Shown here in pieces: positions 1 to 64,000 of a stretch of DNA of 64,000 nt. The notes below the pieces were generated by a model that worked only from the letters and a program-made list of their open reading frames with translations, searched no databases and was not told the origin of the DNA. Source of the stretch: Pedobacter jeongneungensis (GTDB taxonomy: Bacteria > Bacteroidota > Bacteroidia > Sphingobacteriales > Sphingobacteriaceae); assembly GCF_000633455.1 (NCBI RefSeq), contig NZ_AYMG01000002.1, positions 1-64,000 of the forward strand, written 5' to 3'. Made by a program: the position numbers and the translations under genes. Every line of letters begins with the position of its first letter. Position 1 is the stretch's first letter.

Positions 1-105
1 TGAAAAAGCCTTCTCACAATGACGAGCTTATATACTGACCCTCCTATTAAATTCTCCGTGAGCTCTGTGTTTCCGTGGCTAAAATAACTAAGACCTGTAT
101 TGTAC

Positions 106-200
106 CGTCATTGCGAGGCACGAAGCAATCTTACAACGATCGCTATAACCTATAGTAGTAAGATTGCTTCGTCGGCTGGAAAAGCCTTCTCGCAATGACG
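106..200. repeat. Intergenic palindromic repeat (REP-like, GCAATGACG family)
   Basis: A long imperfect palindrome bounded by CGTCATTGCGAG and CTCGCAATGACG, with inner arms AGCAATCTTAC and GTAAGATTGCT. A near copy lies at 8218-8315, and half copies lie at 1-25 and around 45350-45366. The rest of 1-363 holds similar repeat debris (such as TTCAGGATGACAG near 338) and no gene that I can support. Confidence 0.8.
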
Positions 201-363
201 ATTCCTTGCGGCTTATCACCCTGTCTATCAATTTCTCCGTGCTTTCTGCGTCGCTGTAGCAAAAATAACTGAAATGACTAGGTTTTAATGAGATGCTAAG
301 ACCAGTATTGGCTAGTAAAAGAAAGATCCTTCACTGCGTTCAGGATGACAGACGCCTTAAACC

Positions 364-391
364 AAAAAAGGTCGTGGTTTGCACCACGACC
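364..391 (-). terminator. Rho-independent terminator of gltBD
   Basis: Perfect 8-bp stem (GGTCGTGG / CCACGACC, six-base loop). Read on the minus strand it is followed by six T, and it lies just beyond the gltD stop codon. Confidence 0.8.
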
Positions 392-416
392 CTAAAATAT
401 AGAACTGTAAACTTAT

Positions 417-1883
417 TTAAGCGTAAGCAACAGCATCTTTTGATGCCAGTTTAGTGGTACCCATCAGGTATTCATCTACCTTACGGGCAGCTTCTCTACC
501 TTCTGAAATGGCCCAAACCACTAATGATTGTCCGCGGCGAACATCACCTGCAGCAAAAATCTTTGCAATATTAGTTTGGTAAGTATGTTCAGAAGCTTTA
601 ACATTTCCGCGGTTATCCAACTCCACTCCTAATTTCTCAATTAAGCCTTCTTTTTGCGGATGTAAGAAACCCATGGCTAACAATACCAGTTCGCAAGGAA
701 GATCTCTTTCGGTACCAGCCACTTCTTTAAAAGTAACCGGACGACCATTTGCATCGATTTCCCATTCCACATCAACTACTTTTAGTGCTTTAAGGTTTCC
801 ATTTTCATCAGCAATAAAGTTTTTGGTATTTACTGACCATGCCCTTTGTGCACCTTCCTCATGAGAAGAAGTATTTTTAAGCAACATCGGGTAATTTGGC
901 CAAGGCATGTGTTCGTTGCGTGCCTGTGGCGGCATCGGCATAATTTCAAATTGTGTAACCGATTTCGCGCCATGACGGTTTGAAGTCCCGATACAGTCAG
1001 ATCCGGTATCACCACCACCAATTACGATTACATTTTTGCCTGTAGCCATAATCTCTTCCACTTCGACAGTTCTGTTCGCCACACGTTTATTTTGTTGCTT
1101 CAAAAAGTCCATGGCGAAGTGAACACCTTTAGCAGAACGGCCATCAATTGGTAAATCGCGTGGGATGGTAGAACCACCAGCCAGTACAACTGCGTTGAAA
1201 TCGCGTAACAAAGTACCTATTTCAACATTTTCGCCAACGTTAGCATTGCATTTAAAAATGATGCCTTCTTCTTTCATTAAATCGATACGGCGATCTACCA
1301 CATTTTTTTGCAGTTTAAAATCAGGAATACCATATCTCAATAAACCTCCAGGTGCATCATCACGCTCGAAAACGGTAACCTCATGCCCTACTTTATTTAA
1401 CTGAGCAGCAGCAGCTAAGCCTGCCGGACCTGAACCAATAACAGCAACTTTTTTGCCTGTTCTGATTAATGGTGCTTTCGCTTTGATAAAACCTTTTTCG
1501 AAAGCAATTTCGATGATGTGTTTTTCAATTTCCTCAATTGAAACCGGCGGACGGTTGATGCCCAATACACATGCAGATTCGCATGGTGCCGGACAGATTC
1601 TGCCAGTAAACTCGGGGAAGTTATTGGTACTTAATAAAATATTTGCGGCCATTTCCCATTTTCCCTGATAAACGGCATCGTTAAATTCCGGAATCACATT
1701 GCCTAAAGGACAACCTGACTGGCAGAATGGTACGCCGCAATCCATACAACGGGCAGCCTGATTGTTTAATTCTTGTGAGGGCAATTCATTTAAAAATTCC
1801 CCATAATGTTTTACACGTGTTGCAGCCTCTTCTCTTGTGGGCGCAACTCTATCGTATTCTTGAAATCCTGTTACTTTTCCCAT
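417..1883 (-). CDS. gltD: Glutamate synthase [NADPH] small subunit
   Basis: Supplies electrons from NADPH to the large subunit for making two glutamates from glutamine and 2-oxoglutarate in the cytoplasm. The 488-residue length is normal for the family. The N-terminal ferredoxin-like part has the cysteine clusters for two 4Fe-4S centres (C46, C49, C54, C58 and C97, C101, C105). An FAD-binding motif GSGPAG lies at about 150-155, and a second dinucleotide motif (GGGDTG) lies near the middle for NADPH. It starts 3 bases after the gltB stop, so the two form an operon; the terminator is at 364-391. The C-terminal half ends with the [16 protein letters not shown] flavin motif. Confidence 0.96.
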
Positions 1884-1886
1884 GGC

Positions 1887-4800
1887 CTAGTGTGTTTTTA
1901 CTTGTTGATTACGTTTGCTTAAAACTGCTTTGTATTCTTTAGGGAATACTTTTACAAAATGAGCAGATTGTGTTTTCCAATCACTTAAGATAAATTCAGC
2001 AACCCTGCTATCAGTTAAGCGGATATGTGTTTTAAGTAAAGCTAAAATGCGTTCTTCATCTTCAGCCTGTAACGGATCTAAATCGACCATTTCTTTATTA
2101 CATTTACGCGCAAAAGTTCCATTGGCATCATAAATCCAGGCCACACCACCACTCATACCAGCGGCGAAATTACTTCCGGTATCACCAAGGATCAGCACTT
2201 CACCACCTGTCATGTACTCGCAACCGTGATCGCCCACTCCTTCTACAACCGCTGTTGCACCAGAGTTACGTACCGCAAAACGTTCACCTGCTTTACCGCG
2301 GGCAAATAACTCACCAGAAGTTGCACCATACAGGGCTACGTTACCGATAATGATATTCTGCTCCGGTATAAAAGTTGAATTGGAGAAAGGATAAATCGCT
2401 AACCTTGCTCCGGAAAGTCCTTTACCAACATAATCATTCGCTTCACCTTCTAATGATAAAGTTACCCCACGGGTGTTAAATGCACCGAAACTTTGCCCGG
2501 CCGAACCAACAAACTTAAAGTTGATGGTATCCGGAGGTAAGCCCGCACCTAAATGCACTTTCGAAATCTCATTTGATAACATGGTACCCAATGCACGGTC
2601 GGTGTTTTTAACTTCAAAACTTGCAAAAACAGGCTCATTGTTATCAATAGCGGGTTGTGCTGCAGCGATTAATTTATGATCTAAAACATGATCTAAACCA
2701 TGATCCTGACCTTCGGTATTGAATAAAGGCAGGCCATTGTCTTCAGCTTTATATAAAATTGCCGATAAATCAAGGTGTTTTAATTTCCAGTCTTCAGCAG
2801 GTAATTCACGTGCTTTTAAAATATCAGCCTGACCGATCATTTCGTGAATGGTTCTGAAACCTAATTCAGCCATAATCTCACGTAATTCTTCAGCAAGGAA
2901 ATGAAATAAGTTTACTACATGATCAGCATCACCAGTAAATAATTTTCTCAATTCCGGATCCTGCGTAGCTACACCAACAGGGCAAGTGTTTAAATGGCAT
3001 TTACGCATCATGATACAGCCTGATGTTACCAATGCTGCTGTAGCAACACCCCATTCTTCAGCACCTAATAAAGCAGCAATAGCAATATCTCTACCTGTTT
3101 TAAGCTGACCATCCGTTTGTAATACAATACGGTTACGCAATTTATTTTTAACTAAGGTTTGGTGGGCTTCTGCCAATCCAAGCTCCCAGGGTAAACCTGC
3201 ATGTTGGATTGAGGTTAAAGGAGAAGCTCCTGTACCACCATCAAAACCCGATACTAAAATTACATCGGCATGTGCTTTAGCCACACCAGCTGCAATGGTA
3301 CCCACACCTGCTTTCGAAACCAGTTTCACATTGATTCTTGCTTCACGGTTGGCATTTTTTAAATCGAAAATCAGCTGAGCCAAATCTTCAATCGAATAAA
3401 TATCGTGGTGAGGTGGCGGAGAAATTAAACCTACACCTGGCGTAGAGTGACGTACTTTTGCAATCCAATCGTCTACCTTGTGTCCAGGTAACTGACCACC
3501 CTCTCCAGGTTTAGCACCCTGAGCCATTTTAATCTGTAACTCATCGGCATTGGTTAAATAGTAACTGGTTACACCAAAACGTGCAGAAGCTACCTGTTTA
3601 ATGGCCGAACGCATACTGTCGCCATTAGGCAATTTAGTATAACGCATTTCATCTTCACCACCCTCTCCTGTATTGCTTTTTCCACCAATACGGTTCATGG
3701 CAATCGCTAATGTAGAGTGTGCTTCGTGAGAAATTGAACCGAAGGACATTGCTCCTGTTGCAAATCTTTTTAAGATTGCTTCAGTAGATTCCACCTCGTT
3801 TAAAGGAACTGAAGGACGGCTATAGTTAAATTCGAACAATCCACGGATGGTATAAGCCTGTTGCGTTTGCTCATTAACCAGTTTAGAGTATTGTTTGAAA
3901 ATGTTGTAATCGTTTTTACGCGTAGCATTCTGTAATAAGTGAATGGTTTGCGGATTAAACAAATGCGCTTCACCTTTGCGACGGAATTTATACGTTCCAC
4001 CTGCAGGTAATAAGTTTTCTGTCTGCGTTAGCGGGCCAAAACTGCGGTGGTGTTTAATTAAGGTTTCTTTTGCAATTTCATCCAGTCCTAAACCACCGAT
4101 ACGGGAAACCGCACCTGTGAAGTAAGTGTTTACTACTTTTTTGTTCAAGCCTAAAATTTCGAAAATCTGTGCACCCTGATATGACTGTAAGGTCGAGATT
4201 CCCATTTTAGAGAAGATTTTTAGTAAACCACTATTTACCGCGTAGATGTAATTTTTGGTCAGCTGTTCTGCTGATAAACCCGATTCTTGCTGGAAACCGT
4301 TAATGGTTTCTAAAGCTAAATAAGGGTTAATTGCGGTCACACCAAAGCCCAATAAAGTAGCGAAGTGATGTACTTCCCAGATATCGCCAGCCTCAATTAC
4401 AATACCAACCGCACCACGGTATCCTTTACGGATCAAATGATGGTGTACTGCCGAAACCGCCAATAAAGAAGGCATTGCAGCATGTTCTGAATCGATTGCC
4501 CGATCCGTTAGTACAATAACCTGAAAACCATCTTCAACGGCGTCAACTGCATAACGGCACAAACGGTCTAAAGCTTTCGCCATAGCTCCTGGTTTACCAT
4601 CGGCCCTGAAATAAGTCTGCAAAGTTTTCGCCTGGAAAACGCCGGTATCAATACTTCTCAGTTTTTCTAATTCCTGGTTGGTTAAAATCGGATGTTTAAT
4701 GGCTACACAGTGCGCCTGTTTTGGTGTTTCATCCAGCAGGTTACCCATGCTGCCCATGAAACTGGCCAAACTCATGACCACTTTCTCACGGATGGGATCA

Positions 4801-6386
4801 ATTGGCGGGTTGGTTACCTGAGCAAATAACTGTTTAAAATAAGAAGATAAATGCTGAGGGCGTTTTGATAAAATAGCCAGAGGGGTATCGGTACCCATCG
4901 AACCAATTGGTTCTTTGGCTTCGATGGCCATAGGTTTAAGTAAAAGATCGATGTCTTCTCTGCTGTAACCAAAAACCTGCTGATATTTAAAAATAGATTC
5001 GTCTGATAAACCTGTGAACATTACACGTGGTTCAGGTAATTCTTCTAAACGGATCTGGTATTGATTGATCCAATCGGCGTAAGGGCTTTTGCCGCAAACC
5101 TGTTGTTTAATTTCGTTATCGCTGATGATTCTGCCCTGCTCCATGTCTACAACAAACATTTTGCCTGGGGTTAAGCGGCCTTTTTCGATTACTGTACTTT
5201 GATCAATAGCCAATGCACCAGCCTCTGAACCCATAATTACGCGGTCATCAGAAGTAATGGCATAACGCGAAGGGCGGAGACCGTTACGGTCTAAAGTGGC
5301 ACCGATCAATTTACCATCGGTAAAAGCAATCGCTGCAGGTCCGTCCCATGGCTCCATTAAAGTAGCGTGAAACTCGTAGAAAGCCTTTTTAACAGGATCC
5401 ATATCTTCATTGCCATCCCATGCTTCCGGAACTAACATCATTAATACATGAGGTAAAGTTCTGCCAGCATGAAGCAATAATTCGATTACATTATCCAAAC
5501 AGCCTGAATCGGAGTTGGTTTCATCGATTACCGGCAATAACATATCCAATTCTTCTGGTGTGAAATAAGCTGAAGCAAATGATTTAACACCAGCCCTGAA
5601 CCAGTTTAAATTTCCCTGTAAGGTATTGATCTCACCATTGTGCGCAATAAAACGGAATGGTTGAGCCAATCTCCATGATGGGAAAGTATTGGTTGCAAAA
5701 CGAGAGTGAACTAAACCTAAAGCCGAAACCAGGCGTTTATCGGTAAGGTCGGTAAAATAAGTACGTACCTGTAACGACGTAAGCTGACCTTTATATATAA
5801 TGGTTTGCGCCGAAAGCGAAACGATATAAAAATCTTTACCACCATGAACGGTGTTAACGATTAGTTTAATCAGGTAATTTTTGAAAATGTAGAGTTTACG
5901 CTCGAAATCTGCCCCTGGCGCTACGGCATAAGGGCGGGCGATAAATACCTGCTCAATTTCCGGTTCAACCGAAAGGGCCATGCTGCCAATGTCTGTTGTA
6001 TTAACATCAACCTTTCTAAAGCCTAAAATTTCCAGGCCAAGTTTTTCGGCGGCACGGTAAATCAATTCTCTGCACTCTTCTCTGGATCTGATATCCTTAG
6101 GCATAAATAACATACCCACACCATAATTATTGGTTTCGGGCAGGCTAAAGCCAGCTTTTAAACATTCATCATAAAAAAATTCGTGAGGAATCTGAATCAT
6201 AATACCAGCACCATCGCCAGTATTCGGTTCTGCTCCACTTGCCCCTCTGTGATCCAGGTTTTCTAAAATAGTAAGTGCATCAGAGATGATTTGATGCGAT
6301 TTTCGCCCTTTCACATGTGCAACGAACCCAATACCGCAGGCATCGTGTTCAAATTGCGCATCGTACAATCCACTGTTTGGTTCCAT
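1887..6386 (-). CDS. gltB: Glutamate synthase large subunit
   Basis: A 1499-residue bacterial glutamate synthase alpha subunit. The class II glutamine amidotransferase domain begins at C17 (CGIGF), so the first 16 residues are probably a propeptide removed to free the catalytic cysteine. A central domain and an FMN-binding synthase domain follow, with the 3Fe-4S cysteine cluster CIMMRKCHLNTCPVG near residues 1120-1135. The C-terminal GXGXG beta-helix domain (GDHGCEYMTGGEVLILG) is intact. Ammonia made by the first domain tunnels to the synthase site. It is the first gene of the gltB-gltD operon. A candidate promoter lies at 6436-6443. Confidence 0.97.
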   Translation of the reverse strand: MEPNSGLYDAQFEHDACGIGFVAHVKGRKSHQIISDALTILENLDHRGASGAEPNTGDGAGIMIQIPHEFFYDECLKAGFSLPETNNYGVGMLFMPKDIRSREECRELIYRAAEKLGLEILGFRKVDVNTTDIGSMALSVEPEIEQVFIARPYAVAPGADFERKLYIFKNYLIKLIVNTVHGGKDFYIVSLSAQTIIYKGQLTSLQVRTYFTDLTDKRLVSALGLVHSRFATNTFPSWRLAQPFRFIAHNGEINTLQGNLNWFRAGVKSFASAYFTPEELDMLLPVIDETNSDSGCLDNVIELLLHAGRTLPHVLMMLVPEAWDGNEDMDPVKKAFYEFHATLMEPWDGPAAIAFTDGKLIGATLDRNGLRPSRYAITSDDRVIMGSEAGALAIDQSTVIEKGRLTPGKMFVVDMEQGRIISDNEIKQQVCGKSPYADWINQYQIRLEELPEPRVMFTGLSDESIFKYQQVFGYSREDIDLLLKPMAIEAKEPIGSMGTDTPLAILSKRPQHLSSYFKQLFAQVTNPPIDPIREKVVMSLASFMGSMGNLLDETPKQAHCVAIKHPILTNQELEKLRSIDTGVFQAKTLQTYFRADGKPGAMAKALDRLCRYAVDAVEDGFQVIVLTDRAIDSEHAAMPSLLAVSAVHHHLIRKGYRGAVGIVIEAGDIWEVHHFATLLGFGVTAINPYLALETINGFQQESGLSAEQLTKNYIYAVNSGLLKIFSKMGISTLQSYQGAQIFEILGLNKKVVNTYFTGAVSRIGGLGLDEIAKETLIKHHRSFGPLTQTENLLPAGGTYKFRRKGEAHLFNPQTIHLLQNATRKNDYNIFKQYSKLVNEQTQQAYTIRGLFEFNYSRPSVPLNEVESTEAILKRFATGAMSFGSISHEAHSTLAIAMNRIGGKSNTGEGGEDEMRYTKLPNGDSMRSAIKQVASARFGVTSYYLTNADELQIKMAQGAKPGEGGQLPGHKVDDWIAKVRHSTPGVGLISPPPHHDIYSIEDLAQLIFDLKNANREARINVKLVSKAGVGTIAAGVAKAHADVILVSGFDGGTGASPLTSIQHAGLPWELGLAEAHQTLVKNKLRNRIVLQTDGQLKTGRDIAIAALLGAEEWGVATAALVTSGCIMMRKCHLNTCPVGVATQDPELRKLFTGDADHVVNLFHFLAEELREIMAELGFRTIHEMIGQADILKARELPAEDWKLKHLDLSAILYKAEDNGLPLFNTEGQDHGLDHVLDHKLIAAAQPAIDNNEPVFASFEVKNTDRALGTMLSNEISKVHLGAGLPPDTINFKFVGSAGQSFGAFNTRGVTLSLEGEANDYVGKGLSGARLAIYPFSNSTFIPEQNIIIGNVALYGATSGELFARGKAGERFAVRNSGATAVVEGVGDHGCEYMTGGEVLILGDTGSNFAAGMSGGVAWIYDANGTFARKCNKEMVDLDPLQAEDEERILALLKTHIRLTDSRVAEFILSDWKTQSAHFVKVFPKEYKAVLSKRNQQVKTH

Positions 6387-6435
6387 TCTTTGCTCGTTAG
6401 TTGTTAGTGTATAGGAAACACTAAGATAGGAAAAA

Positions 6436-6443
6436 CAAATTTA
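6436..6443 (-). promoter_or_regulatory. Candidate gltB promoter (-7 element)
   Basis: On the minus strand this reads TAAATTTG, which fits the Bacteroidota -7 consensus TAnnTTTG. It would start transcription about 40 bases before the gltB ATG. I do not see a clear -33 element. The remaining AT-rich stretch 6444-6770 shows no other recognisable feature. Confidence 0.45.
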
Positions 6444-6772
6444 AAATTACAGAGTTGATATGTTTTTTGGAAAAATTTTAGTCCTTATGCAATTTAATGC
6501 CTTTAAATTAAAATATTTTTAATTTTATACGTTAATAATTACCAAACTTGTAATGGTAATATCGTACAATAATTAGCGGTTTTTGGAGAAAAACAAGCCT
6601 AAAACGTTTTAATTATGTGTTTATTTATGAATTTAGTATTTATATATAAATATAATGTATTCTCCTCACAGATTAGCCCCTATTTTTTGCCTTTTTAAAA
6701 ATACACATTTAAAATTTATTAATTTACTAATCAGCAACATAGCTTAAAAGCGAAAAAAAATAGAAAAATGCA

Positions 6773-6803
6773 TTTCGTGAAACAACTTCTTTTTCTACCT
6801 TTG
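6773..6803 (+). promoter_or_regulatory. Promoter of the SRP RNA
   Basis: TACCTTTG at 6796-6803 matches TAnnTTTG. A TTTCG at 6773-6777 sits at the right distance for the -33 element. The expected start, about six bases after the box, coincides with the first base of the RNA helix at 6809. Confidence 0.7.
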
Positions 6804-6808
6804 TGGCC

Positions 6809-6905
6809 GGGCAAGTCTTTTACGACCAGCTCCCTTTGAACTCCCCCAGGATGGGAACATAGCAAGGGTAGAAGGTTGTAGCGGTGCGATAGAAGGTGCT
6901 TGCCC
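6809..6905 (+). ncRNA. ffs: Signal recognition particle RNA, small bacterial (4.5S) type
   Basis: A 97-nt RNA closed by GGGCAAG and CTTGCCC. The apical part holds the conserved SRP domain IV: CCAGG on one side, the GGAA tetraloop, and AGCAAGG on the other side (around 6846-6868), which together form the Ffh-binding symmetric and asymmetric loops. A T-run at 6906-6913 acts as terminator. The RNA pairs with Ffh to target membrane proteins. Confidence 0.88.
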
Positions 6906-6999
6906 TTTTTTTTACCCCCTAACCCCCTGAAGGGGGGATATTAAATTCTTCAGGGGTTCTAGCAACAGAACCTAATAATCATTTTAAGAATTTATAAGC

Positions 7000-7659
7000 A
7001 TGAAATTTTTTATTGACACAGCAAATCTTGATCAAATCAAAGAAGCGCAAGATCTTGGCATTTTAGATGGCGTAACCACTAATCCTAGCTTAATGGCTAA
7101 AGAAGGCATTACTGGCGAACAAAATGTAATCAACCATTATAAAGCAATTTGCGATATCGTTGATGATAACGTAAGTGCTGAAGTAATTGCCACTACTTTC
7201 GACGAGATTGTTAAAGAAGGTGAAGCTTTAGCAGCTTTAAACCCTAAAATTGTGGTTAAAGTTCCGATGATTAAAGATGGTGTTAAAGCCATTAAATATT
7301 TCTCATCAAAAGGAATTAAAACCAACTGTACTTTAATTTTCTCTGCCGGACAGGCTTTATTGGCTGCAAAAGCCGGAGCTACTTATGTTTCTCCGTTTTT
7401 AGGCCGTTTAGATGATATTTCGAGCGATGGTTTGGTATTGATTGAAGACATCAGAACTATTTTTGATAACTACGGTTACGAAACTCAAATTTTAGCTGCT
7501 TCCATCCGCGGACCATTACACATTGTAAACTGTGCTAAATTAGGTGCTGATGTAATCACTGCTCCTTTGGCTGCAATTGTTGGCTTATTGAAACACCCTT
7601 TAACCGATAGCGGTTTAGCTACTTTCTTAGCAGATCACGCTAAAGCAGCGGGTAAGTAA
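7000..7659 (+). CDS. tal: Transaldolase (short TalC-type subfamily)
   Basis: Moves a dihydroxyacetone unit between sugar phosphates in the non-oxidative pentose phosphate pathway. At 219 residues it belongs to the short transaldolase / fructose-6-phosphate aldolase family. The Schiff-base lysine is K87 in VVKVPM. Residues 131-138 read SPFLGRLD, with phenylalanine where fructose-6-phosphate aldolases have tyrosine, which favours true transaldolase activity. The N-terminal [13 protein letters not shown] and VTTNPSL motifs are typical. It is a single gene between the SRP RNA and a terminator at 7684-7730. Confidence 0.93.
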
Positions 7660-7683
7660 TATTTAAAGTCGGGAGGCTTTAGT

Positions 7684-7730
7684 CCTAAGTCTTGAGTCGG
7701 GTTTCCGGTTTAAGACTTAGGATTTTTTTG
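7684..7730 (+). terminator. Rho-independent terminator after transaldolase
   Basis: A 10-bp stem, CCTAAGTCTT paired with AAGACTTAGG, followed by ATTTTTTTG, 25 bases after the stop codon. Confidence 0.8.
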
Positions 7731-8217
7731 TTTTATGGATAATATAAGATGTATAATGTATGATAAGCAAATTGCAGGTTACATTTCCCGCCTCCCCTCT
7801 TACATTTTCCATTTTTTCGACCATTAAGAAGTTAAGGCAATTAAGGTTTTATCGGCGCTTGGTATTGGTCATTGCGAATTGATGATTGGTTATTAATTTC
7901 TTCCCATTAACATGTTTTTTGGAGAGCGGTTACAGTGCTTATCGGTTACGATAGTCCTGCTTTACATTGTATTCCGGTGATTGTCCGGGATAAAATTGAT
8001 AGTTATTGAGACCGGAATGCCATTGCAATCAGGTCTAGGCGGCAGTAATAGAAGTTCTTTTGTCTGTTTAGAAATTCCGCAAAAATGATTACGCGTTATT
8101 CTGCGTTAACGATGGAAACGGCATCCTTTTTGGCTGTCATCCTGAGGGATAATTTATTTCATAAAAATCGATATAAATGACAGAAGGTTTTAATGCGGTT
8201 TATTGGCCGGGAGGAAT

Positions 8218-8315
8218 CGTCATTGCGAGAAAGGCTTTTTCAGCCGACGAAGCAATCTTTCTAGCAAGGATCGCTAGCAGGAAAGATTGCTTCGTCGTAC
8301 CACCTCGCAATGACG
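8218..8315. repeat. Intergenic palindromic repeat (REP-like, GCAATGACG family)
   Basis: Bounded by CGTCATTGCGAG and CTCGCAATGACG, with inner arms GACGAAGCAATCTTTC and GAAAGATTGCTTCGTC. It is a near copy of 106-200. The surrounding non-coding stretch 7731-8480 also holds a GTCATCCTGAGG half element near 8136 and no gene that I can support. Confidence 0.8.
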
Positions 8316-8480
8316 ACTTTTCTTCGCATCTGTCAATGGTAACGTAGTCGAAGAACAGCCAAAAAGATATAGTGTACAGCGTGTTAAAACGCCCAAATGA
8401 TCATGCTCAAGCCAATGGTTTTGATCAACAAATCAAATAACTCCGGACTTATAATTTTTTATGCCCCCTAATAGGAGACT

Positions 8481-8987
8481 CTAGACTAAAGACTCCCGAC
8501 TGAGGACTTCTTTCACCTTCTCATAATTAATCTGCTCATCAGGTTCGATCAGAATCCCCTTCACTCCTGCTCCATTTGCGGCTTCAACATCACGAGGTTT
8601 ATCACCGATCATTACAGATTGTGCAGGGTCGATATCGTACATATCAATGGCATCTAAAATCATTCCCGAAGCTGGTTTTCTGCATTTACATTCGCCATCA
8701 ACGGTTGGGTGGTGCGGACAATAGTAAAATCCTGCAATATCGGCTCCTTTGGCCACAAAAGCATTTCTTAACATCTGGTGCATAATGGCCAGTTCCTGTT
8801 CTGTATAACGTTTTAAGGCAATGCCGCCCTGATTGGTAATTACGATTAACAGGTAACCTTCATCAAAGAATTTTTTTAATACGGGGATCTGGTATTCTAA
8901 TATTTTAAAATCTTCTACACGGCAGATATAATCGTGCATTTCATGGTTGAGTACACCGTCGCGATCGAGAAAAATAGCTTTATTCAT
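8481..8987 (-). CDS. gmhB: HAD-IIIA phosphatase, GmhB-like (D-glycero-manno-heptose 1,7-bisphosphate 7-phosphatase)
   Basis: Removes the C7 phosphate of heptose bisphosphate in the ADP-heptose pathway for lipopolysaccharide core, or acts as a related small HAD phosphatase. It has 168 residues. The catalytic aspartates are D8 and D10 in FLDRDGVLN, HAD motif II is TNQGG at 51-55, and motif III/IV is GDKPRD near the C terminus. The zinc-binding loop typical of GmhB is complete (C90, H92, C100, C102 before RKP). The gene stands alone, with repeats downstream. A histidinol-phosphatase role is possible but no his genes are nearby. Confidence 0.8.
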   Translation of the reverse strand: MNKAIFLDRDGVLNHEMHDYICRVEDFKILEYQIPVLKKFFDEGYLLIVITNQGGIALKRYTEQELAIMHQMLRNAFVAKGADIAGFYYCPHHPTVDGECKCRKPASGMILDAIDMYDIDPAQSVMIGDKPRDVEAANGAGVKGILIEPDEQINYEKVKEVLSRESLV

Positions 8988-9082
8988 TTTTGAGATATGA
9001 GTATGTGATATGAGATTTGAGACATTAGATTTGAGACCCAGACCTCTCTTATAATTTTGCCAAAATAACTGAAAATTAATTG

Positions 9083-9118
9083 CAAAAGAAAGCCCAATCT
9101 AATTATAGACCGGGCTTA
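9083..9118 (-). terminator. Terminator of the FucP-like transporter gene
   Basis: On the minus strand AAGCCC and GGGCTT arms, extended by TCTA/TAGA, form a hairpin followed by TCTTTTG, 25 bases past the stop of the gene at 9143. Confidence 0.6.
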
Positions 9119-9142
9119 ATCATAAAATTTATTTGGTTTTGG

Positions 9143-10429
9143 TTATTTTAACTTTAGTCCGGCTTTATGGCCTTTTATAGCAAAGAACAAAATATACAGG
9201 TAACATGGCAATACGGTTAACAGATAAGCCAGCTGAAAATTGACATGTAATTTTTCATTTAAAAAAGCATATAGTAACGGCATAATCGCGCCGCCTGCAA
9301 TACCCATCACCATAATGGCTGAACCAATTTTGGTAAATTTCCCTAGATGACTGATGCCAAGCGGGAATATAGCAGGCCACATTAACGAATTTGCCAAACC
9401 TAATAAGGCTACAAAAATTACAGCGAACCAACTGGAAATAGCGAAAGACAGTATGGTAAATATAATACCTAATATCGCACAAATTCTAAGGGCTTTTTGT
9501 TGTGATATGTACTTTGGAATAGTAACGATACCGATAATGTAACCTATTAACATACTAAAAAGGGTAATCGAAGTTAGTTTTCCACTTATCTCTGTGCTAA
9601 TACCCAACTCGCGACCATAAATCCCTATAATATCACCAGCCATTACTTCTGCACCAACATATACAAAAATACAAAGGGCTCCTAAAAATAAGTGTGGAAA
9701 CTGGAAGATGCTTTTGTGTTTTACCACAGCGCCTTTACTTTCATCTACAATATCTTCTTCAACCTCTACTTCAGGCAGATCGGTGAATTTGATAAAAATA
9801 GCAAAAAGACTGAAAACAATTGCCAAAACAATATATGGCATATTTACACGGCCTAAAACGTCGTTCAACAATTGCTCATGTACCGCACCTGTAGCTGCTT
9901 TTATCTGTTTTTCAACTTCTGAAGCGTTTTTCAAAAACAAGCTGCCCATAATCAAAGGAACAATCATGCCTGCAAATTTATTACAGATACCGGCAATACT
10001 AATTCGTTTTGCGGCGCTTTCGATAGGGCCAATAATGGTTAAATAAGGATTTGAAGCGGTTTGAAGAAGCGCCAAGGCAGCTCCCTGAACAAAAATTCCG
10101 GTTAAAAATAAACCAAAAGTCCTGGTTTGCGCTGCAGGTATAAATATTAAAGAACCTAAACCCAGAATTACTAAACCTAAAACAATTCCATTTTTAAAAC
10201 CTACTTTTTTTAGGATCCACGATGATGGCAAGGCTAAAAAGAAGTAAGCCATATAAGAGGCAAAGGTTACAAAGAATGCCTGTAAGTTTGAAAGGCCGAA
10301 AGATAATTTAAAGAATGGGATGAGTGTGCCGTTTGCCCAGGTTACAAAGCCGAAAATAAAAAATAAAGCACAGATGATAATTAATGGCTTAGGCCCCTGC
10401 GCCTGGCCCGGTTTGGTGGTTTGTTGCAT
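9143..10429 (-). CDS. FucP/GluP-like sugar:H+ symporter (MFS, FHS family)
   Basis: An inner-membrane sugar importer of 428 residues with about twelve hydrophobic helices. The first helix motif FFIFGFVTWANGTLIPFFK and the SNLQAFFVTFASYMAYF segment are typical of the fucose:H+ symporter / glucose-galactose transporter family, in which an acidic residue or asparagine in helix 1 couples protons. It is a single gene. A second member (57101-58381) lies in the glycosidase cluster and differs in the same helix (FFLWGMAHNLDSSLIPHL), so the two probably carry different sugars. The substrate cannot be read from the sequence. Confidence 0.85.
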   Translation of the reverse strand: MQQTTKPGQAQGPKPLIIICALFFIFGFVTWANGTLIPFFKLSFGLSNLQAFFVTFASYMAYFFLALPSSWILKKVGFKNGIVLGLVILGLGSLIFIPAAQTRTFGLFLTGIFVQGAALALLQTASNPYLTIIGPIESAAKRISIAGICNKFAGMIVPLIMGSLFLKNASEVEKQIKAATGAVHEQLLNDVLGRVNMPYIVLAIVFSLFAIFIKFTDLPEVEVEEDIVDESKGAVVKHKSIFQFPHLFLGALCIFVYVGAEVMAGDIIGIYGRELGISTEISGKLTSITLFSMLIGYIIGIVTIPKYISQQKALRICAILGIIFTILSFAISSWFAVIFVALLGLANSLMWPAIFPLGISHLGKFTKIGSAIMVMGIAGGAIMPLLYAFLNEKLHVNFQLAYLLTVLPCYLYILFFAIKGHKAGLKLK

Positions 10430-10522
10430 AAAGTTTGGTTCGGTTTAATTTGTTGCGGCCAAACTAAACAATAATAATTTAAAATATAGGGGTCAAACGT
10501 TTGCGTGATTTTAAATTTATTT

Positions 10523-11641
<1,119 letters not shown>

Positions 11642-11751
11642 GGCAGAGATTAAATATGGAGCGATAAAAATATCAAATCTATTTAAAAAACAGAAGGTAA
11701 ATAATTAATTTGCCTATAAATCAATACAGTAAGGGATTTGGTGATTTTTTA

Positions 11752-11783
11752 TTTGCATGAAATACATCAGAACCCTATATTTG
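11752..11783 (+). promoter_or_regulatory. Promoter of tRNA-Lys
   Basis: TTTG at 11752-11755 and TATATTTG at 11776-11783 with a 20-base spacer. This is a textbook Bacteroidota -33/-7 pair, about 41 bases before the mature tRNA. Confidence 0.75.
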
Positions 11784-11824
11784 CACCACTTTAAAGGAAA
11801 CGGATAACGTTTTTAAACAAAGTA

Positions 11825-11897
11825 GATTCCGTAGCTCAGCTGGTAGAGCATTACACTTTTAATGTAGTGGTCCTGGGTTCGAATCCCAGCGGGATCA
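11825..11897 (+). tRNA. tRNA-Lys (anticodon TTT)
   Basis: A 73-nt cloverleaf. The acceptor arms GATTCCG and CGGGATC pair in seven positions with one G-T. D-arm sequence AGCTCAGCTGGTAGAGC, anticodon loop CTTTTAA, T-arm GGTTCGAATCC, discriminator A. CCA is not encoded. A terminator hairpin follows at once. The 3' end borders the inserted defence gene, so it may be an integration site. Confidence 0.96.
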
Positions 11898-11901
11898 CAA
11901 G

Positions 11902-11928
11902 AAAGGCGCGAGAAATTGCGCCTTTTCT
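11902..11928 (+). terminator. Terminator after tRNA-Lys
   Basis: AAAGGCGC pairs with GCGCCTTT around an eight-base loop and is followed by TTCT. Confidence 0.65.
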
Positions 11929-12078
11929 GTTTAAGAGTATTTAAACTAAGAAGCTCTTCAAAGGTAAATCAATCAATTAAGTGTAACTTATTTCGAACTG
12001 TATGGTGCCTAATCCGGATCAAGCGGAATTCTTGGGGGGAGATAAACTCTAGGCATATATTTTTGATCATCTAAATAA

Positions 12079-12291
12079 GAAGAATTTAATATCCCTTACA
12101 CCTCTGGACGTTGCTCCGAAAGCTTTGATCTTTGCATTGAAAGATTTGGCAGAAGCATTCGTGGATCTGTTAATAAAGAAGTTTATGATAGGATTGACCT
12201 TGCAACAGACCTAAAGGAATCAATTTCACATGCTTCAACCTCATTGTACCATAAAGCCATTTTTTTAAATGCTTGCTTTTGTATACCCTGA
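12079..12291 (+). pseudogene. Open reading remnant without start codon
   Basis: Seventy sense codons follow an in-frame stop at 12076-12078 and end at TGA 12289-12291. The translation has normal composition (for example SIRGSVNKEVYDRIDLATD) but no ATG, and I do not recognise the family. It lies between tRNA-Lys and the NACHT gene and may be the tail of a gene destroyed by insertion. It could also be chance. Nothing else stands out in 11930-12350. Confidence 0.3.
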
Positions 12292-12350
12292 ATATATCCC
12301 CCAGTTTTTGGGCGATATCTGATTGATTAAAAAAAAATCCATGTTTAATC

Positions 12351-12358
12351 TATATTTG
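12351..12358 (+). promoter_or_regulatory. Candidate promoter of the NACHT-nuclease gene
   Basis: TATATTTG fits the Bacteroidota -7 box. It would start transcription near 12364, just before the ATG at 12377. It therefore rules against the more upstream TTG (12323) and ATG (12341) start codons in the same frame. Confidence 0.5.
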
Positions 12359-12376
12359 ATCTGTGAACAAAAAGAT

Positions 12377-15300
12377 ATGAAAAATATAAAAAGGGAAGCC
12401 GGAGACAAGACTAAAGGTTTTACATTGCAAAAACAACGTGCGATTTCGCTTGCGCTCGACGAACTCGAACATGTGGATAACGTCTCGGTCAATGTGGCCA
12501 TCGAATACAAGGGCGACGTATACTTGCAGAATGGTAAGAATGGTTATGTTGAGGAGGAAAAGAACTACCATAAAGACACCAAGTTCACGCTGAATTCAAA
12601 CCAAATATTGAATACCATGGTTTATTTCCTCCAGTTGTGGCTGGACAGCGAAAAAAGTGCCAGTTCCAGATTTGGCTTTTTTTCAACCAACCAGATCGGC
12701 TCAGAAGGTATCAGCGATCGTTCCAAAAAACTTGATATAACCTTCCCTAATTATTCAATCCTTGAAAAGATAGTAACCCATCAGGTTGAGCAAGACAAAC
12801 AAGATCTCGCTATCCTATCGAGTTTTATATTCGATGAGTATAAAATCCAGTATGATCCCACCAATAGCCCAACATTGAATGATTCCGAACTAATCCAATT
12901 TTTACAACAGATAAGTTGGCAATTTAACCAACCAGACGAAAAATCGTACGAGGATATACTTTTGAAAAAAATCAAATCCAGTAAATTTTATACCGATCCC
13001 CAGAACAGATTTGCCCCAAACCATATCTACGCCGAACTTATGTTGGCCTTGGAAAAAAAGCAGGATCAAGGCGACCTGCTTCAAAAATTCTTGAGCAAGG
13101 CAGATATCGAACTCGCCTTCCTCAAAGTTAGCCAGGGACGCAGAGCTCCAGAAGCAAGCAGGTATTTGTTTTTTGATGTCACAGGATTTGCAAAAAATGC
13201 GAAAATACAACTCGAAAGGTTAATCAGTTCAAAATATTATGCCAACGCAAACCATCAAAGATTGCCCAAGATGGCAAAAAGAAAAGTTGCCAGGCACAAT
13301 AGAGAGATTAAGATAGATCTAGCCAGCTTGGAGACCACTAAAATCAAACAGGTAACGCAACTAGAGGTGGTAATAAAGGAAATTGGCGAGCTGCTTGACA
13401 GCGATAAGCCAACTTTTTTATTCGGGGATATTGGTAGTGGAAAAAGCACGTTACTTGCCCAGCACTTCGTAAAACAATTAAGTGAAGAAAACATCTGTAT
13501 TTTCTTAACAGCTGGTTACCTCAAAGGAAAAATCCAAAGTGAGATCAGCACCTTCCAGAAAGAAATCGAAGAATTCGTGAACAAAGAATTAGGACTGGCG
13601 GGCAGTTATTTTGAACTTGATGGCTTATTGAACTCCGGAAAAGAAATAACGCTTGTAGTCGATGGTGTCGATGAACTATCGCGTTCTGAAATCGTGAACC
13701 TGTCCACTCACCTTCTTTCCCTCTCTGAACACCAGGTAAACATTAGAGTAGTTGCATCCGGCAGGCCATTTGAAGTCCAAAAATACATCCATTTCAACGA
13801 TTGGAACTGCCTAACAACAATCGACCTGGTTGAAGAGGACATCTTCCAAATACTGGAAAACGAAGCTCTTGCCGAAGGGCTTTCAGTGCAGGATGCTTTA
13901 ACAGATGCAAAAAGCAGGTTGGACATATTGAAGTCAAACCCTGAACTTTTCGGCAATACCACAAACCCATTGATAGCCACGCTGATCAGGGAATTTTTGA
14001 TTGCCGGACATAGTTCCTCCACATTAGGGGATATTTTATATGAGGTAATCCTTAAGAAGCTGTCCTGGACGGTAGATGACAACAAAAAAGATTTTGTAAA
14101 TTTTACCCAGTTCTACCCAAACACTTTTCAGCGTCTGCCCTTTATTTCCGAAGTAGCATGGTCAATCTTTCTATCCAAAAACAGAGCAATCACAGATGCT
14201 GGGCTACATGCTGCTATCGATAAGGTATGTGCAATTTCACTTGATGATCCCAACCGCAACTTAATTATCGATGAAGCGATCAAATTCGTCACCACAACTT
14301 TTCTGCAAAAAACAACCGGTGGTTTAACCTTCCAGTCCCACCAATTGTTCCAGATGCTAGTTGGTCACCATACCTATACCACTCTTGCCAAGGGTGAAAC
14401 AATCAACCTAGGGAGCGATTCCTATGGACAATGGAGAATTATTTCCTTCGTGTCAACTGTTGCCAGAAAAATAGGGGAAAACGCTACCGTAACCGACTAC
14501 ATGAAAAATTTTCTTTGTGAAATCTTGTCATCAGAAAGCGCTACCCCAATAGCTGCGCTTTTGCTTGCTGAATCGAGAACGGATTCGCTCAACCAGATAT
14601 TCCTGGTAAGAGTTAAACAATTGGGATTCTCACCGTTGAAATTTTGGGGCATTGATGACAAACAGGTTCCGAACGCCTTTGGTTATGTATTTTCTGCCCT
14701 CGGCAGGCCGGGGTTTGAATGGCTTTACGAGAACTACCTATCTCCCGCACATCCATCAAAATCTACTTCCGATGAACTGCCCGTAGCACTACTCTCAGCA
14801 TTTTTGCTACACAAGGGATTTGAGCTGGGCGACCAAGAAAAAAAGGAGCTCTTCGAAGTGGCAAAATACCATATGGCCGCAATGACCTTTTCGTGTCAGA
14901 CCTTTCTTCCCACAATTGCCTTAGCCATACCTGAATATTTTGATGTCAAAGTGCGGTCTATCCTAGTCGTCCAAAGTCTTAAAAAACCTACCCTTTCATC
15001 ACGGGCACAAGAAATATTAAAAAAAGAGATGACCGATGGCAATCTTTCCCATGTAATCGAAGGGCTTGAGATCGAGATAGCCAAAGATTATGGCAAGAGC
15101 GAAGCCCTAAAATTCTGGTTTACCATCACCAGTGAAACACCATCGGTTTCTTTTATTGAAAAAGCGGTTCGATTCGTTGCAGATGGCGATGAAAAATTAT
15201 TTTCCATTCTTCAACAAAGGGTTGGCAAAGAGCCATTAAAGTCCTTTCTGGTCTATTGCGTGCTGCAAAGGAACAAGTTGAGCGATGCATCTGCCATCTT

Positions 15301-17677
15301 GCTCTACCTCTACTATGAGGTCAGGGAATTTAAACTCATTGTTCCGCCAATTCTTGAAAAAACTTCTATTCTCGAATACAATACCGAGGTACGGCTAAGA
15401 ATACTTGATCATTTTTTTGCCCAAGCAGGCACTGAGGAAATTGAGTACATCATAAAGAACAGGCCTGTTCCAGAACATGACCATGGGATATCAGAACTTT
15501 ACCTGCGCTATTTTCTCAAATGCCTCGAGGTATCTTCAGCGATCTATCAGAACGAGTTTTTGACAGTTGTTAGGTTTATGGGAAAATATACGCTTTCCAG
15601 ATATCCAGAGCTCAGGGAATATTTCAACAAGATCATATCCAGGGCAGAGTATCTATCAGCGCTACGCTATGCCGTAACCAATATTGACCTTCCGTTAAGG
15701 TACAATGCCGCGTGCCTTCTACTAATTTTTGATCCAATAAACGAAACCAAAGGGGTTGAAATCGTAATACGATCGACTTTTAGCCGAGACACTGACCATT
15801 ATGAATGGTTCAGGTTTTGCTCAAAACTCAACCTTGGTAAAACGGTTTTGGACCATATCTATCGATTGCTCCCTGAGTTGATAGCGGTACCCAAAATATA
15901 TGCCCTGAAACTTTTGTTCCATAGAGGAGACCCAAGGGTTGAAGGAAAATTATTGAGTGAACTGGTCTACGGCCTTCTAGGGGAAGCCAGTTCGTTGGAT
16001 TTCAGTCATTCCCTATCCGATGATGGCGTAGAAAACATAGTACGCCAGGATCGGTTTTCAGAACTGATATATGCCGCCTTAAAAGACAGCAACTTTAACA
16101 TACGCAGGTCTGCTGCATCTGTCATTATTGACAGGTACCTTGATAAAATTAGCATCAAGGACCAGGCCAAGGCTTGGCTGCTGTATATTGACTATAGCCC
16201 AGAATTTGGACTGGACAGCTTTATAAAAAAGCATATTGAGCTACTTGAAAATACTGATTTCGTAGCCCAGCTTTATGAATACCAAAAAGAGTGCGAAGAA
16301 ATTGCCGATAAACCAAGTTTCTTGCTAATCAAGTTATATGAGGCGATAAATGATATCGAAACCTGGGAAACTTTTTTGATCACCTCAATTACTACCAGGA
16401 TGATGTTCGATGCACACCATGCCTATCTATTATATGCGATACTTGTCAAGCTATCGGCCAAGCAGCCTACCATCAGGAAAAAAATCGGTTCGGCATTCAA
16501 GGGCATGATGGAGCTTGAAACCTTCAACCAGCATCGGCGCAATGATTATATACCAATCTTTGCACTGATGGCCCATGAATTTGGCTCGCTTGAAAACAGT
16601 TCCCTAGAACGTATTTTGACTGACTTTTCAGCGGTTTCCACCGAAACTACCTGTGCGCTTTTATTTAGGCTTGGAAATATACCCCAAAACTTTCATCCGG
16701 ATATACGATATACCGGACACATCAATATTTTTTCGCAGAGAAAGGCACAGGAAAAATATTTGGAGCAGAGCGCAGTTGATAAACTATTGGTCAACGGGGA
16801 AGCAATCCCTGTTTCTCTAGGTAGAGGGGTAGAGACAAGTATATTGCTGGAGTTTTACAGTGCTACCGATTTACAGGAACTAAAAGCCCAGGGGGCGACC
16901 GCCGCATACTTCGCCTTAGTGTTAAGTACCTCAAGAAGAATGGATATCGGAGATTTTGACTATGTTGACCTTTTGGATATTGGAGGTCAAAAATACGATG
17001 ACAGGAAACAGACCGAACTTCAACGGAACATTCTGCGCAACATCATGGACCTGCAACTGGACCAGCCCAAAAAAAAAGAGGCTTTTATCAAGCGGTTGAC
17101 CGCGCATTTGCATGCCATCGAAAACTATCTGACTTTCGAATTCTTCGACATCTTATTTGAAACCACCGATAAAATACAGAGCAAGGAATTCCTGTTATTT
17201 GTTGATGTACTATGTGACAATCCGGACAGGCTAAACTTGCGGCAGTTAAATAACCTTTCGGAGCTATTTAGCTTATCCAGCGGTACTGAAAAACAGCAGA
17301 TCACCCAACATCTTAAACAAAAACTAAAATCGCTGCTGAACACAGCCCCAAGTAGGAACAGAAAAGGATTCGCGATGTTGATATGGGTTATATCTCTTTT
17401 AATCCTAAGCGTAGAGAACGAATTGACAAAAGACACGGAAGACGGAGTTCTCGTAGGCCTAAAAGCAATATTTCTACAGGATGGCGCCAAGTATGAGGAT
17501 GAGGAGGGGCAGCTGATGTTTAAAGCCCGGGACATGCTCAACTATTCGGACGGTCTAATGGAAAAAATCGAGCCCAAGATCATGAGGTCAATAATTCTGG
17601 CCGGAAGGGAAAGCAATGTGGTTGAAATCAGGTCACTTTGCCGAATATTGTCAACTTTAGCCGCAATAGAAGCGTAA
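12377..17677 (+). CDS. Giant PD-(D/E)XK nuclease-NACHT NTPase with helical repeats (Avs/STAND-like antiphage protein)
   Basis: A 1766-residue cytoplasmic protein counted from ATG 12377; the frame stays open upstream to a TTG at 12323. Residues 15-140 resemble the Cap4/DUF4297-type DNA endonuclease domain, with E43, D47, the E-x-K pair E60/K62 (VEEEKNYH) and FFSTN at 101-105. A NACHT-type STAND NTPase follows at about 325-560: Walker A GDIGSGKS (G350, K356, S357), Walker B VVDGVDEL (D429, D432, E433) and a sensor segment VVASGRP. The remaining ~1200 residues look like alpha-helical repeats, the usual ligand-sensing part. Known relatives (Avs family) bind phage proteins, oligomerise and cut DNA. 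It stands alone between tRNA-Lys and a terminator. I infer abortive-infection immunity; the domain calls are from motifs only. Confidence 0.78.
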   Translation: MKNIKREAGDKTKGFTLQKQRAISLALDELEHVDNVSVNVAIEYKGDVYLQNGKNGYVEEEKNYHKDTKFTLNSNQILNTMVYFLQLWLDSEKSASSRFGFFSTNQIGSEGISDRSKKLDITFPNYSILEKIVTHQVEQDKQDLAILSSFIFDEYKIQYDPTNSPTLNDSELIQFLQQISWQFNQPDEKSYEDILLKKIKSSKFYTDPQNRFAPNHIYAELMLALEKKQDQGDLLQKFLSKADIELAFLKVSQGRRAPEASRYLFFDVTGFAKNAKIQLERLISSKYYANANHQRLPKMAKRKVARHNREIKIDLASLETTKIKQVTQLEVVIKEIGELLDSDKPTFLFGDIGSGKSTLLAQHFVKQLSEENICIFLTAGYLKGKIQSEISTFQKEIEEFVNKELGLAGSYFELDGLLNSGKEITLVVDGVDELSRSEIVNLSTHLLSLSEHQVNIRVVASGRPFEVQKYIHFNDWNCLTTIDLVEEDIFQILENEALAEGLSVQDALTDAKSRLDILKSNPELFGNTTNPLIATLIREFLIAGHSSSTLGDILYEVILKKLSWTVDDNKKDFVNFTQFYPNTFQRLPFISEVAWSIFLSKNRAITDAGLHAAIDKVCAISLDDPNRNLIIDEAIKFVTTTFLQKTTGGLTFQSHQLFQMLVGHHTYTTLAKGETINLGSDSYGQWRIISFVSTVARKIGENATVTDYMKNFLCEILSSESATPIAALLLAESRTDSLNQIFLVRVKQLGFSPLKFWGIDDKQVPNAFGYVFSALGRPGFEWLYENYLSPAHPSKSTSDELPVALLSAFLLHKGFELGDQEKKELFEVAKYHMAAMTFSCQTFLPTIALAIPEYFDVKVRSILVVQSLKKPTLSSRAQEILKKEMTDGNLSHVIEGLEIEIAKDYGKSEALKFWFTITSETPSVSFIEKAVRFVADGDEKLFSILQQRVGKEPLKSFLVYCVLQRNKLSDASAILLYLYYEVREFKLIVPPILEKTSILEYNTEVRLRILDHFFAQAGTEEIEYIIKNRPVPEHDHGISELYLRYFLKCLEVSSAIYQNEFLTVVRFMGKYTLSRYPELREYFNKIISRAEYLSALRYAVTNIDLPLRYNAACLLLIFDPINETKGVEIVIRSTFSRDTDHYEWFRFCSKLNLGKTVLDHIYRLLPELIAVPKIYALKLLFHRGDPRVEGKLLSELVYGLLGEASSLDFSHSLSDDGVENIVRQDRFSELIYAALKDSNFNIRRSAASVIIDRYLDKISIKDQAKAWLLYIDYSPEFGLDSFIKKHIELLENTDFVAQLYEYQKECEEIADKPSFLLIKLYEAINDIETWETFLITSITTRMMFDAHHAYLLYAILVKLSAKQPTIRKKIGSAFKGMMELETFNQHRRNDYIPIFALMAHEFGSLENSSLERILTDFSAVSTETTCALLFRLGNIPQNFHPDIRYTGHINIFSQRKAQEKYLEQSAVDKLLVNGEAIPVSLGRGVETSILLEFYSATDLQELKAQGATAAYFALVLSTSRRMDIGDFDYVDLLDIGGQKYDDRKQTELQRNILRNIMDLQLDQPKKKEAFIKRLTAHLHAIENYLTFEFFDILFETTDKIQSKEFLLFVDVLCDNPDRLNLRQLNNLSELFSLSSGTEKQQITQHLKQKLKSLLNTAPSRNRKGFAMLIWVISLLILSVENELTKDTEDGVLVGLKAIFLQDGAKYEDEEGQLMFKARDMLNYSDGLMEKIEPKIMRSIILAGRESNVVEIRSLCRILSTLAAIEA

Positions 17678-18026
17678 AGGTAAATTGCACTAAGTCAATA
17701 GACACAAGACGATTCCTTATAAGCTGAGAATAGTTTCATTTGATCTAATTTATAGCAAGGAAAATAAACTTTTAAAGCAAATTTAATGAGGCTAAGGCAT
17801 TTCTCTGAACTGTTGCCGTATAACTGCACAACACATACAGCTTTGTTCACCTTATCATATTTAGATACGATCAGTAATAACCACCTTTATCAAAGCACGT
17901 TCTTAAATTCATTTCCTTATTCTTTAATATAAATAGAGACAATATTACTATTCGCATGACAGCTTTAATAATTAAGCCTAAATAGCTACTAAATGGTTAG
18001 AGTTTTGTGCAATGGGGTTCACTAGA

Positions 18027-18065
18027 GGGAAAGACTAGAGAGGTCAAGTTCTTTCCCTTTTTTTG
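18027..18065 (+). terminator. Terminator between the convergent NACHT and ABC genes
   Basis: GGGAAAGA (18027-18034) pairs with TCTTTCCC (18050-18057), followed by an eight-T run. The stretch 17678-18026 before it shows no gene and no copy of the tRNA end. Confidence 0.65.
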
Positions 18066-18073
18066 TTTAGCCT

Positions 18074-19903
18074 TTACGATTGCACCTCAAACTGCAAACC
18101 GCTCAAATACCTGTACAAACCCTGTTCACTCCTAATCAATTCCTGATGGGTACCCGATTCAATAATCTGCCCCTTTTCCATCACCAAGATTCTGTCTGCT
18201 TCGCGAATGGTTGATAAACGGTGGGCGATGATGATGGAGGTTCGGCCGCTCATTAATTCTTCAAGCGCTTCCTGTACCAGGCGTTCCGATTCAGAGTCGA
18301 GCGAAGAAGTGGCTTCATCTAAAATCAATATCGACGGGTTTTTTAACAGCGCCCGGGCAATGGCAATGCGCTGCCGTTGTCCGCCTGATAGTTTTACCCC
18401 ACGTTCTCCAACCACGGTTTCGTAGCTTTCAGGAAATGCGCTGATAAAATCGTGAGCATTTGCCCGTTTAGCGGCCAGTATAATTTCTTCTTTTGTAGCC
18501 GTTAGCTTGCCATAAGCAATGTTTTCCAATATCGTTCCGCCAAATAACATCACATCCTGGGGCACAATTGCGATCTGGTTCCGGATATCCGTAAGCGAAT
18601 AGGCCGAGGCAGGTTTGCCATCAAACAATATTTCGCCACTTTGCGGATGGTAAAATTGCAGTATCAGCCCTGCGGTGGTCGATTTACCTGAGCCACTTGG
18701 CCCTACTATCGCTATTTTTTGTCCGGCTTTGGCTTCGAAAGATACCTGGTTTAACACTTCCACTTCCGGCCTTGAAGGATAGGCAAAATTGATGTGGTTG
18801 AAAGCAAGGTTCCCCACGATTTTTTGTTTGACCACATTATCCATTTCGGCTATCGATACCGGTTCGCCCTGCTCTCCCAATATCTCCAGTACCCTTTCAC
18901 TGGCGCCTACAGCCTTTTGCAGGTTGGCGAAAAGTTCCGGAAAACTACCCAATGAACTGCCGAGGAACATCGCATAAAGTGAAAACTTTAAAAGTTCGCC
19001 AAAGGTAATTTCCTGCTGACTGACCAGGATACAGCCGTAGCCGATTACCCCCAGTACACTTCCAAAAACGCAGAGCACAATAAAGGAAACAAACATGCCC
19101 CTGTATTTCGCACCTTTGATGGCAATATCGGCTACCTCGCGGATGGTATTCTTGTAACGTGTGGCTTCGAATGCTTCGTTTACAAATGCTTTTACATTCG
19201 AAATGCCTGATAAGGTTTCTTCAACAATACTGTTTGATTCGGCCATTTTATCCTGGGCCTGACGTGAAATTTTTTTGATAAATCGGCCAAACAATACCGC
19301 AAATACGATCATCACGGGTAAGATCAAAAGCAGGGCAAAAACCAGTTTTTTCGAAATGATGGCCATAAAAATAATCCCGCCCACAAACAACACAAACTGC
19401 CGTAACATCTCTGCAATGGTAGTAGTTAAAGTATCTTGAACCTGCGATAGGTCGGCAGAGATTCTGCTGTTCAGCTCGCCTACCCTGCGGTTCGAAAAGA
19501 AGTTCATGGGCAAAGTGATCAATTTAAAGTAGGTATCACGCCTGATGTCGGCAAGGGAGCGTTCTGCTACATTAACAAACCATAATATTCTAAAATAAGA
19601 CACCACAGCCTGCAGTGCCAATACGATAAAGGCCAACATTAAGATGCCCTGTATGGTGCCTGGCAGGTAACTATTGCTGTGTTTGCCCTGTGCGGTATCA
19701 ATTAATGCACCTATAAAAGATGGAAAGGCCAATCCAACCAAACTCGATAAAAAGAGAAAAAACAATGCTGCAATGAATTTGCCGCGATAAGGCTTTAAAT
19801 AAGTAAGCAAACGGGCCACATTACCCAAACTTTTCCTGTTTATTTTTGCTTTTGATAATTCAACGCCTGGTGCATTTCCGCTGTTTAACTGTTTTCTTGC
19901 CAT
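18074..19903 (-). CDS. ABC exporter, fused permease and ATPase (MsbA/BmrA type)
   Basis: A 609-residue half-transporter that works as a dimer in the inner membrane, exporting lipids, drugs or peptides. An N-terminal six-helix membrane domain (about 40-340) includes the conserved VAERSLADIRRDTYFKLITL coupling region. The ATPase has Walker A GPSGSGKST near residue 400, the signature LSGGQRQR near 505, Walker B ILILDEATSSLD near 525 and the switch IIAHRLSTI. It is a single gene and converges on the NACHT gene. The substrate is not predictable from the sequence. Confidence 0.88.
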   Translation of the reverse strand: MARKQLNSGNAPGVELSKAKINRKSLGNVARLLTYLKPYRGKFIAALFFLFLSSLVGLAFPSFIGALIDTAQGKHSNSYLPGTIQGILMLAFIVLALQAVVSYFRILWFVNVAERSLADIRRDTYFKLITLPMNFFSNRRVGELNSRISADLSQVQDTLTTTIAEMLRQFVLFVGGIIFMAIISKKLVFALLLILPVMIVFAVLFGRFIKKISRQAQDKMAESNSIVEETLSGISNVKAFVNEAFEATRYKNTIREVADIAIKGAKYRGMFVSFIVLCVFGSVLGVIGYGCILVSQQEITFGELLKFSLYAMFLGSSLGSFPELFANLQKAVGASERVLEILGEQGEPVSIAEMDNVVKQKIVGNLAFNHINFAYPSRPEVEVLNQVSFEAKAGQKIAIVGPSGSGKSTTAGLILQFYHPQSGEILFDGKPASAYSLTDIRNQIAIVPQDVMLFGGTILENIAYGKLTATKEEIILAAKRANAHDFISAFPESYETVVGERGVKLSGGQRQRIAIARALLKNPSILILDEATSSLDSESERLVQEALEELMSGRTSIIIAHRLSTIREADRILVMEKGQIIESGTHQELIRSEQGLYRYLSGLQFEVQS

Positions 19904-20160
19904 TAGTTCTATATTGATCTCTTAGGATATGATTTCTCTCCTTATTGCCAATTCTTGCGCCAGGAAGGATCATAATGAAGAAGACGTATCAATATAAAAA
20001 ATACTTTAAATAACTTCAGAAATTTAAACAGGTACTTCGCTTACCTGCCCTTGAAACCGGTTGTATAATTTTTATCAATCGATTGTAAGGATACCGATAA
20101 AGATCAGTTTGAGATAGTACCGGGGGCAATCGCAATGGATTTGATTAAACTGGTAAGTAT

Positions 20161-20994
20161 TTAATGATGTTGTTTGAACAGCCATTTCGGGATTTCTTCA
20201 TCCAGCAATAACGGAATGGTTATATTGTTATGATCCAGTTCGGGATAGGTAGTAAAAATGACCCTTTTATTTTTTTTGAGCTTTGCGAAAAGTGCCACAC
20301 TTCCATCGTATGGATTCTCTGTATCTTTTGCGCCATGGATTAACCAGATGTTGCTGTTTTTTAACGCTTCTAAATTTGAAAAATCGGGAACTGCTGCAAC
20401 CGAAACCATACCTGCAAACTGTTGTGGTGCGATACTGAGCATATTTTGTGCGGTAGATGCCCCCATTGAATATCCAACGAGGTAAATTCTTTTGGTATCT
20501 ATACCGGCATATTCTTTCTGCAGCTCAGTGATGAGTTTCATTACCGCATAAACCTCATCTGATGGCTTTGAGGAAGACAGGCCATTTTCAGCCACGGCAT
20601 AATCAGAGGAACGTGTGCTAAATTGTGGCGCCAGAACAAAACATTTATATTTTTTATAAATTTCATCCCTTATCCATATTCGGGATAAAGGTTCCAGCTG
20701 TTTTTCATTATCGTTCCCGATACGTGTAGAATTGTGCAGCACAATTACCAGTGGATATTTAGTGCCTTGTTTATCATTTTCGGGAAATAAAAAGCGATAA
20801 GGCAATTCTCCGTTTCCGTGGCTGTAGACCCGCTTTTGAAATTTATCTGTGGCAAGGCTGTTAAGTATTGCTTTCGTTTGCGCAGCCCTCGCGCTATCGA
20901 TTTTAACCACATAACGGTTTTGGGTTTGGGCAAAGGAAAAATTTGCGGTTAGTAAAACGGTTAGGTAGAGGATGAGTCCGAACTTGTTGTGCAT
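20161..20994 (-). CDS. Secreted alpha/beta hydrolase (dienelactone hydrolase / esterase-like)
   Basis: A 277-residue protein with an N-terminal signal peptide cleaved near NFSFAQ. The fold follows from the VIVLHNSTR strand (oxyanion region), the nucleophile elbow GYSMGAS, an acid in GAKDTENPY and a histidine in ELDHNN close to the C terminus. It resembles prolyl-oligopeptidase/PHB-depolymerase type esterases found in the periplasm of Bacteroidota. The natural substrate is unknown. It is monocistronic. The 257 bases upstream of 20161 show no further gene. Confidence 0.75.
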   Translation of the reverse strand: MHNKFGLILYLTVLLTANFSFAQTQNRYVVKIDSARAAQTKAILNSLATDKFQKRVYSHGNGELPYRFLFPENDKQGTKYPLVIVLHNSTRIGNDNEKQLEPLSRIWIRDEIYKKYKCFVLAPQFSTRSSDYAVAENGLSSSKPSDEVYAVMKLITELQKEYAGIDTKRIYLVGYSMGASTAQNMLSIAPQQFAGMVSVAAVPDFSNLEALKNSNIWLIHGAKDTENPYDGSVALFAKLKKNKRVIFTTYPELDHNNITIPLLLDEEIPKWLFKQHH

Positions 20995-21125
20995 AGAATT
21001 TAAAAAGCAATATACCGCGAATATAAATTTATTTAATGAGCCTGCCCAACCTGTTGTATTTATAAAATGAGGAGTTCCCTGAGCCAGATGTTATTAAGTT
21101 GGAGCGTAATTTAAGATGCTTGTTA

Positions 21126-21533
21126 TTACTCCTCTGCAAACTTCTTTACAGCCTCGTGCGTAACCGGAGTAAAAAGGTTCACCAGGTTGCCATCAGGATC
21201 TCTTAATAATAAAGATTGATTGCCCCAAGGCATAATAGTAGGTTCTTGCACGATTACGCTTTTTAAGGTAACCGCTAATTGTTCGAAAAGCTGCTGCACA
21301 TCATCAACTTTAAATTCGATAATGACGCTGCGGTTTTGCGCAGGTTGTGCTACACTGTCTCCTCCAAAAAACTGTAAAGTCCGGGTGCTTCCAATGGCCA
21401 GGGTTGCTGTCCTGGTTTTGAGTTCTGCGAAATCGGGTGTGTACCTGGTGGCGGTTAAACCTGTTACCTGTTCATAAAAATGAATCATTGCCTCTACCTG
21501 AGCAGTAATGATGCGTGTGGATATTAAATTCAT
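21126..21533 (-). CDS. VOC family protein (glyoxalase / bleomycin-resistance-like)
   Basis: A 135-residue single vicinal-oxygen-chelate module. It opens with ISTRIITAQVEAMIHFYEQVTGL and ends with the typical LLRDPDGNLVNLFTP strand, which carries a metal-ligand position. Relatives bind antibiotics or act as small dioxygenases or isomerases; the exact role is unknown. It lies 40 bases after the stop of the WYL regulator on the same strand and is probably co-transcribed with it. Confidence 0.82.
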   Translation of the reverse strand: MNLISTRIITAQVEAMIHFYEQVTGLTATRYTPDFAELKTRTATLAIGSTRTLQFFGGDSVAQPAQNRSVIIEFKVDDVQQLFEQLAVTLKSVIVQEPTIMPWGNQSLLLRDPDGNLVNLFTPVTHEAVKKFAEE

Positions 21534-21573
21534 TGCTAATTAATTTTAATTGTGCAACGAAGGTATCGGGTAC

Positions 21574-22308
21574 TTATGACAACTGTTTGTCAGGGCTGAT
21601 AAAGTTTTTTTCTTTTTCTTGTAAATATTCCTGCAGACTGAGCTGATGCGGGGCAAACTTAAGATCGCTTGGGTAAACAGCTCCTATCCTATCTAAACGG
21701 AACATTCTGAAATCATTTCTCAGTCTGCAAAAGGCAATCAGCGTCCAGTGTTGTTGCATGCTGTAATAAAAGGCAAAAGGTTCAATCAATCTTTCTGAAC
21801 TTTCATTTTTACCTTCTGCCCTATAACTAATACGTAACACGTTAAAACTGGTGAGTGCATTTTGTATTGCGGCTAATGAGTTGCTGGTAGGCTGCTCAAT
21901 GCTGGGAGGACTTACGGCAACACGCTTGGAGAGCAGTTCTACCTTATCTTTGGTGCTATAATTCAACACGGCTTTTACCTTATCTACCGCTTCTTTGTAA
22001 GTATCAATCAATGAACTGTCTTTATTCAGGTTGATCAGTTGCTGAGCGGTGATCAGCGCATTAGCTTCCTGTTCTGTAAACATTACCGGGGGAATTTTAT
22101 AACCTTCTGCAAGCGAGTAACCTTTCCCTTCGAAACTGGCAATGGGCACGCCAATTTGATCGAGCACCCTGATGTCGCGGTAAATGGTCCGCACACTTAC
22201 CGCAAACTTTTCTGCCAGATCGTTAGCATTTACCAGTCGCCTGGTTTGCAGTTGCAATAAGATGGCGCTAAGGCGGATAAGCCTTTTCATGTCGGTACTG
22301 GTGCTCAT
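21574..22308 (-). CDS. WYL-domain transcriptional regulator (DeoR/YafY-like)
   Basis: An N-terminal winged helix-turn-helix (RLIRLSAILLQLQTRR ... VSVRTIYRDIRVLDQIG) is followed by a WYL ligand-binding domain with FYYSMQQHWTLIAFCRLR and FRLDRIG. I chose the start at 22308 (MSTSTDMKRL, 244 residues) because relatives begin there. The frame stays open to 22380, but that extension runs into the repeat unit downstream and has no family match. Regulators of this type often control the next gene, here the VOC protein. Confidence 0.85.
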   Translation of the reverse strand: MSTSTDMKRLIRLSAILLQLQTRRLVNANDLAEKFAVSVRTIYRDIRVLDQIGVPIASFEGKGYSLAEGYKIPPVMFTEQEANALITAQQLINLNKDSSLIDTYKEAVDKVKAVLNYSTKDKVELLSKRVAVSPPSIEQPTSNSLAAIQNALTSFNVLRISYRAEGKNESSERLIEPFAFYYSMQQHWTLIAFCRLRNDFRMFRLDRIGAVYPSDLKFAPHQLSLQEYLQEKEKNFISPDKQLS

Positions 22309-22355
22309 TGAGGTGGGAATGTGTTGGTCAAATATACGAAAGCGATCTTCGTGAT

Positions 22356-23304
22356 TAGCCACGGATGCACGGATTAACACGGAGATTTTATAATTTTTTT
22401 TGAAAACGAATGTCAGTGTTTCATTGGGGTTGGCAGTCCTGCTATCGCTGTTAGTCCTCCCCGATGAAAAAATCGGTGTCCGGGCTAACTTGCTCTATCA
22501 GGTTTATTTAACAAAAGTTGGTTTTATATGGCACAGCCCTTGTTCCCAGCCCCGATTGGATGGATGCCCCCGATTCTTCATCGGGGCAGGAAGGAAAGCG
22601 GGACTACCGGTACCGATTTGCACAACAACTGCGCTCCAAATGATTAAATGATCTTAGTATTTAGCCACGGATTAACACGGAGATTTTATAATTTTTTTTT
22701 GAAAACGAACGTCACTGTTTCATTGGGGGCGGCAGTCCTGCTATCGCTGTTAGTCCTCCCCGATGAAAAAATAGGTGTCCGGGCTAACTTGCTCTATCAG
22801 GTTTATTTAACAAAAGTTAGTTTTATATGGCACAGCCCTTGTTCTTAGCCCCGATTGGATGGATGCCCCCGATTCTTCATCGGGGCAGGAAGGAAAGCGG
22901 GACTACCGGTACCGATTTGCACAACAATTGCGCTCCAAATGATCAAATCATCTTAGTAGTTAGCCACGGATGCACGGATTAACACAGAGATTTTATAATT
23001 TTTTTTGAAAACGAATGTCAGTGTTTCATTGGGGGTGGCAGTCCTGCTATCGCTGTTAGTCCTCCCCGATGAAAAAATAGGTGTCCGGGCTAACTTGCTC
23101 TATCAGGTTTATTTAACAAAAGTTGGTTTTATATAGCACAGCCCTTATTCTTAGCCCCGATTGGATGGATGCCCCCGATTCTTCATCGGGGCAGGAAGGA
23201 AAGCGGGACTACCGGTACCGATTTGCACAACAATTGCGCTCCAAATGATTAAATGATCTTAGTATTTAGCCACGGATGCACGGATTAACACGGAGATTTT
23301 ATAA
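22356..23304. repeat. Three tandem ~300-bp non-coding repeat units plus partial fourth
   Basis: Units begin with TAGCCACGGAT at 22356, 22662 and 22961, and a truncated fourth begins at 23267, giving periods of 306, 299 and 306 bases. The units are nearly identical. Each carries the complementary segments CCCCGATGAAAAAATCGG and CCCCGATTCTTCATCGGGG. Unit 2 lacks TGCACGGA near its start. Small ORFs inside (22400-22651, 22648-22848) lie within the repeat and are not credible genes. The first unit overlaps the N-terminal extension of the WYL gene. Confidence 0.92.
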
Positions 23305-23314
23305 AGGCTTATCG

Positions 23315-23336
23315 AATTTTAACTTAAGTGAAAAAT
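23315..23336. promoter_or_regulatory. Candidate Crp/Fnr-type operator upstream of the DUF308 gene
   Basis: Contains TTTTAACTTAAGTGAAAA, a near-perfect palindrome that differs at two positions over 22 bases from the perfect one at 24824-24845. Its centre is 64 bases before the ATG at 23389. The half-sites TTAAC-N4-GTTAA have the geometry bound by Fnr-like proteins. Confidence 0.55.
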
Positions 23337-23388
23337 AACAAAATCCATAAGCCACATCTTTGACAAAGAAAATTAAAAGAAATATATC

Positions 23389-23979
23389 ATGACAACAACA
23401 AATCAATCGGATTTTAGCGTTTCTGAAACTGCTGTTCAAACGGCGAGATCATTACAAAAACTTTATTTTATACGTGCAGGCTTTTCTATTGTTTGGGTGG
23501 TGCTGGTAAGCGCTTTAGCCAAAACCAATACCAACATTGCAACAGTTTTATTTATCATTTACCCGGCATGGGATGCCATTGCAACCTATTTCGACATTCA
23601 GGCAAATCCTTCTGCTGTAAATAAAACACCACAATATGTTAATGCCCTAATCAGTATTGCAACAACTGTAGGCGTAACATTGGCCCTGCAGAAAGGCATC
23701 CCCGAAGCATTAATTGTATTTGGTGCCTGGGCCATACTAACAGGACTTATTCAGCTTATTTTGGGTTTGCGCAGGCGTAAGCAATTGGGCGGACAGTGGC
23801 CAATGATCATTAGCGGTGCGCAATCCATGCTGGCTGGTGGCGCTTTTATTGTCATGGCACATCAACCAAACCAGGGCATTAGCACATTGGCAGGCTATGC
23901 AGCTTTTGGTGCATTTTATTTCCTGCTTGCGGCTTTCAGGTTATCGAAAACTATTAAAAAGACATCGGTTGAGGTATAA
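23389..23979 (+). CDS. HdeD-like DUF308 membrane protein
   Basis: A 196-residue integral membrane protein with about six hydrophobic helices and no signal peptide. After a soluble N terminus of some 20 residues come FIRAGFSIVWVVLVSAL, VLFIIYPAWDAIATYF, YVNALISIATTVGVTLAL, ALIVFGAWAILTGLIQLI, the basic loop LRRRKQLGG, and two more helices. Members are linked to acid or general stress resistance, but the biochemical role is unknown. A probable operator at 23315-23336 suggests control by the neighbouring Crp/Fnr regulator (24153-24740), whose gene converges on it. Confidence 0.75.
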   Translation: MTTTNQSDFSVSETAVQTARSLQKLYFIRAGFSIVWVVLVSALAKTNTNIATVLFIIYPAWDAIATYFDIQANPSAVNKTPQYVNALISIATTVGVTLALQKGIPEALIVFGAWAILTGLIQLILGLRRRKQLGGQWPMIISGAQSMLAGGAFIVMAHQPNQGISTLAGYAAFGAFYFLLAAFRLSKTIKKTSVEV

Positions 23980-24152
23980 ATTAACGAATGCCTTTGAAAA
24001 GACGGAAATTTATGAATAATCAAACTGCAAAGGCTTTGAGATTCACGCCAGCGCGGGAAAGACGACCTTTCTATTCGAAACTGTTAATAATAGCAGAGTG
24101 AAACAAATCGGGAGCTACGATTGCGGAGTAATGCGGGTAAATGAATATTGGT

Positions 24153-24740
24153 TTATCTGTTAATCCGCTTTCTGATTCGGCTTAACGATGGGTTGGTGAT
24201 GCCCAGGAATGAAGAAATGTGGTAAGCAGGAATCCGCTCTACAATATTGGGATGTTCTTCCAGCAACCTCAGGAACCTTTGCTCGTGTGAAAAGAAAATA
24301 AACTCTTCGGTGCGCGATTGTGCATAGGCAAAAAACGTTTCTGCCAGTAACCTGCCGAACTTTCCCCAATTGGGATTCTTTTCATACAAAGCATTGAGAT
24401 CACGGTAGGAGATAAAAATAATTTCTGAATCTTCCATGGCTTCGATAAAATACCAGCAGGGGTTTTGCGAAATGAAACTCCTAAAGGAAACAACAAACTG
24501 GTTTTCTGAAAAAAAGAAGAGGTTTTTTTCTTCTTCTGTTTCAGGATCGCGGTAAAAAATGCGAAAAATGCCATTTACAATCAAACCGAGGTCGTTACAT
24601 ACCATGCTTTGCATATTAAAGAAATCGCCTTTCGCAATCTTTCGGGGTTTCCAAAATGGCAGGCTTTCAGTAATATCCCGATCGGTTAAGGGTGCAAAAT
24701 TTTGCAGGTGCCGGGTTAGTATTTCGTTTTTGTTATTCAT
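24153..24740 (-). CDS. Crp/Fnr family transcriptional regulator
   Basis: A 195-residue protein with a cyclic-nucleotide-binding-like beta-barrel (KGDFFNMQSMVCNDLGLIV, IFRIFYRD) and a C-terminal helix-turn-helix ending IPAYHISSFLGITNPSLSRI. No Fnr cysteine cluster is present, so it is not an oxygen sensor of the classic kind. The perfect palindrome 95 bases upstream (24824-24845) and its near copy before the convergent DUF308 gene suggest autoregulation and control of that gene. Confidence 0.88.
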   Translation of the reverse strand: MNNKNEILTRHLQNFAPLTDRDITESLPFWKPRKIAKGDFFNMQSMVCNDLGLIVNGIFRIFYRDPETEEEKNLFFFSENQFVVSFRSFISQNPCWYFIEAMEDSEIIFISYRDLNALYEKNPNWGKFGRLLAETFFAYAQSRTEEFIFFSHEQRFLRLLEEHPNIVERIPAYHISSFLGITNPSLSRIRKRINR

Positions 24741-24823
24741 AGCAGGATGTTCGCGTTAATCAAAATTATACCTGATCACTCAAAAAGATAAACAGGGCGA
24801 AGTTCAGGATTGATGATCCGTAA

Positions 24824-24845
24824 AATTTTAACTTAAGTTAAAATT
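24824..24845. promoter_or_regulatory. Candidate autoregulatory Crp/Fnr operator
   Basis: A perfect 22-base palindrome with core TTTTAACTTAAGTTAAAA, centred 95 bases upstream of the Crp/Fnr start codon. It repeats, with two changes, at 23315-23336. Confidence 0.6.
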
Positions 24846-24868
24846 ACGCTACAAATTACAATAAAATT

Positions 24869-24902
24869 AAAAAAGGTGATCGGTTTAATCCAATCACCTT
24901 TT
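24869..24902 (-). terminator. Terminator of the PfpI-monooxygenase operon
   Basis: On the minus strand, arms AAAAGGTGAT and ATCACCTTTT flank a 12-14 base loop and run into TTTT, 28 bases after the monooxygenase stop. Confidence 0.7.
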
Positions 24903-24929
24903 AACGGTGCATTATAGAGCACTATTGCG

Positions 24930-25226
24930 TTATAGTTGGTGTGTTAACATTACCTGCCGCTCTTTTAATAGCGGAACAATTTTAGCAACAACAATGTCCT
25001 GATAATGCTGACTGTTGCGATGTGCAACCAAAGCTTCTTCATCCTGGTATGCTTCGTTAAGCATAATCAGATTTGGATCAGCATTGTCCTGGTAAACCTT
25101 GTAATATAAATTGCCAGGTTCGGCAGTACTTTTTTCAGCGAGTTCGGGTAGATAGGCCAATACGTTATGGAGTTCGCCTTCTATAATCTGCCATTTGGCA
25201 AATACATGTATATTCTGTTCGTTCAT
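24930..25226 (-). CDS. Putative quinol monooxygenase (ABM domain, YgiN-like)
   Basis: A 98-residue antibiotic-biosynthesis-monooxygenase fold, a dimeric alpha-beta barrel without cofactor. It begins IHVFAKWQIIEGELHNV and contains the typical YKVYQDNADPNLIMLNEAYQDEEALVAHRNSQHY stretch, with the conserved histidine. Relatives oxidise quinols or similar aromatics. It lies 34 bases after the DJ-1/PfpI gene and shares its operon, which suggests a joint role in electrophile or quinone stress. Confidence 0.85.
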   Translation of the reverse strand: MNEQNIHVFAKWQIIEGELHNVLAYLPELAEKSTAEPGNLYYKVYQDNADPNLIMLNEAYQDEEALVAHRNSQHYQDIVVAKIVPLLKERQVMLTHQL

Positions 25227-25260
25227 CTTCTGTTTTATATTATCGTTAATAATACTTTAA

Positions 25261-25941
25261 TTAAGCTTTTGTATTGTTCAACAGTGCCACCATTTTTTCG
25301 CCAACTCCTTTTGCAGAAGCTGGATTTTGTCCGGTAACAATGTTGCCATCGGTAATGCTGTTAGCAGACCATGCGGCAGCGGCATGAAAGATCGCACCCT
25401 GTTCAGTTAATGCAGCTTGCAAATCGAAAGGGACATCTGCTCTTGCATAATTATCCTCCTCTTCAGTAGTAAAAGAGGCGATGTTCTTGCCATTTACCAG
25501 ATAAGAACCATCACTCAATTTTACGTTAAGTAACGAAACAGGGCCATGGCAAACAGCGCCCACGATGGCATGGCGTTCGTAAGTTTCGGCAATTACCTGT
25601 TTTAGCAACGGAGCCTCTGGCATATCAACCATTGGTGCTAACCCACCTGGTATAAATATCGCATCGTATTGGCTTGCCTCTATAGTTTCAAGCTTTGGGG
25701 CTTTTTGCATATCTGCCCAGCCTTTACCTGTAAGGAATTTAAGATTTTCAGGATCGTCTGCCAGATTAAGGGCATCTAAATATGGACTATCTCCGGTTAA
25801 ACTGGCAAAGTCGATCTGGTAACCGGCTTTTTCGAATTCGGCATAAGGATGTGCCACTTCAGGCAAAAATGTTCCGGTTCTTCTATTTTGAGGGCCGATG
25901 GCATTGGCGTTAGAAACGATGATTAAAATTTTCTTTTTCAT
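25261..25941 (-). CDS. DJ-1/PfpI family protein (Hsp31/glyoxalase III-like)
   Basis: A class I glutamine-amidotransferase-like fold of 226 residues from the start at 25941 (MKKKILIIVSNA); the frame opens ten codons earlier at 25971. The nucleophilic cysteine lies in AIVGAVCHGPVSLL, and the acid is in the FIPGG neighbourhood (DAIFIPGGLAP). Hsp31-type members convert methylglyoxal to lactate or repair glycated molecules. It is the first gene of a two-gene operon with the quinol monooxygenase. The upstream region has inverted TGTGATG/CATCACA arms and a palindrome at 26048-26065 that point to control by the adjacent Crp/Fnr protein. Confidence 0.87.
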   Translation of the reverse strand: MKKKILIIVSNANAIGPQNRRTGTFLPEVAHPYAEFEKAGYQIDFASLTGDSPYLDALNLADDPENLKFLTGKGWADMQKAPKLETIEASQYDAIFIPGGLAPMVDMPEAPLLKQVIAETYERHAIVGAVCHGPVSLLNVKLSDGSYLVNGKNIASFTTEEEDNYARADVPFDLQAALTEQGAIFHAAAAWSANSITDGNIVTGQNPASAKGVGEKMVALLNNTKA

Positions 25942-25950
25942 AACCTTATT

Positions 25951-26000
25951 TTTTGTGATGTTTAAAATCAATTGATTCTTGTTTTATTTACATCACAAAA
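25951..26000. promoter_or_regulatory. Inverted repeat in front of the DJ-1/PfpI gene
   Basis: TTTTGTGATGT (25951-25961) and ACATCACAAAA (25990-26000) form an 11-bp inverted repeat with a 28-base gap, ending 10 bases before the likely start codon. The TGTGAT half-sites recur in the palindrome at 26048-26065. Confidence 0.45.
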
Positions 26001-26047
26001 TTGCGCCATCAGGCCATATGAAAACGAGGAGCCAACGCACAAAAAAA

Positions 26048-26065
26048 GTGTGATCAGGATCACAC
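26048..26065. promoter_or_regulatory. CRP-like palindrome, or terminator of the upstream regulator
   Basis: GTGTGATCAGGATCACAC is a perfect palindrome that matches the TGTGA-N6-TCACA pattern of CRP sites. On the minus strand a seven-T run follows it, so it can also end transcription of the Crp/Fnr gene that stops at 26079. Both roles are possible. Confidence 0.5.
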
Positions 26066-26078
26066 AAATGTTATCAAT

Positions 26079-26642
26079 TTAGCCCGAATAGAGTCGGCTT
26101 AAGGTTTCACGACTCACGCCAAGATATTCTGCTATGTATTTCTTTGGTATTTTTTGTATCAGTTGCGGATACAACTGTCCAAATTCTTCATAGCGCTGCT
26201 GAGGTGTGCCTGAAAGTAACGAAACAATCCGGCGCTGCTGTGCCACGTAACCGTTGGTGAGTTTAACGCGGAAGAAATGTTCCATTTTATGAAAGTTAGC
26301 CGATAAGGTTTGGCGCCCTTCCAGCGTGGTGTACAATACTTCTGCATCTGCCATACAAAGGATATGAAGCGTTGCCGGTTTTTGGTTAAAGTATGCCTGG
26401 TAATCTGCCATCCACCAGTTCTGTCCTGCAAATTGAATAATGTGCTCCTTCCCTTCCTCATCGAGGTAAAACATCCTGAAAATACCCGATAAAACCAAAA
26501 ACTCATATTTAGCTAAATCGCCTTCCTGTTGCAGGTATTGATTTTTCTTTACCCTGCGCAGTGTAAAAAATGTTTTCACGTTTTCATACTCCAGGTCGGT
26601 AAGCCCAACAATTTCTTCAATATGGTTTCTTAATCTGTCCAT
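26079..26642 (-). CDS. Crp/Fnr family transcriptional regulator
   Basis: 187 residues: an effector barrel (KKNQYLQQEGDLAKYEFLVL, IFRMFYLDEEGKEHIIQFA) and a C-terminal helix-turn-helix, IPKKYIAEYLGVSRETLSRL. The recognition helix (SRETLSR) resembles that of classic CRP, which agrees with the TGTGATC...GATCACA palindrome just downstream and before the DJ-1 operon on the same strand. It probably senses a small ligand or redox state; no cysteine cluster is present. It is clearly different in sequence from the regulator at 24153-24740. Confidence 0.87.
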   Translation of the reverse strand: MDRLRNHIEEIVGLTDLEYENVKTFFTLRRVKKNQYLQQEGDLAKYEFLVLSGIFRMFYLDEEGKEHIIQFAGQNWWMADYQAYFNQKPATLHILCMADAEVLYTTLEGRQTLSANFHKMEHFFRVKLTNGYVAQQRRIVSLLSGTPQQRYEEFGQLYPQLIQKIPKKYIAEYLGVSRETLSRLYSG

Positions 26643-26852
26643 CGGGAATAAACTTACTAAAAATCTATAAAATCCATCCTGACTAAAACGGGCCGCGATA
26701 TAGTAGCCTGATATTTAGGTAACTACTGTTTTATATTTAAAGCTTTATTACTTAAATCTTAAACATTTGTAACTGTTTACCTTTTTCTGTATTACAGCAA
26801 ATTGTGCTGTACGATTCGTACATTAGGCCTATAAACAAACAAAATTTTAACG

Positions 26853-27545
26853 ATGAGCAATTATTCATTAACGGCACTCATTTCTATCCCTGAGGAAGCT
26901 GGATATTTTTTCCCCAACAGGCATTTTGAATACATTTCTAATAAACCACTTTATCAGATTATGATCGAAAAACTCGAAGCAATTGGTAAAATAGACAAGA
27001 TCATCATCAACACGGATTCAAACATGCTTAAAAGCTATTATTCGCGCTCAAATAAAACAAAAGTGATCGACGTTTACCGTGCTGAACCGCAGGAAATCGA
27101 ACTGGAGCTTACTTCCGACAAGTTGACCACCGAATTGCTTAAGCATGCGGAAGGTGAACATTTTCTGCAGCTAGGGCCTATTTTCCCTTTCCTCAAACAG
27201 GAAACAATTGAGAGGGCAATCCAAATGTACGAGGAGTATGTAATTAATGCTGAAGAACGTAAATATGATTCGGTATTTTCTATCAAGATACTGAACCGCA
27301 GGTATTACGACAGTGATACCGATTTTATACGCGAAGACCGACCTAATACTTTTGTAGAAGATGGCATATTGCACATTTTTAACCGGACTACATTCCTGGC
27401 TAACGGTAACCGTAAGGTGGGTAAAAAACCCTACTCATGTGGTATTGATGAGATCGAAAATTTAGCGGTCGATTCGGAAGAGAATCATCAGCTTGCTGTT
27501 TTGATCAACGAGCACCGCAATCGCTTTCCGCATGTATTCCGGTAG
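26853..27545 (+). CDS. Acylneuraminate cytidylyltransferase-like protein with degenerate N-terminal motif
   Basis: A 230-residue nucleotidyltransferase-like Rossmann protein. Features shared with CMP-sialic acid synthetases are NKPLYQIMIEKLEAI, the IIINTDSN strand, HFLQLGPIFPFLKQETIERAI (the usual LQ-T-PL segment) and the end motif CGIDEIENLAVDSEEN. The catalytic PARGGSKGIPRKN loop is replaced by ISIPEEAGYFFPNRH, so nucleotide chemistry may be altered or lost. No sialic or nonulosonic acid genes are near. It is followed by its own terminator. Confidence 0.6.
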   Translation: MSNYSLTALISIPEEAGYFFPNRHFEYISNKPLYQIMIEKLEAIGKIDKIIINTDSNMLKSYYSRSNKTKVIDVYRAEPQEIELELTSDKLTTELLKHAEGEHFLQLGPIFPFLKQETIERAIQMYEEYVINAEERKYDSVFSIKILNRRYYDSDTDFIREDRPNTFVEDGILHIFNRTTFLANGNRKVGKKPYSCGIDEIENLAVDSEENHQLAVLINEHRNRFPHVFR

Positions 27546-27587
27546 ATAAGGTTGATTTGCAAATATTTTAAACCAGTTGGTTTATGA

Positions 27588-27616
27588 AAGCCGCACAACA
27601 ATGTGCGGCTTTTGCG
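27588..27616 (+). terminator. Terminator after the cytidylyltransferase-like gene
   Basis: GCCGCAC and GTGCGGC with a six-base loop, followed by TTTTGCGTTT. Confidence 0.75.
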
Positions 27617-27688
27617 TTTAATTGCTTTGAAGATAATGGTTTCGGCTAAATCAAAAGCAGATTTGGATAAATCCCGCTGCTTAAAGCT

Positions 27689-27706
27689 GTTGATCTTTGT
27701 ATCAAC
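27689..27706. promoter_or_regulatory. Short dyad before the epimerase operon
   Basis: GTTGAT and ATCAAC arms with a six-base centre that includes CTTTG, 16 bases before the ATG. It overlaps a GATCTTTG box similar to the Bacteroidota -7 element. A possible operator; weak. Confidence 0.3.
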
Positions 27707-27721
27707 AAAAAGAAATCAATT

Positions 27722-28615
27722 ATGCGCGTATTTGTTACAGGAGCCACAGGCTTCGTAGGTACTGCCATTGTGCAGGAATTAATTAACAACGGCCATCAGG
27801 TATTGGGATTGGCCCGTTCGGATGCATCGGCTCAAAAACTGATCGATGCAGATGCTGAAGTTCATCGCGGTGATCTGGAAGATCTCGACAGTTTGCGCAG
27901 CGGTGCGGCAGCTGTGGATGGCGTAATCCATGCGGGCTTTATCCATGATTTTACCCGCTTTGCAGAAGTGTGTAAAGTTGATCAAACCGCCATCGAAACC
28001 ATTGGCAAAATGCTGGCTGGTTCTAACTGCCCCTTTATTGTTACCTCTGGTACAGCACTGGTAAGTCCCGGTAAACTGGCCACTGAAGATATCCGATCTC
28101 CTTTTAACCCGGCATGGCCAAGGGCTTCTGAGCAGACCGCCGATGCTGTGATGGCACTGGGCGTGCGTACAGCTGCCATTCGCTTATCTCCATCGGTACA
28201 TGGTGAAGAAGATAAACATGGCTTTATTCCCATATTGGTTAACATCGCCCGCGAAAAAGGAGTTTCTGCCTACGTTGGCGATGGACTTAACCGGTGGAAT
28301 GCAGTACACCGTTTAGATGCAGCGCGTTTATATCGTTTGGCTTTAGAAAATACCACATCCGGCGCTCGTTTTCATGCTGCCGCCGAAGAAGCCATTACCG
28401 TTAAAACAATAGCCGAAGCCATAGGCCAACAACTTAATATTCCGGTAGTATCAATAGCTCCTGAAGCAGCTGCAGAACATTTTGGCTGGTTTTCACACAT
28501 GGCTGCAATAGATTGCCCGGCATCGAGCAAATGGACACAGGAACAATTGAACTGGAAGCCATTACATGCTACACTACTTACTGATATTGAAAACGGCATT
28601 TATACCCAAAAATAA
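27722..28615 (+). CDS. NAD-dependent epimerase/dehydratase (atypical extended SDR)
   Basis: 297 residues with the nucleotide-binding motif VTGATGFVGTAIVQEL at the N terminus and GDLEDLDSLR as the usual adenine-contact segment. The canonical YxxxK is not obvious, as in the atypical SDR group of isoflavone-reductase or YeeZ type. The substrate is unknown. It is the first gene of a three-gene plus-strand operon with an NmrA-like reductase (3 bases apart) and an AraC regulator (17 bases further). The operon probably responds to an electrophile or aromatic compound. Confidence 0.8.
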   Translation: MRVFVTGATGFVGTAIVQELINNGHQVLGLARSDASAQKLIDADAEVHRGDLEDLDSLRSGAAAVDGVIHAGFIHDFTRFAEVCKVDQTAIETIGKMLAGSNCPFIVTSGTALVSPGKLATEDIRSPFNPAWPRASEQTADAVMALGVRTAAIRLSPSVHGEEDKHGFIPILVNIAREKGVSAYVGDGLNRWNAVHRLDAARLYRLALENTTSGARFHAAAEEAITVKTIAEAIGQQLNIPVVSIAPEAAAEHFGWFSHMAAIDCPASSKWTQEQLNWKPLHATLLTDIENGIYTQK

Positions 28616-28618
28616 ACT

Positions 28619-29545
28619 ATGAAAATTATAGTAACCGGTTCCTTAGGGAACATTAGCAGACCTTTAACTGAAATGTTAATCGCCCAGGGACATGCGGTAA
28701 CCGTGGTGAGCAGTGATTCTAAAAAACAGGCCGATATTGAGCGTTTAGGCGCCAAAGCTGCCATTGGCTCTATTGCCGATGTAGCGTTTTTAACCAGTAC
28801 TTTTAAAGGTGCAGATGCTGTTTACACCATGATTCCGCTAAGTTTTACCGAACCAGATCTGGGTGATTACATGCGTCGCATGGCATTAAACTATAAACAG
28901 GCACTCAAAGAAGCCAATACCAAACGGATTGTGCTATTGAGTGGTTGGGCGGCCGACCTGGTTAAGGCTGAAAACGTAGAACACCTTTTTGATGGACTTG
29001 AAGCTTCCATTACCATCATGCGGCCTGGGGCCTTTTACACCAATTTCTACCAGTCGATGGATTTGATTAAGGGTAAAGGTTTGATCGGGAAATTCCTGAC
29101 CTTGCGTTATTCCGGTCTTGGGGCTTTACTTAGCGGAAAAACAGGTCTTTTGATGGGGAATTATGGCGGGGATGACCGGATTGTTTTCGTATCGCCAACG
29201 GATATTGCAGCTGCTGTTGCAGAAGAACTGTTATTATTGCCAGATGGGAAAACCATTCGTTATGTAGGCAGCGAGGAAATGACCTGTAACCAGGCAGCGA
29301 AAATTATTGGTACTGCCATAGGTAAACCCTGGCTAAAATGGGTATTAGTCTCTGATAAAGAAATGCTGCAAGGATTAAAGATGGCCAAATTGCCAGAAAA
29401 GCTGGCCGAAACCCTGGTGGAAATGCAGGCTGCCATGCACAGTGGTAAAACCCTGGAGAACTTCCACCAAAACAATCCAAAAATGGGCAAAGTAAAACTC
29501 GCTGATTTTGCAAAAGCGTTTGCCGAAGCTTATCATAAAAAATAA
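28619..29545 (+). CDS. NmrA-like NAD(P)-binding protein
   Basis: 308 residues starting with the Rossmann motif VTGSLGNISRPLTEMLI and a following AVTVVSSDSKK, which favours NADP over NAD. It resembles NmrA/QorB-type redox sensors and azoreductase-like reductases that lack the SDR catalytic triad. It is the middle gene of the operon; the 3-base spacing to the upstream epimerase suggests translational coupling. Confidence 0.8.
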   Translation: MKIIVTGSLGNISRPLTEMLIAQGHAVTVVSSDSKKQADIERLGAKAAIGSIADVAFLTSTFKGADAVYTMIPLSFTEPDLGDYMRRMALNYKQALKEANTKRIVLLSGWAADLVKAENVEHLFDGLEASITIMRPGAFYTNFYQSMDLIKGKGLIGKFLTLRYSGLGALLSGKTGLLMGNYGGDDRIVFVSPTDIAAAVAEELLLLPDGKTIRYVGSEEMTCNQAAKIIGTAIGKPWLKWVLVSDKEMLQGLKMAKLPEKLAETLVEMQAAMHSGKTLENFHQNNPKMGKVKLADFAKAFAEAYHKK

Positions 29546-29562
29546 CGAACTTTATCATAACC

Positions 29563-30486
29563 ATGAATAATAATCAGCTTTACCGTTTCAGTAGCATTAC
29601 CGAGTATCACCGAGCCGCAGGACTGCCTAAACCGGCACACCCGTTGATTAGCCTGGTGCATATGGACGATTTAACCAGACCACTGGCTGAAGGTTCGTTC
29701 AGTCTGATCTATGATTTTTATTCGATCTCGATGAAAAGGGTGAAGAACGCTAAATTTAAATACGGACAGCAGGCAAGCGATTTTGATGAAGGTGTGTTGT
29801 TCTTCATGTCACCCGGTCAGTTATTTGGGATGGAAATTGAAAAAGGTACAGCGCCGCACCCTCCCGAAGGCTGGATGATTTTAATTCACCCTGATTTTTT
29901 ATGGAACACCCCATTGGCCAAAACCATTAAACAATACGAATTTTTCAATTATTCGGTATATGAAGCACTCTATCTATCCGATAAAGAAGAAACCATACTC
30001 AGTACCATTGCACAGAATATAGAGCAGGAATATCATGCCAATATCGACCGGTTTAGCCAGAGTGTAATCATTGCCCAGTTAGAACTGCTGCTCACGTATT
30101 CAGAAAGGTATTACCAGCGCCAGTTCATTACCCGTAAAATGATCAACCACGAAATATTAACCAAACTGGAAGATTTGCTTGCAGGTTATTTTGATAGCGG
30201 TATGCTTGCCCAAAAAGGCCTGCCCAGCGTGAGTTATATTGCCGAAAACTTAAATATCTCACCTGGTTATTTAAGTAGTTTGCTTAAATCGCTTACCGGA
30301 CAGAATACCCAGCAGCACCTCCATCATAAACTCATCGAACTGGCAAAAGAAAAGCTCTCTACTACAAACCTATCCGTTAGCGAGATTGCCTACGAACTGG
30401 GGTTCGAGCATCTTCAATCTTTTAGTAAATTGTTCAAAACCAAAACCAATCTTTCGCCACTGGAGTTCCGTCATTCTTTTAATTAA
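29563..30486 (+). CDS. AraC family transcriptional regulator
   Basis: 307 residues. The N-terminal part (to about 190) is a cupin-like sensing domain, and the C-terminal two helix-turn-helix motifs read SVSYIAENLNISPGYLSSLLKSLTG and SVSEIAYELGFEHLQSFSKLFK, with the conserved end SPLEFRH. As last gene of the epimerase/NmrA operon it probably controls that operon. It is followed by a convergent bidirectional terminator. Confidence 0.9.
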   Translation: MNNNQLYRFSSITEYHRAAGLPKPAHPLISLVHMDDLTRPLAEGSFSLIYDFYSISMKRVKNAKFKYGQQASDFDEGVLFFMSPGQLFGMEIEKGTAPHPPEGWMILIHPDFLWNTPLAKTIKQYEFFNYSVYEALYLSDKEETILSTIAQNIEQEYHANIDRFSQSVIIAQLELLLTYSERYYQRQFITRKMINHEILTKLEDLLAGYFDSGMLAQKGLPSVSYIAENLNISPGYLSSLLKSLTGQNTQQHLHHKLIELAKEKLSTTNLSVSEIAYELGFEHLQSFSKLFKTKTNLSPLEFRHSFN

Positions 30487-30575
30487 TTTTTACTCCGGGA
30501 TATTTCATTGTATGCGCTGAAATTCTTTCAAACGGTGGACTTACCAATATCAGTTTGATGAAATCATTTTTCAGT

Positions 30576-30627
30576 AAATGGTTCGGGTATCATATTTTTT
30601 ATATCTATTTAGAAGCCCGAACCATTT
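30576..30627. terminator. Bidirectional terminator between convergent genes
   Basis: AAATGGTTCGGG and CCCGAACCATTT form a perfect 12-bp inverted repeat with a 28-base AT-rich loop. It is placed between the AraC stop and the stop of the opposing SDR gene. Confidence 0.6.
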
Positions 30628-30634
30628 TGCTCCA

Positions 30635-31264
30635 CTATTTCTTGCTTACAGGTACCGGATATTGAAAAAGCATGCTAGGTTGTTCTGCTTCTTTGATCAG
30701 TAAATCGGCCACATTTTTTCTTGATATTTTACCAACTTTCATCGATTTGAAAAGCGAAGTGATCACTTTATAATCACTATCCGGGCCATCGGTTAGGATT
30801 CCAGGCCTGATAAACTCCCATTTCAATTTACTTCCTTCCATAATTTTTTCCATCCTGGTTTTATCTTCATACTGATCTTTGAGGAACAAGCGAATCACCA
30901 TTTTCATAAAAAAATTAAGAAAGGGTTTACTGTTGCCAACGCCAAAACCTGAGACCCAAAGTATCGGGATATTTGCTCTTAAGTGCCCGCTTATCCCTAC
31001 CAAAGCATTAGCCGTATCAGAGAAGAGTGTGGTACCTTTTTTCTGTTTTGTACCAATGGTAATCACGATGGCATTAGTATGTTGCGTTGCCTTAAGCAGG
31101 GTTTCTTTGGATGTGGCGCTGCCGTTGATCTTTTTAAGGCGTGGATGATCGGGTAATGTGTCTGTATTTCTCGATAATGCAGTAACGTCATGACCGCTTT
31201 CTAATGCTTTTTCAACAGCCAGCAATCCAATTCCCGCTGATGCCCCTATAACGGTTATATTCAT
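30635..31264 (-). CDS. NAD(P)H-binding SDR-like protein
   Basis: 209 residues with the dinucleotide motif VIGASAGIGLLAVEKAL at the N terminus and VTALSRN beyond the second strand. It lacks a clear YxxxK and resembles the NAD(P)-binding (NmrA-type) short proteins. Its ATG overlaps the stop of the inositol-monophosphatase-like gene by 4 bases (ATGA), so the two are translated together. Confidence 0.8.
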   Translation of the reverse strand: MNITVIGASAGIGLLAVEKALESGHDVTALSRNTDTLPDHPRLKKINGSATSKETLLKATQHTNAIVITIGTKQKKGTTLFSDTANALVGISGHLRANIPILWVSGFGVGNSKPFLNFFMKMVIRLFLKDQYEDKTRMEKIMEGSKLKWEFIRPGILTDGPDSDYKVITSLFKSMKVGKISRKNVADLLIKEAEQPSMLFQYPVPVSKK

Positions 31265-32079
31265 GATGGATCGTTTTGTTGGTCAGCAATGGTTTCGAAT
31301 AGTAAATTTGCAGTTCCGGGTGAAGTGACCAATAAGCTGTCATCGCCCCAGGTCCATTGTTTACCATCAGTAGTTAATACATCTGCACCTGCTTCTTTCG
31401 CAATCAGCATGCCGGCCAGCCAGTTATAGGCATCTTGCCCTTCCTGATAAAAAACATCAATTCTCCCTGCTCCCACGTAAGCAAGTTGCAATCCATGTGG
31501 TCCGTAATTACGCACCACTCCAAAATGATCTAACAATCGTGTTACTGCTGCCCCCGTTTTCAGGTGAAGCGCTTTGATGCCATTCTCCTGGTGACCATAT
31601 TCAAATACAGCGACCATAATGCTGCTGTCTTTTTTAATACTTGGTTTTATGCTTTTGCCATTCATAAAAGCCCCATTACCTAACATGGCCCAAAACATTT
31701 CTTTGGCAATGGGATCAAAAATGACTGAAAAGTAAGGCTGGCCATTGCGGATCAAAACCAGGTTGATCGTCCAGCCGTTGATGTGCTGAAGGTATTGAAT
31801 GGCGCCATCCATAAAATCACACAACCAGTAATCATCCGTATTAATGGCGCTTGCCTGCCCCTCAAAATCAAATTCTTCTCCTAAGAAAGGGATTTCAGGA
31901 TAGTATGGATTAATTTCATCTTCCAATAATTTAAGGCAACGCTCATCTATGGTTTCCAATTGCCTTAAAAGGTCGGTTTTATCTGTTGGTATGGTATTGT
32001 TTTTATAGTCCTGAAGAAACAGGTTACCTGCTTTTCTTACCGCTTCTATAATCACGGGGACTGCGATTTCTTTTTGCAT
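31261..32079 (-). CDS. Inositol monophosphatase family protein
   Basis: 272 residues of the lithium-sensitive phosphatase fold. PFLGEEFDFE carries the first metal-binding glutamates, and WLCDFMDGAIQYL corresponds to the DPLDGT motif, with the threonine replaced by alanine and the proline-leucine pair by FM. A late aspartate sits in GQDAYNWLAGMLIAKEAG. Substrates may be inositol phosphate, another sugar phosphate or PAP. It is coupled to the SDR downstream (4-base overlap). An AraC gene lies 68 bases upstream on the same strand. Confidence 0.78.
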   Translation of the reverse strand: MQKEIAVPVIIEAVRKAGNLFLQDYKNNTIPTDKTDLLRQLETIDERCLKLLEDEINPYYPEIPFLGEEFDFEGQASAINTDDYWLCDFMDGAIQYLQHINGWTINLVLIRNGQPYFSVIFDPIAKEMFWAMLGNGAFMNGKSIKPSIKKDSSIMVAVFEYGHQENGIKALHLKTGAAVTRLLDHFGVVRNYGPHGLQLAYVGAGRIDVFYQEGQDAYNWLAGMLIAKEAGADVLTTDGKQWTWGDDSLLVTSPGTANLLFETIADQQNDPS

Positions 32080-32147
32080 ATCTTTTTTTATGCAAAGTAA
32101 AAGTACAGGAGAATGTTATTGTAGGCTTTATAACGGTAAGGATTGGT

Positions 32148-33011
32148 CTAATCGCGGAATTTATTGCGAAACTCCAAAGGAGTAAAACCGGTAGTTTTAC
32201 GGAACAGTTTGCTAAAATAAACAGGATCATCATATCCTGCCTTATACCCTATCTGCTTAATGCTTAAATCACTAAAATAAAGGAGCCGTTTGGATTCTAA
32301 AATACTTCTTTGCTGGATATGCAATGATACGGGTTTACCTGTAATACTTTTTACGGTATCGTTAAGGTGACTAACAGAAATAGCCAGTTCTGCAGCATAT
32401 TGCGAAGGCTGTTTCCAGTTTCTATAATGATCCCTCAGCAGGCGCCCAAAATTTTGTTCGATGATGCGACCACGTTTCTCTTTGCCAGATTGCTCAGTTG
32501 CAGATGAATTGATGGCAACAATATTCAATAAGGCAGATAACAGGTGGTGGCTTGTGCTGATGGCAAGCCTGTCGGCATCATGATGCAAGAGTGTTTGGTG
32601 AATCAGCACCATTAAAGATTCTATTTGCCAAAAGAGATTTGCTTCATCAACAGGTAAAGGACATGGTAGCGACTGTTCATATAAATAGCGCAGTTCTTCG
32701 TTCATTAGCGCAGGATCGAAACTGACAGACCAGCCTTTTAGATCCGAGTGTTCGATAATATGGTGAACCTGTCCGGGAGATATAGACAAGATTGCTGGAG
32801 CGGTTACCAGTTTTTCTTCGAAATCGATATTAATGCGCAATGATCCTGCCGTAGCAAACATCAATAGAAAATGGTTGTCGCGGTGAGGAGCATAAACATC
32901 GTGTTCTTCTTTTGAATTGCCGCTATTAATACTCATAATGGCAACACCACCCCTTGCATTTGGTGTTAATTCGTGCTCTTCGATTTTTTCTTTCCGACGC
33001 TTAACGGCCAT
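32148..33011 (-). CDS. AraC family transcriptional regulator
   Basis: 287 residues. An N-terminal cupin-type sensor (HRDNHFLLMFATAGSLRINIDFEE, LSISPGQVHHI) and a C-terminal AraC DNA-binding region (AELAISVSHLNDTVKSITG ... SIKQIGYKAGYDDPVYFSKLFRK, end TPLEFRN). It is divergent from the SDR at 33207, which is its most likely target along with the phosphatase operon downstream. Confidence 0.9.
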   Translation of the reverse strand: MAVKRRKEKIEEHELTPNARGGVAIMSINSGNSKEEHDVYAPHRDNHFLLMFATAGSLRINIDFEEKLVTAPAILSISPGQVHHIIEHSDLKGWSVSFDPALMNEELRYLYEQSLPCPLPVDEANLFWQIESLMVLIHQTLLHHDADRLAISTSHHLLSALLNIVAINSSATEQSGKEKRGRIIEQNFGRLLRDHYRNWKQPSQYAAELAISVSHLNDTVKSITGKPVSLHIQQRSILESKRLLYFSDLSIKQIGYKAGYDDPVYFSKLFRKTTGFTPLEFRNKFRD

Positions 33012-33206
33012 CTGTTTATGAATTGATGATTATTGAATTTGCAATTTGCCAAATTTAAAAACAATAGTATTATTTTATAGTAATGATTTATTGCGAATTC
33101 TGCGCAGTTGCCCCAATTGACAATTAACAGCATATTGTTAAATCACTTTTAGCTGACAAACATTCTAATGCGGTACACGTTGAATTAGTAGTTTAAACAT
33201 ATAATC

Positions 33207-33959
33207 ATGTCAATATTAGAAAATAAAGTCGCCGTTGTTTCGGGAGCGGGTTCAGGAATTGGAAGGGCTATCGCCATCACTTATGCAAAAGAAGGCGCTA
33301 AAGTGGCTGTTGCCGATATCAATGGTGCACATGCCGAAGAAACCGTTAAAATGATCAAAGATGCCGGAGGCGATGCCTTTGCCATTACTGCCGACTCATC
33401 AAAAGCTGCAGAAAATAAATCCATAGTAGAGAAAGTAGTTGCACAATATGGCCGACTTGATATTGCCTGTAACAATGCGGGTATGGGCGGCCCCGCCAAA
33501 CCAACCGGCGAATATGAACCAGAAGAGTGGGATCGGGTAATTGCGTTGAACCTGAATGGTGTATTTTATGCCTGCAGGTACGAATTAGAACAAATGGAAA
33601 AGAACGGTGGAGGATCCATCATCAACATTGCCTCTATCCATGGCCAGGTAGCGGCACCTAATAGTCCGGCTTATACGGCTTCAAAACATGCAGTAGTTGG
33701 TCTTACCAAAAACATTGCTGCAGAGTATGCACAGAAAAATATCAGGTGTAATGCCGTTGGACCCGGTTATATTGAAACACCTTTACTTTCTGCCAATCTT
33801 GATCAAAGTGCCCAAGATGCCATTGCCGCTAAAAGCCCGATAAACAGGCTGGGAACGGCCCAAGAGATTGCAGATCTTGTGGTTTTTTTAAGTTCTGATA
33901 AATCATCTTTTACCACAGGAAGTTACATCATCTCAGATGGTGGTTATACGGCGATTTAG
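33207..33959 (+). CDS. Classical SDR oxidoreductase
   Basis: 250 residues, an NAD(P)-dependent alcohol dehydrogenase or ketoreductase. The cofactor motif is SGAGSGIGRAIA, the structural motif CNNAG, and the active site serine (NIASIHG) with YTASK is complete. It resembles glucose 1-dehydrogenase or 3-oxoacyl reductase-like family members; the substrate is open. It is divergent from an AraC regulator 195 bases away, a common activator-target pair. Confidence 0.87.
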   Translation: MSILENKVAVVSGAGSGIGRAIAITYAKEGAKVAVADINGAHAEETVKMIKDAGGDAFAITADSSKAAENKSIVEKVVAQYGRLDIACNNAGMGGPAKPTGEYEPEEWDRVIALNLNGVFYACRYELEQMEKNGGGSIINIASIHGQVAAPNSPAYTASKHAVVGLTKNIAAEYAQKNIRCNAVGPGYIETPLLSANLDQSAQDAIAAKSPINRLGTAQEIADLVVFLSSDKSSFTTGSYIISDGGYTAI

Positions 33960-34035
33960 AAGGGTTTAGTCGTATCTACTGACAATTGCAAGCACAGCCT
34001 GCGCTGAAGAGTCTACTAAGGCACTATGCCAGGCT

Positions 34036-34271
34036 TGCTTTGGAATAGCACCACCCTTACCGAAGCACGCCCGTCAATCCCAGGTGGCAGAAGAATCAAA
34101 AAAACAGTTGCTCAACAGTACAAATGGCACTTCCAAATATGAAACGCAGTGGTTTTGTGTTCATAAACGATGATTTAATGTTTTAAAAAATATTGAACAC
34201 AAAACGAAGTGCCGCTGTTTTTTTGATGAGCGTGGGATGGTGAGAAGCCACATTGCTGGATTGACAAAGCA
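34036..34271. repeat. Long nested palindrome, MITE-like or structured RNA
   Basis: Five pairs of complementary segments are nested in exact order: TGCTTTG/CAAAGCA (34036, 34265), TCAATCC/GGATTGA (34074, 34258), ATCAAAAAAACAG/CTGTTTTTTTGAT (34095, 34215), GGCACTTC/GAAGTGCC (34126, 34206) and TTTTGTGTTCA/TGAACACAAAA (34153, 34194). It lies in the gene-free stretch 33960-34518. A partial GTCAT-type repeat follows at 34401-34440. Confidence 0.7.
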
Positions 34272-34518
34272 TTTTTGTATACTTTTGATGCCGTGCGGCA
34301 GAGAGCACTAAAAATAATTTCAATATTCGTGTCTACGCGAAATGCAATGGGCGCGACCTAAAAATATATGGAATTATGATAGTGAGATCATTAATACGGT
34401 CGTCATCCGATAGCTATCGGATCCCGCGCAGGCGGGAACCTTAAAGTGTATTGCATTACGATCCCCAATTAACACAGTAGCTATCAGGTTGGTAATGAAG
34501 ATTCCTCTCAACTTCCTG

Positions 34519-35403
34519 TCAACGTTCAACAAATAAAGCTTTATCCTCAAGATCAAAAGTTATTCTTTTTCCCAGCCAGTTGATCCAGATGATGCCATCA
34601 TAAATAAGGCCATCTACAAATTGCACCGGGCAATCTTTTACCAACACCATTGGCTGATCATTGGCTGTTATACTTTTTAATTTTGTAACGTAAATGGTAG
34701 AAACAAACGTTTCATTTATTTCGCTCTTCTTTTGGATTTTCTTTACCTGTGTGCTATCCGATATATCTATATTTAAAGCCTTAAGGTATTTTGTATTAAG
34801 CCTGTAAACATCCTTTCCGGCACCGGCATCCAGTGAGAGTTGTAAAGTAAGCTTATCGTTTATTTTAAAATAAGAAAAAATAGTGAGCGATTTTCCTCTC
34901 GATTGTTCCAATTGAATGGGTAACATCTTAGCTGTTCTTTTTATCACCGCAAGCGATGCAGGCGATTCGAGTCTCAATACTTTTTTCTCAAAATCAATCG
35001 TAAAAATCCTGGGTTCTAAAAGTTTCAGGGATATAATGCCATCAATACCACCAAAATCAGCATCTACAAAGCTTATTTCTTCTTCGGCTTTTTTAAAACT
35101 CCCCATTTCGAAATTAGGAACATGATAAAGATCTATATCCAGCCGTTCACCAGTAGCCCTGAAAGCGGTATATCCGCCATCTTCTTTTTTAGCGTGCTTA
35201 AGTTGATCAAAAAACTTTTTGGTAAATGCAGTTACCCCGGCGCCTGTATCAAAAATAAAGTTGCCCTGTACGTCATCTACCTTTGCTTTCACCAACATAT
35301 GGCCTGATGGTAATAGTTCGAAAGGGATTTCGTCTTTATTAACAGACTGAGAAAAACTAAAAAAAGGAAACAGGATTAAAAAACAGATTGAAGCGGCTTT
35401 CAT
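34519..35403 (-). CDS. Retropepsin-like aspartic protease, exported
   Basis: 294 residues with a signal peptide (ICFLILFPFFSFSQS). Two pepsin-like lobes are suggested by FIFDTGAGVTAF near residue 50 and LSLDAGAGKDVY near residue 195. The first has the canonical DTG; the second has DAG. This matches the aspartyl protease family common in Bacteroidota outer compartments, whose targets are mostly unknown. It is divergent from the AraC gene at 35568. Confidence 0.78.
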   Translation of the reverse strand: MKAASICFLILFPFFSFSQSVNKDEIPFELLPSGHMLVKAKVDDVQGNFIFDTGAGVTAFTKKFFDQLKHAKKEDGGYTAFRATGERLDIDLYHVPNFEMGSFKKAEEEISFVDADFGGIDGIISLKLLEPRIFTIDFEKKVLRLESPASLAVIKRTAKMLPIQLEQSRGKSLTIFSYFKINDKLTLQLSLDAGAGKDVYRLNTKYLKALNIDISDSTQVKKIQKKSEINETFVSTIYVTKLKSITANDQPMVLVKDCPVQFVDGLIYDGIIWINWLGKRITFDLEDKALFVER

Positions 35404-35539
35404 TTTGCGTATTTAGAGGGATTATTACTCTGATGTTTTGAGATGCTAAAGTATAACTTTCTGTTAAAATTTTTAAAAATAATTATGCGCGAAATAAACA
35501 GCTGTTGTTGCCACATTAAACTTCTGCAGCGTAAAAAAT

Positions 35540-35547
35540 TATATTTG
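35540..35547 (+). promoter_or_regulatory. Promoter -7 element of the AraC-monooxygenase locus
   Basis: TATATTTG, a full match to TAnnTTTG, 20 bases before the GTG start at 35568. It supports that start codon. Confidence 0.5.
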
Positions 35548-35567
35548 CACCAAAAGAAAATTATATC

Positions 35568-36440
35568 GTGCCAAAAAAAGTCAAAAATATTCCGGTAAAT
35601 GTAATGGTCGACCATTTCGATGCGGGTATTGCCGTTGAGCGGATATTTTTTAGCACTTCGGATGAGGCAACGTTAAATGCGTCAGACGAAGCAAAACAAG
35701 CACACAGAGAAGACCGTCACTCATTTTTCCTGCTGGAGCGCGGAAAAGTTACTGTCGAAATTGATTTTCAGAAATTCGAAATTGAGCCATCTTCTATTGT
35801 ATATATGCATCCGGATCAGGTACACCGCATCTTAAAACTCGAAGATGTAACTGTGGCTGCTTGGGGCATTAATAATGAAAACCTACATCCGGAATACCTG
35901 AAACTGCTCGAAAGCCTCACTCCTGCAAAGCCTTTAGTGCTGGATCAGGAAACTTTTTCTATCCTTTCTGAAGCGGTATCGCTTTCTATAAAATTTGCCA
36001 AACGTAAAAATGATAAACTTTATCATTCCTTACTAAGAGATAGCTGCAACGGATTAGTGGCCCTGGTAATTTCGCAATATTTGGCATTCACTAAATCAAC
36101 AGATACCACTTCAAGGTTTAAACTTATTGCAGATGCCTTTAAATCAGCGTTGGAAAGTAATTTCATTCGCATTAAAAGTCCAACAGTATATGCGCAACAA
36201 CTGAATATTTCTACTCCCTACCTAAATGAATGTGTGAAAGTTGCAACCGGCTATTCTGTTTCGCACCACATTCAGCAGCGTGTTATTTTAGAAGCAAAAC
36301 GCCTGCTTTATCATTCCGATAAATCTGTAAAAGAAATCTCTTCCGAATTAGGCTACGATGATTACCCTTATTTTTCAAGGTTTTTCTCAAAGGCTGCCGG
36401 AATGAGCCCATTAGCATTCAGGAACAAAAACCGCGAATAG
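35568..36440 (+). CDS. AraC family transcriptional regulator
   Basis: 290 residues with a GTG start chosen because a -7 box lies just upstream and the family N terminus (NVMVDHFDAGIAVERIFF) follows. Sensor domain with HRIL; the DNA-binding end holds YAQQLNISTPYLNECVKVATG and SVKEISSELGYDDYPYFSRFFSK, with end motif SPLAFRN. It closely resembles in layout the AraC at 32148-33011 (same HIQQR-ILEAKRLLYHSD block). It probably activates the flavin monooxygenase gene 79 bases downstream. Confidence 0.88.
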   Translation: MPKKVKNIPVNVMVDHFDAGIAVERIFFSTSDEATLNASDEAKQAHREDRHSFFLLERGKVTVEIDFQKFEIEPSSIVYMHPDQVHRILKLEDVTVAAWGINNENLHPEYLKLLESLTPAKPLVLDQETFSILSEAVSLSIKFAKRKNDKLYHSLLRDSCNGLVALVISQYLAFTKSTDTTSRFKLIADAFKSALESNFIRIKSPTVYAQQLNISTPYLNECVKVATGYSVSHHIQQRVILEAKRLLYHSDKSVKEISSELGYDDYPYFSRFFSKAAGMSPLAFRNKNRE

Positions 36441-36519
36441 TACAATAACTACCTTGTATATTCATTGTTTGCGATGTGTATGTGATGTTCATTTGTATCA
36501 TCAATTTAACACGTAAAAA

Positions 36520-37632
36520 ATGAAATCGTTAAAAGAAAAAAGTGTACTCGTTTCGGGAGCAAGTTTTGCCGGACTTTCATCTGCTTATTGGATGAACCAG
36601 TTAGGCTATCAGGTAACTGTTGTAGAGCTTGCTAAAGGACTTAAAAAAGGTGGTTCGCCGGTAAATATTGAACAGAATACTGTTGATGTGGTGAAACGTA
36701 TGGGGCTATTGGAGCAAATTAAAGCCAACCGGATCATAATGGAAGTGATGGAATTCAAAAATTCGGATGATGTTACCGAAAAATCAATGCCACTACAGGT
36801 TGATAGTGATCGATTTAAAAAAAATGAATATGAAATCGAGCGGGACGTTTTGCTCAATATCATGTTTGATAACATTAAAAATGATGTCGAGTTTATTTTC
36901 GATAACAGTATTATTTCTTTAAAAGAGGAACCGGACTGTATTGATGTAACGCTTAAAAATGGAGAAAAAAAATCATTCGATCTGGTATTGGGTTGCGACG
37001 GTATTCATTCGGCCGTTAGGAAATATTGCTTCGGCGAAGAAGCACAGTTTTCACATTTTCTTGAAGCTTATTTCTCTATCACCATCGTAGATAAATTATT
37101 AATCAGGAAGAATACCACGCAAATGTACAATGAACCTGGTAAAGCGGTAATGTTGAATGCTTATAACAATAAAACAGATATTGTGCTTTGTTTTTTCTCT
37201 GAAAAGGAAATTCCTTACCATTACCGTGATGAAGAGGCACAACGGAATATGATTTTAGATCAATTCTCGGAATCAGGCTGGAGAACGCCTGAGTTACTGG
37301 ATGAGGTGAAACAATCGAAAACTTTTTATTTTGATAAACTGGGTCAGATTAAAATGCCTTCCTGGACTAAAGGCCGAGTGGCACTGGTTGGCGATGCAGG
37401 ATACTGTGCATCACCAGCGGCTGGTAAAGGTGGATCGCTGGCAATAGATGGTGCCGCTGCTCTGGCTGATGCCTTTCAAAAATACCCTGATGATTTTGGA
37501 CTTGCCTTCAAATCATATCATGAGAATTTTCGTCCTTACATTGAAGAAGTACAAAACAATGCAGCAAAATTTGGTATAGAAATGCTGGTTCCGAGAACTG
37601 AAAAAGCCATCCGCGAGAGAAACAGACATTGA
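36520..37632 (+). CDS. FAD-dependent monooxygenase (PHBH / TetX-like group)
   Basis: 370 residues of the group A flavin hydroxylases. The FAD motif is SGASFAGLSSAYWMNQLG with a non-standard GASFAG, then a conserved LGCDGIHSAVR and the second FAD motif GRVALVGDAGYCASPAAGKG. Such enzymes hydroxylate aromatics or inactivate tetracyclines. Its place next to a GTG-started AraC gene suggests induction by a small aromatic or antibiotic-like compound. Confidence 0.82.
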   Translation: MKSLKEKSVLVSGASFAGLSSAYWMNQLGYQVTVVELAKGLKKGGSPVNIEQNTVDVVKRMGLLEQIKANRIIMEVMEFKNSDDVTEKSMPLQVDSDRFKKNEYEIERDVLLNIMFDNIKNDVEFIFDNSIISLKEEPDCIDVTLKNGEKKSFDLVLGCDGIHSAVRKYCFGEEAQFSHFLEAYFSITIVDKLLIRKNTTQMYNEPGKAVMLNAYNNKTDIVLCFFSEKEIPYHYRDEEAQRNMILDQFSESGWRTPELLDEVKQSKTFYFDKLGQIKMPSWTKGRVALVGDAGYCASPAAGKGGSLAIDGAAALADAFQKYPDDFGLAFKSYHENFRPYIEEVQNNAAKFGIEMLVPRTEKAIRERNRH

Positions 37633-37806
37633 GGAAATATATTTTATCAGGGCAAAATATTATGCCCTGATTTTACATTTTTAGTTAATTTTAAATTTAA
37701 TCTGGTTCAGTTTTTGCCAGCTTAGTTAAAATTTAATAAGATGCCTCAAATCAGTTCATTCCTATTCGTATTGCAAAAAAGACCAGAAAATCATACGAAA
37801 TCGACT

Positions 37807-38460
37807 ATGTTTTTTATTTTTTCTGTGCTTTTGCTCCTGCTTTCCTTTGCTGCCAATTCACAAACTGTATTTGGCATTCCTTCAGAACAGGTTATTTACC
37901 AAATAAATGGAGATCTGGATAAAGACGGTATAGATGAAACTGTTTACATCTGTGATGTACCTGCATCAAAAGACAGATTAGCCATAACGAGGCAATTATT
38001 AATCGCTAAAAATGTTAAGGGTAAACCTCAACTTTGGTATAAAACGATTATTGATCACATTGAGAATATTAACATGCCGAGAAACAAAACCATCGATAGC
38101 ATGTACATTACCCGTAATTGTATCGTGCTGAAACAGGAGAAATTTTTAGGCGGCCGTTATGGTGAAGAGTATACCCATCGTTTCAGGTTTCAAAATGGCA
38201 ACTGGTACCTGATTGGCTCCAAATTAAAATCAATAAGGAATTGTTATGGTGCGGATATATGTGAAATTAATTTTTCTACCGGTGTAATCGATATTGATTT
38301 TGTTCCTGATGGTGGCTGCGATGATGAACCACAGGCCGATTCGGTTATTGCCACGCATAAATCTTTTAAACATCGTTTCAAGAACTTGCCATTGCTAAGT
38401 AACCTAAAAATGGGTGAAAACAACTTTGTGCTATCGGGAAATCAAAGGTGCTATTATTGA
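37807..38460 (+). CDS. Secreted protein of unknown function
   Basis: I do not recognise the family. The frame opens at 37741, but the signal peptide MFFIFSVLLLLLSFAANSQ begins at 37807, which is the better start (217 residues). After cleavage comes INGDLDKDGIDETVYICD, which looks like a calcium-binding DxDxDGxxD loop of FG-GAP-like repeats. The rest holds many strand-forming segments and several cysteines, compatible with a periplasmic or surface location. Confidence 0.55.
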   Translation: MFFIFSVLLLLLSFAANSQTVFGIPSEQVIYQINGDLDKDGIDETVYICDVPASKDRLAITRQLLIAKNVKGKPQLWYKTIIDHIENINMPRNKTIDSMYITRNCIVLKQEKFLGGRYGEEYTHRFRFQNGNWYLIGSKLKSIRNCYGADICEINFSTGVIDIDFVPDGGCDDEPQADSVIATHKSFKHRFKNLPLLSNLKMGENNFVLSGNQRCYY

Positions 38461-38630
38461 AAAGCTGGATCATAACTGATAAAACACTAAAAGGGTGAAT
38501 AATTCATAGTGATTAATAGCTTGTTGCATGTTTAGCCTGCATAATGGCTCAATAGATTCAAAGAAATTGCTAATTTTCGCAAAAAATCAGGAAAAGTTAA
38601 TCCAGATTTTCACCTGATACACCCTTTATA

Positions 38631-39521
38631 ATGATACAGCAAAAATATACAGTTAAAATATTTCTGGTTACACTATTGTTTTTTTGTGAGTTACTGGCTT
38701 TTGGACAAGCAAAAAAGAAGAAAGAGGCTGGCAATAGCAAACCTTTTGTGCTTGGTGTGATAGACGAAATTGAATCTAAAGAACTGGCCGAAAAAAGAAT
38801 CCTGAATATATATCTTCCCGAAGGTTATAATCAAAACGATACCACGAAGTATCCGGTAATCTATCTGCTTGATGGTTCTGCCGATGAAGATTTTATCCAT
38901 ATTGTAGGGCTTGTACAGTTTAATAGTTTCGAATGGGTTAATCAGGTTCCGAAATCAATTGTTGTTGGTATTGCAACGGTAGATCGCAAAAGGGATTTTA
39001 CCTTCCCCACTACCATTGAAACTGATCAGAAAAAATATCCTACAACTGGTCATTCAGATAAATTTATTGCATTTATCGGCAATGAACTGCAGCCCTATAT
39101 CCAGGAGAAATATAAAACAAATGGAGCCAAAACCATCATCGGGCAATCTTTGGGTGGGTTATTGCTGACAGAAATCCTGTTTAAAAAACCTTCATTGTTT
39201 AACAATTACATCATCATTAGCCCAAGTTTGTGGTGGAACAACGGCTCCTTGTTAAATGAGAAATCCAAAGTAACGGAAAGCAATTCTAATCAACCTACGC
39301 AGGTTTATATTGCAGTAGGTAAAGAAGGATTAACACCCACAGCAATACCAAGGGTTATGGAGGTAGATGCGAATCTTTTGGCGGAGAAGATCAAAGAAAT
39401 GAAGAACAAGAATGTAAAGGTTTATTTTGATTATTTACCTTTAGAAAATCACGGTACCATCATGCATCAGGCGGTATCCAATTCGTTTCGGTTTTTGTAC
39501 CCTCTATCGGTTAAAGAATAA
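38631..39521 (+). CDS. Exported esterase, alpha/beta hydrolase of the esterase D family
   Basis: 296 residues with an N-terminal signal (IFLVTLLFFCELLAFGQ). The fold matches the BesA/esterase-D group: VIYLLDGSADEDF, nucleophile elbow IIGQSLGGLL, acid-bearing VYIAVGKEG and histidine in LPLENHGTIMH. These hydrolyse carboxyl or siderophore esters and sugar esters. It is a single gene, 110 bases after a possible start region that shows nothing else. Confidence 0.8.
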   Translation: MIQQKYTVKIFLVTLLFFCELLAFGQAKKKKEAGNSKPFVLGVIDEIESKELAEKRILNIYLPEGYNQNDTTKYPVIYLLDGSADEDFIHIVGLVQFNSFEWVNQVPKSIVVGIATVDRKRDFTFPTTIETDQKKYPTTGHSDKFIAFIGNELQPYIQEKYKTNGAKTIIGQSLGGLLLTEILFKKPSLFNNYIIISPSLWWNNGSLLNEKSKVTESNSNQPTQVYIAVGKEGLTPTAIPRVMEVDANLLAEKIKEMKNKNVKVYFDYLPLENHGTIMHQAVSNSFRFLYPLSVKE

Positions 39522-39527
39522 AAATTA

Positions 39528-40058
39528 CTAATCTACACCCAATTCTAAATGTATATCTTCTGGTTCTTCGGTAAATAATTCCGTGTCTGGTTCGCTTACA
39601 GGCACTGCTCCTCTTTTTAAGTAAAAATCAACTGTGTTTTTTGTTGGGGTTGCAGAGATATATAATTTATCTGCCCCAAAAGCTTTAGCTGTTTTTTTAC
39701 AGCAATCTACGAGTTGATTGCCAATCCCTTTATTTTTGTATAAATTGCTCACATAAAGGATGTCCATTTTGCAATAATTTTTCAAAATGCCCCTTTTCTT
39801 ATACTCAACCGAAGCAACAGCGACCAGTTTTTCATCATCAAAGGCGCCAAATACATAACCACCAGCAGTTATTAAGTTAAATTGACGGATGATCATTGCT
39901 TCTAATTCCATTTCTTCAAAACCCAATACAGTTTCTATGTGTGGCACAAGTTTTAAATGATTTTGTTGGTATTTATACAGCCCGGAAATCTCTTCAGAAC
40001 GGTCGATTTCTTCAATTCGGTGGAGTTTTTGCTGATGTAGTTTTCTAATATGTGTCAT
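39528..40058 (-). CDS. GNAT family N-acetyltransferase
   Basis: 176 residues. The acetyl-CoA-binding motif is LYKNKGIGNQLVDCC, the fourth strand is VAVASVEYKK, and LYISATPTKNTVDFYLKRGAVP is the typical C-terminal half. The substrate amine is unknown. It converges on the esterase gene with 6 bases between the stops. Confidence 0.82.
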   Translation of the reverse strand: MTHIRKLHQQKLHRIEEIDRSEEISGLYKYQQNHLKLVPHIETVLGFEEMELEAMIIRQFNLITAGGYVFGAFDDEKLVAVASVEYKKRGILKNYCKMDILYVSNLYKNKGIGNQLVDCCKKTAKAFGADKLYISATPTKNTVDFYLKRGAVPVSEPDTELFTEEPEDIHLELGVD

Positions 40059-40188
40059 TCACAATTAATATACAGGCTATATTATTCTGCTAGTTATTCT
40101 ACCATTTCCACTTCATTTTCTATGCCAAAGTCAGATGTGGTTTACAGTGCTAATTTAAAGATCTTATAGATTGGTTTTACTCCATTTT

Positions 40189-40209
40189 TTTTACACAACC
40201 CGTGTAAAA
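40189..40209. promoter_or_regulatory. Candidate operator upstream of araB
   Basis: Perfect inverted repeat TTTTACAC and GTGTAAAA with a five-base centre AACCC, 110 bases before the araB ATG. It may bind an arabinose regulator encoded elsewhere; none is present in the window. Confidence 0.4.
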
Positions 40210-40318
40210 TCCAAAAAAACGACATATGTAAATGAGCAATATTGGCATTTTACTTAAAAAATCACTTAAATTTTTTATTTCGAATAAATAAACGTTAATT
40301 AGACGATTATTTATTGTT

Positions 40319-42019
40319 ATGAGCACAGCAAACTATGTAATTGGTGTAGATTACGGGACGGATTCTGTCCGGTCCGTTTTAGTTGATACCGCTAACGGGA
40401 AAGAGATTTCCGCTTCCGTTTTTCTTTATCCACGATGGCAGAAAGGCCTGTATTGCAAACCAGCCGTTAACCAGTTCAGGCAACATCCACTAGATTATAT
40501 TGAGGGTTTAACCCACACCATAAAAGATTGTTTGGCCAAAGCCGGAGGATCCGAAATTGCGCATTTGGTGAAAGGAATTTCGGTCGATACCACAGGATCC
40601 AGTCCGGTTGCAGTTGATGCAACAGGTACACCTTTGGCCTTAACACCGGGTTTTGAAGAAAATCCAAATGCCATGTTTGTGCTTTGGAAAGACCATACAG
40701 CCGTTAAAGAAGCTGCCGAGATTAACGAACATGCTAAAAAGTTTCCGGTAAATTACCTCAAATACGTTGGTGGAATTTATTCGTCAGAATGGTTCTGGTC
40801 TAAGTTATTACGAATTTTAAGGGTCGATTCAACTGTTAAAAACAGTACAGCATCCTGGGTAGAGCATTGCGACTGGATTCCTTTTCTACTTTGCGGTGGA
40901 AACGATATTGCTGATATGAAACGTAGCCGTTGCGCCGCCGGACATAAGGCACTTTGGGCAGAAGAGTTTAATGGCCTTCCTCCCGAAGATTTCTTTAAGA
41001 GCCTTGATCCTCTTTTAACAGGCTTTAGAGATAAACTATTTGCAGATACTTATACTTCTGATATCGCTGCCGGAACTTTGAGTAAAGAATGGGCAGAGAA
41101 ACTTGGCTTAACCACCAATGTAGTAATTGGAGTTGGTGCATTCGATGCACACATGGGTGCCGTTGGTGGCCAGATTGAACCTTATTACCTGAGTAAAGTA
41201 ATGGGTACCAGTACCTGCGATATATTAGTGGCTCCGAACCAGGATTTGCATGGTAAATTGATCAGCGGTATCTGCGGACAGGTAAACGGATCGGTAATTC
41301 CAGGTATGGCTGGATTAGAGGCCGGGCAGTCGGCTTTTGGCGATGTATATGCCTGGTTTAAAAACTTAATCAGCTGGCCTTTAAATCATTTACTAACTGA
41401 ATCTAATTTAATTGATGAAGCAACAGCCATTGCCTTAAAAGATGAATTAGAAGGTAAAATTATTGCAAACCTGAGTAAACAGGCTGAAGCTTTAGAAGAT
41501 GGCGATTATGCTGAACTGGCCATCGATTGGTTAAACGGCCGAAGAACACCAGATGCCAATCAGGAACTGAAAGGTGCAATTACCGGTTTGGGTTTAGGAA
41601 CTGATGCGCCAAGATTTTTCCGTGCTTTAGCTGCGGCAACCTGTTTTGGTGCCAAAGCCATTGTAGATCGTTTTAAAGAACAGGGCGTTCCGGTAAAAGG
41701 TATTATAGGTATTGGTGGCGTAGCGAAGAAATCATCATACATCATGCAAATGATGGCCGATGTACTGGAAATGCCGATCAGGATTCACCGTTTTGAGCAT
41801 ACCTGTGCCTTAGGCGCTGCCATGTTTGCGGCGGTTGCGGCTGGTATCTATCCTACCATCGAAGAGGCAATGGCTTCAATGGGAACCGGTTTCGAAAAGG
41901 AATACAAGCCCAATATCAAAAAACAAAAGCTTTACAGGCTTCATTATCAACAGTATCTGGGATTAGGCCGATACCTGGAGAAATACAATAAAAAAGATGT
42001 AAAACCTTATTTATCATGA
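40319..42019 (+). CDS. araB: Ribulokinase
   Basis: Phosphorylates L-ribulose with ATP in L-arabinose catabolism. The length of 566 residues is normal. FGGY family motifs are present: the N-terminal phosphate loop GVDYGTDSVRSVLVD, the ISVDTTGSSP segment and the C-terminal ICGQVNGS and IGIGGVAKKS blocks. The stop overlaps the araD start by 4 bases, so the two are coupled. The upstream dyad at 40189-40209 may be the operator. Confidence 0.97.
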   Translation: MSTANYVIGVDYGTDSVRSVLVDTANGKEISASVFLYPRWQKGLYCKPAVNQFRQHPLDYIEGLTHTIKDCLAKAGGSEIAHLVKGISVDTTGSSPVAVDATGTPLALTPGFEENPNAMFVLWKDHTAVKEAAEINEHAKKFPVNYLKYVGGIYSSEWFWSKLLRILRVDSTVKNSTASWVEHCDWIPFLLCGGNDIADMKRSRCAAGHKALWAEEFNGLPPEDFFKSLDPLLTGFRDKLFADTYTSDIAAGTLSKEWAEKLGLTTNVVIGVGAFDAHMGAVGGQIEPYYLSKVMGTSTCDILVAPNQDLHGKLISGICGQVNGSVIPGMAGLEAGQSAFGDVYAWFKNLISWPLNHLLTESNLIDEATAIALKDELEGKIIANLSKQAEALEDGDYAELAIDWLNGRRTPDANQELKGAITGLGLGTDAPRFFRALAAATCFGAKAIVDRFKEQGVPVKGIIGIGGVAKKSSYIMQMMADVLEMPIRIHRFEHTCALGAAMFAAVAAGIYPTIEEAMASMGTGFEKEYKPNIKKQKLYRLHYQQYLGLGRYLEKYNKKDVKPYLS

Positions 42020-42717
42020 GCAACTATCAAGATATAAAAGAGCAGGCTTACCAGGCCAATATGCAATTGCCTAAGCTGGGTTTGGTGCTTTTTACTTTCG
42101 GAAATGTAAGTGCAGCTGATCGATCGAAAGGTGTTTTTGCCATTAAACCAAGTGGTGTTCCTTATGAAGATTTGTCTCCAAATGATATGGTCATCGTCGA
42201 TTTTGATGGCAATACCGTTGAAGGCAGTTTACGGCCATCATCTGATACTAAAACCCATGCTGTTTTATACAAGCATTGGGAAGAGATTGGCGGCATTGTA
42301 CATACCCATTCTACTTATGGTACAGCCTGGGCACAGGCACAAAGGGCCATTCCTATTTTTGGTACCACCCATGCCGACCATTTAACGGTTGATATTCCTT
42401 GTGCTCCACCAATGGCTGATGAGATGATTAAGGGCAATTACGAATACGAAACTGGGTTTCAGATTATGAACCATTTTGAAAGTTTAGGTTTAAGCCATAA
42501 AGAAGTCGAAATGATTTTGGTAGGGAACCACGCTCCTTTTACCTGGGGAAAAACGGCCGAAAAAGCGGTTTATAACAGTGCTGTTTTAGAAACCGTGGCA
42601 CAAATGGCTTTGTTAACAGAACAGATTAACCTACAGGCACCAAAACTAAAAAATTCATTGATCGAGAAACATTATGAGCGGAAACATGGTGACGGGGCTT
42701 ATTATGGGCAGAAATGA
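42016..42717 (+). CDS. araD: L-ribulose-5-phosphate 4-epimerase
   Basis: Converts L-ribulose 5-phosphate to D-xylulose 5-phosphate by a retro-aldol step. 233 residues, a class II aldolase fold. Zinc ligands H96 and H98 lie in GIVHTHSTYG, with a third histidine near position 170, and the phosphate-binding GNVSAADR and PSGVPY segments are intact. Its product feeds the pentose phosphate pathway, where the transaldolase at 7000 acts. It overlaps araB by 4 bases. Confidence 0.96.
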   Translation: MSNYQDIKEQAYQANMQLPKLGLVLFTFGNVSAADRSKGVFAIKPSGVPYEDLSPNDMVIVDFDGNTVEGSLRPSSDTKTHAVLYKHWEEIGGIVHTHSTYGTAWAQAQRAIPIFGTTHADHLTVDIPCAPPMADEMIKGNYEYETGFQIMNHFESLGLSHKEVEMILVGNHAPFTWGKTAEKAVYNSAVLETVAQMALLTEQINLQAPKLKNSLIEKHYERKHGDGAYYGQK

Positions 42718-42729
42718 GTTTGGAGTATT

Positions 42730-42794
42730 TGTCATGCTGAGGCACGAAGCATCTGCAACCGATAAAACAGATGCTTCGTACCCTCAGCATGACA
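42730..42794. repeat. Palindromic repeat (GTCATGCTGAGG family)
   Basis: TGTCATGCTGAGG and CCTCAGCATGACA form a perfect 13-bp inverted repeat, extended by GAAGCATCTG and CAGATGCTTC. It follows the araD stop and may also act as a terminator. A second structured stretch at 42911-43056 (CCCGAT/ATCGGG, CTGCCCT/AGGGCA) fills the rest of the 420-base gap before araA. Confidence 0.8.
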
Positions 42795-43137
42795 GCGAAT
42801 GATTCCATTCCTGGTGGCTCACTAAACAATTTTATAAATTACAACGATAGATAAATATTTAGCGCTTTGATTTGGAAAGCAATGGCAGCATCATTTAGGT
42901 GATAACAGTCCCGCCCCCGCTTCTGCTCCCGATGTAAAATCGGGGGCATCTCGCTACGGTCGGGTTTAGTTGGCTAAAATTGTGCTGCTATCTGAGGATA
43001 AAACGAAAAGCAAGACTGCCCTAACCGATAAAACACAGGGCACTGCTTTTCAAAAAAAAAAAAGAACATTTCGGTCTGTGAGGACACAGACCGAGGATTA
43101 TAGAGGATTAAACAAATTAAAAATAACATAAATAGTA

Positions 43138-44628
43138 ATGATTGATTTAAAAAAATTACAAGTTTGGTTCATTACCGGTACACAACATCTGTATGGTGAA
43201 GAGACCTTAAAACAAGTAGCAGAACATGCACAGCAAGTGGCAGATTCGTTAAACCAAAATGGAAATATTTCCGTTTCGATCGTATATAAACCAATTGTAA
43301 AAACCACTGAAGAGATTTTCGAAACTTTACAGCAGGCTAATATTGACGAAAATTGTATTGGTGTAATTACCTGGATGCATACTTTTTCTCCGGCTAAAAT
43401 GTGGATCAGGGGATTAAACGTACTTCAAAAGCCTTTATTACATTTACATACGCAATTTAACCGCGATATTCCATGGAATACCATCGATATGGATTTCATG
43501 AACCTGAACCAAAGTGCTCATGGCGATCGCGAGTTTGGTTTTATGGTTACCCGTATGCGTAAAGATCGTAAGGTAGTGGTTGGCCATTGGCAAGATGAGG
43601 AAGTAGCCAAACAGATTGATACCTGGTGCAGGGCTGCTGCCGGATGGCATGATTGGCAAGGGGCTAAATTTGTCCGCTTTGGTGATAACATGCGCTTTGT
43701 AGCCGTTACCGATGGCGATAAAGTAGAGGCTGAAATGAAATTTGGTTTCGCGGTAAATACTTATGGTATAGGTGATTTAGTAGCGGTAATTAATGGAATA
43801 AGTGAGGAATCGATTCAAGGACTATTGAAAGAATATGAAGAGACTTACGAAATGGCTGCTGACTTAAAAGTTGGTGGTGCCAGACATTCGTCTGTTTACG
43901 AGGCCGCTAAAATTGAGCTGGGTTTGAGAAAATTCCTGGAAGACGGCGGCTTTAAAGGTTTCTCTGATACTTTTGAAGATCTGCATGGTATGATCCAGTT
44001 ACCAGGTATTGCAGCACAGCGTTTAATGGCCGATGGCTATGGTTTTGCTGGTGAAGGCGACTGGAAAACCGCTGCTTTGGTACGTGCCTGTAAAGTAATG
44101 GGTGCTGGTTTAGCAGGCGGTAATGCCTTTATGGAAGATTATACCTACCATTTCGATCCGTCAAATTCAATGGTATTGGGCTCGCACATGCTTGAAGTTG
44201 ATGCTTCTCTGGCAAGTGGTAAAGCCAGTTTAGAGGTTCATCCTTTGGGTATTGGTGGCAAAGCAGATCCTGCGCGTTTGGTTTTTAACGTAGCTGGTGG
44301 CGATGCTTTAAATGCATCTTTAATTGATATGGGCAATCGCTTCCGTCTGTTAGTGAACGAAGTAAAAGCTGTAGAAGCAGAACATGATTTACCAAATTTA
44401 CCAGTGGCCCGCGTACTTTGGAAACCATTGCCTGATATGAAAACAGGTTGTGCAGCCTGGATTTATGCTGGTGGTGCACACCACACCGCTTACAGTCAGA
44501 ATTTAACCACCGAGCATTTATTGGATTTCGCAAATATTGCCGGTTTAGAATATGTAAATATCGGTGCAGATACCAAAATCAATCAATTCAGAAATGAATT
44601 GCATTGGAATGAGGTTTTTTATAAATAG
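43138..44628 (+). CDS. araA: L-arabinose isomerase
   Basis: Converts L-arabinose to L-ribulose. 496 residues, typical length. The start motif [15 protein letters not shown] and catalytic regions with metal-binding glutamates and histidines are present ([32 protein letters not shown]). It lies 420 bases after araD, separated by repeats; a separate promoter is possible. A terminator follows at 44658-44688. Confidence 0.97.
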
Positions 44629-44657
44629 TTTTTGGTTAATTAACGCTCAATGTTCAG

Positions 44658-44688
44658 GCCGGTAATTTTAGGATTATCGGCTTTTTTT
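44658..44688 (+). terminator. Terminator after araA
   Basis: GCCGGTAAT and ATTATCGGC arms (one G-T pair) with a six-base loop, followed by seven T. Confidence 0.75.
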
Positions 44689-44818
44689 AAACGCGATCGT
44701 CATGCTGAACTTGTTTCTGTATCTATTTGTAAATTATCATTGACTATAAAATTGTTGTATTCAAGCATCTTGATTGGAAATAAGTGCAGAGTATTTTATT
44801 CAGGCAGAAAAAAAACAG

Positions 44819-45094
44819 CTATCCTTTAACAATAGAAGTAAAATCAGAAAAATCCTCGACTTTAAATGCCCTAATATCTCTTACAGACTTCTTGAACCAA
44901 TCAATGTTTGATAGAATATGAATGGCTTTATAAACTGCGGTTAAATTTTCTTCCGTAACATAGGTACTTCCCTGAATCCAATAGAAGCCGCTATTATTCA
45001 AATGACTTTTTATTTCAGCATAGGCACTATGATATTTTTCACCATATTCTTTTTTTAAATCAGATATGGTCATATCAAAGCTTAATGCGTACAT
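44819..45094 (-). CDS. vapD: VapD-family endoribonuclease toxin
   Basis: 91 residues, the full length of the VapD family, a Cas2-like ferredoxin-fold ribonuclease that cuts messenger RNA. The opening [18 protein letters not shown], the central [11 protein letters not shown] and the end [23 protein letters not shown] follow the family closely; the catalytic aspartate is in the first strand (D7). It overlaps the small gene upstream by 13 bases, as toxins and antitoxins often do. Confidence 0.88.
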
Positions 45095-45276
45095 GCTTCC
45101 TCACCTAAAAATCTAAAAAGATCTTCTTTCTCAAAAAAAACTTCACCATCATCTGATTTTGCAGTGATAACAATACCTGCAAATGGATTTTTTTCTATTT
45201 CTATTATAATCCCATCAATCCACTCAGTCCTATCGGTTACTTGTGGAGAAATTGAAACTTTATCGCCTATTTTCAT
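45082..45276 (-). CDS. Small SH3-like protein, probable VapD partner
   Basis: 64 residues, unrecognised family. The sequence alternates short strands ([45 protein letters not shown]), which suggests a small SH3/KOW-like barrel. Its 3' end overlaps the vapD start by 13 bases and both are on the same strand, so it may be the antitoxin. It bears no helix-turn-helix. Antitoxin function is an inference from position only. Confidence 0.6.
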
Positions 45277-45392
45277 AACAGATTTATTATTTAAGCTAAT
45301 GATTACAAATATAAGTATTTTATAGCTATATTATTTTAATGATAAATTTGCTTCGCAATGACGATCCCTCGATCATAGTTTCAGCTTGACGA

Positions 45393-46409
45393 TTATTCTA
45401 TACTCACCATCGCTTTTATCACCCCATTTTTCGGATTAAGCCAACTTTCAAACTCATCTTTCACCTCATCGAACTTAACCTGATGGGTAATATAATTAGT
45501 AGGATTAACCAAACCTGCTTTCATTGATTTAATTACATGTTCAAAATCTTCAATCGTGGCATTTCTGCTGCTCATTAAGGTCGATTCTCTTTTATGAAAC
45601 TCAGGATGGTTAAAGATTAAATCGCCTTTTTGTAATCCTATTAAAACGAACCTTGCACCATGGGCCATGTAGTTGATGGCATTATTGATTGCTTTTTGAT
45701 TGCCTGTAGCATCAATTACAACAGTTGGCATATCGCCATTTGTAATATCACTCAGTTGCTGAACCACATCAGCTGAAAGCGCGTTAACCATATAGGACAC
45801 TTTCAATTTATCTTTACAGAATGCCAAACGGTCGTCATTAATATCTAGTGCAATTACGTTGGCTCCAGCAATCCGAGCAAACTCCATGGTGCCTAATCCA
45901 ATTGGTCCGGCGCCAATAACGAGTACAAATTCTCCGGGCTGAACAGCTGCCCTTCTAACCCCGTGCGCCCCGATGGCCAAAGGTTCTACTAAGGCAAGTT
46001 CATCGTAACTTAGCCCTTCGCCATTTAAAAGCGTTCTTGATGGAACCTGTAGGTATTCTCGCATCCCGCCATCAACGTGTACACCACAAACCTGCATTTT
46101 TACACAGCAATTGGGCTTGCTCATGCGGCAGGCAATACATTCACCACAATTAAAATAAGGAATAAAAGTAACAGACTCTCCTATTTTAAAACCTTCAGCT
46201 CCATCGGCTTCCACCAGCTCGCCAGAAAGTTCGTGTCCTAAAACACGGGGATAATTAAAAAAGGGTTGAGTGCCTTCAAAAGCATGCAAATCGGTTCCGC
46301 AGATCCCGATCCGTTTAATTTTGATAATGGCGTGATCTTTTTTTAGTTCAGGTTTTTCTGTTTCCGAATATTCAAAAGTTCCCGGTGTTGTACAGGTAAG
46401 GGTTTTCAT
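45393..46409 (-). CDS. Zinc-dependent alcohol dehydrogenase (sugar/polyol type)
   Basis: 338 residues of the medium-chain dehydrogenase family. The catalytic zinc site is CGTDLHAFEG and GHE; the structural zinc has four cysteines in CGECIACRMSKPNCC, and the cofactor motif is IGAGPIGLGTM. Relatives act on L-fucose, L-rhamnose derivatives, galactitol or threonine. It lies 99 bases downstream of the SDR at 46509 on the same strand and is the last gene of the large cluster, so it probably oxidises a sugar made by the glycosidases. Confidence 0.87.
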   Translation of the reverse strand: MKTLTCTTPGTFEYSETEKPELKKDHAIIKIKRIGICGTDLHAFEGTQPFFNYPRVLGHELSGELVEADGAEGFKIGESVTFIPYFNCGECIACRMSKPNCCVKMQVCGVHVDGGMREYLQVPSRTLLNGEGLSYDELALVEPLAIGAHGVRRAAVQPGEFVLVIGAGPIGLGTMEFARIAGANVIALDINDDRLAFCKDKLKVSYMVNALSADVVQQLSDITNGDMPTVVIDATGNQKAINNAINYMAHGARFVLIGLQKGDLIFNHPEFHKRESTLMSSRNATIEDFEHVIKSMKAGLVNPTNYITHQVKFDEVKDEFESWLNPKNGVIKAMVSIE

Positions 46410-46508
46410 TTGTTATTGGTTAATTGTATAAATTGGTTAATCGGTTAACTGTAAGCTGAAAACTGACTAAGGTTAACTGTCAATTGCGAATTGTAAACTG
46501 AAAATTGA

Positions 46509-47297
46509 TTATGCGTTCGCTAATGCTCTATCTAAATGCACGTAGCCTCCATCAACATGAATAATCTGTCCGGTGGTATGGCTCGATTTATTGGACATTA
46601 AAAAAGCAGTCATGTTTGCAATTTCTTCTGCAGTTGTCATTCTGTTTTCCAGTGGAATTTTGGAGGTGATTTCTTTCAGTTTTTCTTCCGCATTGTCTAA
46701 AGTCTCTATCCAGGTTTCATAAGCAGGAGTCCAGCATTCGGCAACAACCACTGCATTCACACGGATCCCATATTTTAGCAATTCTACTGCCCACTCGCGG
46801 GTTAAAGCATTTCTACCACCATTTGCTGCAGCGTAGGCAGAAGTGTTTCCCTGTCCGGTTTCAGCTGTTTTGGAAGTGATATTTACAATTGCACCTTTAC
46901 TTTTAATCAATTCTGGTAAGGCATGGTGCGCCATTAAATAATAATGCACTACATTTTTATGTAACGAAGCCATGAAATCTTGGTAATTTCCACCTTCTAA
47001 ACCTACCCCATCATTAACGCCTGCATTGTTTACTAAACCATCAATTCGTCCAAATTTAGCAACGATTTCTTTAATTACTTTTCCGCAATCATCTGGATTG
47101 GAAAGTTCTGCAACAAATTGTTCTGCTTGTTTGCCCTGAGCAATAATTTCATCAACCACTTTTTGGTTATCTTCTGCTTTTCTGCCAACAATAACAGCGA
47201 TGGCGTCTTCTTTAGCAAATACTTCTGCAATGCTCCTACCAATGCCTTTTGCAGCACCAGTGATGATAATAACTTTTTCTTTTAACTGTAAATCCAT
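46509..47297 (-). CDS. SDR oxidoreductase lacking the catalytic lysine
   Basis: 262 residues. The cofactor motif is TGAAKGIGRSIAEV, the structural motif NNAG, and serine lies in NITSKTAE. The active-site tyrosine is in SAYAAANGGRNAL, where the usual YxxxK reads YAAAN, with asparagine instead of lysine (codon AAT confirmed). Similar proteins annotated as L-fucose dehydrogenase-like carry this variant in Bacteroidota, as I recall. It sits between the DUF5703 glycosidase and the zinc dehydrogenase and probably works on a released sugar. Confidence 0.82.
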   Translation of the reverse strand: MDLQLKEKVIIITGAAKGIGRSIAEVFAKEDAIAVIVGRKAEDNQKVVDEIIAQGKQAEQFVAELSNPDDCGKVIKEIVAKFGRIDGLVNNAGVNDGVGLEGGNYQDFMASLHKNVVHYYLMAHHALPELIKSKGAIVNITSKTAETGQGNTSAYAAANGGRNALTREWAVELLKYGIRVNAVVVAECWTPAYETWIETLDNAEEKLKEITSKIPLENRMTTAEEIANMTAFLMSNKSSHTTGQIIHVDGGYVHLDRALANA

Positions 47298-47320
47298 AGT
47301 TTTTTAATTATTTTAAAGCG

Positions 47321-47400
47321 TTCGTCATGCTGTCCCGAAGTTTCGGGATCAGCATCTTTATTGCTAGTTAGATTCCTGAAACAGGTTCAGGAAGACGACG
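47321..47400. repeat. Intergenic palindromic repeat pair
   Basis: Two hairpins: CCCGAA/TTCGGG flanked by ATGCTG/CAGCAT, and TTCCTGAA/TTCAGGAA with a five-base loop. CGTC at the left is mirrored by GACG at the right. It lies between the SDR and the DUF5703 gene. Confidence 0.65.
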
Positions 47401-47404
47401 CCTC

Positions 47405-50059
47405 TTAGTTAATCATTATTTTAATATCTGCTTTTCTTGATGCTGGTAATACCTTCAAATCTATTAATTTTCCATTCTTTAATTGTCCTTCAACAGTGGT
47501 TTGGTAAGGCGCATAAAGTTTGAAATGCACATCCCAATCTTTAGGCCATGCAGGAAAAAGGTAAATTTTTTTACCATCTACCTGCAGTAGCATTTCCTGC
47601 AAACCGATCATACCTGATCCGCCCCAATTGTGGTCTGGCACCCAATCAAAACCTGGTCCCCAGAAGGCTGAGAATCTCCTTCCAGAGTCTTTTAATTTTG
47701 CTGTGGTTAATTTTGCCGCCTCTTCGGTTAAGCCCAATCTGGCTGCGAAAATATTATCCTGCTTCCAGCCTACATAACTGCGGAATTTCAATACATCCGT
47801 ATCATATTTAAAAGTATTGATAGCCGTATCCAAAGCGGGCTTTCCAACGCCATAAATTCCCCAGGGATATACCGGATACAACTGTGGGCTTTCTGTATTG
47901 TTAATGCGTTCCCAAAGTTTTGCCGGAGCAATTGTTGTGTGGCCGTCGAATACCCTAAAACTAATTGGTGGAATGGTTTTTAGCATTGCAGACCATTCTG
48001 CCTTTTGCTTTTCAGATAAATTGGGCTGCTCCAGAAGTCTTTCCAAAACGGTTTTTAAAGCTGCAATGGTTGAGGTGGAGTTATAGGCCATTTTATAAGT
48101 TTCGGCACCAGAGCCTGGATACAAAACCAAATGTCCATTGGCATCTAAAGCTTTTGCTCCGCGTTGTTTGGCCAAATAATTATAATGCTCTTTAAAAAAT
48201 GTCAAAGAACTTTCAATCAATGGAAGATATTTTTCGATGTGATTGCCATTATATCTTTCTGTTTCCAAAATCATCATACAAAATTCTAAAACGGTATCCC
48301 ATTCGTATTCCAGCCAGGCGTTATACTCCATGCCTTTGTTAAAATCAACAGGCCGTTTCCAGCCATATTCGGCAGGATTTGGTAATCCAAAATTTTCTAA
48401 TTGTTCGGTAAAACTGGCTCCTTTATGTTTCCAGGCAGATTCCGTTCTGATTTCAGCATTTTTTAACAAATTCAGGTAGAAATCGAACTGGGGCTTCATC
48501 ATTTCAAAATCACCACTTTTTAACATCGGCCAATAAACCAAACGCTGGTTTTGGGCGGTATGTGTTCCGCCTCCCCAGTTCCTGAAATCAGGTGTGTATT
48601 TTAAAGCGGTATCGGTAAGTTGTGGATCGAAAGTGAATAGGCCACCGTTGAATTTTGTAGGATATTTCCCAAAGGCATTGCAACCCAACATGTACCTGAA
48701 TAGCTGATAATTTTTAGCCGATTGATTAGCAGATTCATCTTTAGCATTAATATAAATGAAACTTCTTTTCCAGTAGTTATTCCACCATTTTATACTTGCT
48801 TTCTGGCTATTTTTGTTGTTTATAACATTTAAGCTTTGCTCCCATTGCTTTGCAGAGGTTGCTGTAACAGTATTTAATGTAATGGTGATATTGGTAGCAT
48901 TTGATGGCTTTTTACTTTTTAAGGTCCAGGCTTTAAATGGTGTACTTAGATAGATTCCATTATAATTCCCTGCCGGAATCAAATTATCACCTTGCATTTT
49001 TCCACCAAAAATCAGATCTTTTAAAGGATTGAATAATTCGGCCTTCCTGTCATCAAGACCTTGTTGTTTTACTGTAATATCGAATACGGTTTCAGGTTTA
49101 TTTTGATGGTAAAATTGAACGGAATTGTTTTTAAAAGCAATTTCATCTTTGAAGGTTTTTACAGTGCCCTGAGGTGCCCATTTATATGAGTTTTGGTTGT
49201 TCTCTTTACCTTTAGTGATGTGGTCTTCAAAACGCCAGCTTTCGTAACTGGCTTCTGTTGTGATTTTTTGACTGGATTTAATGTCCAAATGAATAACAGG
49301 ATTGAAAACATCTACCCAAACCTTGATTTTAGTATTTAAATTACCGTTTGCACCTGAAATTTGAGCATAACCATCTTCTAAGATGAGTTCTTGTTTGAAT
49401 GTTTTTCCTAAGAAAGGATTTGGGGATAATTTGAGTTTTACACGACCTAATTTGAGTAAGGTATTGTTCTCGTCGAAGGTACCACTTTTGGATAGGTAGA
49501 GGTAAACATTACCATTTTCTACCCAAAGGTTAAGGCCGATATCGCCACCACCAACGGGCATCGACTCTGAAGAATTAAGGCTTTGGGCGTTCCAAACCAC
49601 ATTAGGTGGGGATTTTTGCTGGCAAAAAGCATTTGATTGTATGTACCACGAAGACACGAAGAGCACAAAGAAAAGGTTAAGGTTTTTTGACCATTTAAGG
49701 AATTTAAGAACATTTAAGTTCTTAAATGAAATACTTAGTGTGCTTTGTGTCTTTGTGGTTATTCTTTTTTGGTGTATGGTATTTGACCACCTAAGGCACC
49801 TGAGCACACCTGAGGCATGGTTCAATAATTTTGACGATATAAGACATGTAAGAACATTTAAGTTCCTACATAAAATACTTTTTGCGATTTGTGCCTTTGT
49901 GGTTAATATTTTTTGGCATGTGGCATTTGACCACCTAAGGCACCTGAGCACACCTGAGGCATGATTCAAAAATTTTGACCATATAAGACATGTAAGAACA
50001 TTTAAGTTCCTAAATAAAATACTTCGTGCTCTTTGTGCCTTTGTGGTTAAAATCATCAT
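47405..50059 (-). CDS. DUF5703-domain glycoside hydrolase-like protein, exported
   Basis: The enzyme body starts near residue 150 with NVVWNAQSLNSSESMPVGGGDIGLN, the DUF5703 beta-sandwich, followed by an (alpha/alpha)6-barrel-like domain (such as WLEYEWDTVLEFCMMILETERYNG, VPDHNWGGSG), resembling the GH95-type clan. A signal-peptide-like stretch, LNLFFVLFVSSWYIQSNAFC, lies just before it. The first ~128 residues are encoded by two full and one partial copy of a 144-base repeat. No ATG lies between the repeats and the signal peptide, so the start is uncertain. The ATG at 50059 overlaps the upstream stop by one base (TAATG). Confidence 0.75.
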   Translation of the reverse strand: MMILTTKAQRARSILFRNLNVLTCLIWSKFLNHASGVLRCLRWSNATCQKILTTKAQIAKSILCRNLNVLTCLISSKLLNHASGVLRCLRWSNTIHQKRITTKTQSTLSISFKNLNVLKFLKWSKNLNLFFVLFVSSWYIQSNAFCQQKSPPNVVWNAQSLNSSESMPVGGGDIGLNLWVENGNVYLYLSKSGTFDENNTLLKLGRVKLKLSPNPFLGKTFKQELILEDGYAQISGANGNLNTKIKVWVDVFNPVIHLDIKSSQKITTEASYESWRFEDHITKGKENNQNSYKWAPQGTVKTFKDEIAFKNNSVQFYHQNKPETVFDITVKQQGLDDRKAELFNPLKDLIFGGKMQGDNLIPAGNYNGIYLSTPFKAWTLKSKKPSNATNITITLNTVTATSAKQWEQSLNVINNKNSQKASIKWWNNYWKRSFIYINAKDESANQSAKNYQLFRYMLGCNAFGKYPTKFNGGLFTFDPQLTDTALKYTPDFRNWGGGTHTAQNQRLVYWPMLKSGDFEMMKPQFDFYLNLLKNAEIRTESAWKHKGASFTEQLENFGLPNPAEYGWKRPVDFNKGMEYNAWLEYEWDTVLEFCMMILETERYNGNHIEKYLPLIESSLTFFKEHYNYLAKQRGAKALDANGHLVLYPGSGAETYKMAYNSTSTIAALKTVLERLLEQPNLSEKQKAEWSAMLKTIPPISFRVFDGHTTIAPAKLWERINNTESPQLYPVYPWGIYGVGKPALDTAINTFKYDTDVLKFRSYVGWKQDNIFAARLGLTEEAAKLTTAKLKDSGRRFSAFWGPGFDWVPDHNWGGSGMIGLQEMLLQVDGKKIYLFPAWPKDWDVHFKLYAPYQTTVEGQLKNGKLIDLKVLPASRKADIKIMIN
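49676..50053 (-). repeat. 144-base tandem repeat read through in frame
   Basis: Copies at 50053-49910 and 49909-49766 and a partial copy at 49765-49676. Each encodes 48 residues beginning LTTKAQ and containing RNLNVLTCLI and HASGVLRCLRWSN, with no stop codon. The composition (ACCACAAAGGCACAAAG motif) is typical of Bacteroidota intergenic repeats rather than of protein-coding DNA. Confidence 0.85.
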
Positions 50060-51486
50060 TAGTTATCCCAATCATCGGTGCGGAAAGAGGAAACGGGTAA
50101 ACCATCGTTCCCAAATAAATCGCCGGTTACAAAATCTTTAAAGGCATAACGAACAGCTACCGGTACCTTAACCTGCTCTGCTGAAACGGTAATGATACTA
50201 CCAGTTATAGTTGCTTTTGCGGAGTAAAATTTATGATCAGCCCCAGCTACTTCGAATAAGACCAGTTCTTTCCCGAATGAAGTTAATCCATTTGCTACAT
50301 TTTGAAACTTGATTACCGCTTTATTTTTATCGACCGTGAAAGAATCATAGGTTGGACTTAATGCGCCAAAACCTTTTATGCCGTAAGTTTGGGCCAATGC
50401 CAGGTAAGCTAAACGTGTTCCGCCCTGTTTTTTGTTGGCGGGATGGATTGATTTTTCCTCCCCAATATCCATTAAAACTGCCATCCCCGAATTTGGAATT
50501 TTAGTTAAGGATTTGCGTTGCGCATCTCTTAAAAAGGCTGAATTGAATTTACCTCCTACGTGATAAGGTGGCAATTGGGCGTAATTATAAGGCGCTATCT
50601 GTGCGTAATAAAATGGAAACTCTCCATTATCCCAGTTTTTTCTCCAGGATGAAACCATTGCAGGGAATAAATTTTCGTAGCGGTCTGGGCGTTCGTAATT
50701 CGATTCTCCCTGATACCAGATGGCACCTTTGATGCCATAGCCGATTACCGGATAAAGCATACCATTGTATAAAGTTGTGGGTGTTCTGCTTACTTCTTTT
50801 ATGGTGTCTGTTTTTGAAGGGATTTTAACCTCAGGGAATGCTTTTAAATCTTCTGGCGACATCCAGGCCTCGATTGTAGAACCGCCATAACTATTGTTGA
50901 TGATCCCGATAGGAACATGTAACATTTCGCTTAATAACGAACCAAAATAATAGGCAGTAGCACTGAAATTCGAAACGGTTTCAGGCGCAGCTAATTTCCA
51001 TTGTGAAGGTTTGCTGTTTTCTTGTCGTTCGGTGATGGAAGAACGAGGAACAGTATAAAGCCTGATGTCTCTATTGGTTGATTTTAAAATTGCTTCATTT
51101 GAACCAATTATAGGCTGACTTTTAAAGCCTTTCATGGGCATTTCCATGTTTGATTGGCCACCACAGAACCAAACTTCTCCAATCAGGATATCGGTTAAAA
51201 CGAGTTTCTCTCCATCATTTAATTCAATATTATAGGGGCCACCGGCTGATGGTGTAGCAACTTTTACTTTCCATTTACCCGCCTGATCAGATGTAATCGT
51301 GTAGTTCTGTTTGTTCCAGGAGGTATTGACTTTTACTTTGGTAGAAGGCTTGGTCCAGCCCCATATTGCAACATTGCTTTGTTGCTGTAACACCATGTGA
51401 TCGGTAAAAATCGATGCAGGTTTAACTGTTGCAGATGCTATAAAGCAACAGGTTAGGTTTAAGAATATGATGAGTTTTAGTTTCAT
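50059..51486 (-). CDS. Sialate O-acetylesterase-like SGNH hydrolase, exported
   Basis: 475 residues with a signal peptide (LIIFLNLTCCFIASATV). The SGNH/GDSL esterase has its nucleophile serine in VWFCGGQSNMEMP and the conserved GAIWYQGESNY. The N-terminal Ig-like sandwich (FTDHMVLQQQSNVAIWGWTKP) is typical. It removes acetyl groups from glycans, here probably pectic or hemicellulosic sugars. It is part of the glycosidase operon; its stop overlaps the next gene's ATG. Confidence 0.85.
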   Translation of the reverse strand: MKLKLIIFLNLTCCFIASATVKPASIFTDHMVLQQQSNVAIWGWTKPSTKVKVNTSWNKQNYTITSDQAGKWKVKVATPSAGGPYNIELNDGEKLVLTDILIGEVWFCGGQSNMEMPMKGFKSQPIIGSNEAILKSTNRDIRLYTVPRSSITERQENSKPSQWKLAAPETVSNFSATAYYFGSLLSEMLHVPIGIINNSYGGSTIEAWMSPEDLKAFPEVKIPSKTDTIKEVSRTPTTLYNGMLYPVIGYGIKGAIWYQGESNYERPDRYENLFPAMVSSWRKNWDNGEFPFYYAQIAPYNYAQLPPYHVGGKFNSAFLRDAQRKSLTKIPNSGMAVLMDIGEEKSIHPANKKQGGTRLAYLALAQTYGIKGFGALSPTYDSFTVDKNKAVIKFQNVANGLTSFGKELVLFEVAGADHKFYSAKATITGSIITVSAEQVKVPVAVRYAFKDFVTGDLFGNDGLPVSSFRTDDWDN

Positions 51487-51517
51487 TTGTTTTTTCTTTA
51501 TTTCTTTATAAAATGAT

Positions 51518-51641
51518 CGTCATTCCCGCGCAGGCGGGAACCACGCAGGGCTCAGCGAAGCTAATCTTAATGCAACCTACAGCCCCTACCAAGGCATTAG
51601 GATTCCCAATCAACCCGATAGCTATCGGGTTGGGAATGACG
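51518..51641. repeat. Palindromic repeat (CGTCATTCCC family)
   Basis: CGTCATTCCC and GGGAATGACG bound the element, with GCAGGCGGG and CCGATAGCTATCGG parts inside. A copy lies at 62496-62565. It fills the gap between the GH127 and esterase genes. Confidence 0.8.
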
Positions 51642-51653
51642 CCCCCTATTACA

Positions 51654-53678
51654 TCATCTACTCACTGGTAACCAAACCGACATTTCAGAGTGGCCCCGGT
51701 TTCCCCAGGCAAAGTATGGTACCAGTTTTATTTCAGTGGCTGCATTTTCATTATCTATGGGCCTGTACAATACATTTTTCCAGTTGTTTGGCGCTATGAT
51801 TTTTGCATTTCCTACTAAACTCATCATTGCAGCCCCGTCGATATTAATGGGTTTAACTTCAAATTTGGTTGAAGCCGGAATAAAAGCATTAAAAATACTT
51901 TTACCAGGTAAATCAGTTGATTCCAAGCAGTAAACAATCGGTCCGCGTTTTACGGCTACCTGGTTTTTGTTTTCTTCAACCAGTGGATTAGCTTCAATCA
52001 AAGTAGCTTCCATTGGGAGATTTAGTTCCACCACATCGCCCTTTTTCCAAACGCGGCTGATTTCTGCATAAGTTCCGGAAATGGCTTTAATATTTTCAGT
52101 TTTTCCATTAATGGTGATCTGTGCATCATGCGTCCATGACGGGATTCTTAAAAATAATGAATAAGCTTTATTTCCTATTTCTTTAATATTGATTTTGATC
52201 TTCCCATCCCAGGGGTAATTGGTTTCCTGGGATAAAGAAATTTTCTGACCGTTAGTTAATGTAGTACTTAAGTTATTGCCGCCATATAAATTGAACCACA
52301 ATCCTTTATCTGAAGTAGTATAAGCGTAATTACTTACTTCTGCGATTGTCCTCACCACATTTGGCGGACAACAATTGGATAATGCGATGTAAGGTACCCT
52401 ATCTTTCGACCAGCGTTGTTTAAAAGGTAAATCGTCTGATTGGGCCAGTGGATTGGTGTACAAAAAGTTCTTTCCATCCAAACTAATTCCAGACAAAACG
52501 CTGTTGTACAAAGCCAGTTCCATTACATCAGCATATTTGGCATCGCCCGTAATCTGCAACATGCGCCAGTTCCAAAGTACGTTACCGATGTTGGCACAGG
52601 TTTCGTTATGTGCAGTAAAATTTGGCAATTGAAAATCACGACCGAAAGCCTGGTGGATTTTCTGCACGTCGGCCGGATTATATGACGTTCCATCGGGAGA
52701 AGTGCCATCGTAAAGTGAACCACAGCCTCCCGTGATGTACATTTTATGCTGATTGACATCATCCCACATTAAATTTAAAGTATTTAAAAGCGAATCCTTA
52801 CCCGTTTCGGCATATAAATCAGCTACGCCGGCATAAAGGTAGTTTGCGCGTACGGCATGGCCCATGGCTTTGGTTTGCTGCAAAAAAGGAATCCGATCCT
52901 GGTTGTCATCTGTGCCATCATCAATTTTTCCTTTAATCGCAATTAAATGCTGCGCCAGTTCTAAATAACGAGGATCTTTAGTGGTACGGTACATTTCTAC
53001 CACACCCATGTAATGTGAAGGACATATTGCATTTCTTGCCAAAGTTGGTGATGCCGATTTATAGAAATTATATAAATAATCGGTTGCCTTTTTAGCAATG
53101 TTAAGCAGTGTCATTTTTCCTGTTGCACGGTAATGGATGCAGCCTGCCGTCATTAAATGGCCAATATTATATGATTCGAAGCTTAAACGATCTTGAAACT
53201 GGTTTTTAGAGCCTGTTTTACGCTGCTCAATCATTGCTTTAGTATAGATATAACCATCTTCGCGTTGCGATTTCCCAATCACCACAATGGCCTTATCCAT
53301 CATTTCGTTCAGCTTTGGATTTTTCGTTGAGGCATATAAAACGGCCACGGCCTCTAAAGTCTTGTAATAATCGCCATCATGAAACGAGGGACCTGCGTGT
53401 GATCCGGTATCTAATCCTGCGGCAATTTTGAAATTTTCAAAAGCATGACTGATTTTCGGATCATTATAAATGGCCCACATATTGGGCACCATGGTTTCTG
53501 TTGCTACTTTGAAACGGTCGGCCCAAAAACCTTTTGTCCAGGTTACATCTGCCATATTGATGCTGTGCAATTTCGCGTAAGGAGAATTTGATGTATTGAC
53601 CAAAGCCTTATCTTGTGCCTGCACGCAGAGCGAGGTGAAACACAATGTTATAAATACGCTATTTTTTAATGCTTTCAT
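51654..53678 (-). CDS. GH127 family glycosidase (beta-L-arabinofuranosidase type)
   Basis: 674 residues with a signal peptide (MKALKNSVFITLCFTSLCVQAQ). Family hallmarks are the zinc-cysteine pair in LSNCCPPNVVRTI, the cysteine in NETCANIGNVLWNWRML, and ITGGCGSLYDGTSPDG upstream. In GH127 a cysteine coordinated by zinc is the nucleophile. Known members release L-arabinofuranose; GH127/DUF1680 has several related specificities. It lies 3 bases downstream of the GH106-like gene. Confidence 0.88.
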   Translation of the reverse strand: MKALKNSVFITLCFTSLCVQAQDKALVNTSNSPYAKLHSINMADVTWTKGFWADRFKVATETMVPNMWAIYNDPKISHAFENFKIAAGLDTGSHAGPSFHDGDYYKTLEAVAVLYASTKNPKLNEMMDKAIVVIGKSQREDGYIYTKAMIEQRKTGSKNQFQDRLSFESYNIGHLMTAGCIHYRATGKMTLLNIAKKATDYLYNFYKSASPTLARNAICPSHYMGVVEMYRTTKDPRYLELAQHLIAIKGKIDDGTDDNQDRIPFLQQTKAMGHAVRANYLYAGVADLYAETGKDSLLNTLNLMWDDVNQHKMYITGGCGSLYDGTSPDGTSYNPADVQKIHQAFGRDFQLPNFTAHNETCANIGNVLWNWRMLQITGDAKYADVMELALYNSVLSGISLDGKNFLYTNPLAQSDDLPFKQRWSKDRVPYIALSNCCPPNVVRTIAEVSNYAYTTSDKGLWFNLYGGNNLSTTLTNGQKISLSQETNYPWDGKIKINIKEIGNKAYSLFLRIPSWTHDAQITINGKTENIKAISGTYAEISRVWKKGDVVELNLPMEATLIEANPLVEENKNQVAVKRGPIVYCLESTDLPGKSIFNAFIPASTKFEVKPINIDGAAMMSLVGNAKIIAPNNWKNVLYRPIDNENAATEIKLVPYFAWGNRGHSEMSVWLPVSR

Positions 53679-53681
53679 ATC

Positions 53682-56600
53682 TTATTTTTCTTCCACTTGA
53701 ATCAACACCGGGCCCAATAATCCAGCAGGATTTAATGATTTTCCTTCCAAACGGAAAGGTGTGGTAGTTTTAGTAACCCTCTTATCTTCTGGTAATTTAC
53801 TATCGCCGATTAAACGGTTAGCCCAAGTATTGGTAACTTCGATTTCTATTTTGTTATCGCCCTGTTTTATGGCTTTGCTGATATCCAATCGGTGTGGTGC
53901 AGTCCATAAGGTGCCACAGTTGATGCCATTGATTTTTACTTCAGCAATACTGTAAAATTGGCCTAAATCAATCCATGTTTTATCATTCGGATTTCCATTG
54001 AAATTGAACGTTTTGGTGTAAACAGCTGTTCCGGAATAATATTTAACCAAACTATCCGTGTTTGTTGTCCAATCGGTTAAATCGTTAAAAGTTACTGGCT
54101 TTGATGGTCCTCCATAAGATGTATCGAATTTTGCCTGCCAGGATTGAGAAATATCCTGAATAGATCTAAAATTGGACCAGTTGTTTCCTTTGTCTAATTG
54201 AGTTTCGTTTGTTGGTTTGTCGAAAATTAAAAATATGGATTGATTTGCAGCGAGCTTTAATTCAAAACTTGTTCCTCCACTCCAAGCAAACCATTTACTT
54301 AGGGATTTAGTTTGATTTGAAACTGCATCGTATATAATTGGAATTCTATTCTTTATACGTGAAGTAAAATAAATTTGACGTTCTAAATTTTCTTGATTCG
54401 AAATAAAGTAAATATCTTTTGCTTCAGATTTCCTATGAGTGAAAGCAATATTTTTGGCAAATAAGAATAATGAATCTGTAGGAGTTTCTCGTATATCTAA
54501 ATCTGGTCCAAGCCCAATTTTACTAAAACTTTCAATATAAAGTGGTGCTTTTACTATAGAACCAATTTTCAAAAATTTTGTCCAAAGTGGATGTGGACCG
54601 TTAGGTAATTCAACAAAAGCTCCATCCCATATTTCTTGGACAGCCTTATGAAATACTGCCTGATTAACCTGCTTAATTCCAGATTGATATAGCGGCTTAT
54701 CTCCAATAATCACTTTAGCTCCTGCCTTAGTCAGTTCCGAAAGTTTTTTAACTACTTCGTAGCTCATGTACTGGTAATTCGGGTTCATTTTCATATTGCC
54801 CGGTATCACCAAAACTTTATATGTTGCACCACTTTCGAACACCACATTTCCATCTTTAACGATGGCTGTTTTTAGAACATCGGGATTAAAACTATCATAA
54901 GCATAACCACGCAGAGGATTCACCCAATTTTCGGGATCGGCCATGTTTGCAGAATGGGTAACTCCTGCCGGAATCTGCCGCAATGGCTCTCCAACATTTG
55001 CCAGGCGTTTTTTTTCAGCTTCTACCACATTAGCACCAAAAATACCTGGTAGGGTTTCAACTAATCGGTCAGGCAAAACTGAACGGCGTGGTAATTCTTC
55101 ACCAGTAAAAACGGCGATATCTACAACAGGTTTTCCTTGTTGTAGCAAGTTCTGCGTTCTTTCAGCATAATCTATCCATGCTTTTCCGGCCTTCCACCAG
55201 GTTTGGTCACGCTGGAAATATAAACCTATACCGTCTAGGGTCATTCCAGGTTTCCTATCCGTCCATGGATTGTGTGTAAAAACATGATAGACGAGTTTAT
55301 TGATCCCAAGGGCATAATTTCGATCCTGCAGGGTTTTCATATTGGCCGGACTTTCATTCCAGTCCATTCGGACCGTGGTAAAAGCCTCGGCCTGGATAAT
55401 GTTTTTACCATAAATATGTGCTCCGGAAATAGCATCTAGCATATCATTCGGTTTGTCGTGTGTCGGGCTGTTTAACCAAAACTCGCCCATGGGTACATCA
55501 ACTGTTTTGTAATGCATCAATCCATCACTCATCATGGTTGGTGCAATGCTTTCTGCGGTAAAAGTTACGCCCTGCTCCTTTGCCAGTTTTGCCAGGGTTT
55601 TATAAAATTGATCGACAACCAATTCAGAGATGGTTTTTCTGACATCATAAAGGAAATTTTCAGAAACTGAAGCATTTTCTATAGGCAAACCGGTCATGAT
55701 GGGCAGATAGGGCGTTAAATCGTAACCCCTGCGTTTTAAAAACTCGGCTTTAAACACCGGCGACCAATTCTGACTGCCGCATTCCCAACTATCTACATGG
55801 AAAACGCTTAAAACTTTCTTTGCAATTTCGGGTCCGCCATGTTTTAAAGCTTCTCCATACCAATTGTTGAATTGTAGTTTTACCGCTTCGGGATTGAATT
55901 TGTCGCATTCTAAACCCTTTCCACCACCACCTGTTGCGTTGGTATGCCCGGTTGAAGTATGGCCTATTCTCAGAATGGTCCAGTTGCCTTTTGGTGCTTT
56001 CCAGTTTAAGGTTCCGTCCGGATTTAATTTGTTGGTTAGATTAATGATCTTATTCAATGGCACACAAAGATTTTTAGCAATTTCAGCTTCGGTGCTTCTT
56101 TTGCTGATTCGCCAAACTGAACCATTCTTGCCTTCGAACTGGTTAATCTGTGCTTCAGAAGATAACTCCAGATTTACCAATTTTAAAGAAGGTTTCCATT
56201 TGGCTGCATCCAGATCCTCTGAACCTGGCTCCGAACCCTTTTTATCATAAACAAACCTGAAAAATTTTGCTGTGGTGGTTACAATTGAATGCGTTACATC
56301 TTCATCGGTATCCTGCCATCCATGTCGCGGGGCTTCCAACCTGCCTACGGAGCGGAAAACTTTACCATCATCGCTCACCTCAATAGCTAAACGTTGTGCC
56401 TGATAGTTATTTCCACTGACTTTAATGGTGACTGTTCTGCAGGTGAAAGGTTTTTCGAATTCGTATTGAACGTAACAAGGTTCATTTGAACCGAAGTTTT
56501 TCTTATTACCTTGTTGCACTAAACCTGTGGCATCGGCTCCATTACTTGCTGTAATTTTAGGAATAACAGTTCGTGTTGAAATGCTTTCGCCAATTGGTGA

Positions 56601-57101
56601 AGGGTAAGCGTAAACGGCAATATCTTTATAATAATTTTCGTTCGATTCTGGTTGAGGTAAGTTGATCTTATTATCTGTATTACTGATATTTATTTTTGAC
56701 CAAACCACTTTCTGCATGGAAAGTTCCGGCGTTATCCATGGGCCACCTGCTAAAGCAAAACCATCACTTACGTGCATGCCCAGTTTCAGGTTTAAACGTT
56801 TGGCTTCACTCATGGCAAATTCAACCATTTTCCACCATTCTGGTGTAAGTTGAACTGCAGATGGTGAATAAGCTGGTACTTTATCAGGACCTTGAATGCT
56901 CATTAAATATGCACCTCCAATACCATTTGATTTCATGGCTTCCAGATCAGCGGTAATGCCGGCTTTTGAAACTGCTCCTTTAACCCAATACCAAAATACC
57001 CAGGGTTTTGCATTTTCATTTTGTTGCGCGAAAAGGTTTGCTGAAAAGTGAAGACTGATCAGTATGAAGCATAAAACCCTGATATTTTTAGAAATGATCA
57101 T
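53682..57101 (-). CDS. GH106-like alpha-L-rhamnosidase family glycosidase
   Basis: 1139 residues with a signal peptide (ILISLHFSANLFAQ). The N-terminal barrel opens with KPWVFWYWVKGAVSKAGITADLEAM and continues with the conserved HVDSWECGSQNW and FTAESIAP blocks, in which acidic residues are probably catalytic. Galactose-binding-like sandwich domains occur inside (FRFVYDKKGSEPGS) and at the C terminus (NTWANRLIGDSKLPEDKR). Such enzymes cut L-rhamnose from rhamnogalacturonan or complex glycans. The start ATG overlaps the stop of the transporter gene by one base. Confidence 0.82.
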   Translation of the reverse strand: MIISKNIRVLCFILISLHFSANLFAQQNENAKPWVFWYWVKGAVSKAGITADLEAMKSNGIGGAYLMSIQGPDKVPAYSPSAVQLTPEWWKMVEFAMSEAKRLNLKLGMHVSDGFALAGGPWITPELSMQKVVWSKINISNTDNKINLPQPESNENYYKDIAVYAYPSPIGESISTRTVIPKITASNGADATGLVQQGNKKNFGSNEPCYVQYEFEKPFTCRTVTIKVSGNNYQAQRLAIEVSDDGKVFRSVGRLEAPRHGWQDTDEDVTHSIVTTTAKFFRFVYDKKGSEPGSEDLDAAKWKPSLKLVNLELSSEAQINQFEGKNGSVWRISKRSTEAEIAKNLCVPLNKIINLTNKLNPDGTLNWKAPKGNWTILRIGHTSTGHTNATGGGGKGLECDKFNPEAVKLQFNNWYGEALKHGGPEIAKKVLSVFHVDSWECGSQNWSPVFKAEFLKRRGYDLTPYLPIMTGLPIENASVSENFLYDVRKTISELVVDQFYKTLAKLAKEQGVTFTAESIAPTMMSDGLMHYKTVDVPMGEFWLNSPTHDKPNDMLDAISGAHIYGKNIIQAEAFTTVRMDWNESPANMKTLQDRNYALGINKLVYHVFTHNPWTDRKPGMTLDGIGLYFQRDQTWWKAGKAWIDYAERTQNLLQQGKPVVDIAVFTGEELPRRSVLPDRLVETLPGIFGANVVEAEKKRLANVGEPLRQIPAGVTHSANMADPENWVNPLRGYAYDSFNPDVLKTAIVKDGNVVFESGATYKVLVIPGNMKMNPNYQYMSYEVVKKLSELTKAGAKVIIGDKPLYQSGIKQVNQAVFHKAVQEIWDGAFVELPNGPHPLWTKFLKIGSIVKAPLYIESFSKIGLGPDLDIRETPTDSLFLFAKNIAFTHRKSEAKDIYFISNQENLERQIYFTSRIKNRIPIIYDAVSNQTKSLSKWFAWSGGTSFELKLAANQSIFLIFDKPTNETQLDKGNNWSNFRSIQDISQSWQAKFDTSYGGPSKPVTFNDLTDWTTNTDSLVKYYSGTAVYTKTFNFNGNPNDKTWIDLGQFYSIAEVKINGINCGTLWTAPHRLDISKAIKQGDNKIEIEVTNTWANRLIGDSKLPEDKRVTKTTTPFRLEGKSLNPAGLLGPVLIQVEEK

Positions 57102-58381
57102 TATTTATGTGCGATTTTATAACCCCGTAAGCCAAAATAAAGGATAATCAAAAAACATATTAATGGAATGATATAGCCGATTTGTACATTGTCGTTACTT
57201 GCATCTATTACAGCGCCCATTGTCAATGGAACCACCGAACCCCCAATTATAGACATAATCAACCATGAGGAACCTGGTTTGGTATCGTCACCAATACCTT
57301 CTATGCCCAATGCAAATATTGTTGGAAACATGATCGACATGAAAAAACCTAAACCACCTAGTGCATACACTACAATAGGACCTTTAACTGTTATCGCAAT
57401 TAAACATAAGACGATGGCCACACAGGCGTAAATAGACAACAACTTAGGTGATTTTACATAAGCCAATAAGGCTGTGCCTACAAAGCGACCGACTGTAAAG
57501 AGTATACCATAGATAAATAAATAAATGCCTGCGGTTCTTTCATCAAAACCAGCGCCTTGTTGCGCTGCACGAATAAATGAACTCGTAACACATACCTGGG
57601 CACCTACATAAAAAAATTGTGCAATAACGGCCCATCTCAAATGCTTATGTTTTAGAGATCCTAAAAAGCTACCCTTAGCTTCACCATCAACACTTTTTGT
57701 TTTGATTTCGGGAAATTTAATAAAGCAAAAGGCTATAGCAATTAAAACTAAAACTGTTCCTAAAATAATATAGGGCATTTTTACAGATGATGCTTCTGTA
57801 AGGCGTACCACCTCTGTCATATTAGCTAACTCATCTTTAGTATAGGTTTTGCCTGATAGAATATAACGGGTACCAATAAAACCAGCCACGGCAGCTGCCA
57901 AGCCATTAAAAGAAGCTGCTAAATTTAAGCGAGTTGCTGCTTTTGCCGGATCACCAAGAACAGCTGCATAAGGATTGGCTGAGGTTTCTAAAGTAGCCAA
58001 ACCACATCCAATGATAAATAATGCAATTAAAAAGGTGAAATACGAAAGGTTATTTGCAGCTGGAACAAATAAAAATGCTCCAAATGCAAATACTAATAGC
58101 CCCACAATCATTGTGGTTTTATACCCCCATTTCTTAAGGATAATTCCAGCTGGGATTGCCATTATAAAATACGCTAAGAAAATCGATGTATCAATAAACA
58201 TCGATTCGAGATTACTTAAGTTAAAAGCTTTCCGTAAATGTGGAATTAAACTTGAATCGAGGTTATGCGCCATTCCCCAAAGGAAAAACAGACTGATGAC
58301 GAAGATAAATGGTATGAGGTATTTTCTGCCCGATGATTGATCACCCTGTATTATAATTTCTGGTTGTGTGTTGTGGTTCAT
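57101..58381 (-). CDS. FucP-like sugar:H+ symporter (MFS)
   Basis: 426 residues, twelve membrane helices. Motifs are LFFLWGMAHNLDSSLIPHLRKAF (with D and N in helix 1, as in fucose permease), GCGLATLETSANPYAAVLG and GLGFFMSIMFPTIFALGIEG. It imports an L-sugar with protons. It lies between the glycosidases and the MaoC gene and is the only transporter gene of the cluster in this window, where no SusC/SusD pair is present. Confidence 0.9.
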   Translation of the reverse strand: MNHNTQPEIIIQGDQSSGRKYLIPFIFVISLFFLWGMAHNLDSSLIPHLRKAFNLSNLESMFIDTSIFLAYFIMAIPAGIILKKWGYKTTMIVGLLVFAFGAFLFVPAANNLSYFTFLIALFIIGCGLATLETSANPYAAVLGDPAKAATRLNLAASFNGLAAAVAGFIGTRYILSGKTYTKDELANMTEVVRLTEASSVKMPYIILGTVLVLIAIAFCFIKFPEIKTKSVDGEAKGSFLGSLKHKHLRWAVIAQFFYVGAQVCVTSSFIRAAQQGAGFDERTAGIYLFIYGILFTVGRFVGTALLAYVKSPKLLSIYACVAIVLCLIAITVKGPIVVYALGGLGFFMSIMFPTIFALGIEGIGDDTKPGSSWLIMSIIGGSVVPLTMGAVIDASNDNVQIGYIIPLICFLIILYFGLRGYKIAHK

Positions 58382-58434
58382 TATATTTGGTTTACTCCTA
58401 AATCCCCTGGAGGGGGCATAAGATGAATGTTAAT

Positions 58435-58875
58435 TTATTTTTTCTTTACAACAAGCAGGTGGTCGCAGACCAATACCACTTCTCCATGTTGGTTGATGAT
58501 TTCTACGTGTTCGGTTACGGTGCCATATTCAGGTCTTTTGCTCTCTCCTTTTTCTGAAATGGTGATTTCGGAGTGGATGGTATCGCCAATGAAAACCGGT
58601 TTTACAAAGCGTAATTTATCATAACCTTTGCTCATGGCTTCCGGATTAATTTCTGATGCGGTTAAACCGATACCAATGCTAAAAATCATGGTTCCGTGGG
58701 CAATACGTTGTTTAAAAGGTTGTGTTGCACACCATTCTGCATCCATGTGATGAGGGAAGAAATCGCCGGTATGACCAGCATGAACCACAAAATCGGTTTC
58801 GGTTATGGTCCGACCTAAGGTTACACGTTTATCCTGTAATTGGTAATCTTCAAAAAATGTTGATTTGAAATACAT
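58435..58875 (-). CDS. MaoC-like dehydratase/hydratase
   Basis: 146 residues, a hot-dog fold. The catalytic dyad of (R)-specific enoyl-CoA hydratases is D38 and H43 in [14 protein letters not shown]-like [18 protein letters not shown] and [11 protein letters not shown] are also conserved. It would hydrate or dehydrate a CoA thioester. In a cluster with two CoA-transferases this suggests an acyl-CoA route for a sugar-derived acid. It lies between the Gfo/Idh and FucP genes. Confidence 0.85.
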
Positions 58876-58948
58876 AATTTTATTTTTCTATAAGCGATAC
58901 AATCGCTTTTCTCTTACATCCTCGTTACAAACTAGGACGATCTAGTGA

Positions 58949-60031
58949 TTAACTATTTAATTTCTCTTTAACTTTAACCCCACCAATATCGCTCGATTGA
59001 TAGGCACTTTCTACAACGACCATGGTTTGGATCACATCTTCAACACTGGTATGCAACACATCTGTTGAACCTTCATTATAACGCATTAAATTGGCCATGG
59101 TGCCAATAAAAGCCTCCGGAAACCAGGAGCCATCTAATTTAACTGTCCGCCATTCTGGAGTTTTGCCATCTTCTACTATGCAGTATTCAAATACATCAGG
59201 TACTCCATGCGGATAATCCATCAATAAACCGATTTTAGCTACAATAGCACCTTTTGTTCCTTCCCATTTGATGTAACTTTCCTGGTGTTTCGGACCGAAA
59301 TCATGGTCGTGGTTAGTATTGATTACCGCATGCATGGTATCGCCATAATCGAATAAAATGGTAGAACGTGATGAAGACAAACTTTTCGCGGGATGTTTTA
59401 AGGTTTTTGCCAGAATACTCCTCGGATTACCCAAAAATGAGCGGATCAAATCGACATAATGGATGCTATGGTACTGAATTTCTAAGCGCGGATGAATAAT
59501 TACATGCGGGAAGATTTCCCAGGGTGTTTTAATCGTCACCCGAACTTCCATATCGTATAATTCGCCAATTAAACCATGATCAATGAGGTACTTTGCAGCG
59601 CTTACAAAAGGTGCGAAACGTAACTGAAAGTTAATGGCGGCTTTAAACTTCTTTGCCCTGCATAACTCAAGGATTTGCTTTGCCTGTGCAAAATCATCTC
59701 CCATGGGTTTTTGGATCAATACTGCACTTCCATCCGGCAATTGTTGCAGGGTTTCGATGTATTGCTCAGGCATGATCGTTAAATCGTAAACTGCATTTGC
59801 TGGAGCCAGTTTTACTGCTTCGGCCACCGAATTGTAGACGTTTGGAATGCCAAAAGCATCAGCCAGTTTCTGTGCCCGCTTTTTGGTCCGGTTTACAATA
59901 CCATGCACTTCAAAACCTGCAATTTTATACGCTGGAAGATGCGCATCGGCCACTATTCCTCCTGCACCAATGATAATGATGGGTTGTTTGGTTTGTGGTA
60001 ATTCGGGTTTATATTTGATATCAATACTCAT
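58949..60031 (-). CDS. Gfo/Idh/MocA family oxidoreductase
   Basis: 360 residues. The N-terminal Rossmann motif is IIGAGGIVADAHLPAY, then GIVNRT and the QKPMGDD segment in place of the common EKP, which carries the catalytic lysine region. The C-terminal alpha/beta domain has QLRFAPF and HYVDLIRSFLG (H at the active-site entrance). It oxidises or epimerises a sugar or a cyclitol with NAD(P). Its ATG overlaps the stop of the solute-binding-like gene by 4 bases (ATGA). Confidence 0.85.
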   Translation of the reverse strand: MSIDIKYKPELPQTKQPIIIIGAGGIVADAHLPAYKIAGFEVHGIVNRTKKRAQKLADAFGIPNVYNSVAEAVKLAPANAVYDLTIMPEQYIETLQQLPDGSAVLIQKPMGDDFAQAKQILELCRAKKFKAAINFQLRFAPFVSAAKYLIDHGLIGELYDMEVRVTIKTPWEIFPHVIIHPRLEIQYHSIHYVDLIRSFLGNPRSILAKTLKHPAKSLSSSRSTILFDYGDTMHAVINTNHDHDFGPKHQESYIKWEGTKGAIVAKIGLLMDYPHGVPDVFEYCIVEDGKTPEWRTVKLDGSWFPEAFIGTMANLMRYNEGSTDVLHTSVEDVIQTMVVVESAYQSSDIGGVKVKEKLNS

Positions 60032-61266
60032 TTGTCAATTTCATTAATCTGGTTCTGTGCAAGCTGAATGAGCTCTTCTGTTGCGGCATCGGTGTTGATG
60101 GCCTGTAAAACCATTTGGTCGATGATGGCGGCAATAGCAGCCCAGTTTTGTTTCTGTGGCAACATATTGGCCACCTCATGTAATTCTTCTAATTTATGGT
60201 AATAAGGAATAATCTGGTTGATCTCTTCATTTTTCCAGGTCGAAATCCTGCAACCTATCCCACCTGCTAAGGTGAGCTGTTTATCCTGTTCAGCAGCCAG
60301 GGTAAAACGTAAAAAATCATACGCTACAGCTTTATTTTTACTGCCCTTTGCAATGGTATAAAGCCAATATACATTTAGCGAAGCCGAGTTTTTACCTGGA
60401 GCGGATGGCAAGCGTTCCACATCAATTTTTCCTTTTACTTTGGAGTTTGCATCTACTTCGCACATGGCCGCAAAACCAAACCAGTTGATCATCATGGCAG
60501 CTTCACCTTGTGAAAAGGCGATTCCTGCGGCTACAGATTCGAATTCGGCCGATTTAGGGTGAACAGCAGTTTTATCGTTCACGATTTTACGGTAAAAGTT
60601 TAAACCATCAATGGCTGCCTGGGTATTGATCTGGATAAAACCATTTTTATCAACCAGTGTCCCGCCCCTAGTCCATAATTGCAAAGCGAAATCGAAAACA
60701 GTGTTGTGTCCGTCGGGATAACAGGCGAAAATACTGCCATACAAATTTTGTTCCGGGCGATTGAAAAAACGGGCAATCTGGTGAAAATCTTCCCAGGTTT
60801 TGGGCACTGTTAAGGTTTTGCCGAATTGAGCAAAATATTGAGCCTTTTCAGCTTCACTTTCGAATAAATCTCTTCTGTAGATAAAACACTCCGGGCCATC
60901 ATGAAAGGGCAAACCCACTACTTCCCATCCGAAACGTTGCAGCCCTAAAAGCGATTTGCTCCATCCCCTCGGGAAATCGTCGGGTTTATTTTTATTGATG
61001 TAAGGATTTAAAACTTCAAAATCATTGCCGGAGTAGCCTTCCAAAACCCAATCGGTACTGATGTGCGCAATATCAAAATCGCCCTTTGCCAAACCTTTCT
61101 GAGTGATGGTACTGTCGTAAAGTTCGTGCAAATCCATTACCACCATTTCCAACTTTAGTGTACAGCCTGAAATGGTACAATATTGATCCCAGAATTTCTG
61201 CATGGCAGCTTCAAAAGGTGCAAATTTACGAACGGCTATTCTGAAGGTTTCTATTTGGTTATGCAT
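60028..61266 (-). CDS. Solute-binding-fold protein without signal peptide
   Basis: 412 residues matching the sugar ABC transporter substrate-binding family: DFDIAHISTDWVLEG, GLPFHDGPECFIYRRDLF, VPKTWEDFHQIARFF and GEAAMMINWFGFAAMC. It begins MHNQIETFRIAVRKFAP with no hydrophobic segment or lipobox, and full-length family members with signal start later. It is therefore probably cytoplasmic. No permease or ATPase gene is present. It overlaps the CoA-transferase stop by 8 bases and the Gfo/Idh ATG by 4. It may bind and present a sugar acid to the enzymes, or act as a sensor; both are guesses. Confidence 0.75.
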   Translation of the reverse strand: MHNQIETFRIAVRKFAPFEAAMQKFWDQYCTISGCTLKLEMVVMDLHELYDSTITQKGLAKGDFDIAHISTDWVLEGYSGNDFEVLNPYINKNKPDDFPRGWSKSLLGLQRFGWEVVGLPFHDGPECFIYRRDLFESEAEKAQYFAQFGKTLTVPKTWEDFHQIARFFNRPEQNLYGSIFACYPDGHNTVFDFALQLWTRGGTLVDKNGFIQINTQAAIDGLNFYRKIVNDKTAVHPKSAEFESVAAGIAFSQGEAAMMINWFGFAAMCEVDANSKVKGKIDVERLPSAPGKNSASLNVYWLYTIAKGSKNKAVAYDFLRFTLAAEQDKQLTLAGGIGCRISTWKNEEINQIIPYYHKLEELHEVANMLPQKQNWAAIAAIIDQMVLQAINTDAATEELIQLAQNQINEIDK

Positions 61267-62422
61267 TTGCAGTGGTATGCTGTGTTATAAATTCTTTGAT
61301 AATTTTTTCATTATCCTGTCCCAATTTTGGTGAACCTACAGATGAAGTCAATAATTCTCCATCAATACGGATCGGGCATCTGGTGGTTTCATATTTGTAA
61401 CCATCAATCATTTCAACTTCCTGAACCATCTTCAATACCTTAAAACCCTCGTGGGCCATTAAGGCGTTCCAGTTTAATACATCGGCACACCAGATATCGG
61501 CTGGTTCTAAAATGGAAAGCCATTTTTCGGTAGTTGCCGATAAAAGATGATCAGCCAAAATTGCCTTAATTTCATCACGTTTATTGAATGCTTCACTGAG
61601 CTCAACATAATCTTCTAACTTCTCGTTACCAAGCAAATTACCGAGCTGTGGAATGGAAGCCATCGCCAGGGCTAAATATCCGTTTTCTGTTTGATAAATC
61701 CCATAAGGAGCACCTAAATATGCATTTGCATTATTCTTTTTCGAACGTTGAGGCAAGGATCCGCCATCATTCATAAAAGTGGTGATGGTTTCAAACTGGA
61801 AATCGTAAGCAGATTCCATCATGCTGATCTGTACAAAACCACCTTCGTTTTTTATCGCTTTCCGGTATAAACAAGCAAGGATTCCCTGCGCCAGATGTGC
61901 GCCTGCCAACATATCAATAATGGATAAGCCCATTGCCACAGGGCCGCTACCGGCATTTCCTGTTAAAGAGGTTAAACCGGTAACGGATTGCAAAAGTAGA
62001 TCCTGACCAGGTTTATTTTTCCATTCCGTGTTGTTGCCATAGCCTGAAATTTCGCTATAAATGATGGTTGGATTTAAAGCGGAAACGGATTGATAATCGA
62101 AACCTAAACGTTCCATTACCCCCGGACGGAAATTATGGATCATTACATCTGCTTTTTTAAGTAGTTCGCGTACCATTTCGCAATCTTCTTCGCGTTTTAA
62201 ATCAACCTCAAAACTTTCTTTATTCCTGTTGATGGCATGAAAAACCGACGATTCGCCGTTCATGATCAGGTTTGAGGTATAGAGCGTGCGGCAAATATCG
62301 CCTACACCCAAACGCTCGATTTTGATTACACGCGCACCCATATCGGCCAAACGCAAACTTGCTGATGGTCCCGATAGGAACTGGCTGAAATCGATAACTA
62401 AATAATCTTCAAGCGGTAGCAT
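61259..62422 (-). CDS. CaiB/BaiF family CoA-transferase
   Basis: 387 residues of the family III CoA-transferases. The catalytic aspartate is D170 in MGLSIIDMLAGAHLAQG; the N terminus IDFSQFLSGPSASLRLADMGARVIKIE and the IHNFRPGVMERLGFDY segment are canonical. It transfers CoA between two carboxylates. It is a paralogue of the neighbour at 62574 (same GYGNNTEWKNKPGQDLL layout). Its substrate is unknown; it overlaps the following solute-binding gene by 8 bases. Confidence 0.88.
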   Translation of the reverse strand: MLPLEDYLVIDFSQFLSGPSASLRLADMGARVIKIERLGVGDICRTLYTSNLIMNGESSVFHAINRNKESFEVDLKREEDCEMVRELLKKADVMIHNFRPGVMERLGFDYQSVSALNPTIIYSEISGYGNNTEWKNKPGQDLLLQSVTGLTSLTGNAGSGPVAMGLSIIDMLAGAHLAQGILACLYRKAIKNEGGFVQISMMESAYDFQFETITTFMNDGGSLPQRSKKNNANAYLGAPYGIYQTENGYLALAMASIPQLGNLLGNEKLEDYVELSEAFNKRDEIKAILADHLLSATTEKWLSILEPADIWCADVLNWNALMAHEGFKVLKMVQEVEMIDGYKYETTRCPIRIDGELLTSSVGSPKLGQDNEKIIKEFITQHTTANA

Positions 62423-62495
62423 AATTTTATTATTATATTAAGGCTTGTTTACCATGCCTCATTGTTCTTTTATTTATCCGTTAAGTCTAGCGTAT

Positions 62496-62565
62496 CGTCA
62501 TTCCCAACTTGATTGGGAATCGTAATACGATGGGCATTAGGGTTCCCGCCTGCGCGGGAATGACG
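62496..62565. repeat. Palindromic repeat (CGTCATTCCC family)
   Basis: CGTCATTCCC and GGGAATGACG bound the element, with TTGATTGGGAA and CCCGCCTGCGCGGG inside. It sits in the 151-base gap between the two CoA-transferase genes. Confidence 0.8.
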
Positions 62566-62573
62566 ATTATTTT

Positions 62574-63728
62574 TTATTCACTTAACTCAAACTCTTTATT
62601 AACCTCAGCTGTTCCAAAACCCAGTTTTGGCGCTGCTTTACTGGCAAATAACTTTTGATTATCCAAACGGATCGGGCTCACGGTTGTCTTTATTTTTTTG
62701 CCATCAGCTAAATCCAGTTCCTGCTCAATCTGCAGGCTTTTATAAGTATTCATGGCTGTAGCAGTTTGATAATTCAGTACTTCTGCGCACCAGATACCGT
62801 GACTTTCCAAAAGATCAAGCCAATGTTTTGTATTTTCTTTTTTAAAGGTTTCAGCCAGGCGGACAATTAATTTATCGCGGTTTTCGAAGGCTGAACCAGC
62901 TTCTACATATAGGTCAGTAATATCGCAATTAATGATCGCGCAGATATTTGGCAGGTTGCCCATGGCCATGGCAATATAACCGTCGTTGGTTTCGTACATG
63001 CCATAAGGAGCGCTTAAATAAGCGTGAGCGCTGCCTTTTGCTCCGCTTCTATCGGGCAATTTACCGCCATCATTTAAATATGTTGTGAGCACTTCAAACT
63101 GTACATCTAAAATGGATTCAAGCAAACTCACTTCAACCAGAACACTTTTATTGGTTTTTGCCCTTTTAATTAAAGCGGCCATAATGCCTTGCGCCAAATG
63201 GTTTCCGCACATAATATCCGATACGGAAAGTCCGAATGGAACCGGCCCGTCTACATCAACACCGGATAAAAATGTTAATCCGGAAACGGATTGTACCAGT
63301 AAATCCTGACCTGGCTTGTTTTTCCACGGACCTTCAGTTCCATAGCCGGTTACCACACCGTAAACAATTTTTGGATTGATGTTTTGAACATTTTGATAAT
63401 CCAGGCCAATTTTCTCCATCACACCAGGGCGGAAATTATGTGTCATCACATCGGCTTTACTGATTAATTTCTTAAGCCTTTCTAAATCTTCCGGATTTTT
63501 TAAATCGGCAGTATAACTTTCTTTATTCCGGTTAATGGTATGAAAAAGCAGGCTGTCTTCATCTACAAAAAGATTTTTGATGGATAAAGATCTGCAAGCA
63601 TCGCCTGTTTTAGGTCGTTCAATTTTGATTACACGGGCGCCTAAATCAGCCAGTTTTAAGCCTGCAGATGGTCCGGCCAAAAACTGGCAAAACTCTAAAA
63701 TCAAAAGTCCTTCTAGCGGTCTGTTCAT
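62574..63728 (-). CDS. CaiB/BaiF family CoA-transferase, paralogue
   Basis: 384 residues. Catalytic aspartate D171 in FGLSVSDIMCGNHLAQG, and conserved LEFCQFLAGPSAGLKLADLGARVIKIERP and NFRPGVMEKIGLDY. Its start codon overlaps the stop of the partial gene at 63725 by 4 bases (ATGA). The two transferases may form a heteromer or act on successive acids of one pathway. The closest general role in other bacteria is carboxylate activation without free CoA loss. Confidence 0.88.
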   Translation of the reverse strand: MNRPLEGLLILEFCQFLAGPSAGLKLADLGARVIKIERPKTGDACRSLSIKNLFVDEDSLLFHTINRNKESYTADLKNPEDLERLKKLISKADVMTHNFRPGVMEKIGLDYQNVQNINPKIVYGVVTGYGTEGPWKNKPGQDLLVQSVSGLTFLSGVDVDGPVPFGLSVSDIMCGNHLAQGIMAALIKRAKTNKSVLVEVSLLESILDVQFEVLTTYLNDGGKLPDRSGAKGSAHAYLSAPYGMYETNDGYIAMAMGNLPNICAIINCDITDLYVEAGSAFENRDKLIVRLAETFKKENTKHWLDLLESHGIWCAEVLNYQTATAMNTYKSLQIEQELDLADGKKIKTTVSPIRLDNQKLFASKAAPKLGFGTAEVNKEFELSE

Positions 63729-64000
63729 GATAACACTAAACTTTTAGATTGTAGATATAACTCATTCATGACTGATAAAACCTGAATTTCATCGCCTCCA
63801 TTCATTAAATAATCGCGGACAACATCCCCCGCGTGATCTTGAAAATACATGGAGCCATGGTAACGCGGACGGAGAAATGCTCTTTGTAAAGCGGGTAAGG
63901 TACTTTGAAAATAATTATGACTCTGGCGGTTGACTTCTTCGTTTTTCCAGGCGGCTAAATGCCCTGGCTGACCGCCGCTTTCGAAAAATAAAGTAGACTG
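63725..64000 (-). CDS. Solute-binding-fold protein, C-terminal end only (window edge)
   Basis: The 91 visible residues (translated by hand) include FESGGQPGHLAAWKNEEVN, RAFLRPRYHGSMYFQDHAG and a final NELYLQSKSLVLS, resembling the C-terminal end of sugar-type extracellular solute-binding proteins. The 5' part lies beyond the window. It is the gene before the two CoA-transferases and is coupled to the first (ATGA overlap). It would be a second solute-binding paralogue, next to CoA-transferase and without a visible permease. Confidence 0.6.
   Translation of the reverse strand, partial: QSTLFFESGGQPGHLAAWKNEEVNRQSHNYFQSTLPALQRAFLRPRYHGSMYFQDHAGDVVRDYLMNGGDEIQVLSVMNELYLQSKSLVLS

Follow-up and report, generated by a model that had tools for sequence, protein, structure and literature searches.

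Single gene with an N-terminal nuclease, a NACHT/STAND NTPase and a helical tail, located at 12377..17677 on the forward strand of the window (the whole stretch of DNA analysed, 64,000 nucleotides). The reading frame is single and intact, starts with ATG at 12377 and encodes 1766 amino acids (ORF analysis). TTG is also in frame at 12323, ahead of this ATG; the starts of the relatives align within a few residues of ATG 12377. Full-length relatives, 28–39% identical to the window protein over the full length, are present in six other genomes (L004, L005, L006, L007, L010 and L014), and the frame is therefore far beyond chance. The large gene recorded here in the initial annotation is thus confirmed as an uninterrupted frame.

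The family is rare, the numbers of relatives being lower bounds because the search sets overlap and no more than 2–4 candidates were scored per genome. The source genome contains one match to the protein and is the only carrier among 145 genomes of the genus. In other genera, full-length relatives were recovered among 400 genomes of the order (L004–L007), 395 genomes of the phylum (L010) and 249 genomes of one family (L014); in the search of the class, the window itself was the sole full-length match (1/395). Full-length members are known only from the phylum of the source, the sole phylum searched in depth. No relative was found in genome contigs with the whole protein or the N-terminal domain as the query, or in phage records; two scans of viral contigs gave no full-length relative. 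Matches confined to about 50–200 positions of the NTPase region were excluded from the family and read as general P-loop kinship. L026 (G273), matched at profile positions 66–252 within an open frame of 1102 codons (ORF list), was also left out. Remnants of the two ends of the gene occur in two other genomes (L008, 1501-1695; L037, 1501-1683): the first 67 residues, with one stop, in G382, and the last 61 positions in G507. These remnants are an apparent sign of gain and loss.

The gene stands alone, as first annotated: by Pfam names, none of the ten frames around it reads as a defence gene, and those named include transporters, metabolic enzymes and a sulfatase-modifying-factor-like protein. 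A tRNA-Lys(TTT) at 11825..11898 (forward strand, ARAGORN) marks a variable site adjoining the gene. The upstream gene and tRNA-Lys are shared at 83% identity with three of the four congeners searched (G034, G066, G094), and the DNA directly 3' of the tRNA differs between the source genome and these three (stretches L089, L090, L091). The fourth, G016, gave partial matches only to the upstream gene and tRNA. G066 and G094 have common DNA again farther from the tRNA. By blastn, the similarity to G094 stops at window position 12280 and that to G034 sets in again at 17991, so that the variable piece may barely exceed the gene in length. The segment bounding the presumed insertion, 12281..17990 (no strand), has its flanks defined by two different genomes. 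Farther on in G034, the end of the tRNA recurs together with about 87 bases (L091, 5733-5833). A tRNA-derived att repeat was sought to the right of the gene within the window and not found; it is therefore the variable neighbours that point to insertion at the tRNA. The G066 DNA after tRNA-Lys includes a PDC-S50-like protein (7.4e-16). Window positions 12013-12280 are 76% identical to the G094 DNA right after tRNA-Lys and contain 2–10 stops in every frame, and may therefore be a decayed remnant or non-coding.

Residues 1-262 (12377..13162, forward strand) are a nuclease domain of the Cap4/DUF4297 superfamily, with LmuA-type first genes of Lamassu as the nearest sequences (tblastn, AlphaFold2 model with PDB comparison, tree). 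An N-terminal nuclease had been proposed initially and agrees with both the sequence kinship to LmuA/Cap4 and the model matches; its relationship to Lamassu LmuA-type proteins had not been noted. The presumed active site (12503..12562, forward strand) consists of E43, D47, E59 and K62, invariant in 12/12 nuclease domains (seven family members, five LmuA-type) and again in 7/7 rows with the window protein and six LmuA-type sequences from viral contigs. Of the motif given earlier, E43/D47/E60-x-K62, residues E43, D47 and K62 stand; E60 does not, its column being variable (glycine in the LmuA-type rows P0003 and L064), and the neighbouring E59 is invariant instead.

The whole protein gave two matches by tblastn among 72,556 plasmid records, both covering residues 1-255 at most and both in three-gene operons. 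In PADLOC the third genes of these operons are LmuB (1.8e-46, 6.5e-62), the second genes match LmuC (0.0054, 2.1e-5) and one of the two first genes is LmuA (P0003, 2.7e-20). For L009, L012 and L035 a similar gene order follows the nuclease domain, as judged from the first two genes. LmuA-LmuC-LmuB order with all three genes is present in viral contigs such as L056 (2394-6114) and L059 (7980-11701), and the gene order is also recorded for L057 and L058; L056, L057 and L058, three IMG/VR records, have identical first genes. PADLOC names two of the seven first genes scanned LmuA, P0003 and L056 (2.2e-16). P0002, L009, L012 and L059 gave no match, and L035 matched VakA only (0.0017). The remaining LmuA-type first genes are labelled by sequence kinship and by their operons (LmuB in 4/4 third genes; LmuC in 4/5 second genes, including the one at 0.0054), and L064-L067 are termed LmuA-type from kinship alone.

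The AlphaFold2 model of residues 1-270 has a pLDDT of 71.7 and a pTM of 0.73, with residues 46-68 (catalytic loop) below pLDDT 50. Six of the seven rows of its alignment are LmuA-type, so that a structural match to LmuA is partly expected; sequence kinship to LmuA is the part independent of it. The eight best Foldseek matches are chains of LmuA entries (1.7e-4 to 7.3e-3, best 9nxx LmuA at 1.7e-4, three rows at E ≤ 0.001), followed by Cap4; TM-scores of these eight rows are low (0.24–0.50), with rmsd of 7–11. In the VIA comparison LmuA chains reach Z 11.1, 11.0, 10.9 and 10.0 and unrelated rows ≤ 3.2. HerA-DUF4297 (Z 6.6), Avs3 (6.2), Cap4 (6.2) and Hachiman (6.0) belong to a group at 4.7–6.6, a range in which Z < 8 alone may mean little; the Avs3 match (8dgc) covers residues 3-253 with Z 6.2, rmsd 5.4, 163 aligned positions and 20% identity. 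The nuclease fold first proposed for residues 1-150 is thus matched by known nucleases through the model. Searching the PDB with a sequence profile built on the domain recovered no chain. The PDB entries matched carry titles of LmuA tetramers, one DNA-bound, which suggests by analogy that the active form of the LmuA-like nuclease may be tetrameric. A tree was built from 18 domains: the seven fused to NACHT lie on one side of a branch and the 11 LmuA-type domains on the other (97/97). This is consistent with one origin of the nuclease-NACHT fusion, of which the midpoint root leaves the direction unset.

The linker between nuclease and NTPase, residues 263-335 (13163..13381, forward strand), is weakly conserved (31%, region identities). 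It is followed by the NACHT/STAND NTPase, residues 336-560 (13382..14056, forward strand), with invariant Walker A GDIGSGKS (residues 350-357, 13424-13447), invariant Walker B VVDGVDEL of the form DGxDE (residues 427-434, 13655-13678) and invariant R463-P464 (13763-13768), all on the forward strand. G350, G353, G355, K356, S357, D429, G430, D432 and E433 are invariant in 7/7 aligned rows; R463-P464 and Walker A/B, second acidic residue present, are kept in 7/7 rows, the phosphoesterase-bearing relative L011 included. In Pfam the window protein has no NACHT match and every NTPase family is below cut-off, the best being AAA_22 (1.2e-4, under the curated cut-off). At E ≤ 1, NACHT (PF05729) is matched in five of seven family members (best 3.2e-8), the window protein not among them, and NPHP3_N and AAA_22 in 7/7 family members scanned. 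A single-sequence model of residues 313-766 has a pLDDT of 40.1, too low for use. The profile matches in relatives and the invariant motifs support residues 336-560 as a probable NACHT/STAND switch. Both Walker motifs lie where they had been placed initially, and the naming of the middle part as NACHT has this same support.

The helical tail, residues 561-1766 (14057..17674, forward strand), is the presumed sensor. The helix-period fraction of residues 761-1766 is 0.40, versus 0.23 ± 0.04 in 20 shuffles; profile self-comparison found no internal repeats in the tail. Of the approximately 1200 residues of helical repeats annotated at first, helical periodicity is thus retained and repeats are not. 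A weak match of the seven-member profile to a TPR protein in the PDB (E 0.89) was disregarded. Mean pairwise identity among the seven members is 51% in residues 1-130, 32% in 131-262, 45% in 336-560, 33–37% in 561-1250 and 25–29% in 1251-1766. The most divergent part, residues 1251-1766 (16127-17674, forward strand, region identities), may have changed fastest, which fits a sensor end and would equally fit relaxed constraint. No relative was found for the long tail, which suggests that the trigger may be new. Near the C-terminus, residues 1664-1682 (about 17366-17422) contain a hydrophobic stretch of about 10–15 residues with an invariant Trp at 1670, present in all eight members; candidate buried helix or membrane contact.

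One relative in a seventh genome, L011, has the same NACHT and tail with a calcineurin-type phosphoesterase replacing the nuclease. It is 26% identical to the window protein across residues 338-1437 (E 3.1e-69). Against the seven nuclease members, its identity averages 29% in NACHT and 16–25% after it. Its N-terminus is matched by Metallophos (PF00149, 1.5e-10, Pfam), and in PADLOC it is matched by PDC-S60 (5.6e-21, residues 1-447) and 'Effector, Endonuclease' (2.7e-14). Directly 3' of L011 is a patatin-like phospholipase (4.2e-19; L054, 12551-14080, forward strand).

Neighbourhoods of the seven relatives were examined in 20-kb stretches. A relaxase or integrase lies near three of them, and another NACHT/STAND-type gene is found next to two. 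L005 has a relaxase and, just upstream, a pair of SMEK-domain and NACHT proteins (L050, 13397-15439 and 15467-16183, reverse strand; SMEK 1.2e-40, NACHT 2.1e-8). L011 has a phage integrase. L014 has an integrase (PF02899 over cut-off, PF00589 just under) and is directly followed by a STAND-like protein of 1316 amino acids (L055, 12669-16619, forward strand; nSTAND_NTPase5 2.7e-5, below cut-off), whose N-terminus resembles another Cap4-type nuclease by eye. Transposase-like frames were seen by eye near L007. L004 and L010 are each near a protein of about 200 amino acids, the two being 51% identical (L049, 8158-8820, reverse strand; L053, 4682-5281, reverse strand) and without a match in Pfam or PADLOC. 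These two proteins have HLSCHG/HISCHG and FLSAC/FLSSC stretches, which we take to be like the His-Cys pair of CHAT/caspase-type proteins.

Observed for the gene and its family are the domain composition, conservation of the nuclease and NTPase residues, a relationship to LmuA, a single exchange of effector, and surroundings that are mobile or variable. An LmuA-like nuclease, an ATP switch and a fast-changing tail make phage sensing followed by cell killing through DNA cutting the most likely function. The protein is read, with a probability of roughly 0.78, as a single-gene intracellular immune receptor of the NACHT/STAND type, in which the tail senses phage, NACHT oligomerises and the LmuA-like nuclease degrades DNA. 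At rest, the NACHT switch would hold the nuclease monomeric. The variable helical tail would bind a phage protein or a phage-perturbed host protein, upon which NACHT would exchange nucleotide and oligomerise. The LmuA-like nuclease domains would then gather in an active, probably tetrameric form, and the assembled nuclease would degrade DNA and halt the infected cell. Of this scheme, the sensing role of the tail, the oligomerisation, the cutting of DNA and abortive infection are proposed by analogy with bNACHT25/32, Avs1-4 and Lamassu. bNACHT25 and bNACHT32 are described as a PD-(D/E)XK effector with NACHT, requiring active-site D48 for defence, with loss of DNA upon infection (PMC12169576); Avs1-4 nucleases as killing once terminase, portal or some other phage protein is sensed (PMC12931631); and Lamassu as having the variable effector LmuA, in many cases a Cap4 nuclease (PMC10586767).

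The same parts could serve another conflict. A STAND regulator or self/non-self factor that uses its nuclease for plasmid exclusion or for control of integrated elements would suit the mobile surroundings of 3/7 relatives, and Lamassu systems act on plasmids as well as phages (PMC10586767). Nothing plasmid-specific was found, however, and the nuclease-NACHT and nuclease-STAND proteins described in PMC12169576 and PMC12931631 sense phage proteins; such a role is unlikely. A true member of Avs1-4, too diverged for current models, is a decidedly unlikely reading. The 'Avs-type' label of the initial annotation holds as a working model, with the same order of parts and with Avs3 (8dgc, Z 6.2) matched structurally by the nuclease domain, but not as membership. 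With the window protein as the query, PADLOC gave no family at E up to 10, in a database that presumably includes Avs models, and NCBIfam gave no model at E ≤ 1. The NCBIfam Avs2 model NF041813 has no match in the whole genome, and none over cut-off in 14 control genomes either, which therefore offer no positive control. A PDB search with the seven-member profile (1773 positions), run to E 10, recovered no Avs chain, with 8dgc assumed to be in the sequence set.

That the protein is a Lamassu effector, with LmuB and LmuC partners supplied from elsewhere in the genome, is highly improbable, although the nearest proteins to its nuclease domain are of LmuA type. No LmuB or LmuC is adjacent to the gene (Pfam, ten neighbouring frames), and the C-terminal part of LmuA, after about residue 265, is absent from the window protein. 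Over the whole genome the LmuB model PDLC03859 gives three short matches (best 5.9e-8), in frames that read by eye as RecF, RecN and an ABC-transporter ATPase; the same model also gives matches in 14/14 control genomes, and these matches are therefore unspecific. Lamassu membership of the whole protein was rejected on the missing adjacent partners and the unspecific LmuB-model matches.

The immune-receptor reading applies to a family that is unnamed in the defence and domain libraries searched, its nuclease-NACHT architecture being of a known kind. The family was not found described in the literature searched, which covers the Avs and Lamassu structure papers incompletely, and the combination of DUF4297 with NACHT gave no literature match. 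Genomes carrying the family are probably under-annotated, because the nuclease-type members scanned go unnamed by the defence library (PADLOC). Lamassu, an SMC-type system, and a NACHT switch draw on one nuclease module, and the effector is swapped inside the family. It is conceivable, as a tentative proposal, that these proteins form a separate family of single-gene receptors, with a conserved NACHT, a sensor tail of a new type of about 1000 residues and exchangeable effectors, sensing a phage feature unused by the described Avs and bNACHT proteins. If so, one lineage would have as its effector a nuclease also present in Lamassu, and another a calcineurin-type phosphoesterase.

Among known systems, Lamassu LmuA shares its fold and catalytic residues with residues 1-262; in Lamassu, LmuB (SMC-like) and LmuC are separate proteins, whereas the window nuclease is fused to NACHT and tail. 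The PADLOC candidate PDC-S60 is matched by L011 over the phosphoesterase and the start of the NTPase; the window protein is unmatched and has a nuclease in the place of the phosphoesterase. Avs proteins have the order nuclease, STAND, long helical sensor. This order is common to Avs2 and Avs3 (AVAST) and the window protein, and the model is matched by the nuclease domain of Avs3 at the Z given above; by sequence, in contrast, neither the Avs models nor the solved Avs chains match the window protein. In bNACHT25 the NCH1 domain is reported, a helical domain after NACHT that is not identified in the window protein and is not among the Pfam families listed for the family, Pfam possibly lacking an NCH1 model. 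The tail of the window protein, about 1000 residues, sets it apart from bNACHT25 and bNACHT32. Compared by description (PMC12169576), bNACHT25 and bNACHT32 (clade 6) are alike in their N-terminal nuclease, central NACHT and C-terminal helical part, and their essential early aspartate, D48, has its counterpart in D47 of the window protein.
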